Below are positions 1-64,000 of a stretch of 64,000 bases of DNA, piece by piece. Every line of letters starts with the position of its first letter. The first letter of the stretch is position 1. A model generated the notes under the pieces. The model was not told the DNA's origin, searched no databases, and saw only the letters and a list, made by a program, of their open reading frames with translations. The stretch comes from Asterias amurensis (Eukaryota > Echinodermata > Asteroidea > Forcipulatida > Asteriidae). The stretch is from the NCBI RefSeq assembly GCF_032118995.1, contig NC_092654.1, forward strand, positions 15,367,784 to 15,431,783, given 5' to 3'. The position numbers and the translations under genes were made by a program.

Positions 1-110
1 TGATTATATTTGTAGAAGTTGGAAGTGACATACCCATCAAGCTTTTGTTTTTAAAATTGAATTGACTGTCAATTAAAAATGCTAAGTTGACTTTATTTGA
101 TTTGATTCAG

Positions 111-3100
111 TGTGTTAAATTTCATCCCAACTCCAACTACGTTGCTACTGGTTCAAGCGATAGGACTATTCGATTATGGGACGTACAGAATGGAAAGTGC
201 GTTCGAATCATGACTGGACACAAGGTAAGTTACAAGCCACATTTCTTAATTTTATTTTTGTATGTGATCAAATATATATTTTGTTTCATTGTGTTTTTTG
301 TTTGCGTACCCTGGTCGAAAGGGCTGGGCCTTACCATAATGGCTCTGCTTACCATAAGCACAGAATCGGCGCTTACGGAAGCAGGGAATTCTGTGCGTAC
401 GGCAAGCGTATTTCACGGGTTAGCGGCGAATTTGGGCTTCTGCGCGTGCGAATTCCAAGTTACTAGGCATTCTACGCTTACAAGGCTAGCGCAGAAATTC
501 GGGGAATCGTGATCGTAAGTGCAGAATTCGGTGGTAAGCAGAGCCATGAAATTGGGCCCTGGTCAACCAGACACAAGCAGAGTGTGCGTTCGAGTCCTGG
601 GCCCAATTTCATAACGCTGCTTCAGCAGATAATGTTGCTTAACAAGTTTGTGCTTAGCAGAAATGAGCAGGATACCAAGCACAAATGTTACATGTGATAT
701 GGTATTTTTTACTTGTACCGTATTTTCCTGCGGATAAGACGCGTCTTATCTGACTTTTTAGACCCCAAAAACATCGATGCGTCTTATCTTTCGGTGCGCC
801 TTGTCTGCTGACGATTGATTTTTTTTTTTTTTATGATCACTGCGTGAAATAAAAAATACCTTCATGTCCAATTCAAATCAACGATCTTTGTGTGAAGAAT
901 CCTTACTCAATAATGCGGTCGAACAAGGCTATTCAGACACTGAGACCGTATTTTCGTTCGAACAATGCCGCAATCCCCCAGACGGTCCAATTATTCCAAC
1001 AATGCTGCAACATGTTTATTCCCCATGACCGTGCTTTCATTCCATAATGCCGCAATGCGTCTAGCTTTCGGAACAGACGTCGGCAGCGTACAAACGTTTT
1101 TCTGTGTGGCCGGGTATTCATTCCGAAAACGATTGACAGTCAATAACTTCATACAAACGTCATTCACCCAACCGCTTTTGTGTGGTAAACTTTGAGGGTT
1201 TTTATTGTAGAGAACAACGATCTCTGAAGTGTGCTTTAGGCTGAATATTTATTGCCTCCTTTTAGACGTTTGCTTTTAAAAATTATTATGGGAACGTAGC
1301 ATTATCTTACTAGGATATGATTTGTATTTGTTTGTAGTGCCAAATAAAATAATACAACACTAGCCCAAAAAAAATAGGGAAGAAACCACATTTTATTTTA
1401 TTGAATTATTTTATTGCTTCAAAACTTCGGGTAGGAACGGTTGTTAAAATCATGGTTGCCCTTGCATGAAACTTGCCTGTAAAATCAACGATGTCCTAGT
1501 TCAGACTCGAAAATCTCTCAAAATGACACAGAAAATTAGCCCCAAAGCGCAACTGTTCCGAGGTCTGTAAATTTAATCACGCAACACAAAAGCAGATATC
1601 ACGCCTATAGTCGTTGTTACTGTGCGTGTGACAATAAATACAAGAAACATTGAACGCTAGAGGGAGTTTTGGAACAATGTAATTGCGTGAGGTTAAACGC
1701 CCTCTATTGGTAAAAATTACGCGAACCAGCAATAAACGCATTGAGACAAGACTCGACGTGTCTTTCTCCGCTAGATCCAGTGATACACTGAACGTGCAGT
1801 GACATAGATGCCCAAATAGTCACTGCTCTCAAGTCCGCAATGGAATTTGACTGCGTATCTATACGTTCAGGCTATGTCTGAGCATGGTCTGAGCATGCTT
1901 GCGCTTGGGATCCGCACAGTCACGTGGGAATTTTGGCGCATTTCCAGGCAGCGCAAATGCGAGGGCGTAGCGCAACCCGTCGGCGAACATCGCTCAATAC
2001 GGTGCCCACATTGTCTCCAACATCTGTTGTGCAATCTCGAGATTGAGCAGCGCAATCCACAGTGTACATGTGCATATCAGTGTGCATGCAGCGACATCCC
2101 GGCCTTACGATACATTACTACAAACACACGATACGTCCGTCTGTCGTTGCAATGTATCTGTATCAGCAAAGATCCTCGTTGTGGGACGTCGGATGTCCAG
2201 GGAGGCATTGTGTTCATGTTGCAAATAAAATTAACTTCAGACGGTGCGTGGACCATGGTTTCTCCCCGCTGATTGGGCCGAACTTTATGTTTTTAACAAT
2301 ATACAATGTACAGCGTTGGCTGATTGGATAAAGGTCGGTATACGTAGGTTCTCAAAGGCAACAAATTACGTCTTTGTGTCAATGTACCGACACCGGATGG
2401 CGCCAGGTGTTCTTTTGTGTGCGGTTAAACGTGCGCCTTGTGCGGCGGTGCGCCTTGTCTGCTGACGTTTGAATTTTTTTTGGACATTTTAGCGTCCTGC
2501 GCCTTGTCCGCCGAGCGTCTTATCCGCAGGAAAATACGGTAACCTTATTCTGGAAAGCTATTTTTTGTGCTGTAAAGGAAACACAGGAAATTTACCATTC
2601 CACTACTTTACCCAAATGTTGTAATAGTTTGTTCATTAGTTTTATAAATATTTTACTTTTGATATTTTTGGCCCTTTAGTACGTGTTTGTATTTTTACCT
2701 GGGTTTGTATTTTGTGTCAATGTTAAGTGACCCTTTCAGCTACTGCTGATGTTCATTTTACTTATAAATACCAACAAATAAATGCGTAAATTATTATTCT
2801 CTCCAGGGGCAGATACAAATCCTGTGTTTCTCTCCTAATGGTCACTATCTTGCTTCAGGAGGTGCCGATGCTAGAGTTCTGATATGGGAGCTAAGACATG
2901 GTCACCTAGTAGCTGAACTTACTGAACATACAGACACTGTCTACGCTCTGGCATTCTGCAGGGATGGTAGCGTACTCGCATCAGGTTGGTTTGTTTGTTT
3001 GAATGATCTTCCCACATCAAAGGAACGCGGCAAACTTCCACATAGGGATATAAACACAAAGCTGGCAACAGCCATTCTCTCTCATTCAAAGGTTGGTTTA

Positions 3101-5171
3101 CACATATCAAGAAATTGTGATTCATTAACTAGACGGCAATATTCTAGTCATTGTGAAATCAGCAGTTAGCTGGGGATTTGAACCCACAATCTTGTGATTG
3201 CAAGTCCTGCAGTCTAACCACTTGACCGAGGTTGGTTTATATCACTCCCTATGTAGCATATCACTCCCTATCTGCTCACAATCAGACTGTCACCTATGTT
3301 GATTTCACCCCAATTATGGAACAACCTCCAAGTATCCATTAGAAATTGCCAATGTTCAAGAAATCTCTTAAAACTTATTTGTATCAAATGTAATATGTTG
3401 TAGTTTAGTTCCATTGGTTTGCTTACTTATAGCGCTTTGATCTTGTCGAAAAGGCACTTTATAAATGCTCTGTTGTATGTATGTATAAATGTATGCAATA
3501 TTATGTCATTTATCTTTATAAGATAGAGTGCAGAAGCGTATTGTTAATCTTGTTGGTAAAGTGTTGGAATCAATGTTACAACCTCTTTCACTAGTTTTAC
3601 TTATTGTAAATAATGTATGTGTTTGGTGTTGATGAGAATTGATTATATCTGTGTTTACAGGTGGTATTGATCACTGCATAAAGCTATGGGATGCTAAGAA
3701 AGTAGCTACAGAAGTAGAGGCTGAAGATATGACCACAACACCTCATATAGTACAGTGAGTATTTCAAAGAACACCTTTTCAGACATCTTCAAAATAAAAA
3801 CCTGTTGAGAAACTTTTAACTAAATCAAGTAATAAACCAGAAGCTGCCGCTTCCCAGTTTGTTAAAAAATTAGGGTGTAATCCCTGGCTACATGGCAGCT
3901 TACAGTTGGTTCTGATACCCCCGAACAAAGATATTTACTAATAGGGAAATTGCCAACATAGGGATGGATATAGCTCAGTTGGTAGAGCGCTGGTTCATTA
4001 ATCCTTAGGTCATTGTTCTTTGTTCAAAGCCATACCAATAAGCTGAAATGTTACATGTTGTATAGTGCAGTGAGTGTGAGACGATACCCTCTCTATTATC
4101 ATTCTTTGTACAGTTGGAATTTGCCATCATACAATTTGTAACTTTGTGAATTGTTTATGCATAATTTGATTTCTTTTCTATTTCACATTTTATTTTTTAT
4201 TTTGTATAATTTTTCCTTATAATTTTATTTGTTTATTTTATAGTCAGTAGCATTAGAAAAGAAGGCCTTTGGACCACACATATTCGTCTAAGTTGTTCTT
4301 TTCCTGAAATGTGTTGCAGGCTCTATTATATCTTCATCCTTCGACGCCTTTATCATCTAATCATCTTCTTTACTGTTTTGTTATTATTGTCATGTAAGGT
4401 CTACCGAATAGATATCAACAATGACAAGTAAACATTTATTTTTGTGTGTACCTATAACTTCATGATGAGAAGGTTTCTTTGACAATGTTTTTCTGTTGTC
4501 GTGTTCTTTGCTTGTGTACCTTTATTCCATGTTTTTATGGGGGTGTCGTGGCCGAGCGGACAAGAGCATCAGACTCAAGTTCTGGTGGTTCATTGGGATG
4601 TGGGTCTGAATCCCGGTCATGACACTTGTGTCCTTGAGCAAGACAGTTAACCATTGCTTCTCTTCACCCGGGGGTAAAATGGGTACCTGTGAGGGCAGAG
4701 ATGGTTCATGTGAATGATTTAAGACCCAGTGACCAGGGGTAATAATGTAAGAAGCGCTTTGAGACGTCTTTCAGGCTGTGATAAAGCACTATATAAAAAT
4801 TGATTATTAATATTTTTATTTTAATGTAGTAATACTATTTATTTGGGCAAAAAGTTAACAAGAAAGTTTTTTTAATCCAGTATTTAATTCCCTGTTAAGA
4901 TCTTTGGGCTTTATGCTTGAGCTTCAATGAGTGACAGATAGGCCTATGCATGCTATATAAAAAGCCACTTTACTATTTAGATGTAAGGTGCTATATACAT
5001 GTAAGTTCTATTAACTTTTCCTATTATTATTCTGTTTCTCTATACAGATCAGAAAAGAGTAAGTTGCTACTTGGTTCTTATCCAACCAAGGCCACAGCTG
5101 TACACTATCTTCACTTTACAAGACGGAACTTACTCCTGGCTGCTGGTTCTTATACAACTGTCTCCAGTTAA
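111..5171 (+). CDS. TAF5: TAF5, TFIID subunit 5 (3' part, last four coding exons)
   Basis: Coding exons 111-224, 2807-2984, 3661-3754 and 5048-5171 (stop TAA 5169-5171); all introns are GT-AG and phases agree (0, 1, 2). They give 169 residues of the C-terminal WD40 propeller: one repeat with FHPNSNYVATGSSDRTIRLWD in the first exon, one with SPNGHYLASGGADARVLIWE in the second, and a last with DHCIKLWDAKK. The tail LLLGSYPTKATAVHYLHFTR, then RNLLLAAGSY, is the TAF5-specific C-terminus (human: LLLGTYMTKSTPVVHLHFTR), which separates it from other WD40 proteins. TAF5 scaffolds TFIID in the nucleus; its propeller holds the histone-fold TAF6-TAF9 pair. The N-terminal LisH/NTD2 part lies upstream of the window. 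The second exon's donor, GTTGGT, is weak and lies inside a SINE target-site duplication. The identity is read from memory of the family, not a search. Confidence 0.93.
318..561. mobile_element. Fold-back MITE related to family C
   Basis: Imperfect inverted ends: GGCTCTGCTTACCATAAGCA (341-360) faces TGGTAAGCAGAGCC (532-545), and the right end closes with ATGAAATTGGGCCC. The centre is richer in GC than its surroundings, with CG dinucleotides and the recurrent words GCGCTTACGG and CTACGCTTACAAGG. Confidence 0.65.
599..2575. mobile_element. Family C MITE interrupted by the TA-flanked element
   Basis: The left piece (599-715) starts GGGCCCAATTTCATA and reads CTGCTTCAGCAG..GCTTAGCAG..AGCAGGATACCA. 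The right piece (2542-2575) continues ACCTTATTCTGGAAAGCT. The two halves line up with the uninterrupted copy at 6335-6520, whose matching stretch is GACTGGTAACCTTAATCTGG. Confidence 0.75.
716..2541. mobile_element. 1.8-kb DNA transposon, 26-bp perfect TIRs, TA target site
   Basis: TACCGTATTTTCCTGCGGAT plus AAGACG at 716-741 is the exact reverse complement of 2516-2541. Both ends hold short reiterated words (GCGTCTTATC, GCGCCTTGTC[TC][GC][CG]); GTGCGCCTTGTCTGCTGACG occurs near both ends in the same orientation (796-816 and 2444-2465). Lining up with the intact family C copy at 6451-6463 shows insertion at TA with TA duplicated, so the element proper begins CCGTATTTTCC. The interior is moderately GC-rich (notably 1840-2470). 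Its longest frame, 141 codons at 1847-2272 (+), has no DDE or zinc-finger pattern I recognise, so I call it non-autonomous. Superfamily not assigned. Confidence 0.8.
2983..3238 (-). mobile_element. tRNA-derived SINE with 10-bp TSD at the TAF5 splice donor
   Basis: AGGTTGGTTT at 2983-2992 is repeated at 3229-3238. On the minus strand the element starts with a tRNA-like head (B box at about 3179-3190, reading GGGTTCAAATCC) and ends in an A-rich tail of (AAAC)n type next to 2993. The same SINE recurs at 15117, 20243, 31060 and 34775. The left direct repeat contains the last two bases of a TAF5 exon and its 5' splice site. Confidence 0.8.
3240..3500 (+). mobile_element. LINE 3'-end scrap (CR1/L2-like)
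   Basis: Reading forward, the broken frame gives a P-x-(M/L)-(E/W) ... FKKSLKTYLYQM pattern, the usual C-terminus of CR1/L2-type reverse transcriptases (FK..LKT.LF). It is followed by ATAGCGCTTTGATCTTG and ACTTTATAAATGC and a TATG-rich tail, a typical 3' end for these elements. It is dead and severely 5' truncated. Confidence 0.55.
3961..4040 (+). mobile_element. tRNA-like SINE head
   Basis: GGATATAGCTCAGTTGGTAG with GAGCGC (3965-3990) is an intact A box/D arm; GTTCAAAGCC (4022-4031) is a B-box relic. The arms between do not fold to a cloverleaf, so it is not a tRNA gene. A copy with a better B box lies at 57895-57975 on the other strand. Confidence 0.6.
4541..4810 (+). mobile_element. SINE with a tRNA-Leu(CAA)-like head
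   Basis: The head (4541-4624) begins GTGTCGTGGCCGAGCGG and closes ATGACAC: all seven acceptor positions pair (one G-T). The anticodon arm CAGACTCAAGTTCTG has the CAA anticodon of tRNA-Leu, followed by a long variable arm as in class II tRNAs. The T loop reads GGGTCTGAATCCC, two bases off a functional B box. The body reads TGTCCTTGAGCAAGACA and CACCCGGGGGTAAAATGGGT, ending AAGCGCTTTGAGACG. TTTTTAT flanks both sides (about 4533 and 4803), a possible short TSD. It lies in the last TAF5 intron, sense to the gene. Confidence 0.75.
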
Positions 5172-5755
5172 CAACATAAATGCAGGCTTTGAAATAACCC
5201 ACTGCGCACCCACAGCAATTGCCGTGATGCCCTGTGCTTTTGCTGTCCAGTACAACTTGAAATTTTCCCAGGCCTGATTCTTTCAGGCGATTGCCTCCAT
5301 GCCCTTGAAATGCTTCAGTACGTGGCAATTTACATTTTTTCTCATACGGGTGCCCCTTACCAAGGAGAAAATGCTTTGGTGCCCTTGCCCTTTTCAAAAC
5401 AAAGCATTCAGGCCCCGAGTACTCCTTATAAGAGGAAAATTGCTTTGCCCCTTCAAGGCCTGTAAATGCACTCTGGGTTTGGATTTTAATCAATTCACGT
5501 TGGATGACGTGTTGTTCTGCAAACTTTGTTTAAACAAACTGCGGCAGAGGGTTGTAACGCCTGGAACAACTGTGGATTTTCCTAAATGTTTTGGAAGAAA
5601 ACTACATCATTTTTTGTTTACCAGGCATACTTTAAAAAGTCTGAATTCAGATGAAAGTCTGAAGTTTCTCATTCCTGGTAACCCTCGATTCCAGACCTTT
5701 GTCCTGATGGTCAATAGGAGTTGATTCCAGACATAAGAGATGGTTAATAAAAAGA
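5172..5755 (+). other. TAF5 3' UTR region
   Basis: Sequence after the stop is largely repeat E (about 5207-5460). AATAAA at 5746-5751 is the first canonical poly(A) signal. Further ones lie at 6003 and 6208, so the true end is unsettled. Overlapping open frames here come from the repeat and are not genes. Confidence 0.5.
5207..5460. repeat. Repeat E copy in the TAF5 3' UTR
   Basis: It contains GGCGATTGCCTCCATGCCC, GGCAATTTACATTTTTTCTC, GGAGAAAATGCTTTGGTGCC and TTCAGGCCCC. The same order of words recurs at 7880-8020 (inverted), 24660-25200 and 29900-30830. It has no inverted ends or poly-A tail that I can see, so its class is unknown. Confidence 0.6.
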
Positions 5756-5762
5756 ATATTCA

Positions 5763-6115
5763 GGGCTCAAATTTTACACCGGACTGGAGGCCGGTAGTTT
5801 TAGTGTCGGGCCAGTTAACTCATGACTGGACGATGGGTCTTGTTATTTTAACTTGAATAATACTACCCCACTCTGTGTTATGTTGTGCTCAAATTTTGGC
5901 ATTGAATTTGATCAAATATCTTTCAATTCTATTCTACAAAGTGTAATTGACCTTTAATGACAAATGAGATAAATCTTCTCTCACAGTGTCTTTTATTTTC
6001 AAATAAATAAGAAGGAATTTATTTCAATCGTTTGGATTCTGGTCTTGTAAAAACAGTTCTGGTAAACATTTGTCCACAAGCCCTTGTGGACCCCCCCCCC
6101 AACTCAAGCCCTGAT
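5763..6115. repeat. Dispersed repeat I, first copy
   Basis: Words GGCTCAAATTTTACACCGGA, GGCCGGTAGTTTTAGTGTCG, CATGACTGGAC, TCTGGTCTTGTAAAA and TCTGGTAAACATTT occur in the same order at 16190-16545. It ends with a C9 run and CAACTCAAGCCCTG. Class unknown. Confidence 0.55.
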
Positions 6116-6334
6116 ATTACACATCCGTACAGTGCTTTACTATGAAAGAAACTACAATGTATATATATTATTTCTCTCGTTTTAAAGTTGTACATTATTT
6201 GAAGAGAAAATAAACTTTTAGAGAAAGAGAAAAAACAAACATCTTACCTCTGTACATCTTTTTATTGTTGTAATACTTTAATATTATCTCAAAATGTTGC
6301 ATCATGATTTCAATTCATACTGACTTGTCCTGGG

Positions 6335-7055
6335 CACAATTTCATACACTGCCTTGAGGCAGGAAATATTGCTTAAACATTTTCTGCTTAGCAAAAATAA
6401 GTGCAGGATACCAGTCGGAGATAATTCTTGTGACATGACATTTTGACTGGTAACCTTAATCTGGTAAGAATAATTTTGTTGTGCTTACACTTAAATACTT
6501 TAGCTCAATAAAATTGGCCCCAGGTGGCAGGAAGCACCCTATTTGAATATAAAGAAACAAATTCCCTTTGGGAAAAATTAAGATTAATGTGAATTTTAAC
6601 TGACAAAACGATACTTGAATTAATGTTATCGCTGTAACCACCAATACAATAATTTAACCAAACCTTTACACTATTGGTAAATATGTAAAAATATAAACTT
6701 AATCAATAGACCTATTGAGATACAATTTCAACATCTGACATGACTGAAAGAGCCCAGTACACAACAAATAGTGTTGTTTTGCTTACACTTGGCTTTAAGC
6801 TCTATGAAATTGGCCCCAGGTGGCACCCTATTTAAACAAAAATACCCTTTGGGAAAAAATAAGATATAAACAGTTAATGCGAATTTTAACTGAAAAACAA
6901 AACCATACTCAAAATGTTATTGCTACAAACACCATGCAATAATTTAAACCAAACAATTACAACATTGGAAGATGTAAACTTATAAACTTTATCAATATTT
7001 AAATACAAATTAAACATCTACATGTTTGGAAGAGCTCAGTTCAAAGACAATTTTT
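6335..7055. repeat. Family C MITE followed by a diverged ~300-bp tandem duplication
   Basis: 6335-6520 is a family C relative (GCACAATTTCAT..CTGCTTAGCAAAAAT..GCAGGATACCAG..GACTGGTAACC). From about 6473 the DNA runs TTTGTTGTGCTTACACTT, AAAATTGGCCCCAGGTGGCA, CCCTTTGGGAAAAA, GTGAATTTTAACTGA, CAATAATTTAACCAAAC; the same words repeat in order from about 6773 to 7050. Many substitutions and small indels make the duplication old. Confidence 0.65.
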
Positions 7056-7239
7056 GTTTGTTAAAGTTATAAATAGATAAAATATCATTTGTCTGACCAT
7101 TACTGTGTGTATGCTATTTCAAAACCCAGAAGACCCTGTCTTGACCACTGTACATGCTGCTGTGATTGTATAAAATTATTGTAAATAATAACAATGTAAA
7201 CAAAAATGTTATGTTAATAATGTTTAGCAAAACTAATCC

Positions 7240-7510
7240 TTCCATTGGTAGAATATTACCACCATTCAAACTCCTCACACTTAAGCTTGTTGCGCACACT
7301 ACATTCACCACTCGATCAAAGTGTACACAAACACAATTAGGTCATTTTCTTCAGCTGCACCAGGTATCTGGAACTCTCTACCACTTAATCTTGTCTCTGT
7401 ATCACAACATTCAAATCTCTTCTCAAAAATTATCTTATGTCACAGGTTTTCAAGGACTAATTTTGTTGCGCCTGTTTTCGTTCGGTTTGGGTTTTACTGC
7501 ATCTTGAACT
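7240..7510 (+). mobile_element. LINE reverse-transcriptase C-terminus scrap
   Basis: The forward frame at 7321-7500 encodes RSFSSAAPGIWNSLPLNLVS, matching the FS.AAP.LWNSLP..(L/I) motif near the C-terminus of CR1/L2/Jockey-clade LINE proteins. It is then followed by S..SNLFSK in place of S...FK..LKT. No catalytic RT motif precedes it, so this is a 5'-truncated fossil. Confidence 0.7.
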
Positions 7511-7525
7511 CCCAGTGTACCAAGG

Positions 7526-7655
7526 GGCCAATTTCATAGCAGTTATCAACTGGAAGCACTTTTTATTTTCCGTGCTTACTATAGCAGAAAAGTTTGCTTT
7601 TAAGCGCAAGCATATTTCACAGGTTAGCAAGAAAATTAGGCAGGCACTAGGCCTA
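7526..7655. mobile_element. Family C MITE remnant
   Basis: It starts GGGGCCAATTTCATAGCAGT and contains CGTGCTTACTATAGCAG and CATATTTCACAGGTTAGCAAG, like the interior of the element at 318-561. The right end is missing. Confidence 0.5.
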
Positions 7656-7879
7656 TAGATTTTCAGATTGTGGAAATAAGCAAATTGAGTTTTAAAAGAA
7701 CACAAACTACAATCAATATTCTGGATGAGACAATGTGAGATGTCACCGATGTGACCCTTTTTTGGGGCCTGAAAACTCTTTCGTGTAAGACACTTCATTA
7801 TTACAAAAACAAGATATAAAGTTTATGAATTATAATGCAAAGAAAGACTCATCATTAGACTTTAATTTCATATTTGAAA

Positions 7880-8028
7880 GGGCAAGGCCAGTTTCATTTT
7901 TCAATGCAAAGGGTGCCTACATTGGAGAGTCAATGGGAAACTTTTGAAGGGGCACAAAAGCCAAGACCAGGGGCAACGGAAGCCATTGCCTCATGGCTTG
8001 CGTGTAGTTCCAGGCCTGCGTTTAAACC
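7880..8028. repeat. Repeat E, inverted, forming the BEN gene's 3' flank
   Basis: AGGGTGCCTACATTGG, GGGGCACAAAAGCCAAG, GGGGCAACGGAAGCCATTGC and CCAGGCCTGCG are reverse-complement words of the copy at 29900. It abuts the BEN stop codon, so the mature 3' UTR probably contains it. Confidence 0.5.
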
Positions 8029-9759
8029 TCATCTTCGGCACTTGTTATTGACTGCGTATCTCAGTTGTCTTTCAAAGTCTGGTGATGTCATACTATTTGG
8101 AAACTCCTTCTCTGCTTCTGCCATTAAAGCAATGAAAGGCTCTTTATCTTTCAGCTTGTCTTTCATGATGTGATCCGTTCCGTTATAAACTTGTCCACCA
8201 TTAAAGTTTGATCTCTTGAGCTGTTCGGTGCTAAATACCTTTGGTAAAAGTTTCACGATGAAATCTTTGGGATTGTTGACTTGATACCACACAGTGAAGT
8301 AGTCATTTTCATCTAGTGTGAGAAGAGCCGTTTCTTTAGAACCAATCTGCACTTGACCATCCCCCATAGTTACACACTTTGGGATTCGATCAGGTTTGGT
8401 AGAACGGACGTCACGTCGACCCAAACACGAACATGAATGCGCCGACACAGTAGCCTGAAGATCAGAAACCTGTTTGGAGAGCTGTCTTAACTCTGTCAAG
8501 ATCTTTGTCATTTGTGTCGTCATTGATGGTTGATTTGAATGATTAGAAGCTGTCGAACTGTTGTTGTGGTGTTTTGGATGAAGCTGGCTGGTTTCACTAG
8601 ATGAAGGCATTCCTTCATCAATCACAAGGTCCTGGTCTGGAACAGCATTGACTTGGTCGTATGAACTTTGATGCTTTACTTTTTTGGATGAAGCTCCATG
8701 TGAAGGAAGACTTCCATCACCAAAGCGACGTTTTATTGATACTTCTGCAAAGTAAAAAATACAAGTAAATTTCATTTCTACTATTTTTACAATAATGTCC
8801 TTCAAGACCTTCAATATAGTTTTTTGCATACCAGAAATGTGTTTACTTCCATTAATCTTCTTATTATGAAACCACTGAGTGAGAGAGAATTGCTTTAAAA
8901 AAAACCGCACACCTGCAATGTGAAGCTTGCACATGAGTAGTTGCGATAACCTTTGAACCCTCCTGCCGATGAAGCCGTCGGCAGGAGGGTTACATGTACG
9001 TTATCGCAACTAACACACGAGTCATGAGTCTTAACATTAATTTGTACTGTACTTCAATTGGTAAAGTATTATTATAATTTAGGGCACAACTTACATCTGG
9101 TACATTTCAAAGGGGCCGCACACCCTGGCACTTGACCAAGGCGCATGGACAATAACAGCAATGCCATATGGAGGCAAGCTACTTCTAGAAACTATAAGGC
9201 TCCCCTAGGCCTAGTTTCTAGAAGTAGAGGCAAGCCAATTGCCTCTGTAAGTGTAATGAACTTTATCACCAACTCAGAGTCAGTACTCACTTTTTTTAAT
9301 TCACACTTCACAGGCTTTTTTGTTGTGTGTATTTTTCGGATACACAATAAAAGTTATGAATAACATTATACTGTGAGTGTGATTTTTGTGATGATATTGA
9401 ATTGATAAAGATAGCCCAATCAATTCTTTCCTTGTTGTTTGTTGTAACATACTTTTGTTTGGGATGCTGTTTGAGTGTCCGTTCCTCGAAGTAGTCGAAG
9501 TATTAGTAGTAGTGGCTCCTTTAGTTGGGCAATGAGCAGTGGTTGGGCAGTGAGAAGTACTCTCATCACTATCACTACGTCCATGACGAGTGATTTTGAG
9601 AATCTTTGCAGAATAGATATTGTACTGCTGCTTTAACGTGCACACAACCTGTACCTCCATGCCGATCTTGAGTGGGTTGGGCGTCTTTATTCGAGTTCTT
9701 GACACCTCTTCCTCGTAATCTATCCATCCTTCAAGCCATTTAACCGTTACTTTATCCAT
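8029..9759 (-). CDS. BEN-domain protein, 340 residues, two exons
   Basis: Exon 1 is 9453-9759 (ATG at 9759), exon 2 is 8029-8744 (stop TGA 8029-8031); donor GTATGT and acceptor TTTGCAG join in frame at a split Lys codon. The C-terminus (about residues 238-340) looks like a BEN domain: FIVKLLPKVFSTEQLKRSN, then a closing helix ERQLRYAVNNKCRR. BEN domains bind DNA or protein partners in chromatin and repressor proteins, so a nuclear role is inferred. Before it are Ser/Asn/His-rich linker, basic patches KRR (107-109) and KKVK (123-126) that could be a nuclear signal, and an amphipathic probable coiled coil (about 177-205). Residues 1-58 (VKWLEGW ... YNIYSAKILKI) resemble a small beta-barrel such as Tudor/SH3; this is a guess. 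I cannot name an orthologue. It is on the same strand as TYW5, 3.0 kb downstream of it, and convergent with TAF5. Confidence 0.78.
8938..9012. repeat. 75-bp two-tier hairpin in the BEN gene intron
   Basis: TAGTTGCGATAAC (8938-8950) pairs with GTTATCGCAACTA (9000-9012). Inside, AACCCTCCTGCCGA (8956-8969) pairs with TCGGCAGGAGGGTT (8978-8991) around an 8-base loop. Both arm pairs are perfect. Confidence 0.85.
9171..9235. mobile_element. 47-bp palindromic insertion with 9-bp direct repeats
   Basis: GAGGCAAGC at 9171-9179 and 9227-9235 flanks a 47-bp insert whose arms TACTTCTAGAAACTA and TAGTTTCTAGAAGTA are perfect complements. It lies in the BEN intron. Its size and duplication suggest a minimal fold-back element; an 8-9 bp TSD is typical of hAT elements, but the family is unproven. 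Confidence 0.7.
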
Positions 9760-10013
9760 TGAGGAAGGAAATCTATGCTTTATCGGATGCAGAAGGAGAC
9801 CACAGACTCTACGAAAAGTGTGGATTCGAAGGGACTTTGGCGAGAGTTAAAAAGACCCACGCTCGTCCAAAAAAGGCACACTATTTACAATGGCGCCCTC
9901 TGGCGACAGAGTCGCTCGCAAAAGTTGGTTGTGCTGTTCTGGAGGGGAGTGTTGCACCCTCTCTTAATACTAAACTCCACAGCGGTTCAGCCCATCGGAG
10001 AATACCCGAGCGT
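9760..10013 (-). promoter_or_regulatory. Upstream flank of the BEN gene
   Basis: Presumed promoter side, judged only from position. It holds GGCGCCCTCTGGCGACAGAG (about 9894-9913), a word common in CTCF-like sites and in some TE ends, and AGCGGTTC, which recurs inverted at 10366-10373. No TATA box is evident. Confidence 0.3.
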
Positions 10014-10312
10014 AACAACCAGGTCCCAGTGGTTAGTCCACTCTTATGTAACAACTCCCCAAACCTGCTGCTACAAATGTACTTGAATAAAGAGGTCTGA
10101 AGCAGTACTTGCACCTTTTAAACATGAAAATATAAACAACCAGGTCCCACTGGTTAGTCCACTCTTATGTAACAACTCCCCAAACCTGCTGCTACAATGT
10201 ACTTGAATAAAGAGGTCTGAAGCAGTGCTTGGATCTTTTAAACATGAAAATATAAACAACCAGGTCCCAGTGGTTAGTCCACTCTTATGTAACAACTCCC
10301 CAAACCTGCTGC
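10014..10312. repeat. 120-bp tandem repeat, about 2.5 copies
   Basis: Units start AACAACCAGGTCCCA at 10014, 10135 and 10255 (periods 121 and 120 bp); the third stops at CAAACCTGCTGC. Each full unit contains TGAATAAAGAGGTCTGAAGC, so a canonical AATAAA recurs. Units differ by only a few bases, so the array is young. Short inverted words (CCACAGCGGTTC left at about 9976, GAACCGCTGTAG right at about 10366) bracket the array and may be ends of a host element. Confidence 0.85.
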
Positions 10313-12771
10313 GTGGGGATCGTCGCGTACCGTGCCGGAATGTTCCGAGCGCACACGAAAAGTTCCGAACCGCTGTAGAGGTTAGTTTTTAGTGCCTTCC
10401 TCTGTGAATTGGCACGCTCAGCTTAATAAGGGAATACGTGTAAGGGCCGATTGATGGTGGCAAATAGTCACTAATTAATAAGTTTTTCCAAATGGCATTG
10501 TCATGGGGGCTTAAATTTCCTTGATATCCTATAATGGATCATTTCACATATCTAAAAAGTGGGGTCAGTCAGGTCCCAGATGTGTTAAAAACAATTTTTT
10601 TTTACAGAAAAACAAAAAGGATGATCCCTGCAAAACTCAAATAAACTAAGACAATAGCTGAGCATGTGAAGGAGTCAGTGACATATAATCATTTATTGGA
10701 AGATGAACATACGTCTTTAAATAAATTATAATTGCTGTCATCATTGGTCCTTTTGCTACCTTTAGGATAAAGTTGGGGTGTAATTGCCACGCCCCTAGCT
10801 AATTATAAGGTAATAAATCAGTTACTGGTTAACTAATGAACCCAAATCACTCTAAACTATAGCTGGGAATGTTAAGAAGTCATTGGATGTAAAAAATTGT
10901 TGGGAAATGCACAGGAAAACATTAACTTATAAATACCTAGATGGTACAGCGACCCTGATCAATATTGGCCGTTTCAAACATTGGAGTAAGCCTTGTTTAT
11001 TTTTTAGATTTATTATTTGTTTTTACATTTCTTTTATGTCAACACATCATTCAAGGCAAAGTGTGATAATATTGCTCAGTTTAACATACACTGTAACTTG
11101 TTAAAATGAAAACCTGTTCTGGTTATTGAAAAATAAATGATAATAGTAATAGTTTTTTTATGTGACATAAATATGTAGGAAAAGGGAAGCAAATGCTTTT
11201 TTGTTGCCCTTCTCTATAAAGACAAAGACTACAGAAACGTATACAGGGCAAACGATACCGGCACGTACAGAAAAATGGGGACGCGGACAAGTTTTGCATT
11301 ATTGAGACTGGGACTAAATTATTATTTTAAGTTGCATAAAATGAAAGAGCTAGGCCTACTACAAAATTAACTGGTGTATAAATCGATCAATATATTATTC
11401 TTTATTTTTTTTTATGCAAAGATAAAACACTGGCTGAGTGTTTAAGTTCTGCATTCAGACAATTCAAGTAAAGGACTCCTTTATGAAAGACACTGTTTTT
11501 AACAAACTCAGTTCTACTTGGTTTTACAAATACAAAAAAATTCCTTTGGCTAAACTAGGAGTATGAATTTTAACAACGTTTACCAAACACATACCTTCCC
11601 TTTCTGTGAAATTTTTAACAAAACGCTTAAAGATGCTATGTCAGATTTTTGGCCCCAAACATTAAAAAATAGATTTTTTTGAGTGAATGGTAAAACAGTT
11701 AAACTTTTACTTTTAATGGTCAGGAACCATGGCAAAAATTTAAAACGCTTCTTATAAAACACATAAGAATTGGTCACGTGATATATTGGCGGGATCCCGA
11801 CAAAAACTAAATTAGAGCACTTTATTTCACTGCTACTAATAATTGGCGGTCTTTTTCGAGCAATGGCTCAAATGAAAGCTTGTAACTTTCTCGACCCCCA
11901 TCAAAATACCTATTGGATTTTAAATCAAAATTTTTGGGTCAAACATGTCAAATCGGCAAAAAAACTGACATAGCATCTTTAAAACAGTTTGAAAGCTGTT
12001 TGTACCAAACAACTTCAAGCCGAACATAAACAACCTTGTACAGTTATTTGTCCACAATATACACCTCATTAATAAATACCAGCCATACAAGCCTCTGATT
12101 AAAAAAGTAACTAGAAGCAATGGCGCCATGCCTTGATTCCGCACACTAGTAAGTGCATGAATGAAGTCTCCTGATAACATTTCGCAGCTCAGTTGAACTA
12201 TGCTTTCATGTGTGTGTGTGTATTGATTTCACCCGTTTATTGTTAATTTCTGTTTTCTTAACTTTGTACAAACTTTGTCAATTTGTAAGGTGTCGGCCTT
12301 TTTAATTTTTTTTTATACAAATAAAATAAATCATGCTCATTGTGCTTGCTACAATAATAAAGTTTCTCTGTGCACAAGCAAGAACAAGTTAAAAGAAGGG
12401 CTGCAGCATAAAATAAAAACAGCAGCAAAATAAGCAGTAATCCCAATCACCAAAGAATTCGGAATAATAGTAATAATAAAACGGCTTTTGTATCTTTTTG
12501 AAAACAACAATTCTGTATAAAAGAAGTGTTTTCAAGGCTATTTTTGAAAATTGTTCTGTTGCCTGGATGGTAGACCATTTCAGACCTTCCCCGCAGCTAT
12601 ACTTAAAAAAAATGGGATCCCCATAAATTATTCACAACATAGGCCTATTCCACAAGGAAGAGTTTGTCAGCTGCTGTACGTCGACTTTCACGACCTGGAA
12701 TGTAAATGGCTGGATGAAAGACAGATGTTGGAGTTTTGATGTCGAGTTGCTCATCAGTGTCTAACCGTCTC
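10313..12771. other. Intergenic, mostly unassigned
   Basis: Between BEN and TYW5. AT-rich beyond about 10450, no credible exon on either strand, no clear TIR element. A GC-richer patch with several CG sites at 10313-10380 adjoins the tandem array. Poly(A) signals for TYW5 would be expected near its low-coordinate end; TTTATT (AATAAA on the minus strand) occurs at about 12235. Confidence 0.5.
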
Positions 12772-15700
12772 TCAAGACTTCAAATAAACCTTAGACTCGA
12801 TCTGCGACACCATCCTCCTGCCGTAAAAATCCCTGTAGTTGTCCGGCAATTCTTCGAGGCACTTCAGAGCTCTGTTTAGAATCTGCAGAGCTCTTGCAGC
12901 TGCTTGTGGGTCTTTGTTACCGTAAGGGTCCTTGGTGTCGTAGCAATTTGCTTCTAGATGCCTGAAGAAAACATTCACAGCAACACTGAAGTCTAAGGAG
13001 CGGACATTATGGAACCAAAGTGCTGTACAAAAATAAAACAGTGAGTTTACATGAACATGAGTGTTCTTGGTAAACTACATTTTAAAGATCGTTTTCAAAA
13101 TGCTCCATCTGGTGTCTGATACTACACAAATGTGGCATGTCGTGGCTGAGCGGTCTAGGTCACTGGACCAAAGCTGTGGTGTTGTCAGCAGCGGAGTGTG
13201 GGTTCGATTCTCGGTCATGACTCTTGTGCCCTTGAGCAAGGCACTGAACCATTATTGCTTTGCAAAAAGTTGGGACAGTATTGCATTCTGCTCTACCAAT
13301 GGCTTCAGTCACTGCAACAAATCTGTAAGCACTGCCAGCAATAAGAGGGATGGAGTTTCCAATCTCTCTCAGGACAAATTGACAGTATCACCTTCTTATA
13401 ACCACAATCTTGACAGCACACATGGTATTTGCAACCCACCCTCTCCAGGAGAGCAGCAATGCTAGTAGGAGATAACAGCAATGCACGATGCAAGAAAGCA
13501 AAGCACAACATGGAATTAGTTGTTTCAATGCATCTGCTTTCTGGGGGTGTAAGTCAATTAGCAAAACTCACCAGGTATAAAGAGAACATCTCCTGGTTGT
13601 AAGTGACATTCCATTGGTCTTGCATGTCTGAAAGCTGGGTATCGACTGAAATCTGGATTCTCAATGTCTAACACTGCTGACTTATCTCCTGTGAAAAGAA
13701 ACCAACAAAATGTCAGTATGCACTAATAATGCTACCTGCAATCCTTAAGCGTCCAAAAGAATTATGCATGACAGAGAAAAGTCACAAGACAGAACAAAAA
13801 GATAATTAGCACCAGCAATAGACAGAACACAAAAATAATTCGCAATCGCACCCGCAATTTCTAATTCATAGCAATGCAATACATGCACAAAAAACAGTTA
13901 ACTAAGCAATAAGTAAGTTTGTAAAATTGGGTACTGTGTATAGATGTGTGCTGTTGTGGAAGAATTTGTGTTTCAATAATTCCAATATCAAAACTATGTT
14001 GAACAACAAACTGAATTTAATACATTTTTGTACAAAATAACTTGAGAAAAACTTGCAGAAAACCATTCAAGTTGTACATACAGTTACATGAGTAGATTGA
14101 CACTAGAAAATGTCCCCAGTAAGTTTGTAAACAGAAAGAGCATACCTGTGAGATATAAATGAGTGGCATCTTGAGGACTAAAGAACACGACTCGCTTGTG
14201 ACCACTGATCTGAATCAAGAGGTTGTCCATTATCTGAAAGAAAACTTTGATGTGGTTATTTTTCATTTAATTTATTCTGGGACTCTCAGAACAGTAAGTT
14301 TAATCACTACACTAGCCAACAACGCCATGGAGAAAGACAAAGAAGGAAGTGTCAGTTTTTAATGCGGGAGGATCCTTGTCACAGTCCATAAAGGATGTAA
14401 GCATGGGTATCATTCAGTAAGAGCCTGGCTGGTATGACAAAATGTACTACTTTCTCAACTTTTTACAAAAGTAATTATGGTTAACTGCCTGTTTCAAAGG
14501 CACAAGTAACATGACAGGGATCCAAACCCACACTCTGCTGCTGACAACAACAGAGCTTGGGTCCAGTGAACTATACCACTCAGCAACGACACACCAAACG
14601 CTGAATAAATGTTACATTCAAAGGGGCAAAAAGAAGGGAAGTATACAATTGGACTTTGCTTTTCTTATACAATTGCTTACATCATAGTGGGTCCATAACT
14701 GCACCCCGGCTGATCCTAATCGGAGAATAGTGGAGAACATTGCGTCTGCTTCGAAGAACTGAGGGATCGTTACATCAGGTGCTAGAGATGGAAACTGTTT
14801 AGTTATATCTGCAGGTTCCTGAAGGAATTCAAATAGTTGAAAAAAACGTTTTGGGTTCAAGCAAATGGATCTTAAGTGCAACGGCTGATACAATAATACC
14901 AATTAGTATGTTATTAATTTAAAAAAACGACTTCAACTGTGCAGAGAAACTCTACTTTAAAAAGGCATTGAGTATTTACAGTAAGGGAATAGTAGTCCTG
15001 TAATTTGCAAGAAAACATTGTTAGTATCTTATTCAACTTGTCACACTTTATAACGTAGATTTTATAGAATTCTCTGTCAACAAATCCACAAGACATTATT
15101 TTGAAAGAAGGCCACCTGTTCTTGTTTGTTTGTTTAAGATGATCTTCCCGCCAAGGGAACTTGGCAAACTTCCTTACGGGGATGTTAAAACCACGCTGGC
15201 AACAGCAAATCTCTCTCATACAAACATTGGTGTAACGTCGTCTTTGATTATGAATTACACAAATCAAGAAGTTGTGATTCAGTAACTAGACGACAATACT
15301 TATTCTAGCCGTTGTGAATCAGCAGGTAGTTTGGTAGGATTCAAACCCACAACTTTGTGATTGCAAGTCCTGCAGTCTAACCCCTGGACCACGGTAACCC
15401 TTTTTGTTGTGTCCTTACTTGTTAGCGATTAGCTTGGTAGGATTCAAACCCACAACCTTGTGGTTTCAAGTCCTGCAATCTAACCCCTGGACCACATCAG
15501 TGACCCTTTTTGTTGTGTCCTTACTTTTCAGCGATTAGCTTGGTAGGATTCAAACCCACAACCTTGTGATTGCAAGTCCTGTAATCTAACCCCTGGACCA
15601 CAGTGACCCTTTTTGTTGTGTCCTTACCTTTCTTGGGTCACCTCCAAGAGCACGAAAGTAATACTTTTCATCCTGGAAAACAGAAGTGCAAAAAGTGTCA

Positions 15701-17540
15701 TTTTCTAAGGAAATTTGATATGTGTTGCACTTTCTGATATGCCTAGGTTTGTGTGACAATATCAAAAAGTGCAGCTTTTTTTGTTGTTTCCAAAGAGGAA
15801 AGCATAAAAACTTGTATTTCTGGGGGAAAACATTTAACCTAAGGTTTAAAATCACTTAGTTTACTAACCCATTTCCCTTTAAACCTCAGTTTCCTTTTCA
15901 TGTTTGCAGTACTCAAGAATAGTCAGCTTTTTAAATTTTTTAAAATTAATTAAATGCATGTTATAAAATTCAATGATTTATCAAATCGGCAAAGCAGCAG
16001 ACAAAATGTGGAAACAAAATGACTCAAACTCAATTTGTCAAAAACATCTGTACAGAATGTGCTTACCGGTTCAAAGAAGAATTCATCGTGATTAGATTGA
16101 GCAGCACGTCTCAAAAACTTGTCAAATGGCAAAGTTCTAAGGTAAAAATAAGAAATACACAAATAGGGATCGTCAAAAACAGTAGCAGAGCTCGAATTGT
16201 ACACTGGACCACAGGCCCGACGTCAGCAGTTTTAGTGTAAACCCATGACCAGTCAAGTCCAGTAGTCTTGTGATTTTCAATTGAATTGTAATAGTGACCG
16301 TTTTTTAGTCTGATAAACTTAATTTTGGTTCTACTCTTTGAAGTATACTTAACCCATAAAGACATTATGAGATCTTTCTTCTCTTTATAAATAATATGTC
16401 TTACAATATGTACAATGTACTCTTAGTACTTAAAACATACACTCTGTCTATATTTTTATTCAGATTCAGGTCTTGTAGAACAACACATCTGGTCCAGTAA
16501 ACATTTTGAGCAATAAAACCTGAGGTGTCTGTGGATGTTACTTTCAAATTCAGCCCCGAACGAGAGGGCCTTCATCAAAGGCCTTTGCAATCTAAATTAA
16601 TGCACATTTTTGCTCTATGATATTGAAATAATCTCTAAGTGAAGACGAATCATTGGATTCCAGTGGTTTTCATCCCTTTCTCACCTGTAGGCGTAGTTTT
16701 TGTTTACAAAATCCATATTTGCTGAAGGGCTAACATGAACTTTGACCTCTTGAGAACCAACACATTTGCAGAGGTAGTCTTCTGTCCATTTTGTTTTGCA
16801 TTCACCAATATCTAGACCTCTCAGGACAGCCGGTTTCCTCTGCAAGTAAAAATTTCAAATTTATGATCTGAGAGACCTAATATAAATAAAAATACAAGTT
16901 TTGCTTATTAAGAATGATCAAGTATCAAGTACATGTACATGAAATATCAATTTGCAGTATGTTATGCAGCTTAAACACAAGAGCGATCCTTTTCTTGAGA
17001 ATTTGGTGTTCTCGCAAGTGCTAGTGCGGGCTGTTATGGCTCTCTTTTAAAGTTGGTCTTATGGCATGCTGCGACTTTGATGATAAGACAATATTTAATA
17101 ATAAAAGAGAGCAGGATAACAGCCCAATATTCACTTACCAGACTCCAGATAGGCTTTGCTTTGTGTAAAGGAAAAGTTTCATGACTGGAGCACACAATAT
17201 TTGATTAAAGTCTCATCATTAAGGTCTCCTTTTTGAGATAATCTAATAAAAGGTTTGGCCGAAACTTGAGGCTCATGCCCATTTACCCTCTATATTAATA
17301 ATATTAAAACTAGTCTCTCTCTTCATGTGACATCTGACTTTGTCTGGAACCTATTCTCACAGATAACTTAGCACCATGCCACTCCCACTGATCACACCAT
17401 CTCACTGGCACTAGCAAGAACATATTAGGACAGAACACATGGGCAAACTGTTCTATTGTATTTATACAAACCTGTGGGTAGATATCACTGGTGAATAAAT
17501 CTTTATCAACTCCTTCAAAAATGCGCACACTTTCGGCCAT
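12772..17540 (-). CDS. TYW5: TYW5, tRNA wybutosine hydroxylase (JmjC), complete
   Basis: Eight exons: 17472-17540 (ATG at 17540), 16685-16839, 16067-16136, 15628-15672, 14681-14818, 14146-14233, 13572-13688 and 12772-13022 (stop TGA). All introns are GT-AG and phases agree, giving 310 residues (human 315). The Fe(II)/2-oxoglutarate JmjC enzyme hydroxylates the wybutosine precursor (yW-72) at position 37 of tRNA-Phe, next to the anticodon. Metal ligands are visible: His157 and Asp159 in [10 protein letters not shown], and His232 in ALWFHNV, 75 residues apart as in human. Other matching blocks are [61 protein letters not shown] and [16 protein letters not shown]. Head to head with MAIP1. Introns hold SINEs; one at 15117-15606 touches exon 4's donor. 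Named from memory of the family. Confidence 0.95.
13128..13265 (+). mobile_element. SINE (class II tRNA-like head), antisense in TYW5
   Basis: GTCGTGGCTGAGCGGTCTAG, GTGGGTTCGATTCTCGGTC (a good B box), then TGCCCTTGAGCAAGGCACTG, as in the tRNA-Leu SINE at 4541. The 3' body is cut off after TATTGCTTTGC. Confidence 0.65.
14493..14592 (-). mobile_element. SINE head remnant in a TYW5 intron
   Basis: On the minus strand it reads TGTCGTTGCTGAGTGG, then TGTGGGTTTGGATCCCTGTC, a decayed copy of the head at 13128. It lies sense to TYW5, just beyond exon 5. Confidence 0.55.
15117..15606 (-). mobile_element. SINE with head and flank triplicated beside TYW5 exon 4
   Basis: 15117-15397 is the SINE also seen at 2983 (GATGATCTTCCCGCCAAGGG, then TCAAACCCACAACTTTG). 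Its tRNA-like head plus CCTTTTTGTTGTGTCCTTAC is then repeated in tandem: units start at 15398 and 15504 (106 and 103 bp), and a third junction word at 15607-15627 is the genuine donor flank of TYW5 exon 4. On the transcript strand each repeat therefore supplies GTAAGGACACAAC. Confidence 0.8.
16190..16545. repeat. Dispersed repeat I, second copy
   Basis: Matches the copy at 5763-6115: GGACCACAGGCCCGAC, AGCAGTTTTAGTG, CCATGACCAGTC, TCAGGTCTTGTAGAAC and GGTCCAGTAAACATTTTG. Lies between TYW5 exons 2 and 3. Confidence 0.5.
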
Positions 17541-17982
17541 AACTGAGTGAGGAAGTCACGTCATGAAGAAATATTCAGAGCAGAGGCACACTCAACAAAT
17601 GACCGACACTGTGAAAGTAGAGCGTGGTGAACGTGCAGAGACAGCAGCATGCAAAAACGTGTACAACAAGGAAGACAGTTGTTGTTTACCTTTTTACTTC
17701 ATTCAAGTTCAACAAAATTTTGTTTTGCTGTTGAACTGCGCCACCTATAGTTCAATTTACGCCAACCAATAAGTCCGAATTTGTTTTTATTTGTAATAAT
17801 TAGTTTTTGGAATGAATGTTTACAATTTGTTAAATTAATTTATTATTTTATAAATCTTTATATAATAATTATAAATTAACGTATTAATTACTAACATGTA
17901 TTTTATAATTTATCAAGAAACTAAATGCAAAAATAATACTCTTAATTTAAAGGTTTCTGACTAGCCTGATTTTTAATCCAAC
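17541..17982. promoter_or_regulatory. TYW5-MAIP1 bidirectional promoter region
   Basis: 442 bp between two divergent start codons. CCAAT lies at 17766-17770 (in GCCAACCAATAAG). The MAIP1 side is very AT-rich (17780-17960), the TYW5 side less so. No TATA box is placed convincingly for either gene and there is no CpG island. The 5' UTRs must both fit here unless there are upstream noncoding exons. Confidence 0.65.
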
Positions 17983-17990
17983 ATGGCGGC
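17980..17990 (+). promoter_or_regulatory. YY1-type site over the MAIP1 start codon
   Basis: AACATGGCGGC fits the YY1 consensus (AAnATGGCGGC), with the ATG being the MAIP1 initiator. YY1 sites downstream of the transcription start and overlapping the ATG are a known class in animal housekeeping promoters. Binding is not shown here. Confidence 0.5.
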
Positions 17991-20900
17991 CTCCACTGGC
18001 AAGATTTTCTTCTGCAAACTTCTCAGCGAAAAATCAACACAAACCGTTAAAAATGTTTACTTATCTCGATTTAGTGGAACAAACACAGTGCAGAGGTATC
18101 TTTCCACATCAAAGCATATGAAACGAAGTAATCATTGTGTGCCTTTCTTTACAAATCACAAACTTTTCTGTGACAATCACTCACATTTACAACAACAACC
18201 GAAAACAACACTTCCGCAACTGCAACCTGCTTTGAAATGTGTTCAAACAAGCCAGTTGCGACCGTTTTCCAGTGAGTCCGATGGAGAGAGTGAGAAAAAA
18301 GTTAAACCCATTTTCGTTGCAATTCCTAATCCCTTCAAACTGATCAGAAACAAGATCTATTTCTGGATGATTCGGTCTTATTTTGATCCTGACTTCAAAG
18401 CAGAAGATTTCACCGAAGGAGCTATGCAGGTGAGAATAAAAATGATGATTTTTCTCTCTCCACACCCCTTAAATAATGCCCTAGCCTAGATTCTTAAATT
18501 GAACAACACTTATCTCTTCAGGACTTAATTTCCGTAAGCTGCGGAAACAGTGCAGTGGACTGCAGGCACTGCACACCAGAGGCCAGTGGTTTAAAGGAAC
18601 ATGTTGCCTTGGATCGGTCGAGTTGGTCTTTGAAAAGCGTTTTGTGACCGTTAGTTATAAAATGCATATGGTTAGAAAGATGATTTAAAAGTAGAATACA
18701 ATGATCTACACAAATATGCCTCGAAATTGCGTGGTTTTCTTTTTACCTCGTCCAATAACATGGTCGGCCATTTATGGGAGTCAAAATTTTGACTCCCATA
18801 AATGGCCGACCGTGATAGTTCGCGACGTAAAAAGAAAACCGTGCAATTTTGAGTGATACTTGTGTGGATCATTATATTCTACTTTTAAAACATCTTTCTA
18901 CCCGTATACATTTCATAACAAACGGTTTCAAACGCTTTTTATAGACCAACTCGTCCGATCCAAGGCAACGTGTTCCTTTAAGGGAATTAAGCATTGATTT
19001 GAAGCCCTAAGTAAACTAATGACCTGAAAAGCCCATCGCAGTCTTGTGTTTTTGTTTATAAATTTATAGATTTGTTGACTTTTTTTTTATTCAGTCAGCT
19101 AAAAATCTTTACAAATTACATTGTGTTGAAATATAGAATACTTACACATGAGATACATCTTCTCTTATTGGTTCCTTATTTCAATTATGGCTACTGTAAG
19201 CAACTTTGTGGTCAAGTAATCATTTTAGCTATAGTATAAGCCCTGCGTTTGCGATCTTGTGGATTTTCACTCAAGTTTGATCCATGCCTTCGTCAGGTCA
19301 GGCAAGGTCAACTTTCTAAAGTCTCTCTGTGGCTACCACTTCAATCTTTGTCATTACTCAATTTCTGACAAGGTTTGACAGAGCATTGAGCCCTAGGTAA
19401 CCACAGAGAGACCGTTCGTCTGAATAGGGAGAAACTGTGGATAAGGCGCCTTCAGACTAAACCCCATGATGTGAACATCTAAGAAGGAAATGACTAATAA
19501 CTTTTTGTCTTTGCCTTCTCATTCCTCCACAGTTGTTCCCCTTGTTAACCCGTCCCATTCATTAATGCCTCATTCTTTTCGCTCAAGGATTTTTTTAAAG
19601 GGAAATAAAGTCCAAAACACAAAGTCAAACTCACAGCACACAGGTTCTCACGGCATCATAGTTGAGTTTAAAATGTAAACTTGTGTACACTGTTATTGGG
19701 ATCGAGCATAAGTTTCAACATTGTGGGTTCCACAGTCACACTCTACTCCCTCTACAGTATACACACTTTTAAAATAAGTATTGACCCTTCTTTTGTTCAG
19801 TCAGGCTAAGCAACTTTCCCATTAAACTTTAGTGTAACATTAATAGATGGTCTGGTTCATGTGGCCAACAATTGATCCCTTGTTTAACCACAGTTTGCTT
19901 TTGCTGAACAGTTGGATTTCCTTTGCATGACCTACACATGTATAAAAAAATACAGCATGACCACATTTTATATCTGTTTTTGTTTCCACTTGCAGGCAAT
20001 GTGTACAATATCAAGATTCATTTCTGATGGTAACTTCGACCAACTGGAGGGACTGATGTCCAGAAAGGTATATATTCAAGATTATTTTGGTAGGCCCAGC
20101 AAGTTAGTGTGACCATGTACATGTATGTTAACTGTATATTAGGCATTGGTCAGTTTGAAAAACCCTCCACAGTTAAAATCAATGTAAAACTGTTATATGT
20201 ACATTGTACAAGGCACATACTGTGGTTTTCAGGCTTTTGTTTTGTTTTGTTTGTTAAGATGATCTTCCTGTCAAGGGAACACGGCAAACTCCCACAAGGG
20301 GATATAAACTCCAAGCTTACAGTAGCAACTGCAATTCTCTCTCAAACAAACATTGCTTTTTAACGTCTTTGTTTATGAATTGCACTAATCAAGAAATTGT
20401 AATTCAGTACCGAGAAGACAATACTTATTCTAGTAATTGTGGAACCAGTGGTTAGCTTGGGGATTCGAGCCCACAACCTTGTAATTGCAAGTCCTTTAGC
20501 CAATTTCACTAATCACTAGGATTAGTCACATCTCGAGTCACAGTACAAGGCTGGGACTTGTCCTAAGTCCTGAGATTAATCCTAAGTTAGGAAGAGTTTG
20601 GTGAAATCAATGGCTGCAGTCTTTCCACTGGACCACAGTGACTTGATTGAGTCCATGGTTGATGAATATCTTGTGTATTCTTTTTTATAGCTTTTAGATG
20701 AAGTCAAGGAGACCTTGAAAGACCTTGGGATGAGAGACCGTGCTAATATAGTTGTCAACACGGATGACGTTCTGCATATATTCCCACAGAATGTTGCTGT
20801 CCATTATGATGAAAGCGGTGAGTTTCTATTTAGAGGCAAACACCTTGAAAGTTACTATACTGCTAAATATTTGTTACATAAATTATTCTCCGTATTTTAA

Positions 20901-23900
20901 TATTGTTGTATATACATAGCCTGTCGGGGTATATGTTTTCTTATTCTTAAATCCTTGTGCGTTGTATCTTGTGCTATTTTTTTATCTGCCTGTTGTTACA
21001 TTTTCATTTTCATATAAATATATATATATATTTTTTTTTTTTTACTTGTGTGAGCAATGCAATTTCTTCTTTTGGAGATCAATAAAGTTTTCTTATGTCT
21101 TATGTCATATGTCTTATGTCTATCAGTTCAGTGTGCGTGAAGAGCTATCATTGGCGGAGAGTCATGTGCAGAGCGTATACACGTGTTAACATTTCCAAGG
21201 CAAGGGGTGTATTGTATTGGTCATAATATGTATTTTGTGCATATATTATGTACAAATAAAATGTTAATAAAATGTAGAAGAGCAACTGCTGTTCTAAATT
21301 GACATCGGCGTTCAGCTGCGAAGAATTTCAACACTAATTTCAAAACAAAACTTGGACTCGCTACAGACCTGATGCATCCGTTGACCCATAAAAGTTCTCA
21401 TTCTACCCATGCTCAGTGAGGATATGGAACTAGCTACCAGCTACCCCCATCAGCAGTGTTTGCTACATCTGTCGTAGCATTCCAGAAGGTAGCCCTTCTT
21501 CCAGCTTTGAGAGTTTTAACTCCTAGTGCTGGCTCCAGACTCCTGTAGTTTATATGCCTTTTACTCGCTCTTCTACAAATTAGTTTTTCACCACTTGACA
21601 AAAATGACCAGTGATGTCACCTGATGCAACATCCTAGTTTAGTTTCTGGTCCTTTGAGAACTGCTTAAGGGATTATGCCTACTCTTCGGAAGAATAAACA
21701 TAAATCGTTCATTAGCCTTGCTCAAGGCAGTCGCATTATTCGCTCCGAAAAGACGCCGCTGTAAACCCACCCGTATACCCTGTTCGTGGTGCGTGCCATC
21801 ACACCGCATGACCCACCCGTATACACACTGTCAGATCGTACGAATACTGTTTCACACAAGTCATCGCACTCGTACCACTAACCGCATGCGGAGGCCGTCA
21901 GGCCGACAGCCTTGTCGGGTCTGTATCTTCCGGGTTTATGTGTTGTATTGAAAAAATTCCACTAGTGGAAAAAATTGGGGGGGCTCTCGGATATGCTAGT
22001 ATGCAGCTCATGAATATGTATATCATTCGTCAGACCTATCAGACAACACAGGATGTGAGGCAAATGAATTATTCATTTTGACGTCCAATCACGCACGCCT
22101 ATCATGCTCACTGAGCGTCCGTGGTGGTGGTGTGTGATGATGTAGACATGTCTCGTCTTTCGCGGGCATTATGGTAATGAGCTGACCGTGGGAACTCTTC
22201 GCTTATTATAGTAATGAGGTCAGTGGCTTCAACACAGACCCTACAAGGCTATCGGCCTGACGGCCTCCGCATGCGGATAGTGTACGGGGGCACCGTGCCG
22301 TGCGATGTTACGCAGAGTGAGTACTGGTGGGTTTTATACAACGGCGGTCTTTTTTTCGGAGTGAATAATTCGACTGCCTTGAGCAAGGCTAATCGTTCAT
22401 TTATCTTCCAACCCTACCAAACTTTGGAAAGGTACAAGAATATAATGATTGCTGGTGTCTAGGCAACTTACAGAATGAAGGTTTGAATCCTGGCCTGGTC
22501 AATCTTGACACTTATTTGCTTGAGAAAGGCACTTGATCATAATTGCTTTCCTCCACCACGGAGTAGAAAATTGGTACCGTTGAGAGCTGGGGAGTCACCC
22601 GTGATGGACTTGCATCCTGTCCAGGGGAAATAGAAATATTCTCAGTCGTTTGATTCCAAGGAAATAAGATAAAAACACTGGTCTGATGAGCCATAATTGC
22701 TCAGGACAGACTTTACTTTACTACTTGGTGTCTAGGCATCATTTTTCATGCTCAGGGAATACATGTACATGTTTTTTATGGTTCCTCGTCTGCCAAGTGA
22801 AGAATGGAAACTAGACTGCGCTCACACACTGAACTTGTGGTTTGTGTGTGAGTTATTGCATACTTTGATGCACATTATATCAAGTGAACACATTTAGGTA
22901 AATCTTGTGTTTGCCGGAGTCCATACAACACATGTACAATAAAAATATCACATAAACACAGCATCCCAAAATGGGGCAAAAAGCAGGCCAGTATCTTGAG
23001 GATATTAAAGACAGTGGACACTATTGGTAATTGTCAAAGACCAGTATTCTCACTTGGTGTACTTCAACATATGCATAAAATAACAAACCTGTGAAAATTT
23101 TAGCTCAATTGGTTGTTGAAGTTGCGAGATAATAATGAAAGAAAAACACCCTTGTCTCACGAAGTGGTTTGCTTTCAGATGCTTGATTTCGAGACCTGAA
23201 ATTCTAAATCTTCTTTCTTGAAAACTATGTCACTTCGGGAGCTGTTTCTCACAATGTTTTATACCATCAACCCCTCCCCATTACTCGTTACCAAGTAAGG
23301 TTTTATACTCATAATTATTTTGAGTAATTACCAATAGTGTCCACTACTTTTAAGGTTTGTCAAAAACCTTTATAGAGGTTTGAAGAATCTGTAAGATAGC
23401 ATCATTCAAAATGTCTTACTGATTTGATATAAATGTTTTGTTGGCTTATTCAGCATATTGAATATTGTAGCATTTAGAACCGTGCCATTATACTATTTAC
23501 AGTTAACCCTCATTACAAAGAGCACTTGTTTTGAAGAGGTTCTGTTTATAATGGTACATTCTGAAGTCCCAAATCTCTTATTTGGTTTGTGTTTTTTGTT
23601 TTGCTGTCCGCTTGTAACAACGGTCCTGTTATAAAAAAGTAGTTTGTCCAGTCCCTTGGATCTTGTTACAACTTGGATCTTGTTACAACTTGAGTGCTTT
23701 GTGTTACTTTGTTTTGCTGTCTTCTTTCAATTTGAACAGAGTTCCTTGTAGTAAGAGAACATTTTGCCCATCCCAGCGATCTTGTTATAACGGGAATTGA
23801 CTGTAGTCACTTTTCATAACTGATCTTGATGCCACCTACATGTATGTTTGGTTTAATAATTGGTGAGGTTTGTAGCACCATGTGTAAATCTCTTTCTAGT

Positions 23901-26900
23901 AGAGTTGGTTCTGATAAAAACTGGTAGTTGACAACTCAAGTTTTGATCAGTGTGCTCTGATTGTCTTCAGGAGATTCTTTAGTCTTCATCCTCCTGAAGA
24001 CAAATGAAGCATACTGATCGAAATTTTAAGTTGTCAACATAGAGTTATATATAAGAACTAGAGGGTGCACTGGTGATGTTTCTTGCACAAACGCAACGGG
24101 ACCGTAAGGAGACACGCGCGCCATTCTGCACGCGCGTTGAATATGAAGAACACGTTGGAGTTTGTGTTTGTTGAACGCTGACGAATGCTGTTTTGTCAAC
24201 TTACAAATGGCCGCACAAACACACGCTAAGCAATGTCTGTTCAACTTAGTAAATGGCTGCCTGCGCGCATGCCGGGGCACGTATATAGGCCAGTGCGCCC
24301 TCTAGTTCTTATATATAACTTTAAGGTTGTCAACCACTGCTTCTTTTCAGAACCAACACTACTCAAAAGGGTCACTTCTAAAAAGAGTCACCTGCAGTTA
24401 TCACTACAAACGTCACCTATAAACACTCCCACCAGGCAAAGTTTTAAATCCTACTTTATGTTTGTTTTATTCAGGTGGAAAGTTTCTAAATATATTGATG
24501 CGTTTCTGGTGTCATAGCATGTCGTCAGAGGAGAGTGATAAAGGAGTTGTTGGAATGCGTATTGGTAGACCGCCCCCTGGAGTGTCTCAAGAGGAGTTTA
24601 ATAACATGGGCAGTGTCATCAGCTGTACATATGAGTGAGTCCAACCACCTTCTATCATCAGGCATGGTACTTCTTGGGGGCAACAAAGGCAATTAATGCC
24701 CCCTGGTCATTGCCTTGGTGCTCTTTAAATGTCATAGAAATGTACAATTTCCTCAAAGGGTGCCCTTAAAGACAGTGGACACTATTGGTAATTGTCAAAG
24801 ACCAGTCTTCTCACTTGGTGTATCTCAACATATGCATAAAATAACAAACCTGTGAAAATTTGAGCTCAATTGGTTGCGAGATAATAATTATAGAAAAAAC
24901 AAACCTTTGTCACATGAAGTTGTGTGCTTTTAGATGTTTGATTTCGAGACCTCAAGTTCTAAACTTGAGGTCTCGAAGTCAAATTTGTGGAAAATTACTT
25001 CTTTCTCGAAAACTACTCCACTTCAGAGGGAGCCGTTTCTCACAATGTTTTATAATACCAACCTCTCCCCATTACTCATTACCAAGTAAGGCTAATAATT
25101 ATTTTGAGTAGTTAACAATAGTGTCCACTGCCTTTAATAAGAAGGCAATGCCTCGGTGCCCTTGCCTTTTAAAAAATGAAGCAAATAGGCCTGTACATCA
25201 AACCTTTATACAAATTATTCAAACTCATTCAGTTTAAAATTCTTCTGCTCAATTTTAAAACTCTAATGGTGAGTGTCCTTATCTTTACAGAATTCATGAA
25301 ACAAAAACCTCAATCAACCAGTCTGTGATATTCCACACCCTCTCACCTTCAATTGTTGCCTGGGACCGATTTTACAAAGCAATGACATTTTTCGTAGGAC
25401 AAATAGTCAGTATCACCTTAGTGATTTGTATTGTGACATAACATTTAGCAACTGCGATTGATTGGTAGTTAAGATCAATCTTAGCTCTTTGTGAAATTGG
25501 CCCCTGGTCCTCGTGTGAAAACATGCTACGGTGACAGAGCTTTCTCTCTTGCTGCTTCCGAATTAGGGAAAACTCTGCCTCCCTAAATTCAAAATGCTTC
25601 TTGCTTACAAACATTCAAACTACATGAATGTTGAAGATGCATTTCTTCAAATCACTGTCATAACCCCATTCTCAATCTTGGTAATTTTTGTAACCTTTCT
25701 CTTGATTATTATCTGCTGTTTTATTGCATTATTTTTGGAAATTTGTATCTTTGTATTTTGGTGTTGTTAATTTGTTTACCCATCTTCATGTTTACTATTT
25801 GCTGTTTTTTATTGCATTATTTTTTTGTAAATTTGAATTCGATGCCCTGCTTTTACTAAATTGGTCTTCTAGGACATCAGCACCATAGCGTTTAGGAACA
25901 TAGTATTCAATGCAGTATAAATATATTTGGTTTCGGCTTGGCTTGGCTTCGGGGCTCGGCTCAGCTCGACTAGGCTTTTCACCTAAGCATTGGCCTGGCT
26001 TGGCTTTGCTTAGCTCGGCTCAGCATCTTGGCTCAGCAAGTGCCCAGCTTTTCTTGGCTTGGCTGGGCAACGTCATCAGCTCGGCTTGGGACGGCTTGGT
26101 TCGGTTTGGCTCAGCATTGCTAGGCTTTTTAGCTTGGCGCAGCTCAGTATCAATTTCGGCTTGGCTCGGCTTGGCCCGGCTAAGCATCTTGGCTCAGCAT
26201 CGGCTCAGCTTTTCTTGCCTTGGCTGGGCATCTGCATTGGCTCGGCTTGGTGCAGTTTGGCTCAGCATTGCTAGGCTTTTTAGCTTGGCGCAGCTCAGTA
26301 TCAATTTCGGCTTGGCTCGGCTTGGCCCGGCTAAGCATCTTGGCTCAGCATCGGCTCAGCTTTTCTTGCCTTGGCTGGGCATCTGCATTGGCTCGGCTTG
26401 GTGCAGTTTGGCTCAGCATTGCTAGGCTTTTTAGCTTGGCGCAGCTCAGTATCAATTTCGGCTTGGCTCGGCTTGGCCCGGCTAAGCATCTTGGCTCAGC
26501 ATCGGCTCAGCTTTTCTTGCCTTGGCTGGGCATCTGCATTGGCTCGGCTTGGTTCGGTTCAGCTCAGCACGGCTAGGCTTCTCGGCTTGGCTCGGCTCAG
26601 CATTTGCTCGGCTTGGCTCAGCTCGGCATTGGCTCGGCTTTACTTTGTTTGGCTTCCATGTAGCCCAGTTTGGCATCTGCTCGGCTAGGCTTGGCTTGAC
26701 TCGGTTCAGCTTGGCTTCTTGGCACGGCATCAGCATGGACGGCATCTGGTCGGCTCTGCATCGGCTTTGCTCGGTATCTCAGCTGCGCATTGGCCTAGCT
26801 TAGCTTGGCTTGGCTTGGCTCGGCTTGGCTTAGGCTTGCCCTCCCAAACTAGAGCAAAACAATGGGACAAATTTGGACATAACAACAAACCCCCAAAATA

Positions 26901-29443
26901 CTTTTCACCTAGTACTAGAAATTGGTACATATGTGTGCCTCATATTCCCTTGTGAAGCATCAGGCTTTATACTGTATACAGATGGCAGTGTGTTACCTTT
27001 CATTATAATCTACCAACTGCAACTTATTCTATCTTCATGAACAGTGTGTTCATATACATGTATAAATGTTGCTATCTTTACCTTTCATTCCATATAATAT
27101 AGGCATACATAGCTTAATAAATGCACTATTCATGATACAGTGTTGTGATACTTTTCCCATGCATGATAGTATTGCCATTGGAAAAACCAGATAAATTGTG
27201 ATTTATTATACTAAAATGTCTATATTGTGCATGTTTTTACTGTACAAACATGTCATTGTACAAATTGTTGTTATGATAACAACAAGCAACTTAACATCCA
27301 TTCATCTGTTTGTACATGTATATTTTAACGTACTAAAAGGGTTTTCTTTCTTGGAACGAAGGAGGTTAATTCCTTCATGTTGTTGTCTACATTGGCGACA
27401 ACTTAAGTCACCCCCAGAGAGGCTCAAGTCTCACAGCTAAAATGTCTGATGGAAATGAGCCCATTAGAGTCAACCTTCAAGCAATCCCTCTTGTACGCCA
27501 CTAACCCTGCTTTCTAACAAAATGCTTTCTTCACAGGGACATATAAATTAGATTTCCAAACTTGATGCGCATTTCGTATCATACCCATTCAATAAGGAGG
27601 AACCTTTTGAGTTTTATTTTCATCCTCTTAAAGAGAATGAAGATATATTGTGAGAAAATTCTTTCCCGCCCCGGTCTAGAAAATTAAGATTTGATCCATT
27701 AGTGGGTATCCTTGGGCATGCTATAAAGGTCATTATGTTTACAATGTCAGGACGAATGAAGAAAAAAAAACCACCCAGTGCAATGGTTTAATCATTTGTG
27801 TGCATACATTGGAATTAGCCCCTCCGAGATGGGTGTAATTTGATTTACAGTGGTAATCTACTTTGGTGGAATTCATTACTGTATATAACTGTCGTATCCC
27901 ATTCATGTGTCACTCACAAACCAAGTACCATTTGTCTCCGTCCTTTGTGTTTGAGCTCTAGATTTAACCTTGGCCTGCCCCCTTTAATCAAGATGCCTCT
28001 GCTCCAGATTTGTTCTTACAATACAGGTCAATTAGTGGCATTAAGACGTATTTTGTAGGCCAGAATTACTTCTTTAACAAAAAGTGTAGCATTTCTGAGC
28101 TTAGACTTCTCAGTTTTATATTTCGAAAACACTACTTAGAATTTAAAGCTGGGACATTATTGGTAATTACTCAAAATAATTATTAGCATAAAACCTTACT
28201 TGGTAACGAGTAATGGAGAGCTGTTGTGAGTATAAAATATTGTGAGAAACGGCTCCCTCTGAAGTAACGTATAGTTTTCGAGAAGGAAGTAATTTTTCAT
28301 GAATTTGATTTCGAGACATCAGAATTAAATTTTGAAAGCACACAACTCCGTGTGACAAGGGTGTTTTTTCTTCCATTATTATCTCGCAACTTCGACCACC
28401 AATTGTGTTCAAATTTTCACAGGTTTGTTTTTTATGCATATGTTGAGATACACCAAATGAGAAGACTGGTCTTTGACAATTACCAATAGTGTCCACTGTC
28501 TTTAAATAACTGGGGAGCTTAAGGAGCACACTGAAAACTAAATTGTTTAAAACTGAATGTTTTCACTGAATGGTTAAACCTGCTTAAATTCAGTTAACAA
28601 TTTATGGTTAGCAACGTTTTTTAATATTTTGTATTTTAGATCAAATTTGATTTTTAAATTTCAATATTCGTTTTTATATGTATTACTTTTAGGTTAAATG
28701 TTTTATTTAAATTATTTCTACTCCTATCAATATAATTAAGTTAATTACATACAATTGTACCGGCTGCTTATAGCTTTTGACTAGTGCCATTGATCAGTGC
28801 CCTTGAGCTTGCCGACACGAATAAGGTGCTACAAAAGTGTTGGTGTTATTATGATTAAAGGCAGTGGACACTACTGGTAATTTCTGAAAATAATTATTAT
28901 CATAAAACCTTTCTTGATTACAAGTAGTGGGGAGAGGTTGATAGTATAAAACGTTGTGAGAAACGGCTCCCTCTGAAGTGCCATAGTTTTTGAGAAAGAA
29001 GTAATTTTCCACGAATTTGATTTCGAGACCTCAAGTTTAGAACTTGAGGTCTCGAAATCAACCATCTAACCGCACACAACTTCATGTAAGAAGGGTTATT
29101 TTTCTTTCATTGTTATCTCGCAACTTCGATGACCGATTGAGCTCAAATTTGGACAGGTTTGTTATTTTATGCATATGTTGAGCCACACCAACTGTGAAGG
29201 CTAGACTTTGACAATTACCAATAGTGTCCACTGCCTTTAAGAGATTATCTCCATCTTACCCCTGATACTTATTTTTCTAGAGCTCCAGTTCATTATTTAA
29301 TTGGATTTCATAATTTTTGTTTCAGGTTCCACCGTGACTTTTCTCCAGGAGTTGACCCTAGCTGGATGGTGACCTACATTCAGCATGGTAAATGGCTGAA
29401 CACCGAGGCCAGATGGCTACCCAAGGAGTGGACCAGAGATTAA
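17983..29443 (+). CDS. MAIP1: MAIP1, m-AAA protease-interacting protein 1, complete
   Basis: Five exons: 17983-18429, 19996-20067, 20691-20817, 24475-24634 and 29326-29443 (stop TAA 29441-29443); all GT-AG, phases 0, 0, 1, 2. The product has 307 residues (human 291). MAIP1 sits in the mitochondrial matrix, binds the m-AAA protease (AFG3L2) and helps deliver EMRE for assembly of the calcium uniporter. The first ~50 residues (MAASTGKIFFCKLLSEKSTQ, then LSRFSG and RYLSTSK) are basic and Ser/Thr-rich, a likely targeting presequence. The family core starts at PNPFKLIRNKIYFWMIRSYF, then DPDF.AEDFTEGAMQ; later blocks are DQLEGLMSRKLLDEVKETLK, VAVHYDESGGKFLNILMRFW and the end FHRDFSPGVDPSWMVTYIQH. 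Introns 3 and 4 are 3.7 and 4.7 kb of repeats. The stop codon sits in a transposon target site. Annotated from memory of the family. Confidence 0.93.
18595..18977. mobile_element. Family B MITE, TTAA-flanked, in MAIP1 intron 1
   Basis: TTAA at 18591-18594 and 18978-18981 bracket ends AGGAACATGTTGCCTTGGAT and ATCCAAGGCAACGTGTTCCT. The element folds on itself, with centre GGGAGTCAAAATTTTGACTC inside longer arms (GGTCGGCCATTTAT / ATAAATGGCCGACC). Non-coding. AGGAA next to TTAA matches the end rule of T2/Kolobok MITEs. Confidence 0.85.
19260..19470. repeat. Weak fold-back sequence
   Basis: GTCTCTCTGTGGCTACC (19321-19337) faces GGTAACCACAGAGAGAC (about 19397-19413), 16 of 17 paired. Outer boundaries are not visible. 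Looks like the inner arms of an old palindromic element. Confidence 0.5.
20243..20640 (-). mobile_element. SINE interrupted by a family D MITE
   Basis: Same SINE as at 2983: GATGATCTTCCTGTCAAGGG, GGGATATAAACTCCAAGC, GGGGATTCGAGCCCACAACC. The head is split: GCAAGTCCTTTA at 20488-20498, then after the MITE TGCAGTCTTTCCACTGGACC (20615-20634). Confidence 0.75.
20499..20614. mobile_element. Family D MITE nested in a SINE
   Basis: Ends GCCAATTTCACTAATC and GGTGAAATCAATGGC; interior GATTAATCCTAAGTTAGG and GGGACTTGTCCTAAGTCC are the shared words of family D (see 39589 and 48544). The exact target duplication is unclear (at most about 3 bp). Confidence 0.7.
20980..21272. other. MAIP1 intron 3, left part
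   Basis: Contains an AT microsatellite with a T tract (about 21016-21043), a CTTATGTCTTATGTCATATG mini-array (about 21092-21120) and GTGAAGAGCTATCATTGGCG, a word also in the fold-back at 58127. No exon. Confidence 0.5.
21273..21577. mobile_element. 305-bp element with 11-bp inverted ends
   Basis: TGTAGAAGAGC (21273-21283) and GCTCTTCTACA (21567-21577) are exact complements. The interior is non-coding, with several CAG/CTG-rich words. No clear TSD or family; moderate support because the ends are short. Confidence 0.5.
21688..22409. mobile_element. 722-bp element with ~200-bp inverted arms
   Basis: The left arm TAGCCTTGCTCAAGGCAGTC (about 21713-21732) and CGCATGCGGAGGCCGTCAGG (about 21884-21903) return inverted at 22369-22390 and 22254-22273. 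Arms are about 85% alike; the core between them carries a normal-looking spacer. The inner arm is rich in CG dinucleotides. Partial frames in it lack family features. Probably a large non-autonomous DNA transposon; family unknown. Confidence 0.75.
22440..22720 (+). mobile_element. SINE body with 'GCATCCTGTCCAGGGG' core
   Basis: AGGTTTGAATCCTGGCCTGG (B box), CTTGAGAAAGGCACTTGATC, then GATGGACTTGCATCCTGTCC and AGGGGAAATAG. That last core word is widespread in marine-invertebrate SINEs as I recall. The A box is missing, so it is 5' truncated. Confidence 0.55.
23009..23349 (+). mobile_element. Family A MITE, central hairpin collapsed
   Basis: TTAA at 23005-23008 and 23350-23353 flank AGACAGTGGACACTATTGG and AATAGTGTCCACTACTTT. 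The usual central palindrome (..GAGACCTCAAG / CTTGAGGTCTC..) keeps only its left half, making the copy about 40 bp shorter than others. Confidence 0.85.
23498..23805. mobile_element. ~308-bp element with degenerate TIRs
   Basis: TACAGTTAACCCTCATTACA faces TTATAACGGGAATTGACTGTA. Internal reiterations TTGGATCTTGTTACAACTTG (twice about 23656-23690) and TTGTAACAACGG / TTGTTATAACGG recur within it. Old, non-coding, family unknown. Confidence 0.5.
23901..24355. mobile_element. Fold-back element split by a second MITE
   Basis: Outer arms GAGTTGGTTCTGATAAAAAC and TTTTCAGAACCAACACT; inner arms GTTGACAACTCAAGTTTTGA / AATTTTAAGTTGTCAAC and GTCTTCAGGAG / CTCCTGAAGAC. The right arm is broken at 24038 by the element below and resumes at about 24322. 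Confidence 0.65.
24043..24320. mobile_element. 278-bp MITE with 30-bp TIRs
   Basis: AGTTATATATAAGAACTAGA plus GGG(T/C)GCACTGG at the left is mirrored by CCAGTGCGCC plus CTCTAGTTCTTATATATAACT at 24290-24320. TAAGTTGTCAAC (24027-24038) and TAAGGTTGTCAAC (24322-24334) flank it. The interior is CG-rich for this DNA (ACACGCGCGCC, GCACGCGCG). Confidence 0.8.
24660..25200. repeat. Repeat E interrupted by a family A MITE
   Basis: Left half GGGGGCAACAAAGGCAATTA ... CCTCAAAGGGTGCCC (to 24765); right half AAGAAGGCAATGCCTCGGTG ... AATAGGCCTG from about 25138. The split lets the empty site be read. Confidence 0.7.
24770..25133 (+). mobile_element. Family A MITE inside repeat E
   Basis: TTAA 24766-24769 and 25134-25137. 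Central palindrome AGACCTCAAGTTCTAAAC / TTGAGGTCTCG present. Ends AGACAGTGGACACTATTGGT and CAATAGTGTCCACTGCCT. Confidence 0.88.
25210..25625 (+). mobile_element. LINE 3' scrap split by a small MITE
   Basis: Before the MITE: AAAACTCTAATGGTGAGTG and CCAGTCTGTGATATTCC. After it, GGTGACAGAGCTTTCTCTCT translates as GDRAFSLAASELGKTLPP, the FS.AAP.LWN.LP motif of CR1/L2-type LINEs with several changes. Confidence 0.6.
25362..25504. mobile_element. 143-bp family D-like MITE in the LINE
   Basis: GGGACCGATTTTACAAAG and CTTTGTGAAATTGGCCCC are near-complementary ends. Inner words TATCACCTTAGTGATTTGTA and GATCAATCTTAGCTCTTTG resemble family D. Confidence 0.6.
25930..26840. repeat. GGCTN pentamer satellite with a 151-bp higher-order unit
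   Basis: About 0.9 kb built from GGCTT, GGCTC, GGCTA and CAGC words. Between about 26069 and 26560 a 151-bp unit repeats three times (GCTCAGCATTGCTAGGCTTT starts at 26110, 26261 and 26412), units almost identical; the flanks are more degenerate. Because the pentamer rarely makes a stop codon, long frames open in several registers on both strands (up to 171 codons, rich in Ala, Gly, Leu, Ser, Arg). I see no reason to call them genes. It lies in MAIP1 intron 4. The plus strand is strongly G+T over A, a compositional skew. Confidence 0.9.
26841..28141. other. MAIP1 intron 4, unassigned part
   Basis: No repeat that I recognise. 27340-27520 is less AT-rich (GAACGAAGGAGGTTAATTCC, GATGGAAATGAGCCCATTAG) but has no consistent exon. 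A polypurine run lies at about 27762-27770. Confidence 0.4.
28146..28501 (-). mobile_element. Family A MITE (minus orientation)
   Basis: Begins GCTGGGACATTATTGGTAAT after TTAA (28142-28145) and ends ACCAATAGTGTCCACTGTC before TTAA (28502-28505). The central hairpin is partly lost. Confidence 0.82.
28859..29236 (-). mobile_element. Family A MITE, full palindrome, 90 bp from last MAIP1 exon
   Basis: TTAA 28855-28858 and 29237-29240. Ends AGGCAGTGGACACTACTGG and CAATAGTGTCCACTGCCT. The centre TTTCGAGACCTCAAGTTTAG folds on AACTTGAGGTCTCGAAATC. Confidence 0.87.
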
Positions 29444-29462
29444 AGGGACCAGAGATTAAAGG
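29431..29462 (+). repeat. 16-bp tandem duplication across MAIP1 stop / MITE junction
   Basis: GACCAGAGATTAAAGG occurs at 29431-29446 and again, exactly, at 29447-29462. The first copy carries the codons for the last residues and the stop TAA; its last bases AGG are MITE end. Confidence 0.92.
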
Positions 29463-29780
29463 AACACGTTGCCTTGGATTGGTCTAGTTGATCTTTGAAA
29501 AGAGTTTGAAGCTGTCTGTTATGAAATGCAAATGGTTAGATAGATAATTTAAAAGTAGAATATTATATATTTCAAAATTGCACGGTTTTTCTTTCACATC
29601 ATGAAGAAACACTTGTGTTAGTAATAGAAAACCGGGCAATTTCGCGTGATACTTGTGTGGATCATTATATTCTACTTTCAAAATATCTTTCTAACCATAT
29701 GCATTTCAGTAAAAACGGTTTCAAACGCTTTTCAAAGACCAACTCGACTGATCCACACTGACCCAAATCAACGTGTTCCT
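29460..29780. mobile_element. Family B MITE inserted in the MAIP1 stop-codon TTAA
   Basis: Starts AGGAACACGTTGCCTTGGAT after TTAA (29456-29459) and ends CAACGTGTTCCT before TTAA (29781-29784). 321 bp; it lacks most of the central palindrome seen at 18595. It probably forms the start of the MAIP1 3' UTR. Confidence 0.85.
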
Positions 29781-29899
29781 TTAATGCTGCATGATGAGCT
29801 TGAGATGGTCATAGGTTGCTGCAGTCCACCACTTAGCTGTGTTTGTTCCTCAGTTTAAACACCTGCATTTACATTCAAATCTTTGCACCTCACTCCAGG

Positions 29900-30830
29900 C
29901 CCAATACTTCACAGCGGCAACAAAGGCGATTGCCTTCATGCCCCCTGGTCATTGCCTTGGTGCCCTTAAAATGCTCCAGTAGAAATTTACAATTTCCTCA
30001 TAGGGTGCCATTTACCAATAATAATAAATAATAATAATAATAATAAACAACGCTTATAAAGCGGCTTACATCCATGATTGGACCCCAAGGCGCTGTACAC
30101 ATTAAAAATAGCTGCAAACAAGAGCAAAAAAAAACCACGAGCATAAAAGATTTCTACAAATATAAACCACAAAATGGACCAGCCAATAGTTAAAACCACA
30201 AACCGCGAAATTTAAAAAGTTATGGAAAAGCACTACTATAAAAAGATTAGTTAAACTTACAATACTTTAAAAAGGAGTCCATATAGGAAATACACTTACA
30301 ATTATATCATATCAGGGGTCGATCCCGCAAAGAGTCAGGACCAGTCCCTTTAAAACTAGTCCCAAGAGATATTAAAATGTATGGCCAGTCCTAAAATTAA
30401 GATGAGTAACTTAATGTCCTAACTTGAAAAAAGACTAGCCCTAAACTCTCTAAGAATTCCACCCCCATGAGAAACAATGTACTTAGTCATTTAAAACAAC
30501 ACACCAAAACATTATAAAGATATGGCCAGTCCTAAAATTAAGATGAGTAACTTAATGTCCTAACTTGAAAAAAGACTAGCCCTAAACTCTCTAAGAATTC
30601 CACCCCCATGAGAAACAATGTACTTAGTCATTTAAAACAACACACCAAAACATTATAAAGATATGAAAATAACTCACAAAAGAAAGCAAGTTAAAGTTAC
30701 AAAAACAATTCATAACAAATGTCACTCAAGAGAAAAAACATGCATTATGAGTAGGCAATGTACTTAGTTAAAAGGAGGAAATGCCTTGGTGGCCTTGCCC
30801 CAGGTAGCAATCAGGCCCGTCACTCTATAT
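29900..30830. repeat. Repeat E interrupted by a ~750-bp insertion
   Basis: Left half GGCAACAAAGGCGATTGCCT ... CCTCATAGGGTGCCATTTACC (to about 30011); right half AGGAGGAAATGCCTTGGTGG ... AATCAGGCCCG from about 30772. The insert starts with an (AAT)n tail and CAACGCTTATAAAGCGGC ... CCCCAAGGCGCTGTACAC, which on the minus strand is a usual non-LTR 3' end (AGCGCCTTGGGG, then GCTTTATAAGCGTTG, then TTATT repeats). Confidence 0.6.
30381..30662. repeat. Perfect 141-bp tandem duplication
   Basis: The unit starts ATGGCCAGTCCTAAAATTAA at 30381 and again at 30522; I see no difference between the two copies. It lies within the insertion described above. Confidence 0.9.
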
Positions 30831-31059
30831 AAGATGATGTACAAATGAAATGTAAACTGACTTTGGCTGTACCATGTACAATGTTACCTGCTTAACTGAA
30901 AGATAACTATACAATTCTGTTTGACTCACTGGTAGTTACTTGATTGTCATGGGTATCATGATGAACTCTGCCAACAGGCAGACACAAAGGCAAAGTCAAG
31001 CAGTATTGGTTAAAACGAGGAGCAGGGGCTGCTTGGACTGGCATGGAAATTTGTTATAA

Positions 31060-31255
31060 GCAAAACTTGTTTAGGTGATCTTCCTGAACATTGGTGTAAC
31101 GTCTATGTTTATGAATTACACAAATCATTAAACTGTGATTCAGTAACAATGAGGAGACAATCTTATTCCAGTCATTAGGAAACCAGAGGCTAGCCTAGGT
31201 GATTCGAATCCACATCATTGTAATTGCAAGTCATGCAGTATAACCACTGATAACT
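31060..31255 (-). mobile_element. Decayed SINE
   Basis: GGTGATCTTCCTGAACATTG, AACTGTGATTCAGTAAC, GTGATTCGAATCCACATCAT and AATTGCAAGTCATGCAGTA are the SINE of 2983 with deletions. Confidence 0.6.
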
Positions 31256-32535
31256 GAAGGGAAATAGTACGTGTGTTTGCCCTGGCATTTACGTAAAATA
31301 ATTACTGAGAGTTTGGCTGACACAAGTGACTTATTGCTACCGCCCGTCCATAACTAACATAGCCATGGGACAATGCGTGTATAATTGCGAGATTGAAACA
31401 TGCACTTTTTGCATTACAACTCATCAATCAGAATGTCAAATATTTTCAAGTTTGTATGTGATCGAAAGTTATAAATTTTAAAATAGATTTTTGTCTGGCC
31501 ACTTCTTATACCACGAGCGCTTTAAGAGTATGATAAATATACTGTTATACAGCTGATCTTTCTGGAGTTTTTATAATGTGATGACATACTTTTATTGAGC
31601 TTCTTTTTATTTTTCATTTCTTACAAGGATTTTATTGTTTTTGTGTAATCATATTTTATATTGCAGTTTTGTTTAGTAAGTGAGGCTTTTTCTGTTTTAA
31701 TCCGTGAGAGGTTAATTTACCGATAATTAGAGATTGATGGTGTCTGTGCGCGAATACAGTGGCTAGGGATGCGGTCGGCATCCGCTGTTACCTCGCTCAA
31801 AATGGATAGATTTAACGATCCTTGCGAAAATACTGACATTTTGTTTGTTGCTGTTTTCTCAACAAGTACACACTTTTACTCAGCTTGAACCTTCACAGAG
31901 GACCTTGATTGTTTTACGTTGACGAAAAAACACTTTTACAATAACACTACCTTTAAATCCCCATTGGGCGGAGTATTAAAGGATTTGCAGGTTTGTAAGA
32001 TTGCCGAAGCTTTAAGTGCAAAATGTTTATCCTGGTAAGATATTCTGCCTTGAATCTGATTGCTGTTTAAAAGAATCATTAAAGACATAGTAGACACCAC
32101 GAATGGTATTTAATTGAATATATTCATTCTGAAAAGGTCACTGATGATAAAGTTCATACCAGTACCAATCCATAAGAAAGAATATAATTCGTCTAAATTG
32201 CTTTTCAATGAAGGATGCTTTTACCAGCATTTTAAAATTCCCGCAAATCACATTTGTTTTTGTTATAGCTTGACTCCCGCAATTAAAATAAGTCTAAAGT
32301 AAACGTGCACCCGTTTCGTTGTTTTCACTCAAACAAAGCATGGTTGATTTAATACAGGATGGAAGTAAGTTCGCTGTTCCATAATTCAAACAATTGTGTA
32401 GTACCCATACTTTGCATTCTTCTGAAGACGAACAGAAAGTACTGTCCGAAACGTCGATAGCACAATAGCTCTGTTTAGAGCAAGTAAGCCCACCCCTCCA
32501 AAAAATGATTAACACAAGTTGTACCCGCAAGAATG
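31256..32535. other. Gene-free stretch
   Basis: No credible exon. CCTGAAGACGAACAG-like and GTCCGAAACGTCGATAG words at 32410-32460 resemble a motif common at ends of retroposons. TTAAAGACATAGTAGACACC at about 32080 could be one end of another TTAA MITE; I do not see its partner. Confidence 0.4.
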
Positions 32536-32539
32536 TTAA

Positions 32540-32914
32540 AGGAACGTTACAGAATTGGTAAGAAACAAAAATCGTGAAGATCACAGATTAACATAAAACT
32601 TACATGGTCTAATGATGATGATAGTAGAAAACATCACTTGAAATATTTCTGTCTGAAATTTCATATTTAATGAGAAATAAACAATCTAATTTCGCGTTTG
32701 GAGTTTATCACTCAGTGAGCGTTTTATTCATTTTTATTTTGACATCAATGCAATACAAAAATGTGTAATCGGTTTTCACTATTCTCTCGTGACCCAGATG
32801 ACCGATCGATCCCAAACTTCTACAGGTTTGTCAGTTTATGTAAATGGTGGATTACATAAAGTGTTTAAACTGCCAGCAACTGTTTGTTAGCAAAAACAAT
32901 TCTGTAATGTTCCT
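32540..32914. mobile_element. Family H MITE, TTAA-flanked
   Basis: TTAA at 32536-32539 and 32915-32918; ends AGGAACGTTACAGAATTGGT and AACAATTCTGTAATGTTCCT. Interior non-palindromic apart from the ends (TGACCGATCGATCCCAAAC, ACTTCTACAGGTTTGTC). 375 bp, non-coding. Confidence 0.87.
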
Positions 32915-33490
32915 TTAATATTTACGTTGTACTTCCAATATTCACACCCTGCAAAGCTTCGAACACTACTTCACATAACAAATTGTATTATATCGATGAA
33001 TGAAATAAAGTTTCTTATTTTGAAATGTTGAGCGTAATGGAAGGACACTTCTTTTATTTTTTTAGTACAAGCGTAGATATTCCTTGCCTGTTTCAGAAAG
33101 TAAGGATAGGCTCAGCAATTGTCCTCTTCGCTTGTTTTTAGTCCAGGGTAGTTTCGATGGCAGTGTGCTCAATTTTCAAACCCACTTTTCAACAAGGATA
33201 TTTGCTAGCGTAATCAAAAACAAAACAAAACAACATACAAACAAAGAAAAAGAAATGGGGTATGGCTAGATATATATTAAAAACAAATTTTTAACTTTGA
33301 TTTCTTGCAGCTTTTATGTTGCGCAAAACAGATTGACTTTGTGTTTAAGTATGCTGCTTATTAATTGCTGACATTAACCAGGTAAAGAATTTTAAATTTT
33401 AATTGTTTCTTGGAGTATGTTTTTGCTCTATTTGGATGGTTTGTAATTGTTGCTTGCCATGTAGGCCTAGACCATTGGAAAATAATACCC

Positions 33491-33677
33491 GGGCACAATT
33501 TCATACTTGATGAAAACAAGATTACCAACCAAATTTCCATTGGTTGCATAGGCCCTTTTGCTTGTTGTTTGCTTATGCTTATCCTGAAAATCATTTGGAA
33601 CTTTGGTTGGTAATCCTGTTTTTATCAAGGCAAACATTTCATGCTATGCAAATTGCTGTGCTTAGCAGCTCTATGAA
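33491..33677. mobile_element. Family C MITE, one end lost
   Basis: GGGCACAATTTCATACTTGA, AAGATTACCAACCAAATTTC / TTTGGTTGGTAATCCTG fold; right end TGTGCTTAGCAGCTCTATGA. Compared with 40150 the left GAGCTGCTAAGCACA word is missing. Confidence 0.75.
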
Positions 33678-34294
33678 GGATTTCTAAATTCCCGAGACAT
33701 TTCGATTCCCGATAGATGGCAAGAAAAGAGGTGTTTTCTTTTACTGTGAAATTGCAATCGTTTGATTGTAGGTTTATTCTATTTTCGTACGTCTCGCGCA
33801 CATAACGAGTACACAGCGCCCTCATGATTGGAAAACAATGTATGGTATACAAGAACGAGTCCGTGTGACTAGGGAAGTATCATGCTTCTATTGTTGAACA
33901 GTCATTCGTGGAAAGAAAGTTATTATGATGTTAATGGATCTATACTGACATTTAATGATTTTTGTTTGCCTTGAATTTTTTGAGTTTCACTCTAAAAATT
34001 TAATCAAAATTTGTTTTACCTTCGGGAGCTAGATGCCTGGAGGGCAACAGTGATTTCGCTTCTTCCGTTGTCGACATCAGCAATAATATTCTGTAATATG
34101 TATGGTCTTTCTTTGTTCGGGTCTTATTGTGTTTTTCTGTTTGTAATTTGTATGTGAATTATGACAAATGAAAATGCCAATCACGATTTCTTTAATTTTG
34201 CATTAGGCCTACAATTCAATTTGATGCACAGCTTACTATGGGACATCAGTGGCAGTTCACAAACGTCGACTGCTAAGGTTGGGGACAATATTAA

Positions 34295-34672
34295 AGGAAC
34301 ACGTTGCCTTGGATCGGTCGAGTTGGTCTTTGAAAAGCGCTTGTAACCGTTTGTTATAGAATGCATATGATTAGAAAGATGTTGTAAAAGTATAGAATAC
34401 AATGATCCACACACATTTGCCTCGAAATTGCGTGGTTTTCCTTTTACTTTGCGAACTAACACGGTCGGCCATTTTTGGGAGTCAAAAATTTGACTCCCAT
34501 AAATGGCCGACCGTGTTTGAGGTAAAAGGAAAACCACGCAATTTCGAGTGATACTTGTGTGGATCATTATATTCTACTTTTAAAATATCTTTCTAATCAT
34601 ATTCATTTTATAACAAATGAATACAAACGCTTTTCAAAGACCAACTCGGCCGATCCAAGGCAACGTGTTCCA
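34295..34672. mobile_element. Family B MITE
   Basis: TTAA at 34291-34294 and 34673-34676. Centre GGAGTCAAAAATTTGACTCC with GGTCGGCCATT / AATGGCCGACC arms. 378 bp, very like the copy at 18595. Confidence 0.87.
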
Positions 34673-34774
34673 TTAAGCAAGTAGTGATCTGACACGTTGG
34701 GAAACTTGAAGATAATAACTACCGGTATTAATAGACGCCTTTACTTTATACCACATGTATACGGATGAGACAAT

Positions 34775-35440
34775 CATGTTTGTTGTTTATTTGTTTATCC
34801 GAGATGATCTTCCAGTCAAGAGAAATTTGCAAACACCCACAAGGATATAAACGCCAAGCTGGCAGCTAGCAGCCAATCTCTCTCGTATGAACATTCGTCT
34901 ATGAATATGAATTGCACATAATTGTTGTTCAAGACGACAATACGTATGCTATAGTTATGTCTTTGTGAAATCATCGGCTCGTTTGAAAGATTCGAACCAC
35001 AAACCTGTAATTGCAAGTCCTGCACTTTAAAGGCAGTGGACACTTTTGATAATTACTCAAAATAATTATTAAACATAAAACCTTACTTGGTAACGAGTAG
35101 TAGGGAGAGTTTGATGGTATAAAACATTGTGAGAAACGCGGGGCTCCCTCTGAAGTGACGTAGTCTTTGAGAAAGAAGTAATTTTCCACGAATTTGATTT
35201 CGAGACCTCAAGTTGAGAATTTGAGGTCTCGAAATCAAGCATCTGAAAGCACACAACTTCGTGTGACAAGGGTGTTTTTTTTCTTCATTATTATCTCGCA
35301 ACTTCGACGACCATTTGAGCTCAAATTTTCACAGGTTGTTGTTTTATGTATATGTTAAGATACACCAAGTGAGAAGACTAGTCTTTGACAATTACCAATA
35401 GTGTCCACTGCCTTTAACCATGTGGTACGTAATATGGACA
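34775..35440 (-). mobile_element. SINE interrupted by a family A MITE
   Basis: GAGATGATCTTCCAGTCAAG ... GATTCGAACCACAAACC ... GCAAGTCCTGCACTTTAA, then the MITE, then TTAACCATGTGGTACG, which is the CTAACCACTGGACCACGG part of the tRNA-like head. Confidence 0.75.
35031..35413 (-). mobile_element. Family A MITE nested in a SINE
   Basis: TTAA at 35027-35030 and 35414-35417. Ends AGGCAGTGGACACTTTTGAT and CCAATAGTGTCCACTGCCT. Full centre (GAGACCTCAAGTTGAG / AATTTGAGGTCTCG). Confidence 0.9.
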
Positions 35441-35794
35441 ATGTTGACAAAATGAATCATATGAATTGAAAACTACAGATCCATCAGTTAGTATTATTTC
35501 AACCCTATATTATACACAAGATGCGTGAAAAAGGTTCAATAAGTATTCCTCGTTTCCTTGCGGAGGATTTGCGGCTGGTTAGCTACAATGGTTTAAGGCA
35601 ATGTTATCATTATAACAGTCTCGGTACAGCCGATCGATCTTTGACGTTAATTCAAATTCTTAGCCTTGGTTAGCCTAATACTCCCACGCTTGACGTGATC
35701 CATGCTTGATCTGTGTAGTGCCAATGGCTACCCAACGATTTTTTTAGTTTCCCCTGGAGTCAAGAATTGAGGGAAAGTCTGATACTCAACTAGC

Positions 35795-36150
35795 TCCATG
35801 CTCAAAGGCTTGCGTCAACGACACACACTCTTAAGAAACTTTGCTTCGTTCGACGATAAAGTCACTTGGTAATTAAATAAGCCCATTGTAGATATATTAA
35901 TGTGAAATAATAAATCTTAAAAAAAGTAACCATTGCTCCTTGCTCCAAGCTCAAAGGCTTGCGTCGGTGTTTTTTATTACAATGTCAACGACACGCAATC
36001 TTAAGAAAATTTGCTTCGTTCAATACGAAGGAAAAGCGACTGTTGTAAGAGTCTTAAAGCACAATGGGCCTGGGTTATAACTAGTGGCATTGAAATCCCC
36101 ATTGAAGATCTATTAAAATAATGTAAAATAAGAAATCTTATTGCATGCGT
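35795..36150. repeat. Diverged tandem duplication, ~150 bp units
   Basis: CTCAAAGGCTTGCGTC, CAACGACACACACTCTTAAG, TTTGCTTCGTTC, CCATTGTAGATATATTAATG and AATAAATCTTA (35800-35922) recur in order at 35949-36141, the second unit carrying extra bases. Function unknown. Confidence 0.65.
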
Positions 36151-36209
36151 CGTAAATGAATCTCAGTGAAGAAGATTATATAGGATTACAGTTCGGGTGC
36201 ATCTCTTAA

Positions 36210-36588
36210 AGGCAGTGGACACTATTGGTAATTGTCAACGACTAGCCTTCACAGTTGGTGTATCTCAACATATGCATAAAATAACAAACCTGTGAAAATT
36301 TGAGCTCAATCGGTCTTCGAACTTGCGAGATAATAATGAAAGAAAAAAACACCCATGTCACACGAAGTTGTGTGCGTTTAGATGGTTGATTTCGAGACCT
36401 CAAGTTCTAAATCTGAGGTCTCGAAATCAAATTCGTGGAAAATTACTTCTTTCTCGAAAACTATGGCACTTCAGAGGGAGCCGTTTCTCACAATGTTTTA
36501 TACCATCAACCTCTCCCCATTACTCGTCACCAAGAAAGGTTTTATGCTAATAATTATTTTGAGTAATTACCAATAGTGTCCACTGCCT
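36210..36588 (+). mobile_element. Family A MITE, best-preserved copy
   Basis: TTAA 36206-36209 and 36589-36592. Both 20-bp ends AGGCAGTGGACACTATTGGT and ACCAATAGTGTCCACTGCCT are exact complements. It serves as the reference for family A: left half ..TCAACATATGCATAAAATAA.., central hairpin, right half ..TCACAATGTTTTATACCATC... Confidence 0.93.
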
Positions 36589-36592
36589 TTAA

Positions 36593-38406
36593 GTTGTATT
36601 CTTGTATTTGACCTTCTTTAATGTCATGATTGTATACAGTGCAAAAGATGACATAGTGTAACTCGGACCTTATTAATTGGACTCAAAGAATCCAATATCT
36701 TACACTATGAGAGGCAGCATTAAAAGTAATCAGTGCTTTACTTTTCCGCTTTTGCCCCGTAATTAAGACAGATTGTCAATCAGGGTCATTGTAATGGTCT
36801 TCTAATAAAGGGTAATATTGACACATTAACAAAGTATGACAACTTATTTGTTTCAAAAGATGGAGTACCAATTAATCAATCCCCTAATGACTGATTAAGC
36901 CATTTATTCAAAGTGCAATGACCATGGGGGTTACAATGACTGACACCTTAAACTGGGCAGTTCCAAATAAGGTCAGGTTTTAGAGATTTTTTTTCAGGGG
37001 CAGAGAACTATTTGCACTCACGTAGTTAGGAACATTGTTATTAATGGTTTATTTATTCAACTACATTTAAAAAAGACACTGGCAGTAAAAAAAAACTGAC
37101 TTGCGGAACATAATTAGTATCTCTTGTCAAAAACAGATCCAACCCTCATGATCTCTTTGCATGCAACAGGTTTATGGCAGAGAGTGTACGTGTTTTTCAA
37201 CACACCCACCCCAATTCCATTTATCTGTGTGGGCTTATATCTTTAAAAGAAAAAAAAGACATGTCACCCAAGTGTATCTAATTTGGAGAGAGAGATCAAT
37301 ACACTTTACTATAGACCATGTGAACTTTGTTTACAATAAGTGTGACCTTGTACATGCTTTCAGTATTATGGCAGGCACAATACTACACAGGTCCTATAGG
37401 AAAGTTGACATTTTGTGTCATTATTTCCACACAAATCAAAGAATTATGAAAGTAAAAGCTGGACAAGTTTTGAGATGTGCCCCCTTTCATCATATCAAAA
37501 GTTGATTTCACTCAATAAGACATGATTTTTTCACGATTTTGTTTTAAACAAACAAATAATAAGATAATAAGGGGCTCAATACATAGCTGGGCATGTTAAG
37601 TCATTTCTTGTAAAAGGTGTTAGGAAATGCACATTAATTTTTTTCCTTTCCTTTTTAAAATATGTGTTGGATGCGTGGTAAGGATATACGTACCTTTCAT
37701 TGTCTTCTATAGGCTTCATTTATCTACAGGATGAACTGATGATCCTGCATCGCAGTTTGTTTCGCTGAGGGGATTTTTGTTTGTAATCTCCCGCGGGTCC
37801 CCTGTCTGTTGTGAAATGTCATGTTGTAAAAGTTATAATTGCATTACCCATCAATTGTCATACAAAACAATGGCAACAATCGGTTCCCTTAGACCTACCG
37901 GCAGCAGTGGTCCCTATATGTAGCTGTCCAATAAATGTCAAAAGCTTGGAGGAAATTGATAAACAATAGTTAGCGTAGGCTATGTGTAGCTGAAAAAGAA
38001 GAAAAAAAATCTTGCGTTTCCCCCCATGTAATTGCCGGCACTTAGTTATTCCCAGGTTGGCAATACAGGCATTTCAAACATGCTATTATTGTTTCCGAGT
38101 TGTTGAGCGATGATAAAAAAAAAGTCTGATCAAAATCACCCGATAGACCTACTCGGGTTTGATTCAATTATGTGATTAATTTTAGGCATATTTTGATTTG
38201 TTTATTAGTTTATCCCGTCTGACATTTATCCGTAATATACGATTGTAAAATATGAGCTTTTGGTGAATGTTGTGGCTCGCACGCCTGAGGAAACCTGTAA
38301 ACAAGCAGGCTTGCATGTGAACCAGAAACACCGGGGTTAAACACCTCCTTTTCTACGATAAATGTTCTGTGTTCTTTTACGATAACCCATCCATCAGGAC
38401 CTATGG
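36593..38406. other. Gene-free stretch with possible conserved DNA
   Basis: 36640-36960 is unlike the repeats, rich in homeodomain-type words (CAATTAATCAATC, CTAATGACTGATTAAGCC, GGGTCATTGTAATGG). Nothing codes. 37260-38400 shows no repeat I can name. Confidence 0.35.
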
Positions 38407-39155
38407 GTGCGTTCTATTAGCTTTCATGGGTCTACCCCGCTGTCCCCACTCGGGTGAGCCCATGACAAGAATTCAACGAACGACCACTCACCGCTCTCGT
38501 AGTGACGTCGTGCACCTGGGGCCAGCCCCAAAGTGACCCACTCCACAAGCAGTAGGGCACTGGGGGCGGTTTCAGTCTTCCGCCGGTCGTGTTCAGATTT
38601 CCGGGTGACGTAGCCGGACATTTCAGCACGTTGTTTGAACGGTTTTAGCTTTCCGGCGTGTTCAGTTTTCCGGGTGACGTAGTCAGACAAAAATACCGCC
38701 GCGAGTACCCTGGTGAGTTACTGTAGTTCTCTCAGTGACCCCAAATTGTTCCTATTACGATTCTTTTCTGTTTAGTCACATTCTCTTGCCCCATTTTTAC
38801 ACGTACTAATGCGTACAACTTTAAGCAGGTCACACTGCTTGTATAAAAAACAAACGGTAACCCCATTTCTCATTTTAAAATTATATAAAGGTTTGTCTCT
38901 CATACTATCCACGCGTTTCGCCGCTCGTTGTACCAGTGCCCGCCGCCATGACAGCTACCGGAGAGTAACACGGATGACTCAGTACGGCACTAAAATTGAC
39001 TACTTTCGCTTGTTACCGTATTTGGTCATTCGGAAAACTGAACACGGCGGAAAGTTGAAACCGCAACACCGGGTGAGCCCCCTGGAATGACGTCAAAACT
39101 ATTTGAACGTACCGGGGCAGACCGGGGTCGACCCAGGGAAGCTAAACAGACGCAC
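38407..39155. mobile_element. 749-bp element with ~42-bp TIRs
   Basis: GTGCGTTCTATTAGCTTTCA then GGGTCTACCCCGCTGTCCCC faces GGGGCAGACCGGGGTCGACC then CAGGGAAGCTAAACAGACGCAC. Sub-terminal words GTGTTCAGTTTTCCGGGTGA and CGGAAAACTGAACACGGCGG also pair. GC-rich beside its flanks, with many CG sites. Overlapping frames in it are not recognisable proteins. Confidence 0.78.
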
Positions 39156-39174
39156 TCTATATAAGTTAATGTCC

Positions 39175-39308
39175 TATTCGAAAGGTGAAGGTGAAATACC
39201 TTGTTCAAGTGTTTAGACCGAGACTCAAACCTGCACTCTGCTGATCAAAAACACAGAGCTTGTTAGTCCGGTACTCTCAGAGTGCTAGTCCACAAATGCC
39301 ACAACAAC
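39175..39308 (-). mobile_element. SINE remnant, class II tRNA-like head
   Basis: On the minus strand: GTTGTTGTGGCATTTGTGGA, then GCAGAGTGCAGGTTTGAGTC, then ACTTGAACAAGGTATTTCAC. Same family as 13128, tail lost. Confidence 0.5.
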
Positions 39309-39588
39309 ATAAGGTGTATACTTGCTTTGACTCCTGACCGAAGATCAATCCTGCGTGTCTATCTCATCAAAACAGGAAATTATTGAGGGAACATTGAGAG
39401 TGGGTGTTCAAGAAAAGGGGAAAAATGCGCACTCAATTTATCTATATACATTTAAGTTTAGATAAAAACTGTGCAAAAAACCCGAGACAACACAGATATT
39501 CAATGTTGGTTGTATACAGAACAACTTAACATTGTTCCCACAGTAAGATTTGTGTCACAATATAAGAGACAACTTGAGGGATGCAGCA

Positions 39589-39758
39589 GGCGATTTCACG
39601 AAACGCTATTGGATTAATCCTATCTCGAGTTTGGACGAGTAACCCGTCCTAACTTAGGATGGGTCCAATGTTCCCTAACGTCTTTGGATACAGAAGTTAA
39701 CTCGTCCTAAGTCCCAAAACGAATCCTAAGTTAGGATGAGTTTGGTGAAATCGACGGC
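39589..39758. mobile_element. Family D MITE
   Basis: Ends GGCGATTTCACGAAACGC and TTTGGTGAAATCGACGGCC. Repeated inner words GGACGAGTAACCCGTCCTAA, AACTTAGGATGGGTCC, ACGAATCCTAAGTTAGGATG make nested small palindromes. Confidence 0.75.
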
Positions 39759-40149
39759 CGCTCTGTAAATAATATCTGCTTCGAAGGTGGTCCTGAAAAG
39801 AACCAAAGGCAAACTAAACTCTTGACCGTCCGAACTGTGGTCTATATTTTGTATGCCCCTATTTGAATATGAAAAGAGTTACCGCAGAGTTACCTTCTCA
39901 GACTGTGTGTTCCTGTCAGTGATTATGCTTCTTTTCGGGACTATATTTTTTGGTTGTCTTGTGTCATTGTGTATTATCAGAGTTCTTGTTTTTTTGGCGC
40001 CAGGAGTGTCATCATTGACAGACATGGTTTACTAGAAATGTTCAACATTAGTTTTGTATTATTATTGTTGAAATGAAACATTAGGGATAAATCCTTTTTT
40101 TTTGTGTGCAGCAATAAAGCCAATGTATAATCTCCTTCAAATAACATCA

Positions 40150-40374
40150 GGGCCCAATTTCATAGAGCTGCTAAGCACAACAAGTATTCCTTGATAAAAA
40201 CAGGATTGCCAACCAAATTTTCATTTGTTGCATATTGCTTGTTACTGGTATTCAGCTGTTTTTTGCTTATCCTGAAAATCACGTGAAAATTTGGTTGGTA
40301 ATCCTGTTTTTATCAAGGAAGAAATTTCATGCTTAGCAAATTTTTGTGCTTAGCAACTCTATGAAATTGGGCCC
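40150..40374. mobile_element. Family C MITE, complete
   Basis: GGGCCCAATTTCATAGAGCT and AGCAACTCTATGAAATTGGG form the ends; GATAAAAACAGGATTGCCAA / TTGGTAATCCTGTTTTTATC the inner arms. 225 bp fold-back. The best copy of the family here. Confidence 0.88.
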
Positions 40375-40438
40375 TGTGCTAGAACTAAGGTTTAATATTT
40401 AAAGTTAGCAAAACAACAATTTGATTTTTCTCAGATGT

Positions 40439-40482
40439 AAAAAAAAATCAAAAAAAAAAATCAAAAAAAAAAAAAAAATCAG
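40439..40482 (+). repeat. A-rich (A7-15)TC tract
   Basis: Runs of A separated by TC, ending AAAAAATCAGTGAG. Low complexity. Confidence 0.85.
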
Positions 40483-40974
40483 TGAGATTCAGGAGCCGGC
40501 ACGCAAGCTTCCCGATCTAAACCAAGTTGTTCTATTCTGTTAATGTACTCCCCCGTCTAGTCCCTTCTGACCATACGCTCATTGTAGTTCTGGCTGCGTC
40601 ATTGAGTCCTGTTGATGATTTTGCTCCACTATCGACTTTTATACTACACATGTATAACCAGGAGTTCGATGTTCTGAAAGTGTGAGTGAGTTTGTGTTGG
40701 GTGAAATACAAACTATGTGCGAGCTTTTAGTGAATGATAAAAAAAAAACATTTCATTATTCATGCAGAAACATGTTTACTTGTTTACAGGAGATGCCATG
40801 ATGGCTTGCACCCAACGAGTCGAGGCAGCCTAAATATTTATATATATCATGACCATTGTATATGTTAGCTACTTTGAACATTCAAATCCCATAGGCAAGG
40901 ATCTGTATAATGACTCTGTGAACATTAATGGTTTAAAAAACTTACGTTGTAAGTACAACAGCTTTCGATGAATG

Positions 40975-41910
40975 CATTTTGAGAGTATTTCATTTCACTA
41001 CAGGCAAGTTAAGGCCAATACATCATTTAACTAGATGCACATTGAACATTTATCTCCTATAGGCAATTTAAGGTCATTACACCATTAAAGTATTATATGC
41101 ACATTGGCCATTCAACTCCTTTAGGCAAATTAAACTGGCAAGTTAAGGCCAATACACCAGTATTAGGCACATAGAACTTCTTGTAGGCCTATACCCAATA
41201 TATATGCACGTTGAACAATCATTCATCTGCTTTCCATCTCTCGAAAGCAAGTCGAGGTGTTCTATATTGAACGTTTTGTCTCCCATAGGCAAGTTAAAAC
41301 CAATACATCAGTATTAGGTATATTGAACCTCTTTTAGGCAAGTTAAAGACACTGGACACTATTGGTAATATTGTCAAAGACACAGTCCTCTCACTTGGTG
41401 TATCTGAACATGCATAACATAACAAACCTCTGTGAAAATTTGAGCTCAATTGGTCGTCGAAGTTGCGAAAAAATAATGAAAGAAAAAACACCCTTGTCAC
41501 ACGACATTGTGTTCTTTAAGATGCTTGATTTCGAGACCTCCAAATCTAATTCTGAGTTATCGAAATCAATTTCGTGGAAAATTACTTCCTTCTCTAAAAC
41601 TAATTTTCTTCAGAGGGAGCCGTTTCTCACAATGTTTTATACTTTCAACCTCTCCCCATTACTTGTCACAAAGTAAGGTTTTATGCTTATTATTATTTTG
41701 AGTAAGTACCAATAGTGTCCACTGCCTTTAAGGCACATGCACAGTTTAAGTATTTGCACTTTGAACATTCATTCATCCCCGAAAGCAAAAAAGGTCTATA
41801 CACATCAAACGTGTTGTCTCTCTTAAGTTAAGGCCTTTACACCATTTCAAGACTTATTTGAACATTTAACTTGCTTCTCCCATAGGCAAGTCGAGGCACA
41901 TACACTAACT
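40975..41910. repeat. Diverged minisatellite, unit ~60-70 bp, split by a MITE
   Basis: Core AGGCAAGTTAAGGCCAATAC then ACCA..GTATTAGGCACATTGAAC then ATTC..CTCCCAT recurs with variation at about 41002, 41062, 41122, 41139, 41190, 41288, 41335 and, after the MITE, at about 41730, 41828 and 41885. Old, since units differ a lot. Confidence 0.7.
41347..41727 (+). mobile_element. Family A MITE in the minisatellite
   Basis: TTAA 41343-41346 and 41728-41731. Ends AGACACTGGACACTATTGGT and CCAATAGTGTCCACTGCCT. The flanks rejoin as GGCAAG-TTAA-GGCAC, the minisatellite core. Confidence 0.9.
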
Positions 41911-43812
41911 TCAAGAAATGCGCGTCTTTTTTCTACCGTTGGGCAAAAGGTTGAAGGACCTTTTGGTATCATTGAGAATGTTCCAGAGTTGATAGCTTCA
42001 ATCATGTTTTATTCTTTGGGGATCTTTGAAAGAAAAAAGCATCCATTAGTAAGTTTCAATGGAGCTTAGTTTTAATTTTTACTGCAAGTTTAGAGTGTTT
42101 AATGTATAGTATATAAATGTGAACTTTTTATGAGCTAGGTCTGGGAGAGCACATCTTTTTTGATAACAGTTTTTTTTTTTTATACTTTCGCCCTTCCCCG
42201 GACGGCCTGTGCTTGTTTTATTGTTTTATAATAAATAAAATAAAATAAAATAAATATAATGAAGACATACAGTATCGTTACGGTCCATCAACTCATGATA
42301 AATTACATATTGTTTGGCCATTCCCTCACAGGATGTCATTATACCATTATAATTGGTATACCCTGAGGGACTCCATTATTAGATGTAGGCATTATACAGG
42401 GTATATAGCTCCTAACACTGTTGCATGGAATGTGGATAATACCATAAACGTGACGACGACTAAATTACACAAGGCACTTTTCAGATGCAGCAGACAACAT
42501 CAATCATAGCGGTTTAATTTCATAAATTATGGATTAAAGCATCTACCCATCACCCCCCATCCATCGATTCACCGATAAGAGAATGTCAAACATGTATCAC
42601 CAGTCGTATTAGAGTTCAATTATTTACATATCCGCCCCATAACTAATAACACGGCTTCCCATCTTTCATCCGGGGGATCATGATGGTAAATTTGGCGTGT
42701 CCATTTTGGTGCATATTCCCTTCCCCTAACTACCGCAATTAAGCAATTTAAGATTAATAAAGTAAAATTCATGGTAACGATGTGGACGTGAGTGGGAAGG
42801 GAGAATTTGTTGGGGGAAGGTAGGGACCCCCTTAATTGGTACATGACTTCAACCCATAGCGAAGTCACTGAGTCAATTACGTATCTCGCATATTGATTGG
42901 TTGACCTTTCGTAAAACTGATTCTGTCAACAGTTTGAAATGCTAAAGTTTCAGGGGCGGCGTCTGACGTCATCCTCGTCTTTCAAGTATCTCGAAGGGAT
43001 TGTTCATCCCAACCTCAGATAACCCTCGGAAGACCCCCCCCCCCCCTTCCCTCAATGTCTGTGAATCATCTTATGATATCGTCTTGTGATTTGTCTGTGA
43101 GTCAGCATTGTGGTCTACTTTTCTCCCCACAAAATGAAGATGAGACTGTAAGTCTAGAGGCATAATCATGCTCATCTCTTCAATACCTGCCCACAATGCA
43201 AGATTAAAAGGGGGTTAACACAAAAGAAAGGTCTATCTGAGTGACAAAAACATGTCAGAAGGTGGGGAGACCTTTTCTAGAATATAAAATGTTTTATTTT
43301 CCTCTTTGTTTTATTTATCAATACAAACCACAAGGGAAACTGACTGGGTAAATTCGTAAATGATTTTGTGGGGGTTGAACAAACAGTTGAATCTGTTTAA
43401 ATACAATTGCTGTTTAGCATCATCATTGACATTAGTTTTTTGTTTACTGAGGTTTGGTTTTTCTACTTATTTTGAAATAACTTTTTTAACTGAGCGTACT
43501 GCACCCAACGGGGGAAAAAAGGGTATAGAACCTTTTCGTGCCTGATTATGATCATCAATTCATCTGAGGTGTACGTGCATGTTCTAAAAGAATACTGTGA
43601 CTGTATACTGTTGTTGGTTACATACAAGTGCGTGTTTTTAACACAAAGAATCAACATTTACTTCTGCTTCAATTACGTTAAAAAAAATCACAAGTCCTAT
43701 ATATAGCCTTCATATGCAAATAGAAACAAAACTTTCGTAGTTCTTGTAAAGCTGTTAATCTCACTGAATCTGTTTTTACGATGATTGACAGTGCGAATGA
43801 ATAGAGTTAGTT
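41911..43812. other. Gene-free stretch
   Basis: Simple tracts: T10 at about 42171, (TAAAA)n at 42229-42253, C13 at about 43036. 42460-42760 has compact, less AT-biased sequence with homeobox-like words (GCGGTTTAATTTCATAAATT, ATGGATTAAAGC) and could be a regulatory element. No exon. Confidence 0.35.
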
Positions 43813-44197
43813 TTAAAGGCAGTGGACACTATTGGTAATTACTCAAAATAATTATTGGCATAAAACCTTACTTGGTGACGAGTAATGGGGAGAGGTTGAT
43901 GGAATAAAACATTGTGAGAAACGGCTCCCTCTGAAGTGACATAGTTTTCGAGAAAGAAGTAAATTTCACGCACGAACTTGATTTTGAGACCTCAGATTTA
44001 GAATTTGAGGTCTCGAAATCAACCATTTAAAAGCACACAACTTCGTGTAAAAAGGGTGTCTTTTCTTTCATTATTATCTCGAAACTTCGACGACGAACTC
44101 AAACTTTCAAAGGTTTGTTATTGTATGCATAAGTTGAGATACACCAAGTGAGAAGACTGGTCTTTGACAATCTTACTAATGGTGTCCAGTGTCTTTC
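43813..44197 (-). mobile_element. Family A MITE, decayed right end
   Basis: TTAA then AGGCAGTGGACACTATTGGT at left; the right end reads TAATGGTGTCCAGTGTCTTTC, its TTAA mutated. Central hairpin present (AGACCTCAGATTTAG / AATTTGAGGTCTCG). Confidence 0.85.
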
Positions 44198-44691
44198 AGG
44201 AAAAGAAACTCTTCCAATTGTAACCTCATAACAGCATACACCGCCCTTTGCTATCCTACCTTTTTTACCCATTCACTTCGTCATGGTGTTCATTCTTCCA
44301 ATGCAAAAACTGTATGATGTGAGATTAACTGGCTATCGACCTCCATTTACCACAATTTGTACCCTTGTTTTAAAGCCATTGCATCTTGGTGAAATAGTGG
44401 AACTAATTCTCTTCAGACAGCGACAAGATAAATTTCCTCTGAGTACCCAATTTCATATTAATCTGTGAATGCAGCGTCATTTATCATAATTGCAAATCTA
44501 TATTGATGGATAGAAGAATGTGTCACTTCGGCACTGGGGTAATTTATATCCCTTCTTAAAGAAGACACACAAGAGTCTTAGTCATGATTGAGCTGACAAT
44601 AGACGACAGGTTGTAAAAATAGTAAATGCCATGGATGTTACATTTGGATTATGTCTGTCACAATGGATACAGGTAGGCAATGATTACGCTA

Positions 44692-44996
44692 ATAGACCTT
44701 ATCGCAAATACCAATGCGCAAGCGCAGACTGTTGAATGAGGTGCATTGTGGGATAGATATGAATCAAATTTTGCTACCAGCTAGACCACAATGCATCTAA
44801 TTCCAAGCTTTACGCGCGCGCCCCAGTATTTGCGAAAAGGTCTATAGACCTTTTCGCAAATACCGGGGCGCGCGCGTAAAGCTTGGAATTAGGTGCATTG
44901 TGGTCTAGCTGATTACAAATTTGATTCATATATATCCCACAATGCACCTCATTCAACAGTCTGCGCTTGCGCATTGGTATTTGCGATAAGGTCTAT
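44692..44996. mobile_element. 305-bp near-perfect palindrome
   Basis: The two halves meet at AAGGTCTATAGACCTT (about 44838-44853). ATAGACCTTATCGCAAATAC at the left end is mirrored by GTATTTGCGATAAGGTCTAT at the right. Arms of about 150 bp differ at only a handful of places (for example near 44770-44780). It carries CG-rich words (GCGCGCGCGTAAAGC). A fold-back DNA element, young by arm identity. Confidence 0.9.
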
Positions 44997-46383
44997 GATA
45001 ACATTAGTCAGGAAAGGGCGCCCTCAAGTAATTGTGATTCCCTCTGCGTTTTGCTTTTTCAAAGATTGTGGCACGGTCAACGCTGACAGGTCGATGCTTA
45101 AAATTAATGGCAATAACAACATTTGGTCATAAGCATTCAACAGCGTTTGCTATGTGTTTGTATACATTGTATACGTCAATTTTTAATGGGTATTTGCACA
45201 CACATTTATTTCATTGCTGCCCTACATGTACACTTACACATTAATTTTACAAAGTTTGATAATTATTTTCAAATTATGAGTAGTTTATAGTATTACGTAG
45301 TATCTTTAGGATATGAAAGATAGTTATGTCTTTAAGGAAGCATTTTGAGAAACATTTTACTTCGAAGTATGTGTTTATGTTCAAAGATAAAAGTTTTTAT
45401 GCCCAGAAATGTTTCGAGAAACATTTCACCTTGAAGTAGTGTTTTTGTAAAAACATAAAAGTTGCTATGCCTTAAAATATTAATCTGGGAAGCGTTCTTA
45501 GATCGAACATTCTTATTAAGGGGTTATTCTTCCTACGTGGTCATTATTTGTTCCGGATTTCAAAAACGCGACCACCTTTAATGAAACGTTTAGATGTAGT
45601 CTTATTGTGCAAAACTTAAACAGTTTTAAGTGGTGGGTAGCCGAATTTTACTATCCTAGCTGAGATCATGTTAAAAATGTTTAGTAAGATCTGTCATGAA
45701 ATCGAGCCCTGGAATAACGATCAGTCAATGATCAGGTGGCAAGAAACTCCTGACGAATGAAGATGTTATCACGTCATAAATATGGAAAACAGTATATTAT
45801 GACACAGCAGTGGCGAGTTGATCACTGATGCGACTATAAAATGGTGATGTCCCTCTGAGGCAATCGTCGAGTGAACAGTGAATTACCTGTGTTACCTTGA
45901 TCATAGACTGGTACCCTTTTTTTTAATATCCGCAAAGTTGCTTTTCAGAACCAGTGATTTCATTGGATCCATAGATTTCATTGGATGAATGTGGAGTGAC
46001 GTAAGCTTTCTAGTACTGTGTTTTGATTGGTCCGATGTAACGTTTGGCAGCTGCCCTTTCGGGCGTCTGCATATGAAACTAGAGGTGAAAGGTGAAGATG
46101 GACGGGGATTGACCATGGTTTGAGGCCACTCTCTGCAGGCGTAACGAGCCACGTGTGACGTCGGATGTACAGGCTACCTTGGCCGTGGTGTTTAACTCTG
46201 TAATCAATATTCACGTCTGATATAGGCGTATTATTAATTGATATTTGAATCAATATAGGACGGGTTTAACCTTAAAGAGTGAGGCTCGACCGAACTGAAA
46301 CTGTGATATATTTTTGGAAGTGCAGCTATATCGATTCTTCCCTTCCTCCTATTCACCAATTTGAATCATGAAGATATTGACTT
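44997..46383. other. Gene-free stretch with repeat G copy
   Basis: 45340-45500 holds repeat G words: GCATTTTGAGAAACATTTTA, CTTCGAAGTA, GTTTCGAGAAACATTTCAC, AAACATAAAAGTTGCTATGC. CTATAAAATGG at 45834-45844 looks like a TATA box, but no downstream exon follows. 45990-46170 is less AT-rich (TTTGATTGGTCCGATG, GAGCCACGTGTGACGTC). No gene supported. Confidence 0.4.
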
Positions 46384-46480
46384 ATTAACGTTGCATTATA
46401 TAATAATAAATAACAATAACAACATGTAGCGCACAAATTTGCCTAAAAACACGCTCAATGCCTTCACAGTATTATTAAAA
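46384..46480 (-). mobile_element. Retroposon 3' tail
   Basis: ATAATAATAAATAACAATAA then CAACATGTAGCGCACAAATT and AAAACACGCTCAATGCC: read on the minus strand this is a 3' end with TTATT-type tail, like 30012. Confidence 0.4.
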
Positions 46481-47661
46481 TATTAAGTAAAACAAGCAGT
46501 CAATAAACATACCGAAATGTATAAAACAACTGAGCATAAACATTCCTGAACCTCTTAAAAAACAAAAAAACAATGAAACTACAACAAAACTCAAAGGAGC
46601 CATAAGAAGGAGGAAAACAGAAGAACCTTTAACCTGAAATTATGATGGAATTTAGTAACCACTCTTAAAATTAACGGCAATAACAAATAAAAACATCAGC
46701 CTTCATCAGAAAGAAAACATTTGAGAAAAGTTTCACTTATAGTAATAAATGTGTTTATATAAAACATATCACTTTTTATGGCCCCTTCCAGATTGTGTAT
46801 TGCTATTATAATAGATCGTTATTCCTGCTTGGACATATAATTTGCTCCGGATTTTCGGCGATATCTCAAAAACACAACCACCCTTTGAAATAAGGTTTTC
46901 ATCAAAGCAGCATTCAAATTCACAGACGCTTCTTGATACGGGTGTGTCATGAAAAAGAATGCAAAACACTAAGTTGAACATAGTGCTGAAGGAATTTGAC
47001 TCGACTCTAAACGAAATTGAATGGCCGAATTCTGCATTTGAAACGCAGTAACAACTGGAGAGGCAAAACAGCTTTAATTCGAACGCATGAAAGTGAATTT
47101 GACTGCTCATTTGCCGAATTTGACCGAGAAAACCTATATTATAGGATAAGAACAACCGAACGGTTCCAAAAACCAATAGAATACTTTATTTAAAAAAGAG
47201 AGATAGGCCTATAATTAAACTTTAAGCTGTCACATCTCTGAGAAGAGGTGCAGTGATAAAAGCACGTAAGCACATTTTCTGTCCGGTCACCGCTATATTG
47301 CCCGATGGGCAATGAGTATTTCTAATTTAACAAACAAACAATCAAACAAACGGATATAGCCTATAGTTAGCAGAAAAGGAAAAACCAAACAAAGTATACG
47401 TGAGCAAGACGCCAATTTGTCACTGACTCGGGGTAATTTATCACTGAAAACGGTTCTTGAAGACGCGTCATCTTCTCAAGTCGATTTATCTTCTTCAAGA
47501 AGACAGGTTTCGATGTAAATGATGAAGTTTTATTGAGTCGGATGAAACTATATTGGTCAAGATGATGAGTGAATTTCATTTGGGAGAGGCGACATATTTG
47601 CGGTTTTTTTCTTCTATCTTTATAAACGGTCATTTACAGATAAATACAGTTTCGATGTAAA
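46481..47661. other. Gene-free stretch
   Basis: AT-rich, no named repeat. A 135-codon frame at 46769-47176 (-) has no recognisable motif and codon content like its flanks, so I leave it out. Confidence 0.4.
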
Positions 47662-47998
47662 GGCATAAAACCATTCTTGGTGACGAGTAATGGGAGAGGT
47701 TGATAGTATAAAACATTGTGAGAAACGGCTCCCTCTGAAGTACCAGGGTTTTCGAGAAAGAAGTAATTTTCCACGAATTTGATTTCGAGACCTCAGATTT
47801 AGAACTTGAGGTCTCGAAATCAACCATCTAAACGCACACAACTTCGTGTTACAAGGGTTATTTTTCTTTCATTATTATCTCGCAATTTCGATGACCGATT
47901 GATCTCAAATTTTCACAGGTTAGTTATTTTATGCATATGTTGAGATACACCAACTGTGATGGCTAGTCTTTGACAATTACCAATAGTGTCCACTGCCT
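47662..47998 (-). mobile_element. Family A MITE, left end truncated
   Basis: Starts inside the element at AAGGCATAAAACCATTCTTG; right end CAATAGTGTCCACTGCCT before TTAA (47999-48002). About 40 bp of one end is gone. Confidence 0.8.
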
Positions 47999-48039
47999 TT
48001 AAAGAAAAAGTATATGCCTTTGGTTTGCGGAGCCGTTCA

Positions 48040-48292
48040 AAGGGAAGGTACACGTTTGGTAATTACTCAAAACAAATATTAACTTAAAAACTGACCTTTG
48101 AGAAAGAGGTAATTTCTCACTAAAATAATAAAAGACTTCTAGCTATAGAAGTCTTTTATTCCTATGTGAAAGCACACAAATTCGTTCAACAAAGGTGTTT
48201 TTCTTTCATCATTTTCTCGCAACTTTAAAGACCAATTGATGGGATACACCAAGTGAGAACACTGGTTTTTGACAATTCGTGTACAGTGCCTT
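48040..48292 (-). mobile_element. Short relative of family A
   Basis: GGTACACGTTTGGTAATTAC and GACAATTCGTGTACAGTGCC as ends, family A words GAGAAAGAGGTAATTTCTCA and CACCAAGTGAGAACACTGG inside, and a different perfect hairpin: AAAAGACTTCTAGCTATAGA on AGTCTTTT (48128-48155). Confidence 0.7.
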
Positions 48293-48359
48293 TAACCCTA
48301 TAAAATATTAATGACTGTTTACAATCAGACTAACTTTTGAAATTTTGTTTCAAAGAAGG

Positions 48360-48543
48360 TGTTTACATTTTTGAAATTTCGCGAAATCTGGAGCGACTGA
48401 AGAATAATCCCATAAGATAGGAATACACAATGTGAGAAGCGTTATCGCAGTAACGCTTCTCACATTCGAGTTTTGGGGCATAAAATCTGATATAAACTAC
48501 TTTTGACATAACCACTTCGAAGTGAAATGATTCTAAAAGTGCT
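48360..48543. repeat. Repeat G with perfect hairpin
   Basis: TGTGAGAAGCGTTATCGCAG / TAACGCTTCTCACA (about 48431-48465) is a perfect palindrome; ACCACTTCGAAGTGAAATGA follows. The same layout recurs at 58755-58870 (AAGAAGCGTTATTACAG / TAACGCTTCTT). Confidence 0.65.
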
Positions 48544-48712
48544 GCCGTCGATTTCACAAAACTCTTCCTAACTTAAGACTAATCTTAGGACATAGGACGA
48601 GTCCCAACCCTGCACTGTAGCATGCAGACCTTAAGATTAATCCTAAGTTAGGATGAGTTACTCGTCCTAACTTGAGATAAGACGAGTCCTAACTCTTTGT
48701 GAAATCGACGGC
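48544..48712. mobile_element. Family D MITE, complete
   Basis: GCCGTCGATTTCACAAA and TTTGTGAAATCGACGGC are exact 17-bp TIRs. Inside: ACTTAAGACTAATCTTAGG, GATTAATCCTAAGTTAGGAT, CTAACTTGAGATAAGACG. Confidence 0.88.
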
Positions 48713-49149
48713 TGTATACTATCGAAAGCTCCTGTTGACTTCTAACCAAAGTTTTGTAATACTACTCTAAGAGTGATTCCCTTAAAAAAAAAATTAAAAA
48801 AAAATACGTGACTGCATGATAAACCTTTGTGCAAAAGTATCTTCTACATTATCTGATAACCATTCAGAGTATACTATAACATTCAAGTTTGTTTATTAAC
48901 TGTTGCTAATAATATAAACCATTATAGTAAACTTCCCCTATTTGTTCAAAATGCTATCATTGTCCGTCTTTTTTGACAGTTTAATTTAAATTTGAAATTT
49001 CATGCACGATCTTCAATGAGGGGATTTTTTTTTTTATAGAGATCAATGGCCAGATGGAGAGAGTCAAGCACAAACAACATTTAAGTCATTACTGGCCCGT
49101 GATAGATCATAATCAATTGAAGGTTGATGCACAAGAAAAGACAAATGGA
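48713..49149. other. Unassigned AT-rich DNA
   Basis: No element found. A-rich tract at 48782-48805 and T tract at about 49027. Confidence 0.4.
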
Positions 49150-49517
49150 TTGGCTTAAAAAGAAGTGTATACTTTTGGATTGTAAACGACCAGTTTTCTT
49201 ACTTGGTGTAACTCAACACATGCATAAAATAACACACCTGCGAGAATTTGGCCTCAATCGGACTTAGAAATTGCAAGACAAATAATGAAACAAGCAAACA
49301 CTCTTGTTGCATAGAATTGAGAGTGTGCTTTCTAACAGCATGAGAAAGATTCAAGCATGAAGCCTTTCCCAGATTCATTTTTTTGTATAGATAATTTTCC
49401 TCTTTCTCTATAAAACAACATTACTTTTTTTGTTGATTAATATCAACAGCTCTCCGGTGCTTCTGTTCTTTACCCTGTCAGTTTTTATAGTCGTTAACTT
49501 ACCAAAAGCATATACCC
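49150..49517 (+). mobile_element. Divergent family A relative
   Basis: Left: AAAAGAAGTGTATACTTTTG, CTTACTTGGTGTAACTCAAC, ATGCATAAAATAACACACCT. Right: CTTACCAAAAGCATATACCC. The middle (AACATTACTTTTTTTGTTGA) has diverged beyond alignment by eye. Confidence 0.6.
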
Positions 49518-49742
49518 TTCATTCAAATAACATTATTTTATGATCAGATAAATTGCATAAATGTAACTTATTTACCAACTTGAGTAATTTCTTCCAGTGT
49601 CTAGCTCACGAAGATTGTGAACAGAACTGAACTTCTTATGACATGTCAGAAGAGTTGCGATGACTGGGGTCATGGTATAGGAATTACATTCGTCTGCTCA
49701 GAAGTAAAGGTCATTAATAAGGCAATCAATGTGTGGTGAAGA

Positions 49743-49911
49743 GGTTTTCAACTAGTGGTTAAACCCGCCGAGGCTTGGTTCTTGATAATTTACCTCGACG
49801 AGTGGTTTAAACCCGCCGAGGCCTGGTTCTTGATAATTTTACCGAGACGAAGTCGAGGTAAATTATCAAGAACCATGCCTCGGCGGGTTTAAACCACTAT
49901 AGTTGAAAACC
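49743..49911. mobile_element. Fold-back with duplicated left arm
   Basis: GGTTTTCAACTA / TAGTTGAAAACC ends; the arm GTGGTTTAAACCCGCCGAGG is present twice on the left (about 49755 and 49801) and once inverted on the right (about 49868-49897). Hinge CGAGACGAAGTCGAGG. Confidence 0.75.
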
Positions 49912-50094
49912 GATTCAACACACTTTGATTCCCATTCATAAATACCTTTCCGGTCAAAAAAAATCAACACTTTTTGGTCAAAAAGTAAAATAAATGCAAA
50001 AATTATAATTGTTCAATTATTTCTTTCAACACAACACCCCTCCAGCTATTAAATGGTAAGGCCCTCAGGTAAACAACTCCTTATAAGGAGATTG

Positions 50095-50320
50095 ATGTGC
50101 GCGTCGCGCGTATCGCGTGATGTGGCACAACTGTTCCAGCCATTGCTCTCGACCAATAGGAATGAAGAAACTGTCTTATAAGCACAGGTGCAAGCTCGCC
50201 AGTCACGCCCATGTTTCATCACTTTTCACTGGTGTTATATCATTCGTTCAAACAACCCCCACGCGATGCCCTCTCGACCAATCAGAATGGATAAACTGTC
50301 TTAGGTATTTATGAATAGTA
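50095..50320. repeat. Two direct copies of a CCAAT-bearing segment
   Basis: GCTCTCGACCAATAGGAATG then AAGAAACTGTCTTA at about 50146-50179 recurs as CCTCTCGACCAATCAGAATG then GATAAACTGTCTTA at about 50270-50303, with CGCGATG / CGCGTGATG before each. CG-rich (GCGCGTCGCGCGTATCGCG). Confidence 0.6.
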
Positions 50321-51210
50321 GTTTCATATACGTAAAGATCAAAAGGTCAAAAAATAAAAAAAGCATAGATTTGAAAACAAGGAAGAGGTTTTACTAAGAA
50401 TTTTTTGTTGTTTCTTTCTACTGCCAAACAAATACTTTGAAGACTATGTCTTGACCAATAAGCCAAATTTACCAGGAGCTCCAAAAACATGCAACGGCAG
50501 TTTTGAAATCCATACAAATTGCACTAAAGGACCTTATATAGTACTAGGCAGACAATAATAAGGTACGGCCTTCCAAAAAAATTACTTTGAAGCCATGACA
50601 TTATAGAATAATGATGAAGGGAAAAAGCAATCTCTTTGGACACAATAAGAAGTCCTTTCCCACAGAAAAGTCTTTTCTGAGCGCATGCACTAATTACCCC
50701 ACGGATTAGATCAAATTAAAGCATGACTTCCTAAATTGAACGACTGACTTTGCACCTCCATTGGAAGGTCACTGTCAGCGCAGTCAATGACGTCATTAAT
50801 ATGTGACGCTCTGTGATCGATGGGTTCTGTCAACAACTAGAGGCATTTAAATTGTCCGATAATTTAGTGGGATGAGGCTCGTGTGGGTGGTTTTGTGACA
50901 AATACTATGAAGAAATATAATCTTTCTTCTTTGTTTTGTGCTAAACACCGTGTTTGCACTTATTATTTTGCGGCTTCTCTCTTCATATTTTCCAGATAGA
51001 AAAGTATTGGACTTACAGGGGTCATCGGACAAAGTGTTGGAGATGAACAATATGAAACATTATAGAGTATAGGAAACACAGGCCACAGGTCACAGTATTT
51101 AGGTTAACACTTTCCATCTTTTTGCTGGCTCTATTGTATGTTCCCTTGTCATTCTGATTATTGTCTCGCTCTGTATTTAAATTATTGTCATGTGTAAATG
51201 GCGAAAATAT
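50321..51210. other. Gene-free stretch with possible regulatory cluster
   Basis: 50690-50830 packs CTAATTACCCC, ACGGATTAGATC, TGACGTCATTAATATG and TGTGATCGATGG in 140 bp: homeodomain, Otx/Gsc-like and CRE-like words. No exon, no repeat. Confidence 0.35.
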
Positions 51211-51250
51211 TAAAAAAAAAAATAAAAAAAAAAATATATATATATATATC
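51211..51250. repeat. A-rich tract followed by (AT)n
   Basis: A10-11 runs interrupted by T, then ATATATATATATATATA. Simple repeat. Confidence 0.9.
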
Positions 51251-51375
51251 AAAGTTTCTGCCGATACGGGAGGAAAGATGGTGAGAGGAAATTCAAATTG
51301 TCTAAAAAACATTTAATACAACATGGACACCAACAGAAATACAAATATATAAATCTATATTTTAGTCGATCAAGG

Positions 51376-51787
51376 GTAATGGCACACCTTGCTACTTACA
51401 GTCAACCAGTTCTAGGAATAGAAGATAATCCATCCACATTGAATTTTCTCCTAATTTTCTTGGGAATCGTCAGACATTGTTTGAAGAATGACTCATGTGC
51501 TACCAAAGTTGTCCTGTAGTATGCACTGTCACTGGTTGCCTCCAATTGTTGCCTCATGTGACAAAGGGCTTTAGGGCCATGTCACACGAGGCATTTTACG
51601 GGCAACCAGTTCCAGGCAATCTCCATGAAGAAAAGACATTCACATTTGAATGTTCACCCATTTCTCTTGTGGATCGTAAGACAATGTTTGAAAATTGACC
51701 CGTGTGCTACCAAAGTGGTCCTGTAGCATGCACTGCAGTTGGTTGCCTCCAAGTTGCCTGCAAAAGTTGCCTCGTGTGGCAAGGCCC
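51376..51787. mobile_element. Two tandem copies of a GGGCC..CACACGAGGCA MITE
   Basis: The second copy (51574-51787) has TIRs GGGCCATGTCACACGAGGCA and TGCCTCGTGTGGCAAGGCCC. The first (51376-51570) has the same order (CAACCAGTTCTAGG, AATCGTCAGACATTGTTTGA, GCTACCAAAGTTGTCCTGTA) but more decayed ends, sharing the junction. Confidence 0.75.
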
Positions 51788-52828
51788 AAAATAGAGAGCA
51801 GGTTACGCACACCATCACACCGCAAACTATTCGTTTTCGAATAGGTTGGCAGAAGTTTAAATTTAAATTGGTCCAGAAGTGTACATGGGTCTTAGCCTAT
51901 CCTTTTTTTTTTTTTCAGTGGCTGTACTATTCGTCTAGACTCTTGCGATCCAAGTGCATATGTCTGTTTTTACAGGCATCAACAACTTAAATAAAATCCT
52001 CCCCAACACCAATAAGTGTTCTGTATTTTTCAATATCTGCACTTTGTTTTAAAACAAAGAAATACCTTTGAGACTCGTACGATTTGTTCGTATAATCTTG
52101 ACAAGGCGCCAGAAGATCTTTCCAGTTAACGACTATTAACGATGTTTTGTTTCTCGATTTAAAGATTTTAAATGTTCCCGTAAAAGCAATTTCGATTAAT
52201 CGATTTCATTAACGGCTTACTTATTTTTTAAAAGGTGTTAGTTTGATTTCGGTGAAGGCTGTTCAATGCTGCCGCTCCAAGTGCCCAGACTAACCCTCCC
52301 TTCCCTTGCGTCTGGTTCTGTACTCTCTGATGAATCTGTTTCCATACACACCAACGGAAAAGGGGTTTCCGCCAGTCATAAAGTAGGATTTGTAAATCCA
52401 TTAAAAACCGCCATCTGTTGATGCCTGGTCACGTCTTCGCTCCCTCCGTGAGTTCAACACGTTTTTTTTCCCAAAGGGCGCCTAAGAACACTTGTTGTGT
52501 CGTTTCATATTTACACGAGTTTATTAATGAGACAGGTTGTTAATATAAGGGGAGGTGAGTTACGACTCTGTCTAGCTTATATAAGACTATGAGGATCTAT
52601 TCCCACAGTGGGACCTTTTTTTACCTTTGAATTGCCGACGAAGCTTTCATCTGTGTCTTGCTTTTGGGGTTTGGATTTGGGTTAGTGATCTGTGAAAGAT
52701 CTGTTTGTATCTATATATTAGATTATTTGATATCTTATTGCATGTAAAATATATCTATCTGGATGTCAGATCGATATCTCTCCAAACCGATGTATTCATT
52801 TAATACACACCCTCAGATTGTGCGACAT
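51788..52828. other. Gene-free stretch
   Basis: T13 run at about 51903. 52290-52480 is GC-richer (AACGGAAAAGGGGTTTCCGC, AACCGCCATCTGTTGATG, with E-box CATCTG) and might be regulatory. No exon. Confidence 0.35.
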
Positions 52829-53068
52829 CTACACTGCAAAACCTGGGGTGTTAAAATTGACATCATGGGTGCTGTCATATTATTACAAATACCCAAAAAG
52901 AATCTAAATTTACACAAAGGGTGTTTAAATAACACTTTATTCTGCAAAATAATTACATTGGTGTTGATTTAACAAACCGGGTGTTAAGTTTTATTTTCTC
53001 TTCGGTATCTGTAGTTATGGGACAACACCAGCGGTGTAAATTTTAACACCACAGTTTGTGTAGTGTGT
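52829..53068. mobile_element. MITE with ACACTGCAAAA..GGTGTTAAAATT ends
   Basis: CTACACTGCAAAACCTGGGG then TGTTAAAATT faces AATTTTAACACCACAGTTTG then TGTAGTGTG. Internal repeats of the word GGGTGTT / AACACC (52886, 52917, 52960, 52979, 53023) are typical of this type of element. 240 bp. Confidence 0.75.
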
Positions 53069-54699
53069 CGATTATGGTTAATCTTGGCGATACTCACATG
53101 GCTTGGGCTCTTTAACCAACACCGAACCGGAAAGAACAATTTCTTTTCTAATTGTTTTGATATTTTTTGAGTTCGTGACGAGGATTTATCAAGTCGTATA
53201 CCAGCCTCTAATGACAACAACCTTTGCATCGATTAACCATTGTTCATGTTTCACTAATCAAAGTGTTTTTATGTTCGTTTGTTGTTGTTTTTGTTGTCTC
53301 CTCAGCCTCTAAGTAACCAATTATTGAGTGTTTCTATTTATAAATAGTTCTTAATCAAAACAGGTGTGACGCTCACAGTTGTTAAGGGGTAACAATTGGA
53401 TAGGAAAGGTAAACCTTGCATAGCCATTGTTTGCAAAAAATGTGTTCGTGTGCGTTGAAAGCCACTGCACGTTAAAATAAGTTGCTGTTTTTTTAAACAG
53501 ATACAAATGTTTCCGTCTGAATTTCTTTCAAAATCAAGAAGGCCCCCTCCCCTCCCCATCAATCCCTGTCAAAATAACTGATTTCCGTCGTGTTTCCTCA
53601 ATAATGATCAACATAATTTAAGCAATTTTCCACACAGACTGGTAATTAAAAACTATATCAGATGATAGATTGATAGACATCGAACACCAATTTTAAACTA
53701 ATTTTGCGAAAATATTTACCCCAAATCGTAAATTTGCGTAAAAAGAAATCACAAAATTGTACCCTCAAATCGTACATTTGTGTGAAATCTTTAGATTTCC
53801 AAAACGTACACGAGTAGTTGCATATAGTTCACAATTTGGTATAGTACCCAAGTCGCAAACGGAGTCATTCGTTAGTGTTTCGTTTTTTTAAACACGCAGT
53901 TTAGTCTGGCACCAACCGTACACACATTTAGAAAATTTGTTAATGTATTTCCTTATCTAAAGTTTCAAACATTTTCCCTTAGATGCATCACGTTAGTCAG
54001 AGATCAGCATAGATACCTGCCAGACCATGTGATTTTCGGACCGCGAGTTATTGGGTGACAATTTAAGCATGGTGGAGTTTGCAAAATCAGCCGTAAAAAT
54101 TTTGCAATTTAAACACCACATTTGCGCCAATATTTGCAACGCCAAGAATTTAATTTGACGTCTTTCCCCCCATTTTTGTGTGCGTTGAATTTATGTTTTA
54201 GCGTCTCAGTTGTAATAATTTGGTATTTCGTTATCGCTGCACCTTTTTGAACTGCGGTCTTGTCTTTATTTTGAAGTATTTACAAGAATTTTCCACCCAC
54301 ATTTTCAATTCCAATAATGTGTTTGTTCATTTTCTAGGATGACCATGTACTTCTATAAAAACCCACCTACATGACACCCACCCACAGCAAATATACATTT
54401 GAAAGTATATGGGATTCAATCAAATTGATTTGCAATTTCGTGTGAATATCGTTATTGACAGAGCTCTTCATGCATTATACATACGCCCGATGAGGCATTG
54501 AGAGAGGGAGTCCCCACCCCAAAATGTTTCAGCTCCAACATACATGTACTCCTTACTCATCGTACATCCTTTAAAGTCACCTGGAAATAGAATTTTTTTT
54601 CTTTCAAACATAAGAGTATATGCTTACGAACAATAAAACAATTTTTTTTAGTAATTGTTTGTCACGATTTATATGTTTAAAAAATATATAAAGTTGTTT
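53069..54699. other. Gene-free stretch
   Basis: AT-rich, reiterated words AAATCGTAAATTTGCGTAAA and AAATCGTACATTTGTGTGAA (about 53724-53790) suggest an old local duplication. No exon or TIR element. Confidence 0.4.
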
Positions 54700-55018
54700 G
54701 GGGGGCTGACTCCGCCTACCCCTTTTGTGACGTCAATCGAGGCAGACTTTGCCTGCAATGCGTATAGTAAACACATGTGCAATGTACATGTACGTCCAAG
54801 TCGTGAGTTGGTACATTTCAAAAAGTGTTTTTCTGCATTCAGCAGCAATACACCTGGTCGGCATTGCCGGAAAAAAACAAAACTTTTTTTTTTTGGAAAC
54901 GTACAAACTCACGACTTGGTCCGTACATGTACTTTGCAATTGTGTTTACTCTACGCATTACAGGCAAAGTCTGCCTCGATTTACGTCACGAACAGCGCCC
55001 TCTCGGGTCGGGGTCTAC
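54700..55018. mobile_element. 319-bp fold-back element
   Basis: GACGTCAATCGAGGCAGACT then TTGCCTG (54730-54756) is mirrored by CAGGCAAAGTCTGCCTCGAT then TTACGTC (54961-54987). GTACATGTACGTCCAAGTCG / ACGACTTGGTCCGTACATGT continue the arms. Arms about 90% alike. Frames that open on both strands are by-products. Confidence 0.85.
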
Positions 55019-55849
55019 TCTTAAATTTGTAAATAACATAAGAACTGATTTTTTAAAACCTTAGTTAACTGTTTATTCACATTCCACTCATCAAAACACA
55101 TATATTAGTGACAAAAGCTTTATTTTGAAAAAATACCACTTCCAGGTAAATTTAAACAAAAAACAAGATTCACAGAACACAATTGTGTTGGGTTTTCTCA
55201 ACGGTGCCACTTATTATGGGTCTTTTAAGTTTTAGTATAAGTTTTTTAAGGGCTGGATGGAATTTCTGTTTGTGTTTAGACCTACAGCTGTTTGATATTT
55301 ATCTTCAAATGTACATGTATCGGTGTCTTCTTGTACATCTTTAATCTATAAAGCGCCTTGAGTGTCATTTGGGGCCGATTTGTGTGCACTGAAGACACAA
55401 GCGTTGAGAGAGGGGTTATTACACGCCAAATATCAAGCACCAAATACAGCATCTTAGCGAAACATGAGGCTTAAAAAATGTTGTTGAATGATACAAACCA
55501 CTGAAAATGATGTATCCATGACCATCCATTAATAGGTTTAGGTTGGCATGACTGCACACTGCCATTAGTGACGCACTCATGGAGAAAATGAATTGTGAAA
55601 GCTTTTTAAAAATAATAATGTATTTTACCCCGGAGAGGAAGCTATGATATCAAAGGAATTGCGATTTGTATACTTGGTAGGTTTTTGGTCTGTTTGCGTT
55701 ATTCATATTGATGAACAAACAATACAGTGTCTTTAGGTGATGACCAAAAATTTAATGCATCGATGTTAGTTAACTATTAGAGAGGTTTGCGGTAACACCA
55801 TGCCAATATCTATTTTTGTATAGTGTTGGTTCTTAAAAGAACCGCTGGT
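55019..55849. other. Unassigned AT-rich DNA
   Basis: ATAAAGCGCCTTGAGTGTCA at 55347-55366 is a retroposon-like 3' word. Otherwise nothing. Confidence 0.4.
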
Positions 55850-56237
55850 TAAAAGAACTGGATACTTTTGGTAGTTGCTCTAAATCATTGTCGGAATAAA
55901 AACTTACTTGTTAGCGATCAATGGAGAGATGTTAATAGTATAAAACATTGTGAGAAACGGCTCCCTCTTAAGTACGTCGTTTTCGAGAAAGAAGTAATTT
56001 CTCTTTAAAATATTTGAATTCGAGACCTCAGAATTTGATTTTGAGGTCTCAAATTCAAGCATCTGAAAGCATACAATTTCGTGCGAAAAGGTTTTTTTTC
56101 CTTTCATTATTATCTCGCCATGTCGATGACCAGTTGAGTTCAAATGTTCACAGGTTATTTTGTGCATATGTTGAGAATACACCAAGTGAAAAGACTGGTC
56201 TATGACAATAATATTACCCAAGGTGTCCGGTGCCTTT
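55850..56237 (-). mobile_element. Divergent family A MITE
   Basis: AAAAGAACTGGATACTTTTG at left, ACCCAAGGTGTCCGGTGCCT before TTAA at right, with centre GAGACCTCAGAATTTGATTT / TTGAGGTCTC. Its ends differ from other copies, so it is an older subfamily. Confidence 0.75.
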
Positions 56238-56929
56238 AATAATCGGTTTCTATGGGGTTCCAGGAATGATATTCAACAGAGACCAAATTAGTCAGCCTTC
56301 TCCGACCTTCCTCCTCACCACTTACAGATAAATGAAAAACCAAGGCCTATAGAGATAGATGATTAATAACGCCAGAATAAATCATAATTGTTTGATTAGA
56401 AAGCATCGTGTCAATGAAAGCCATCCTCTCGACTTTATTTACAGTAACCGTCTATTAATATAAACCTCAAGGTATAATCGACATTTATTACGCATTGTAA
56501 TTGGCTACCAGGAACTCCATGCAAAATTAATTTAGCAACAATCTGGGAGAACAAAACAAAATCCGCATGTTATTGTTAAGTATACCGTGTTCATTATTTT
56601 TAGTTGATAAACAATTATACATCTCAGGAATTTCAACATAATAGATATCATGATTCTATGTTTGAGTATGAAAGAAACTGCTTCCCTTCATATCGTCGTA
56701 CTTTTTTTAATGCAGTTATTGTTACTCGTAATTTTTCTGGAGCTTCAATCACTTCATGGCATATGAATTTTCATTTTTCGTGGGACACATAATGAAGTTC
56801 AATTATCTTCCACATTTTCATATAAATATATATAATTAAACAAAATTGTTACAAAATGTAAAGTACATGTTTCACAACATAGGTTTCCATTTAAGGGATC
56901 CATTTAAGAAGCAATGCCATATTCATAAA
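56238..56929. other. Gene-free stretch with possible conserved DNA
   Basis: 56340-56560 has GATGATTAATAACGCC, CATAATTGTTTGATTAG, TTTATTACGCATTGTAATTG and GCAAAATTAATTTAGC: dense homeodomain-core TAAT words, no repeat match. Function inferred only from composition. Confidence 0.35.
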
Positions 56930-57080
56930 GCTGAAAGGTGAATGGGGCACCATGCAGTTGCAACAATGTAAACTTTGTCGAATTTGGGCTGGTACCCAGT
57001 TTCTGTAAAGCAATATTTTTTTATGAGCTTAGCAAGTTTTTTATGCTCATACAGGCTTTATGGAATTGGGCTCTGAGCTT
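56930..57080. mobile_element. Decayed family C MITE
   Basis: Right end GCTCATACAGGCTTTATGGA then ATTGGGCTCTG; interior GAGCTTAGCAAGTTTTTTAT. Left end barely recognisable. Confidence 0.5.
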
Positions 57081-57894
57081 TGTAGGAATGAACCATCAGA
57101 AGTTTCCATTCCTAATCGTTTCAAAGTAAATACAGTTTAATTCACTACACTCTGTCGATATGTTACAACCACAGAATGATAAACTTTGCAGAAAAGAAAA
57201 GAAAAAACATCTTAAATAATTTGGTATTAAAATAGCATCTATGATAATGAATGGCTTTGGTCAATCTGCTGTGGTATTCGTTTATTTTAGCGTGTTCTTT
57301 CACCCTAAGAAAGACTTATTAAAAAAACATGCTATATTTGATTGACATGTTTCTCCTTCAATATTAATACACGGTGACCAATCTACTGTAAGGTAACCCG
57401 AAGCATTTTAGTTCATGTTTATATTCATTATGAAGAAAAAAAATACATCATAATTAAAATCTATGATTATAGTTGGAGGGGGTCGAAAACAAATTGCGGT
57501 TTATGATGTATTAATTTGCGAGACTGGCCGTTAATAAACCGTCGTTGACATTATCCGTCGTTGACCTGTTAGATGTATGACTATATCAATAATGTTTACG
57601 ATCGAATACAGTTGGTTCAGTTGATCCAGGTTTGACGCGATTTGGACGTGCTTATTCAGTTCCTTTACTTTGCTCAAACTAATAATATTCTTTTGGGAAC
57701 GGAATTGATCTTTGCGAAATCGACCGCTACCTTTTGTTACGGTGTTGTGTTGTTGAAGATCTTAACAGGTGTTGAGTTTGACCAGTCAATGATTGATACG
57801 CCACTGACACGCTCGTAGTTTACTTATGACGTCACGTCGCTGTTCCACGCCACCTGTTACTGTTTTTGTTTTTGATTTGGGATTGAACAAAGAC
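57081..57894. other. Unassigned AT-rich DNA
   Basis: CCGTCGTTGACATTATCCGT repeats CCGTCGTTGAC once (57539, 57557). No exon or element. Confidence 0.4.
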
Positions 57895-57975
57895 AACTGA
57901 CTAGGGTGGGACTCGAACCAACGACCTCTGGATTAACGTGCCGGCGCTCTACCAACTGAGCTATCTTCAGCCTTA
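57895..57975 (-). mobile_element. tRNA-like SINE head with intact A and B boxes
   Basis: Minus strand: GATAGCTCAGTTGGTAGAGC (A box), CCGGCACGTTAATCC, GGTTCGAGTCCCACCC (B box). D and T arms are good and the loop reads GTT at the anticodon place, but 5' and 3' acceptor strands do not pair and the anticodon stem has mismatches. So a SINE head rather than a working tRNA gene. Confidence 0.6.
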
Positions 57976-58126
57976 TGTCGGCGGTCACTCTAATTTGTCA
58001 ATAGCTTTGTTCGGGTGCCATTCATGTAGGATTTGTTTGATATTAAGTGAATATATAATACCAAAAACCCCTGTTGACGATTGCCTGTGTTTTTGTTTAC
58101 TAAATTAATTAATGTAAATGGCCTGA

Positions 58127-58291
58127 CAATAGATGGAATGCAATATACGTCATTGGCCGCCATCTTTGATGAACAATATACATCTGTGAAGAGCTATTCA
58201 TTGGCTGAGAGTCGTTAGTACATGCGTGCACTATTCCATTGTTTTACATCAAAGATGGTGGTCAATGACGCGTATTGCAACCGATCTATTG
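58127..58291. mobile_element. 165-bp fold-back with YY1-like words in its arms
   Basis: CAATAGATGGAATGCAATAT then ACGTCATTGGCCGCCATCTT is mirrored by CATCAAAGATGGTGGTCAAT then GACGCGTATTGCAACCGATC. Central words TGTGAAGAGCTATTCATTGG also occur at about 21138. Confidence 0.8.
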
Positions 58292-58754
58292 CAAAGAACA
58301 ATTTCATTGCTCAATGAGTCACTCAGCGGATGAGCTTGGCACATTTTGCAGTTGTTGGAGAGAGTGGGCCCCTTTACCCTACAGAATAGCAGGTTATTCA
58401 AGTGTGCCTCGTCCAAACACCATCGCCCTCTATTCATTGATTTACAAATTGGTATTCCGTTGCTCTCCTATGTTTCTGAGGTGTTTATTTGTTTAATTTC
58501 ATTATTGCACTTAAACAACACAGTGAGCGCCTATAACAGGATTTATAGCGAACGAAAACCCACGCAAACAGGTAAGGACTGAAATCCCAACATGCATGCA
58601 AGGCTCTGGTTTGAGATGGGATTTGTACCCCCTTAAAGGTAAATAACGTAGTGTTGAGTTGGGGGGGGGGGGGGGGGGGTAGCGGTGGGGTACATATACT
58701 CCCATGCTTCCCACCTGTTCGGAGCAAACAAATGATTGTCCACGCAGGAATATA
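58292..58754. other. Gene-free stretch with poly-G tract
   Basis: G18-20 run at about 58661-58679, possible G-quadruplex former. Short frames only. Confidence 0.5.
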
Positions 58755-58880
58755 CAAGCTAAGAAGCGTTATTACAGTAACGCTTCTTATATTCAAATTT
58801 TGTGGCGTAACAACTTATATGATTAATACATAAGCACACTACTTCGAAGTTAAATGTTTCTCCGAATGCTTAATACTGTC
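58755..58880. repeat. Repeat G, second hairpin copy
   Basis: AAGAAGCGTTATTACAG / TAACGCTTCTT with ACTACTTCGAAGTTAAATG and TGTCGAAAGCTGTTGT after it; compare 48360-48543. Confidence 0.6.
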
Positions 58881-60028
58881 GAAAGCTGTTGTATGATTAT
58901 ATCGTTTCAATTAATTTTAAGAGCGATAACCAAACATGCACATCCTCTTTAAATGCGCAATATAAGACTGTGTAGTGTGACACACTTAGACATGACTCAC
59001 AAAATGTCCCAAACGAAGATTATTGTGACGATGACGTCATGTGAACTGGGCCAATTAAAACGGTATGTCAACAATGCTTTTAAAATGTGGTTGTGTATCT
59101 TCCCTAACACCTTTATATAAAAGGATCTGATGTTCTAAATACCCTTTTTTGCCAGAGAGAAGCACAGTCACTGAAGGATACTTGATGGCGTATAACTGCA
59201 ATTATTATAGTATTAAGCGATGCATTATGTCCACTTAAAAAAGTGCACCCGGAAACGTTTATCGTTAGGGGCGTGTGTTGTTTAGAGAACACATCAAACA
59301 AACCTACAGTCATTTAATTAACTTGATTAATAAAAAACGCCTGTTGTGGACAACTGTTGTAATAGTTTAATTGGAACAAAAAAACACAATTATTGTTCAT
59401 TGTAACTTTGGAATTGGCAAATGGACTGTAGTGTTTATTATTTTGTGTGCGGTGCGTGGAGTCAAAGTTATTTCTACTAAGTGGCTCATTTTACGGAAAG
59501 GCTTTAAGTCAAACATGGGGCTATAAGACATGTGGCCAAGCGGTGGAACCATTATCTGTAAATATGACATTAAATCAATTATAAAGGTAATGTCAGTGAA
59601 AACGTCAATTTCCAGTAGATACAGGAAAGCGGCTTAAGTGATGAAGATAGATTTGTTCTGCTGAATTGATGCTCGTCGTGTGAGGACAAAAAAGGGCAGG
59701 TAAAATTTCTGAGACAAAATATTGATTTATCAATAGTTCGCGGTGAACTTGAAATTCCTGTCAAACATTGAGCCTGCAAGCGCAAACATTAGTTCCAGTT
59801 TATTATGCATGCACAAACAAACCCACAACTAACATTACACTTCGCTACCCTCAGGATATTTTCCACAAAATATTTCCTTGAATGCATAATTTGTGTCACT
59901 CATCAGGTGAGTTGTACTTACATGTTTGAGGCAATCTACAAGAAATGTTTCAGAAATGGACATCAATGGCAGTTCGCTCATGAGGTGCTATAAATCGGCC
60001 TTGTAAAGTCTTGAAAACCTGTCTTTAA
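58881..60028. other. Unassigned DNA
   Basis: No supported exon, element or RNA. GTGACGATGACGTCATGTG at about 59023 is CRE-like. Confidence 0.4.
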
Positions 60029-60399
60029 AGACAGTGGACACTAGTGATAATTGTGATAGACCAGTCTTCTCACTTGGTGTATATCAACATATGCATAAAA
60101 AACAAACCTGTGAAAATTTGAGCTCAATTGGTCGTCGGAGTTGCGAGATAACTATGAAAGAAAAAACACCCTTGTCACACGAAGTTGTGTGCTTTTAAAT
60201 TTAGATGGTTGATTTCGAGACCTCAAATTCTGAACTTGAGGTCTCGAAATCAAATTCGTGGAAAATTACTTCTTTCTCGAAAACTACATCGCTTCAGAGG
60301 GAGCTGTTTCTCACATTGTTTTATACTATCAACCTCTCCCCATTAATTGTTACCAAGTGAGGTTTTATGCTGACAATTATTTTGAGTAATTACCTGCCT
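60029..60399 (+). mobile_element. Family A MITE with shortened right end
   Basis: TTAA 60025-60028 then AGACAGTGGACACTAGTGAT; right end TGAGTAATTACCTGCCTT: the CAATAGTGTCCA part is deleted. Centre GAGACCTCAAATTCTGAAC / TTGAGGTCTCG intact. Confidence 0.85.
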
Positions 60400-60663
60400 T
60401 TAAAAGTGTCTCCCTTTGTTCCAGCGACTTCATTACCGTGTGGATACGTGCGCTGTAATAAGACTGCTTTACTAAATGCTTGTCTTAAATACACGCAATC
60501 GTTCAATGTCGCAATCATTATTACATCGTTCAACATCACTCAACATACAATCAGGTCAAAACGGCGATTTTAACAGTAAATCCCAATCTTTTATTGTACA
60601 CAACTTTGGGTAGGCATTCAACACAATGATAACATAATCGAGTCTTCATCAAGACCAAGGACT
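60400..60663. other. Unassigned DNA
   Basis: Nothing recognisable. Confidence 0.4.
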
Positions 60664-60855
60664 GGGCCCAATTGCCCGAAGCGTGTAAGCATACACATTT
60701 GCTAAGCAGAGAAAAATCTTGCTTAACAGAATGTTAAAACAGCCGAAACTCCACAAAGTTTACACTGTTGCAACTGGTGCCCCACTCATTTTATGCTCAG
60801 TAAAGAAATTTGATGAGCAGTAGTTTCTGCTTAATAGCTTTATGAAATTGGGCCC
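60664..60855. mobile_element. Family C relative
   Basis: GGGCCCAATTGCCCGAAGCG at left, AGCTTTATGAAATTGGGCCC at right; GCTAAGCAGAGAAAAATCTT / GAGCAGTAGTTTCTGCTTA inside. Confidence 0.75.
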
Positions 60856-61504
60856 TAATACGTTAGTGCAATAATGAAATGTCTGTCTTAAACCTACGCG
60901 TTTTAACCCAACCCCACCGCCAGTTTGCTTGAGTTGTCATTCAATACATACAACTTAACGTCAAACGTCAATATTTTAAATCTTTTTAATAAAACTAGGA
61001 TATCATTCACAGGCCTTTAACTTTAACCCTAGACTTGACTCAAGTCCCAATCCCGTGAGAGTCCTTTTATTTTCAGTCCCATCGCCTTTAACATCAGAAA
61101 ACTCCCTTTCTCGGGACCAACTGGCCATTTTTTGACGGCGGACCTCTCGCATGATCGAGAACGACTTGTATTTCTAACATATTGATCTAGGCTTTAATTA
61201 GAGCTTATCTGCTCATATAGCGTATGTCCAAGATGCATGGGTAAACCCTTCTTTGTTTCTAGTTATATTGCTCGAAAGAGGAAATCTTACATTACTTTTT
61301 AAACAACCATGAATTTTGTTCATTTTGTCTTCCTGTTTAAAGTAAGGATTGTGAAACAGCATGTGTTTCTATACCGTGTTGAACTCACTTCATAAACAAA
61401 ATGTTTGATTAATGATGGATGTGAACGTGCTCACCCAAGGTCGTGCTACTTCCGTGGGTAGGGGCAGAATGTCTATCGTGTTCATCAAATTAATTAAAGA
61501 TATT
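60856..61504. other. Unassigned DNA
   Basis: CCTTTAACTTTAACCCTAGACTTGACTCAAG-like words at about 61013-61045; no element boundary seen and no exon. Confidence 0.35.
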
Positions 61505-61758
61505 AAATACACTAGAGACCTTTGGTAATTGTCAAAGACTAGTCTTCTCACTGGCTGTATTTCAACAAATGCATAAAATAACAAACCTGTGAAAATTTGG
61601 ACTCAATTGGTCGTCGCAGTTGCGAGAAAATAATGAAAACAAACTTAATTCCGAGGTAACATAATCAAAACTCGTGGAAAATTACCCTCGAAAACTACGT
61701 CACTCCAGAGGGAGCCGTTTCTAACAATGTTTTATGCTATCAACCTCTCCCCGTTACT
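61505..61758 (+). mobile_element. Older family A copy, host of a second insertion
   Basis: Starts near TACACTAGAGACCTTTGGT, runs to CTCTCCCCGTTACTTG, then is broken by the next element. Its right end lies in the array at about 62145-62336. Confidence 0.7.
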
Positions 61759-61762
61759 TGTT

Positions 61763-62142
61763 AAAGACACTGCATACTTTTGGTGATTGTCAAAGGCCAG
61801 TCTTCTCAATTGGTGTATCTCAACATATACATAAAATAACAAACCTGTGAAACATTGAGCTTGATTGGTTGTCGGAGTTGCGAGATAACTATGAAAGAAA
61901 GAATGAACCTTGTCACACCAAGTTGTGTGTTTCAGATGCTTGATTTCGAGACCTTAAATTTCTAAACTCGAGGTCTCGAAATCAAAATTCGTGGAAAGTT
62001 ACTTCTTTCTCGAAAACTACGTCACTTCAGAGGGAGCCGTTTCTCACAATGTTTTATACAATCAACCTCTCCCCATTACTCGCCACCAATAAAGGTTTTA
62101 TGATAATAATTATTTTGAGTAATTACCAATAGTGTCCACTGC
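61763..62142 (+). mobile_element. Family A MITE inserted in a family A MITE
   Basis: TTAA (about 61759-61762) then AGACACTGCATACTTTTGGT; the full copy ends CAATAGTGTCCACTGCCTTT-GA, then CAAGTAAGG, which is where the host copy resumes. Confidence 0.75.
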
Positions 62143-62145
62143 CTT

Positions 62146-62336
62146 TGACAAGTAAGGTTTTATGTTAATAATTATTTTGAGTAATTACCAATAGTGACCA
62201 CTGCCTTTAACAAGTAAGGTTTTATGCTAATAATTATTTTGAGTAATTTACCAATAGTGTCCAATGCCTTTAACAAGTAAGGTTTTATGCTAATAATTAT
62301 TTTGAGTAATTACCAATAGTGTCCAATGCCTTTCAA
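62146..62336 (+). repeat. 62-63 bp tandem amplification of a MITE right end
   Basis: The unit CAAGTAAGGTTTTATGCTAA then TAATTATTTTGAGTAATTAC then CAATAGTGTCCAATGCCTTT starts at about 62148, 62210 and 62273. Each ends at TTAA or a variant. Differences: GACC for GTCC in unit 1, an extra T in unit 2. Confidence 0.88.
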
Positions 62337-63351
62337 GGAGTAGGCTGCATTCTGCTACTGGATTGAAAGAATAAGGAATGTAAAACAATTTGCCCGTCCC
62401 CGAACCACCCCTCCCCAAAACCAAAAGTCGTAGACAAGAAAAATCGGGGGGGGGGGGGGGGGGCAACCATTGAACGGTGCAAACGTGGGCTAATTTAATA
62501 TTATGACGACCCATTTCCCAATACTTGCGATTAAGTTTGACAGGGCAGATAATTATGCAGAATGTTTAGAGATGACCAATCGTGTTGGGTTTTGTAATAA
62601 TAAATATGCAATTTTGAAAGTATTCTGAACCGTCGAGCAAATATGATATGGTGGCAAACGAACAAAACGGTAACAACTTGCCCCATCGTCAGCCTTCCTA
62701 ACTTATGTCGTGAATATGTAAATAAATAATTATTAGGAAACAGTCTTCTTTCTTTTAGTATTTTATTCTATCAAGATGTTTATTTGCATTTTTGGAAAGT
62801 CACTGTGCCGCTCACAATATAAATGCGATAGTAAATTGTACACAAAAAGAGCTCGAATGTCAAGAAATATTTGGGTCGAGTTGTCTCAGATTACGGGTCA
62901 ATTTAAACCCATAGAGTCCATTAGTGCTTTCTGTTCAGCAATTTTGGCGTTCTTATGACAGTTGTCGGACAGTCCATACCATCAGACATATAATATGTCT
63001 TATAAACGCATGGTTCATGGTAACCCTATAGGCAAGGGTCAAAACAAAAATTCACACGTTATTTAGTCACTGGCTAGCAAATTAATTGAAATTCGTCAAG
63101 ACAGAAAGGGTCAAGGGGGATGTATTCGATTTAGAAGACAATTTTATTTGGTGCATGATTTTAAAATAAGAGGATAACAACGACTATTTAACATCAAATC
63201 TTTTCCTCGGCATTTACCCTCGCCCAAAATCAAAAAGAGATGAAACACGTGATTAATTTTGGTCCAAATTGATACCATTCTGGTTCTTTAATAGTTGCTT
63301 TATTTTCAAATCATCCAAACATCACCAATGCTCCTGTCATTACCAAATACA
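62337..63351. other. Unassigned DNA
   Basis: G17 tract at about 62446-62463. No exon or named element. Confidence 0.45.
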
Positions 63352-63403
63352 TTTGAATGCTAATATTTTGAGTAATTACCCAAGGTGTCCAGTGTCTTTA
63401 AGA
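63352..63403 (+). mobile_element. Family A right-end fragment
   Basis: ATTTGAATGCTAATATTTTG then AGTAATTACCCAAGGTGTCC then AGTGTCTTTAAG. The rest is missing. Confidence 0.65.
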
Positions 63404-63566
63404 CGCTCATTCAAAACATTTTGTTTTTGTTAACTATTAAAGTGTACCCTACTATTAAATCTATGATCACGTGTAAACCCTTTAACAAAGCTGTGTACAC
63501 GTAATGCATTAATCACTTAGTACCTTTGTGGACAGACAAATCTTAACTATAAAACAAGTACTTTAA

Positions 63567-63941
63567 AGACATTGCACACTATTAATATTTGGTAAAAACC
63601 AGTCTTCTAACTTGGTGTATCTCAACATATGCATCATATAACAGACTTGGAAAATTTGAGCTCAATCGGTCGTCGAAGTTGCGAGATAATAATGAAAAGA
63701 AAGAAAACAAACTTTGTCGCACCATGGTCACACAAAGTTGATTTCGAGACCCCAAATTCTAAATCTGAAGTCTCGAAATCAAATTCGTGGAAAATTACTT
63801 CTTTCTCGAAAACTACGTCAATTCAGAGGGAGCTGTTTCTCACAATGTTTTATACTATCAACCGCTCCCCATTACTCGTAATCAAGAAAGGTTTTGTGCA
63901 GATAATTATTTTGAGTAATTACCAATAGTGTCCACTGCCTT
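63567..63941 (+). mobile_element. Family A MITE
   Basis: TTAA 63563-63566 then AGACATTGCACACTATTAAT; right end CAATAGTGTCCACTGCCTTTA, its TTAA changed to TTAC. Centre TTTCGAGACCCCAAATTCTA / TCTGAAGTCTCGAAATC. Confidence 0.85.
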
Positions 63942-64000
63942 TACATGATTGAATTCAACTAAACTGTTTTCTATATATCATAGAATTTAATTTGAGAGTA

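Follow-up and report, generated by a model that had tools for sequence, protein, structure and literature searches.

How a transposable element can come to lie directly behind the coding sequence of a gene, with the end of that coding sequence present twice and the protein most likely unchanged, is the question raised by one locus in the window, the whole stretch of 64,000 nucleotides (64 kb) analysed here. The gene model has five exons (17983-18429, 19996-20067, 20691-20817, 24475-24634 and 29326-29443) and translates to 307 aa. Its name, MAIP1, is tentative, taken from the initial annotation and from a match to the Tim44-like Pfam domain that stays below the cut-off (E 0.00025, 21.6 bits; cut-off 29.6); this domain we take to be a mark of MAIP1. 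A search of solved structures with the gene product returned a single match with an E value of 0.68, which is not meaningful. The last exon encodes the C-terminal end ...RWLPKEWTRD-stop, and its final codons at 29438-29443 read GAT-TAA, placing a TTAA across the stop as the initial annotation had pointed out. Compared with the genome this exon occurs once, matching itself alone, and there is therefore no paralogous empty site. The features on which the argument turns are as follows.

29326..29443, plus strand: last coding exon of the MAIP1-like gene (acceptor TTTCAG followed by G; frame continuous with the upstream exons)
29431..29446, plus strand: first copy of the duplication, comprising coding end, stop and AGG (sequence, exact tandem match)
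29440..29443, no strand: TTAA over the stop codon, first of three (sequence read)
29447..29462, plus strand: second copy of the duplication, which overlaps the start of the MITE by its final 3 bp (sequence, exact tandem match)
29456..29459, no strand: left target-site TTAA adjoining the MITE (sequence; family rule)
29460..29780, no strand: 321-bp foldback MITE with ends AGGAACACGTTG...CAACGTGTTCCT, without most of the family's central hairpin (sequence, alignment)
29475..29755, no strand: two inverted arms of 92 nt each, 29475-29566 and 29664-29755, 83% complementary (inverted-repeat comparison and RNA folding)
29781..29784, no strand: right target-site TTAA

The MITE had been described as following the TTAA of the stop and ending before the TTAA at 29781-29784; this is what we see, and the TTAA that it adjoins is the second of the three. 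Its 12-bp inverted ends are identical, with AGGAACACGTTG at 29460 on the plus strand and at 29769-29780 on the minus strand. The RNA from 29444 to 29784 is predicted to form one long hairpin (-135.8 kcal/mol, z -13.4 against 100 shuffles), and folding of this strength is expected of a foldback element. Neither the MITE nor its exact 23-bp end was matched in a plasmid collection, in viral contigs, or in bacterial and archaeal contigs. The view that the 3' UTR starts in a transposon is supported. The further suggestion of a second, in-frame-looking stop nearby did not hold: the TAA at 29457-29459 lies 16 bp past the first stop in the +1 frame, and reading through the first stop gives 15 codons before a TGA at 29489-29491.

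The MITE (family B) belongs to a very large family. Exact copies of its 23-bp end TTAAAGGAACACGTTG number 19,094 in the genome (491.5 Mb, 23 contigs), and the same pattern read backwards occurs 0 times in these 491.5 Mb; family A contributes an additional 24,822 exact 23-bp ends (TTAAAGGCAGTGGACACTATTGG). Family B copies were aligned in 59 rows, of which the window supplied three and loci elsewhere 56, with a consensus of 382 bp. The loci were picked by similarity or by exact ends, a sample biased to well-kept copies, and two of the 56 locus rows (L064 and L078, 422 bp) are composites containing nested copies; 54 distinct locus copies remain. TTAA is found on both sides in 49 of these 54, and one side is altered in the other five (L002, one copy in L004, L020, L051 and L053); beyond the TTAA the flanks of the aligned copies have, by eye, no common sequence.

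Nested copies indicate which bases are duplicated. When the flanks of the nested copy L059 are rejoined they read ATTGTTAATTACTC, with a single TTAA, and a family A copy in the window that carries no insertion has ATTGTTAACTACTC there, its single TTAA in the same place, with 3 differences in 46. L078, rejoined, is one base off an unoccupied copy, and the differing base makes its TTAA. Because the rejoined nested copies carry one TTAA, TTAA is the duplicated target. The claim that such a MITE can enter a stop codon of this kind and leave the protein unchanged is supported, and since the family duplicates TTAA, as the sister copies and the rejoined nested sites show, the GATTAA stop should predate the insertion. 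Separately, in L097, L138, L078 and L064 the MITE lies inside other copies, its internal insertion points being the same or close together (behind GAGTTGGTCT or GAGTTGGTCTA), and in L097 the unit is present twice in a row. At another locus (L085:1296-1691, G000:C15) a MITE copy lies 5 nt past the stop (TAG) that closes a piggyBac-type transposase frame of 719 aa.

We consider it likely that a Kolobok/T2-type MITE entered the TTAA of the MAIP1-like stop with the protein unchanged, and that a 16-bp duplication of the junction came later. A non-autonomous element would have inserted into the stop-spanning TTAA; because the enzyme that moves the MITE duplicates TTAA, GAT-TAA would have been kept and the same protein made at the time of insertion. 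Replication slippage, or end-joining repair with ~1 bp of shared sequence, would then have copied a 16-bp stretch spanning the left junction, so that one copy now separates the stop from the MITE and the 3' UTR would run through the 321-bp hairpin. At this locus we infer both the order of these events and the unchanged protein at insertion. This account predicts GACCAGAGATTAATGCTGC at the MAIP1 stop region where the MITE is absent.

The duplication itself is as first described, exact and including 3 bp of the MITE. GACCAGAGATTAAAGG stands in tandem in two identical copies, each made up of 13 bp of gene and 3 bp of MITE; no further match with two or fewer mismatches occurs in the 64-kb window or in 100 shuffles. 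The identity at period 16 spans 17 bases (29430-29446 against 29446-29462), and therefore 1 bp is common to the breakpoints.

As to order, the alternative that the coding end was duplicated first, the MITE then entering the second TTAA and the AGG resembling its start by chance, is unlikely. A TTAA is present in both copies and either could have served as a target. However, had an uninterrupted gene end been duplicated, the copies would be separated by GTG; AGG is seen instead, which would need two more changes or a filler equal to the end of the MITE, and the right flank reads TTAA-TGC without AGG, which identifies the second AGG as MITE sequence. Duplication after insertion is thus most simply the order, one step explaining everything, and the earlier claim that the duplication came later stands to that extent. 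The age of the duplication points, if weakly, the same way. The MITE at the stop has the highest divergence of the 59 rows (K2P 0.183; 0.052-0.137 in the others), yet the 16-bp unit is the same in both copies, suggesting that the duplication is younger; this is weak evidence of youth because the first 20 bp of this MITE copy also match the consensus exactly.

The superfamily was assigned from the termini and the target. Beside the TTAA, both ends of the element read AGGAA. Kolobok termini are given as 5'-RR and those of the Xenopus T2-MITEs as AGGRR (PMC9587614 and PMC6004289), and a terminal motif CC[C/T]T is given for piggyBac-type elements (PMC2872659). The element thus fits a non-autonomous Kolobok/T2-type MITE, for which we infer a Kolobok transposase. 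The Xenopus T2-MITE/Kolobok elements (PMC6004289) share the TTAA target, termini of the AGGRR type, a large number of copies, and a non-autonomous structure with inverted repeats; they come from another animal, and the comparison of sequence covered the terminal motif.

That the element is instead a piggyBac-type MITE is improbable. Such elements also target TTAA, and the genome holds 70 matches to the piggyBac transposase (PF13843), but the ends are AGGAA and not CC[C/T]T. In the five of these 70 loci that were fetched (~5 kb each), no pair of MITE ends encloses a transposase: family B ends are present at L083 and L085 without enclosing it, and the piggyBac locus L084 has CCC ends with 4 differences in 16 between both ends. 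PiggyBac-type CMITEs of corals (PMC2872659) share with the starfish MITE the TTAA target duplication, the short length, and a tandem duplication ascribed to slippage. They differ in having CC[C/T]T ends and a tandem duplication of the whole element, whereas the starfish MITE has AGGAA ends and a duplicated junction.

To return to the Kolobok/T2-type assignment, an autonomous partner of the MITE was not found in searches with PF13843, PF20700 and PF20478, nor in the five piggyBac loci and the one PF20478 locus read. PF20700, which we took as a guess to be the Kolobok transposase profile, had no matches in the genome and none in the controls either, and is hence uninformative. PF20478 is the P2X7 C-terminus, a domain that goes by the name KolX in Kolobok elements, and has 27 genome matches; at the locus read (L147:1-3801, G000:C9; 3.8 kb) a TTAAAGG end was absent. 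Thirteen of the 27 matches, including L147, have a common 89-aa frame and align to almost the same section of the profile; they probably represent a repeat that includes a KolX-like piece.

Whether the locus is unusual can be judged from rates. TTAA occurs 563 times in the 64 kb, corresponding to ~4.3 million in the genome, and half of the 19,094 exact ends gives ~9,500 copies, decayed ends being uncounted. By chance, ~2.2 insertions per thousand genes with an NNT-TAA stop are expected from this MITE family alone. The pattern TTAAAGG-N(3-33)-TTAAAGGAACACGTTG, which captures junction duplications, has 120 genome matches, and 92 of these candidate places were read (30 in L051-L080, 61 in L087-L146, and the MAIP1 site). 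Among them are at least seven distinct junction duplications: MAIP1, L076/L077 (the same duplication at two sites separated by 0.9 kb, counted once), L105, L113, L116, L124 and L144. L097 and L138 pass the rule and are a MITE nested in a MITE, so they were left out of the seven. The junction duplications have 1 to 6 bases shared between breakpoints. Per exact end they amount to ~4e-4 (7/19,094), a lower bound with 28 of the 120 places unread. Background was counted by the same rule at every position, low-complexity units left out; it was 20 of 63,840 positions (3.1e-4) in the window minus the MAIP1 event, and 217 of 114,172 (1.9e-3) in 35 loci, with 137 of the 217 supplied by L005 and L029.

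It is very unlikely that transposition itself, through faulty insertion or excision repair, produced the junction duplication as a side effect: several distinct cases do occur among the candidate places read, but their lower-bound rate per end is in no clear excess over the window or the 35 loci. A habit of the family of duplicating its junctions was likewise considered and rejected, the rate being not clearly above background. Insertion followed by an independent duplication remains our preferred account, and both events look ordinary, at about the rate expected for a large family and for background tandem duplications. A narrow search of the open-licence literature brought up no paper that we recognised as dealing with this MITE family or with the MAIP1 locus.

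The junction also bears on where transcripts end. Two hexamers are concerned.

29439..29444, plus strand: ATTAAA, a variant polyadenylation hexamer, overlapping the stop codon; candidate signal (sequence)
29455..29460, plus strand: ATTAAA at the MITE junction, candidate; the rejoined flanks read ATTAAT (sequence)

The first base of the MITE converts the ATTAAT of the rejoined empty site to ATTAAA, and the duplication doubles the hexamer (29439 and 29455). Because elements of the family begin with A, insertion after an A gives ATTAAA; an A precedes the TTAA, with ATTAAA at the junction as the result, in 38 of the 156 distinct junction flanks read. AATAAA hexamers lie downstream at 30023 and 30042. 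Judged from these motifs, there is a slim chance that the insertion made a candidate polyadenylation signal; transcripts may then have their 3' ends within the MITE and hardly any 3' UTR, and the family could seed cleavage sites genome-wide. Should that be so, new transcript ends would arise from a very abundant MITE family; failing that, the locus would be an ordinary outcome of a large family. The locus is a clean example of a TTAA-duplicating element on a stop codon going unnoticed by the protein, with a hairpin-forming transposon opening the 3' UTR. MITEs in the 3' UTRs of plant genes, as reviewed in PMC12595863, are alike in that transposon sequence lies in or near the 3' UTR; they differ in that the starfish MITE entered an animal gene, and did so at the stop codon itself.

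Other repeats surround the gene end. An apparent long tandem repeat lies upstream of the last exon (window 25904-26800), judged from repetitive translations in several ORF frames. Window 32532-32922 has an inverted repeat with TTAA on its flanks, a third such element, whose ends read TTAAAGGAACGTTACAGAATTG. A second TTAA family, with TTAAAGGCAGTGGACAC-like ends and the 24,822 exact 23-bp ends counted in the genome, occurs at window 28855-29240, 35027-35417, 23005-23353 and 24766-25137, one copy lying in the intron directly before the last exon; its ends read AGGCA, which agrees with RR and not with AGGRR.
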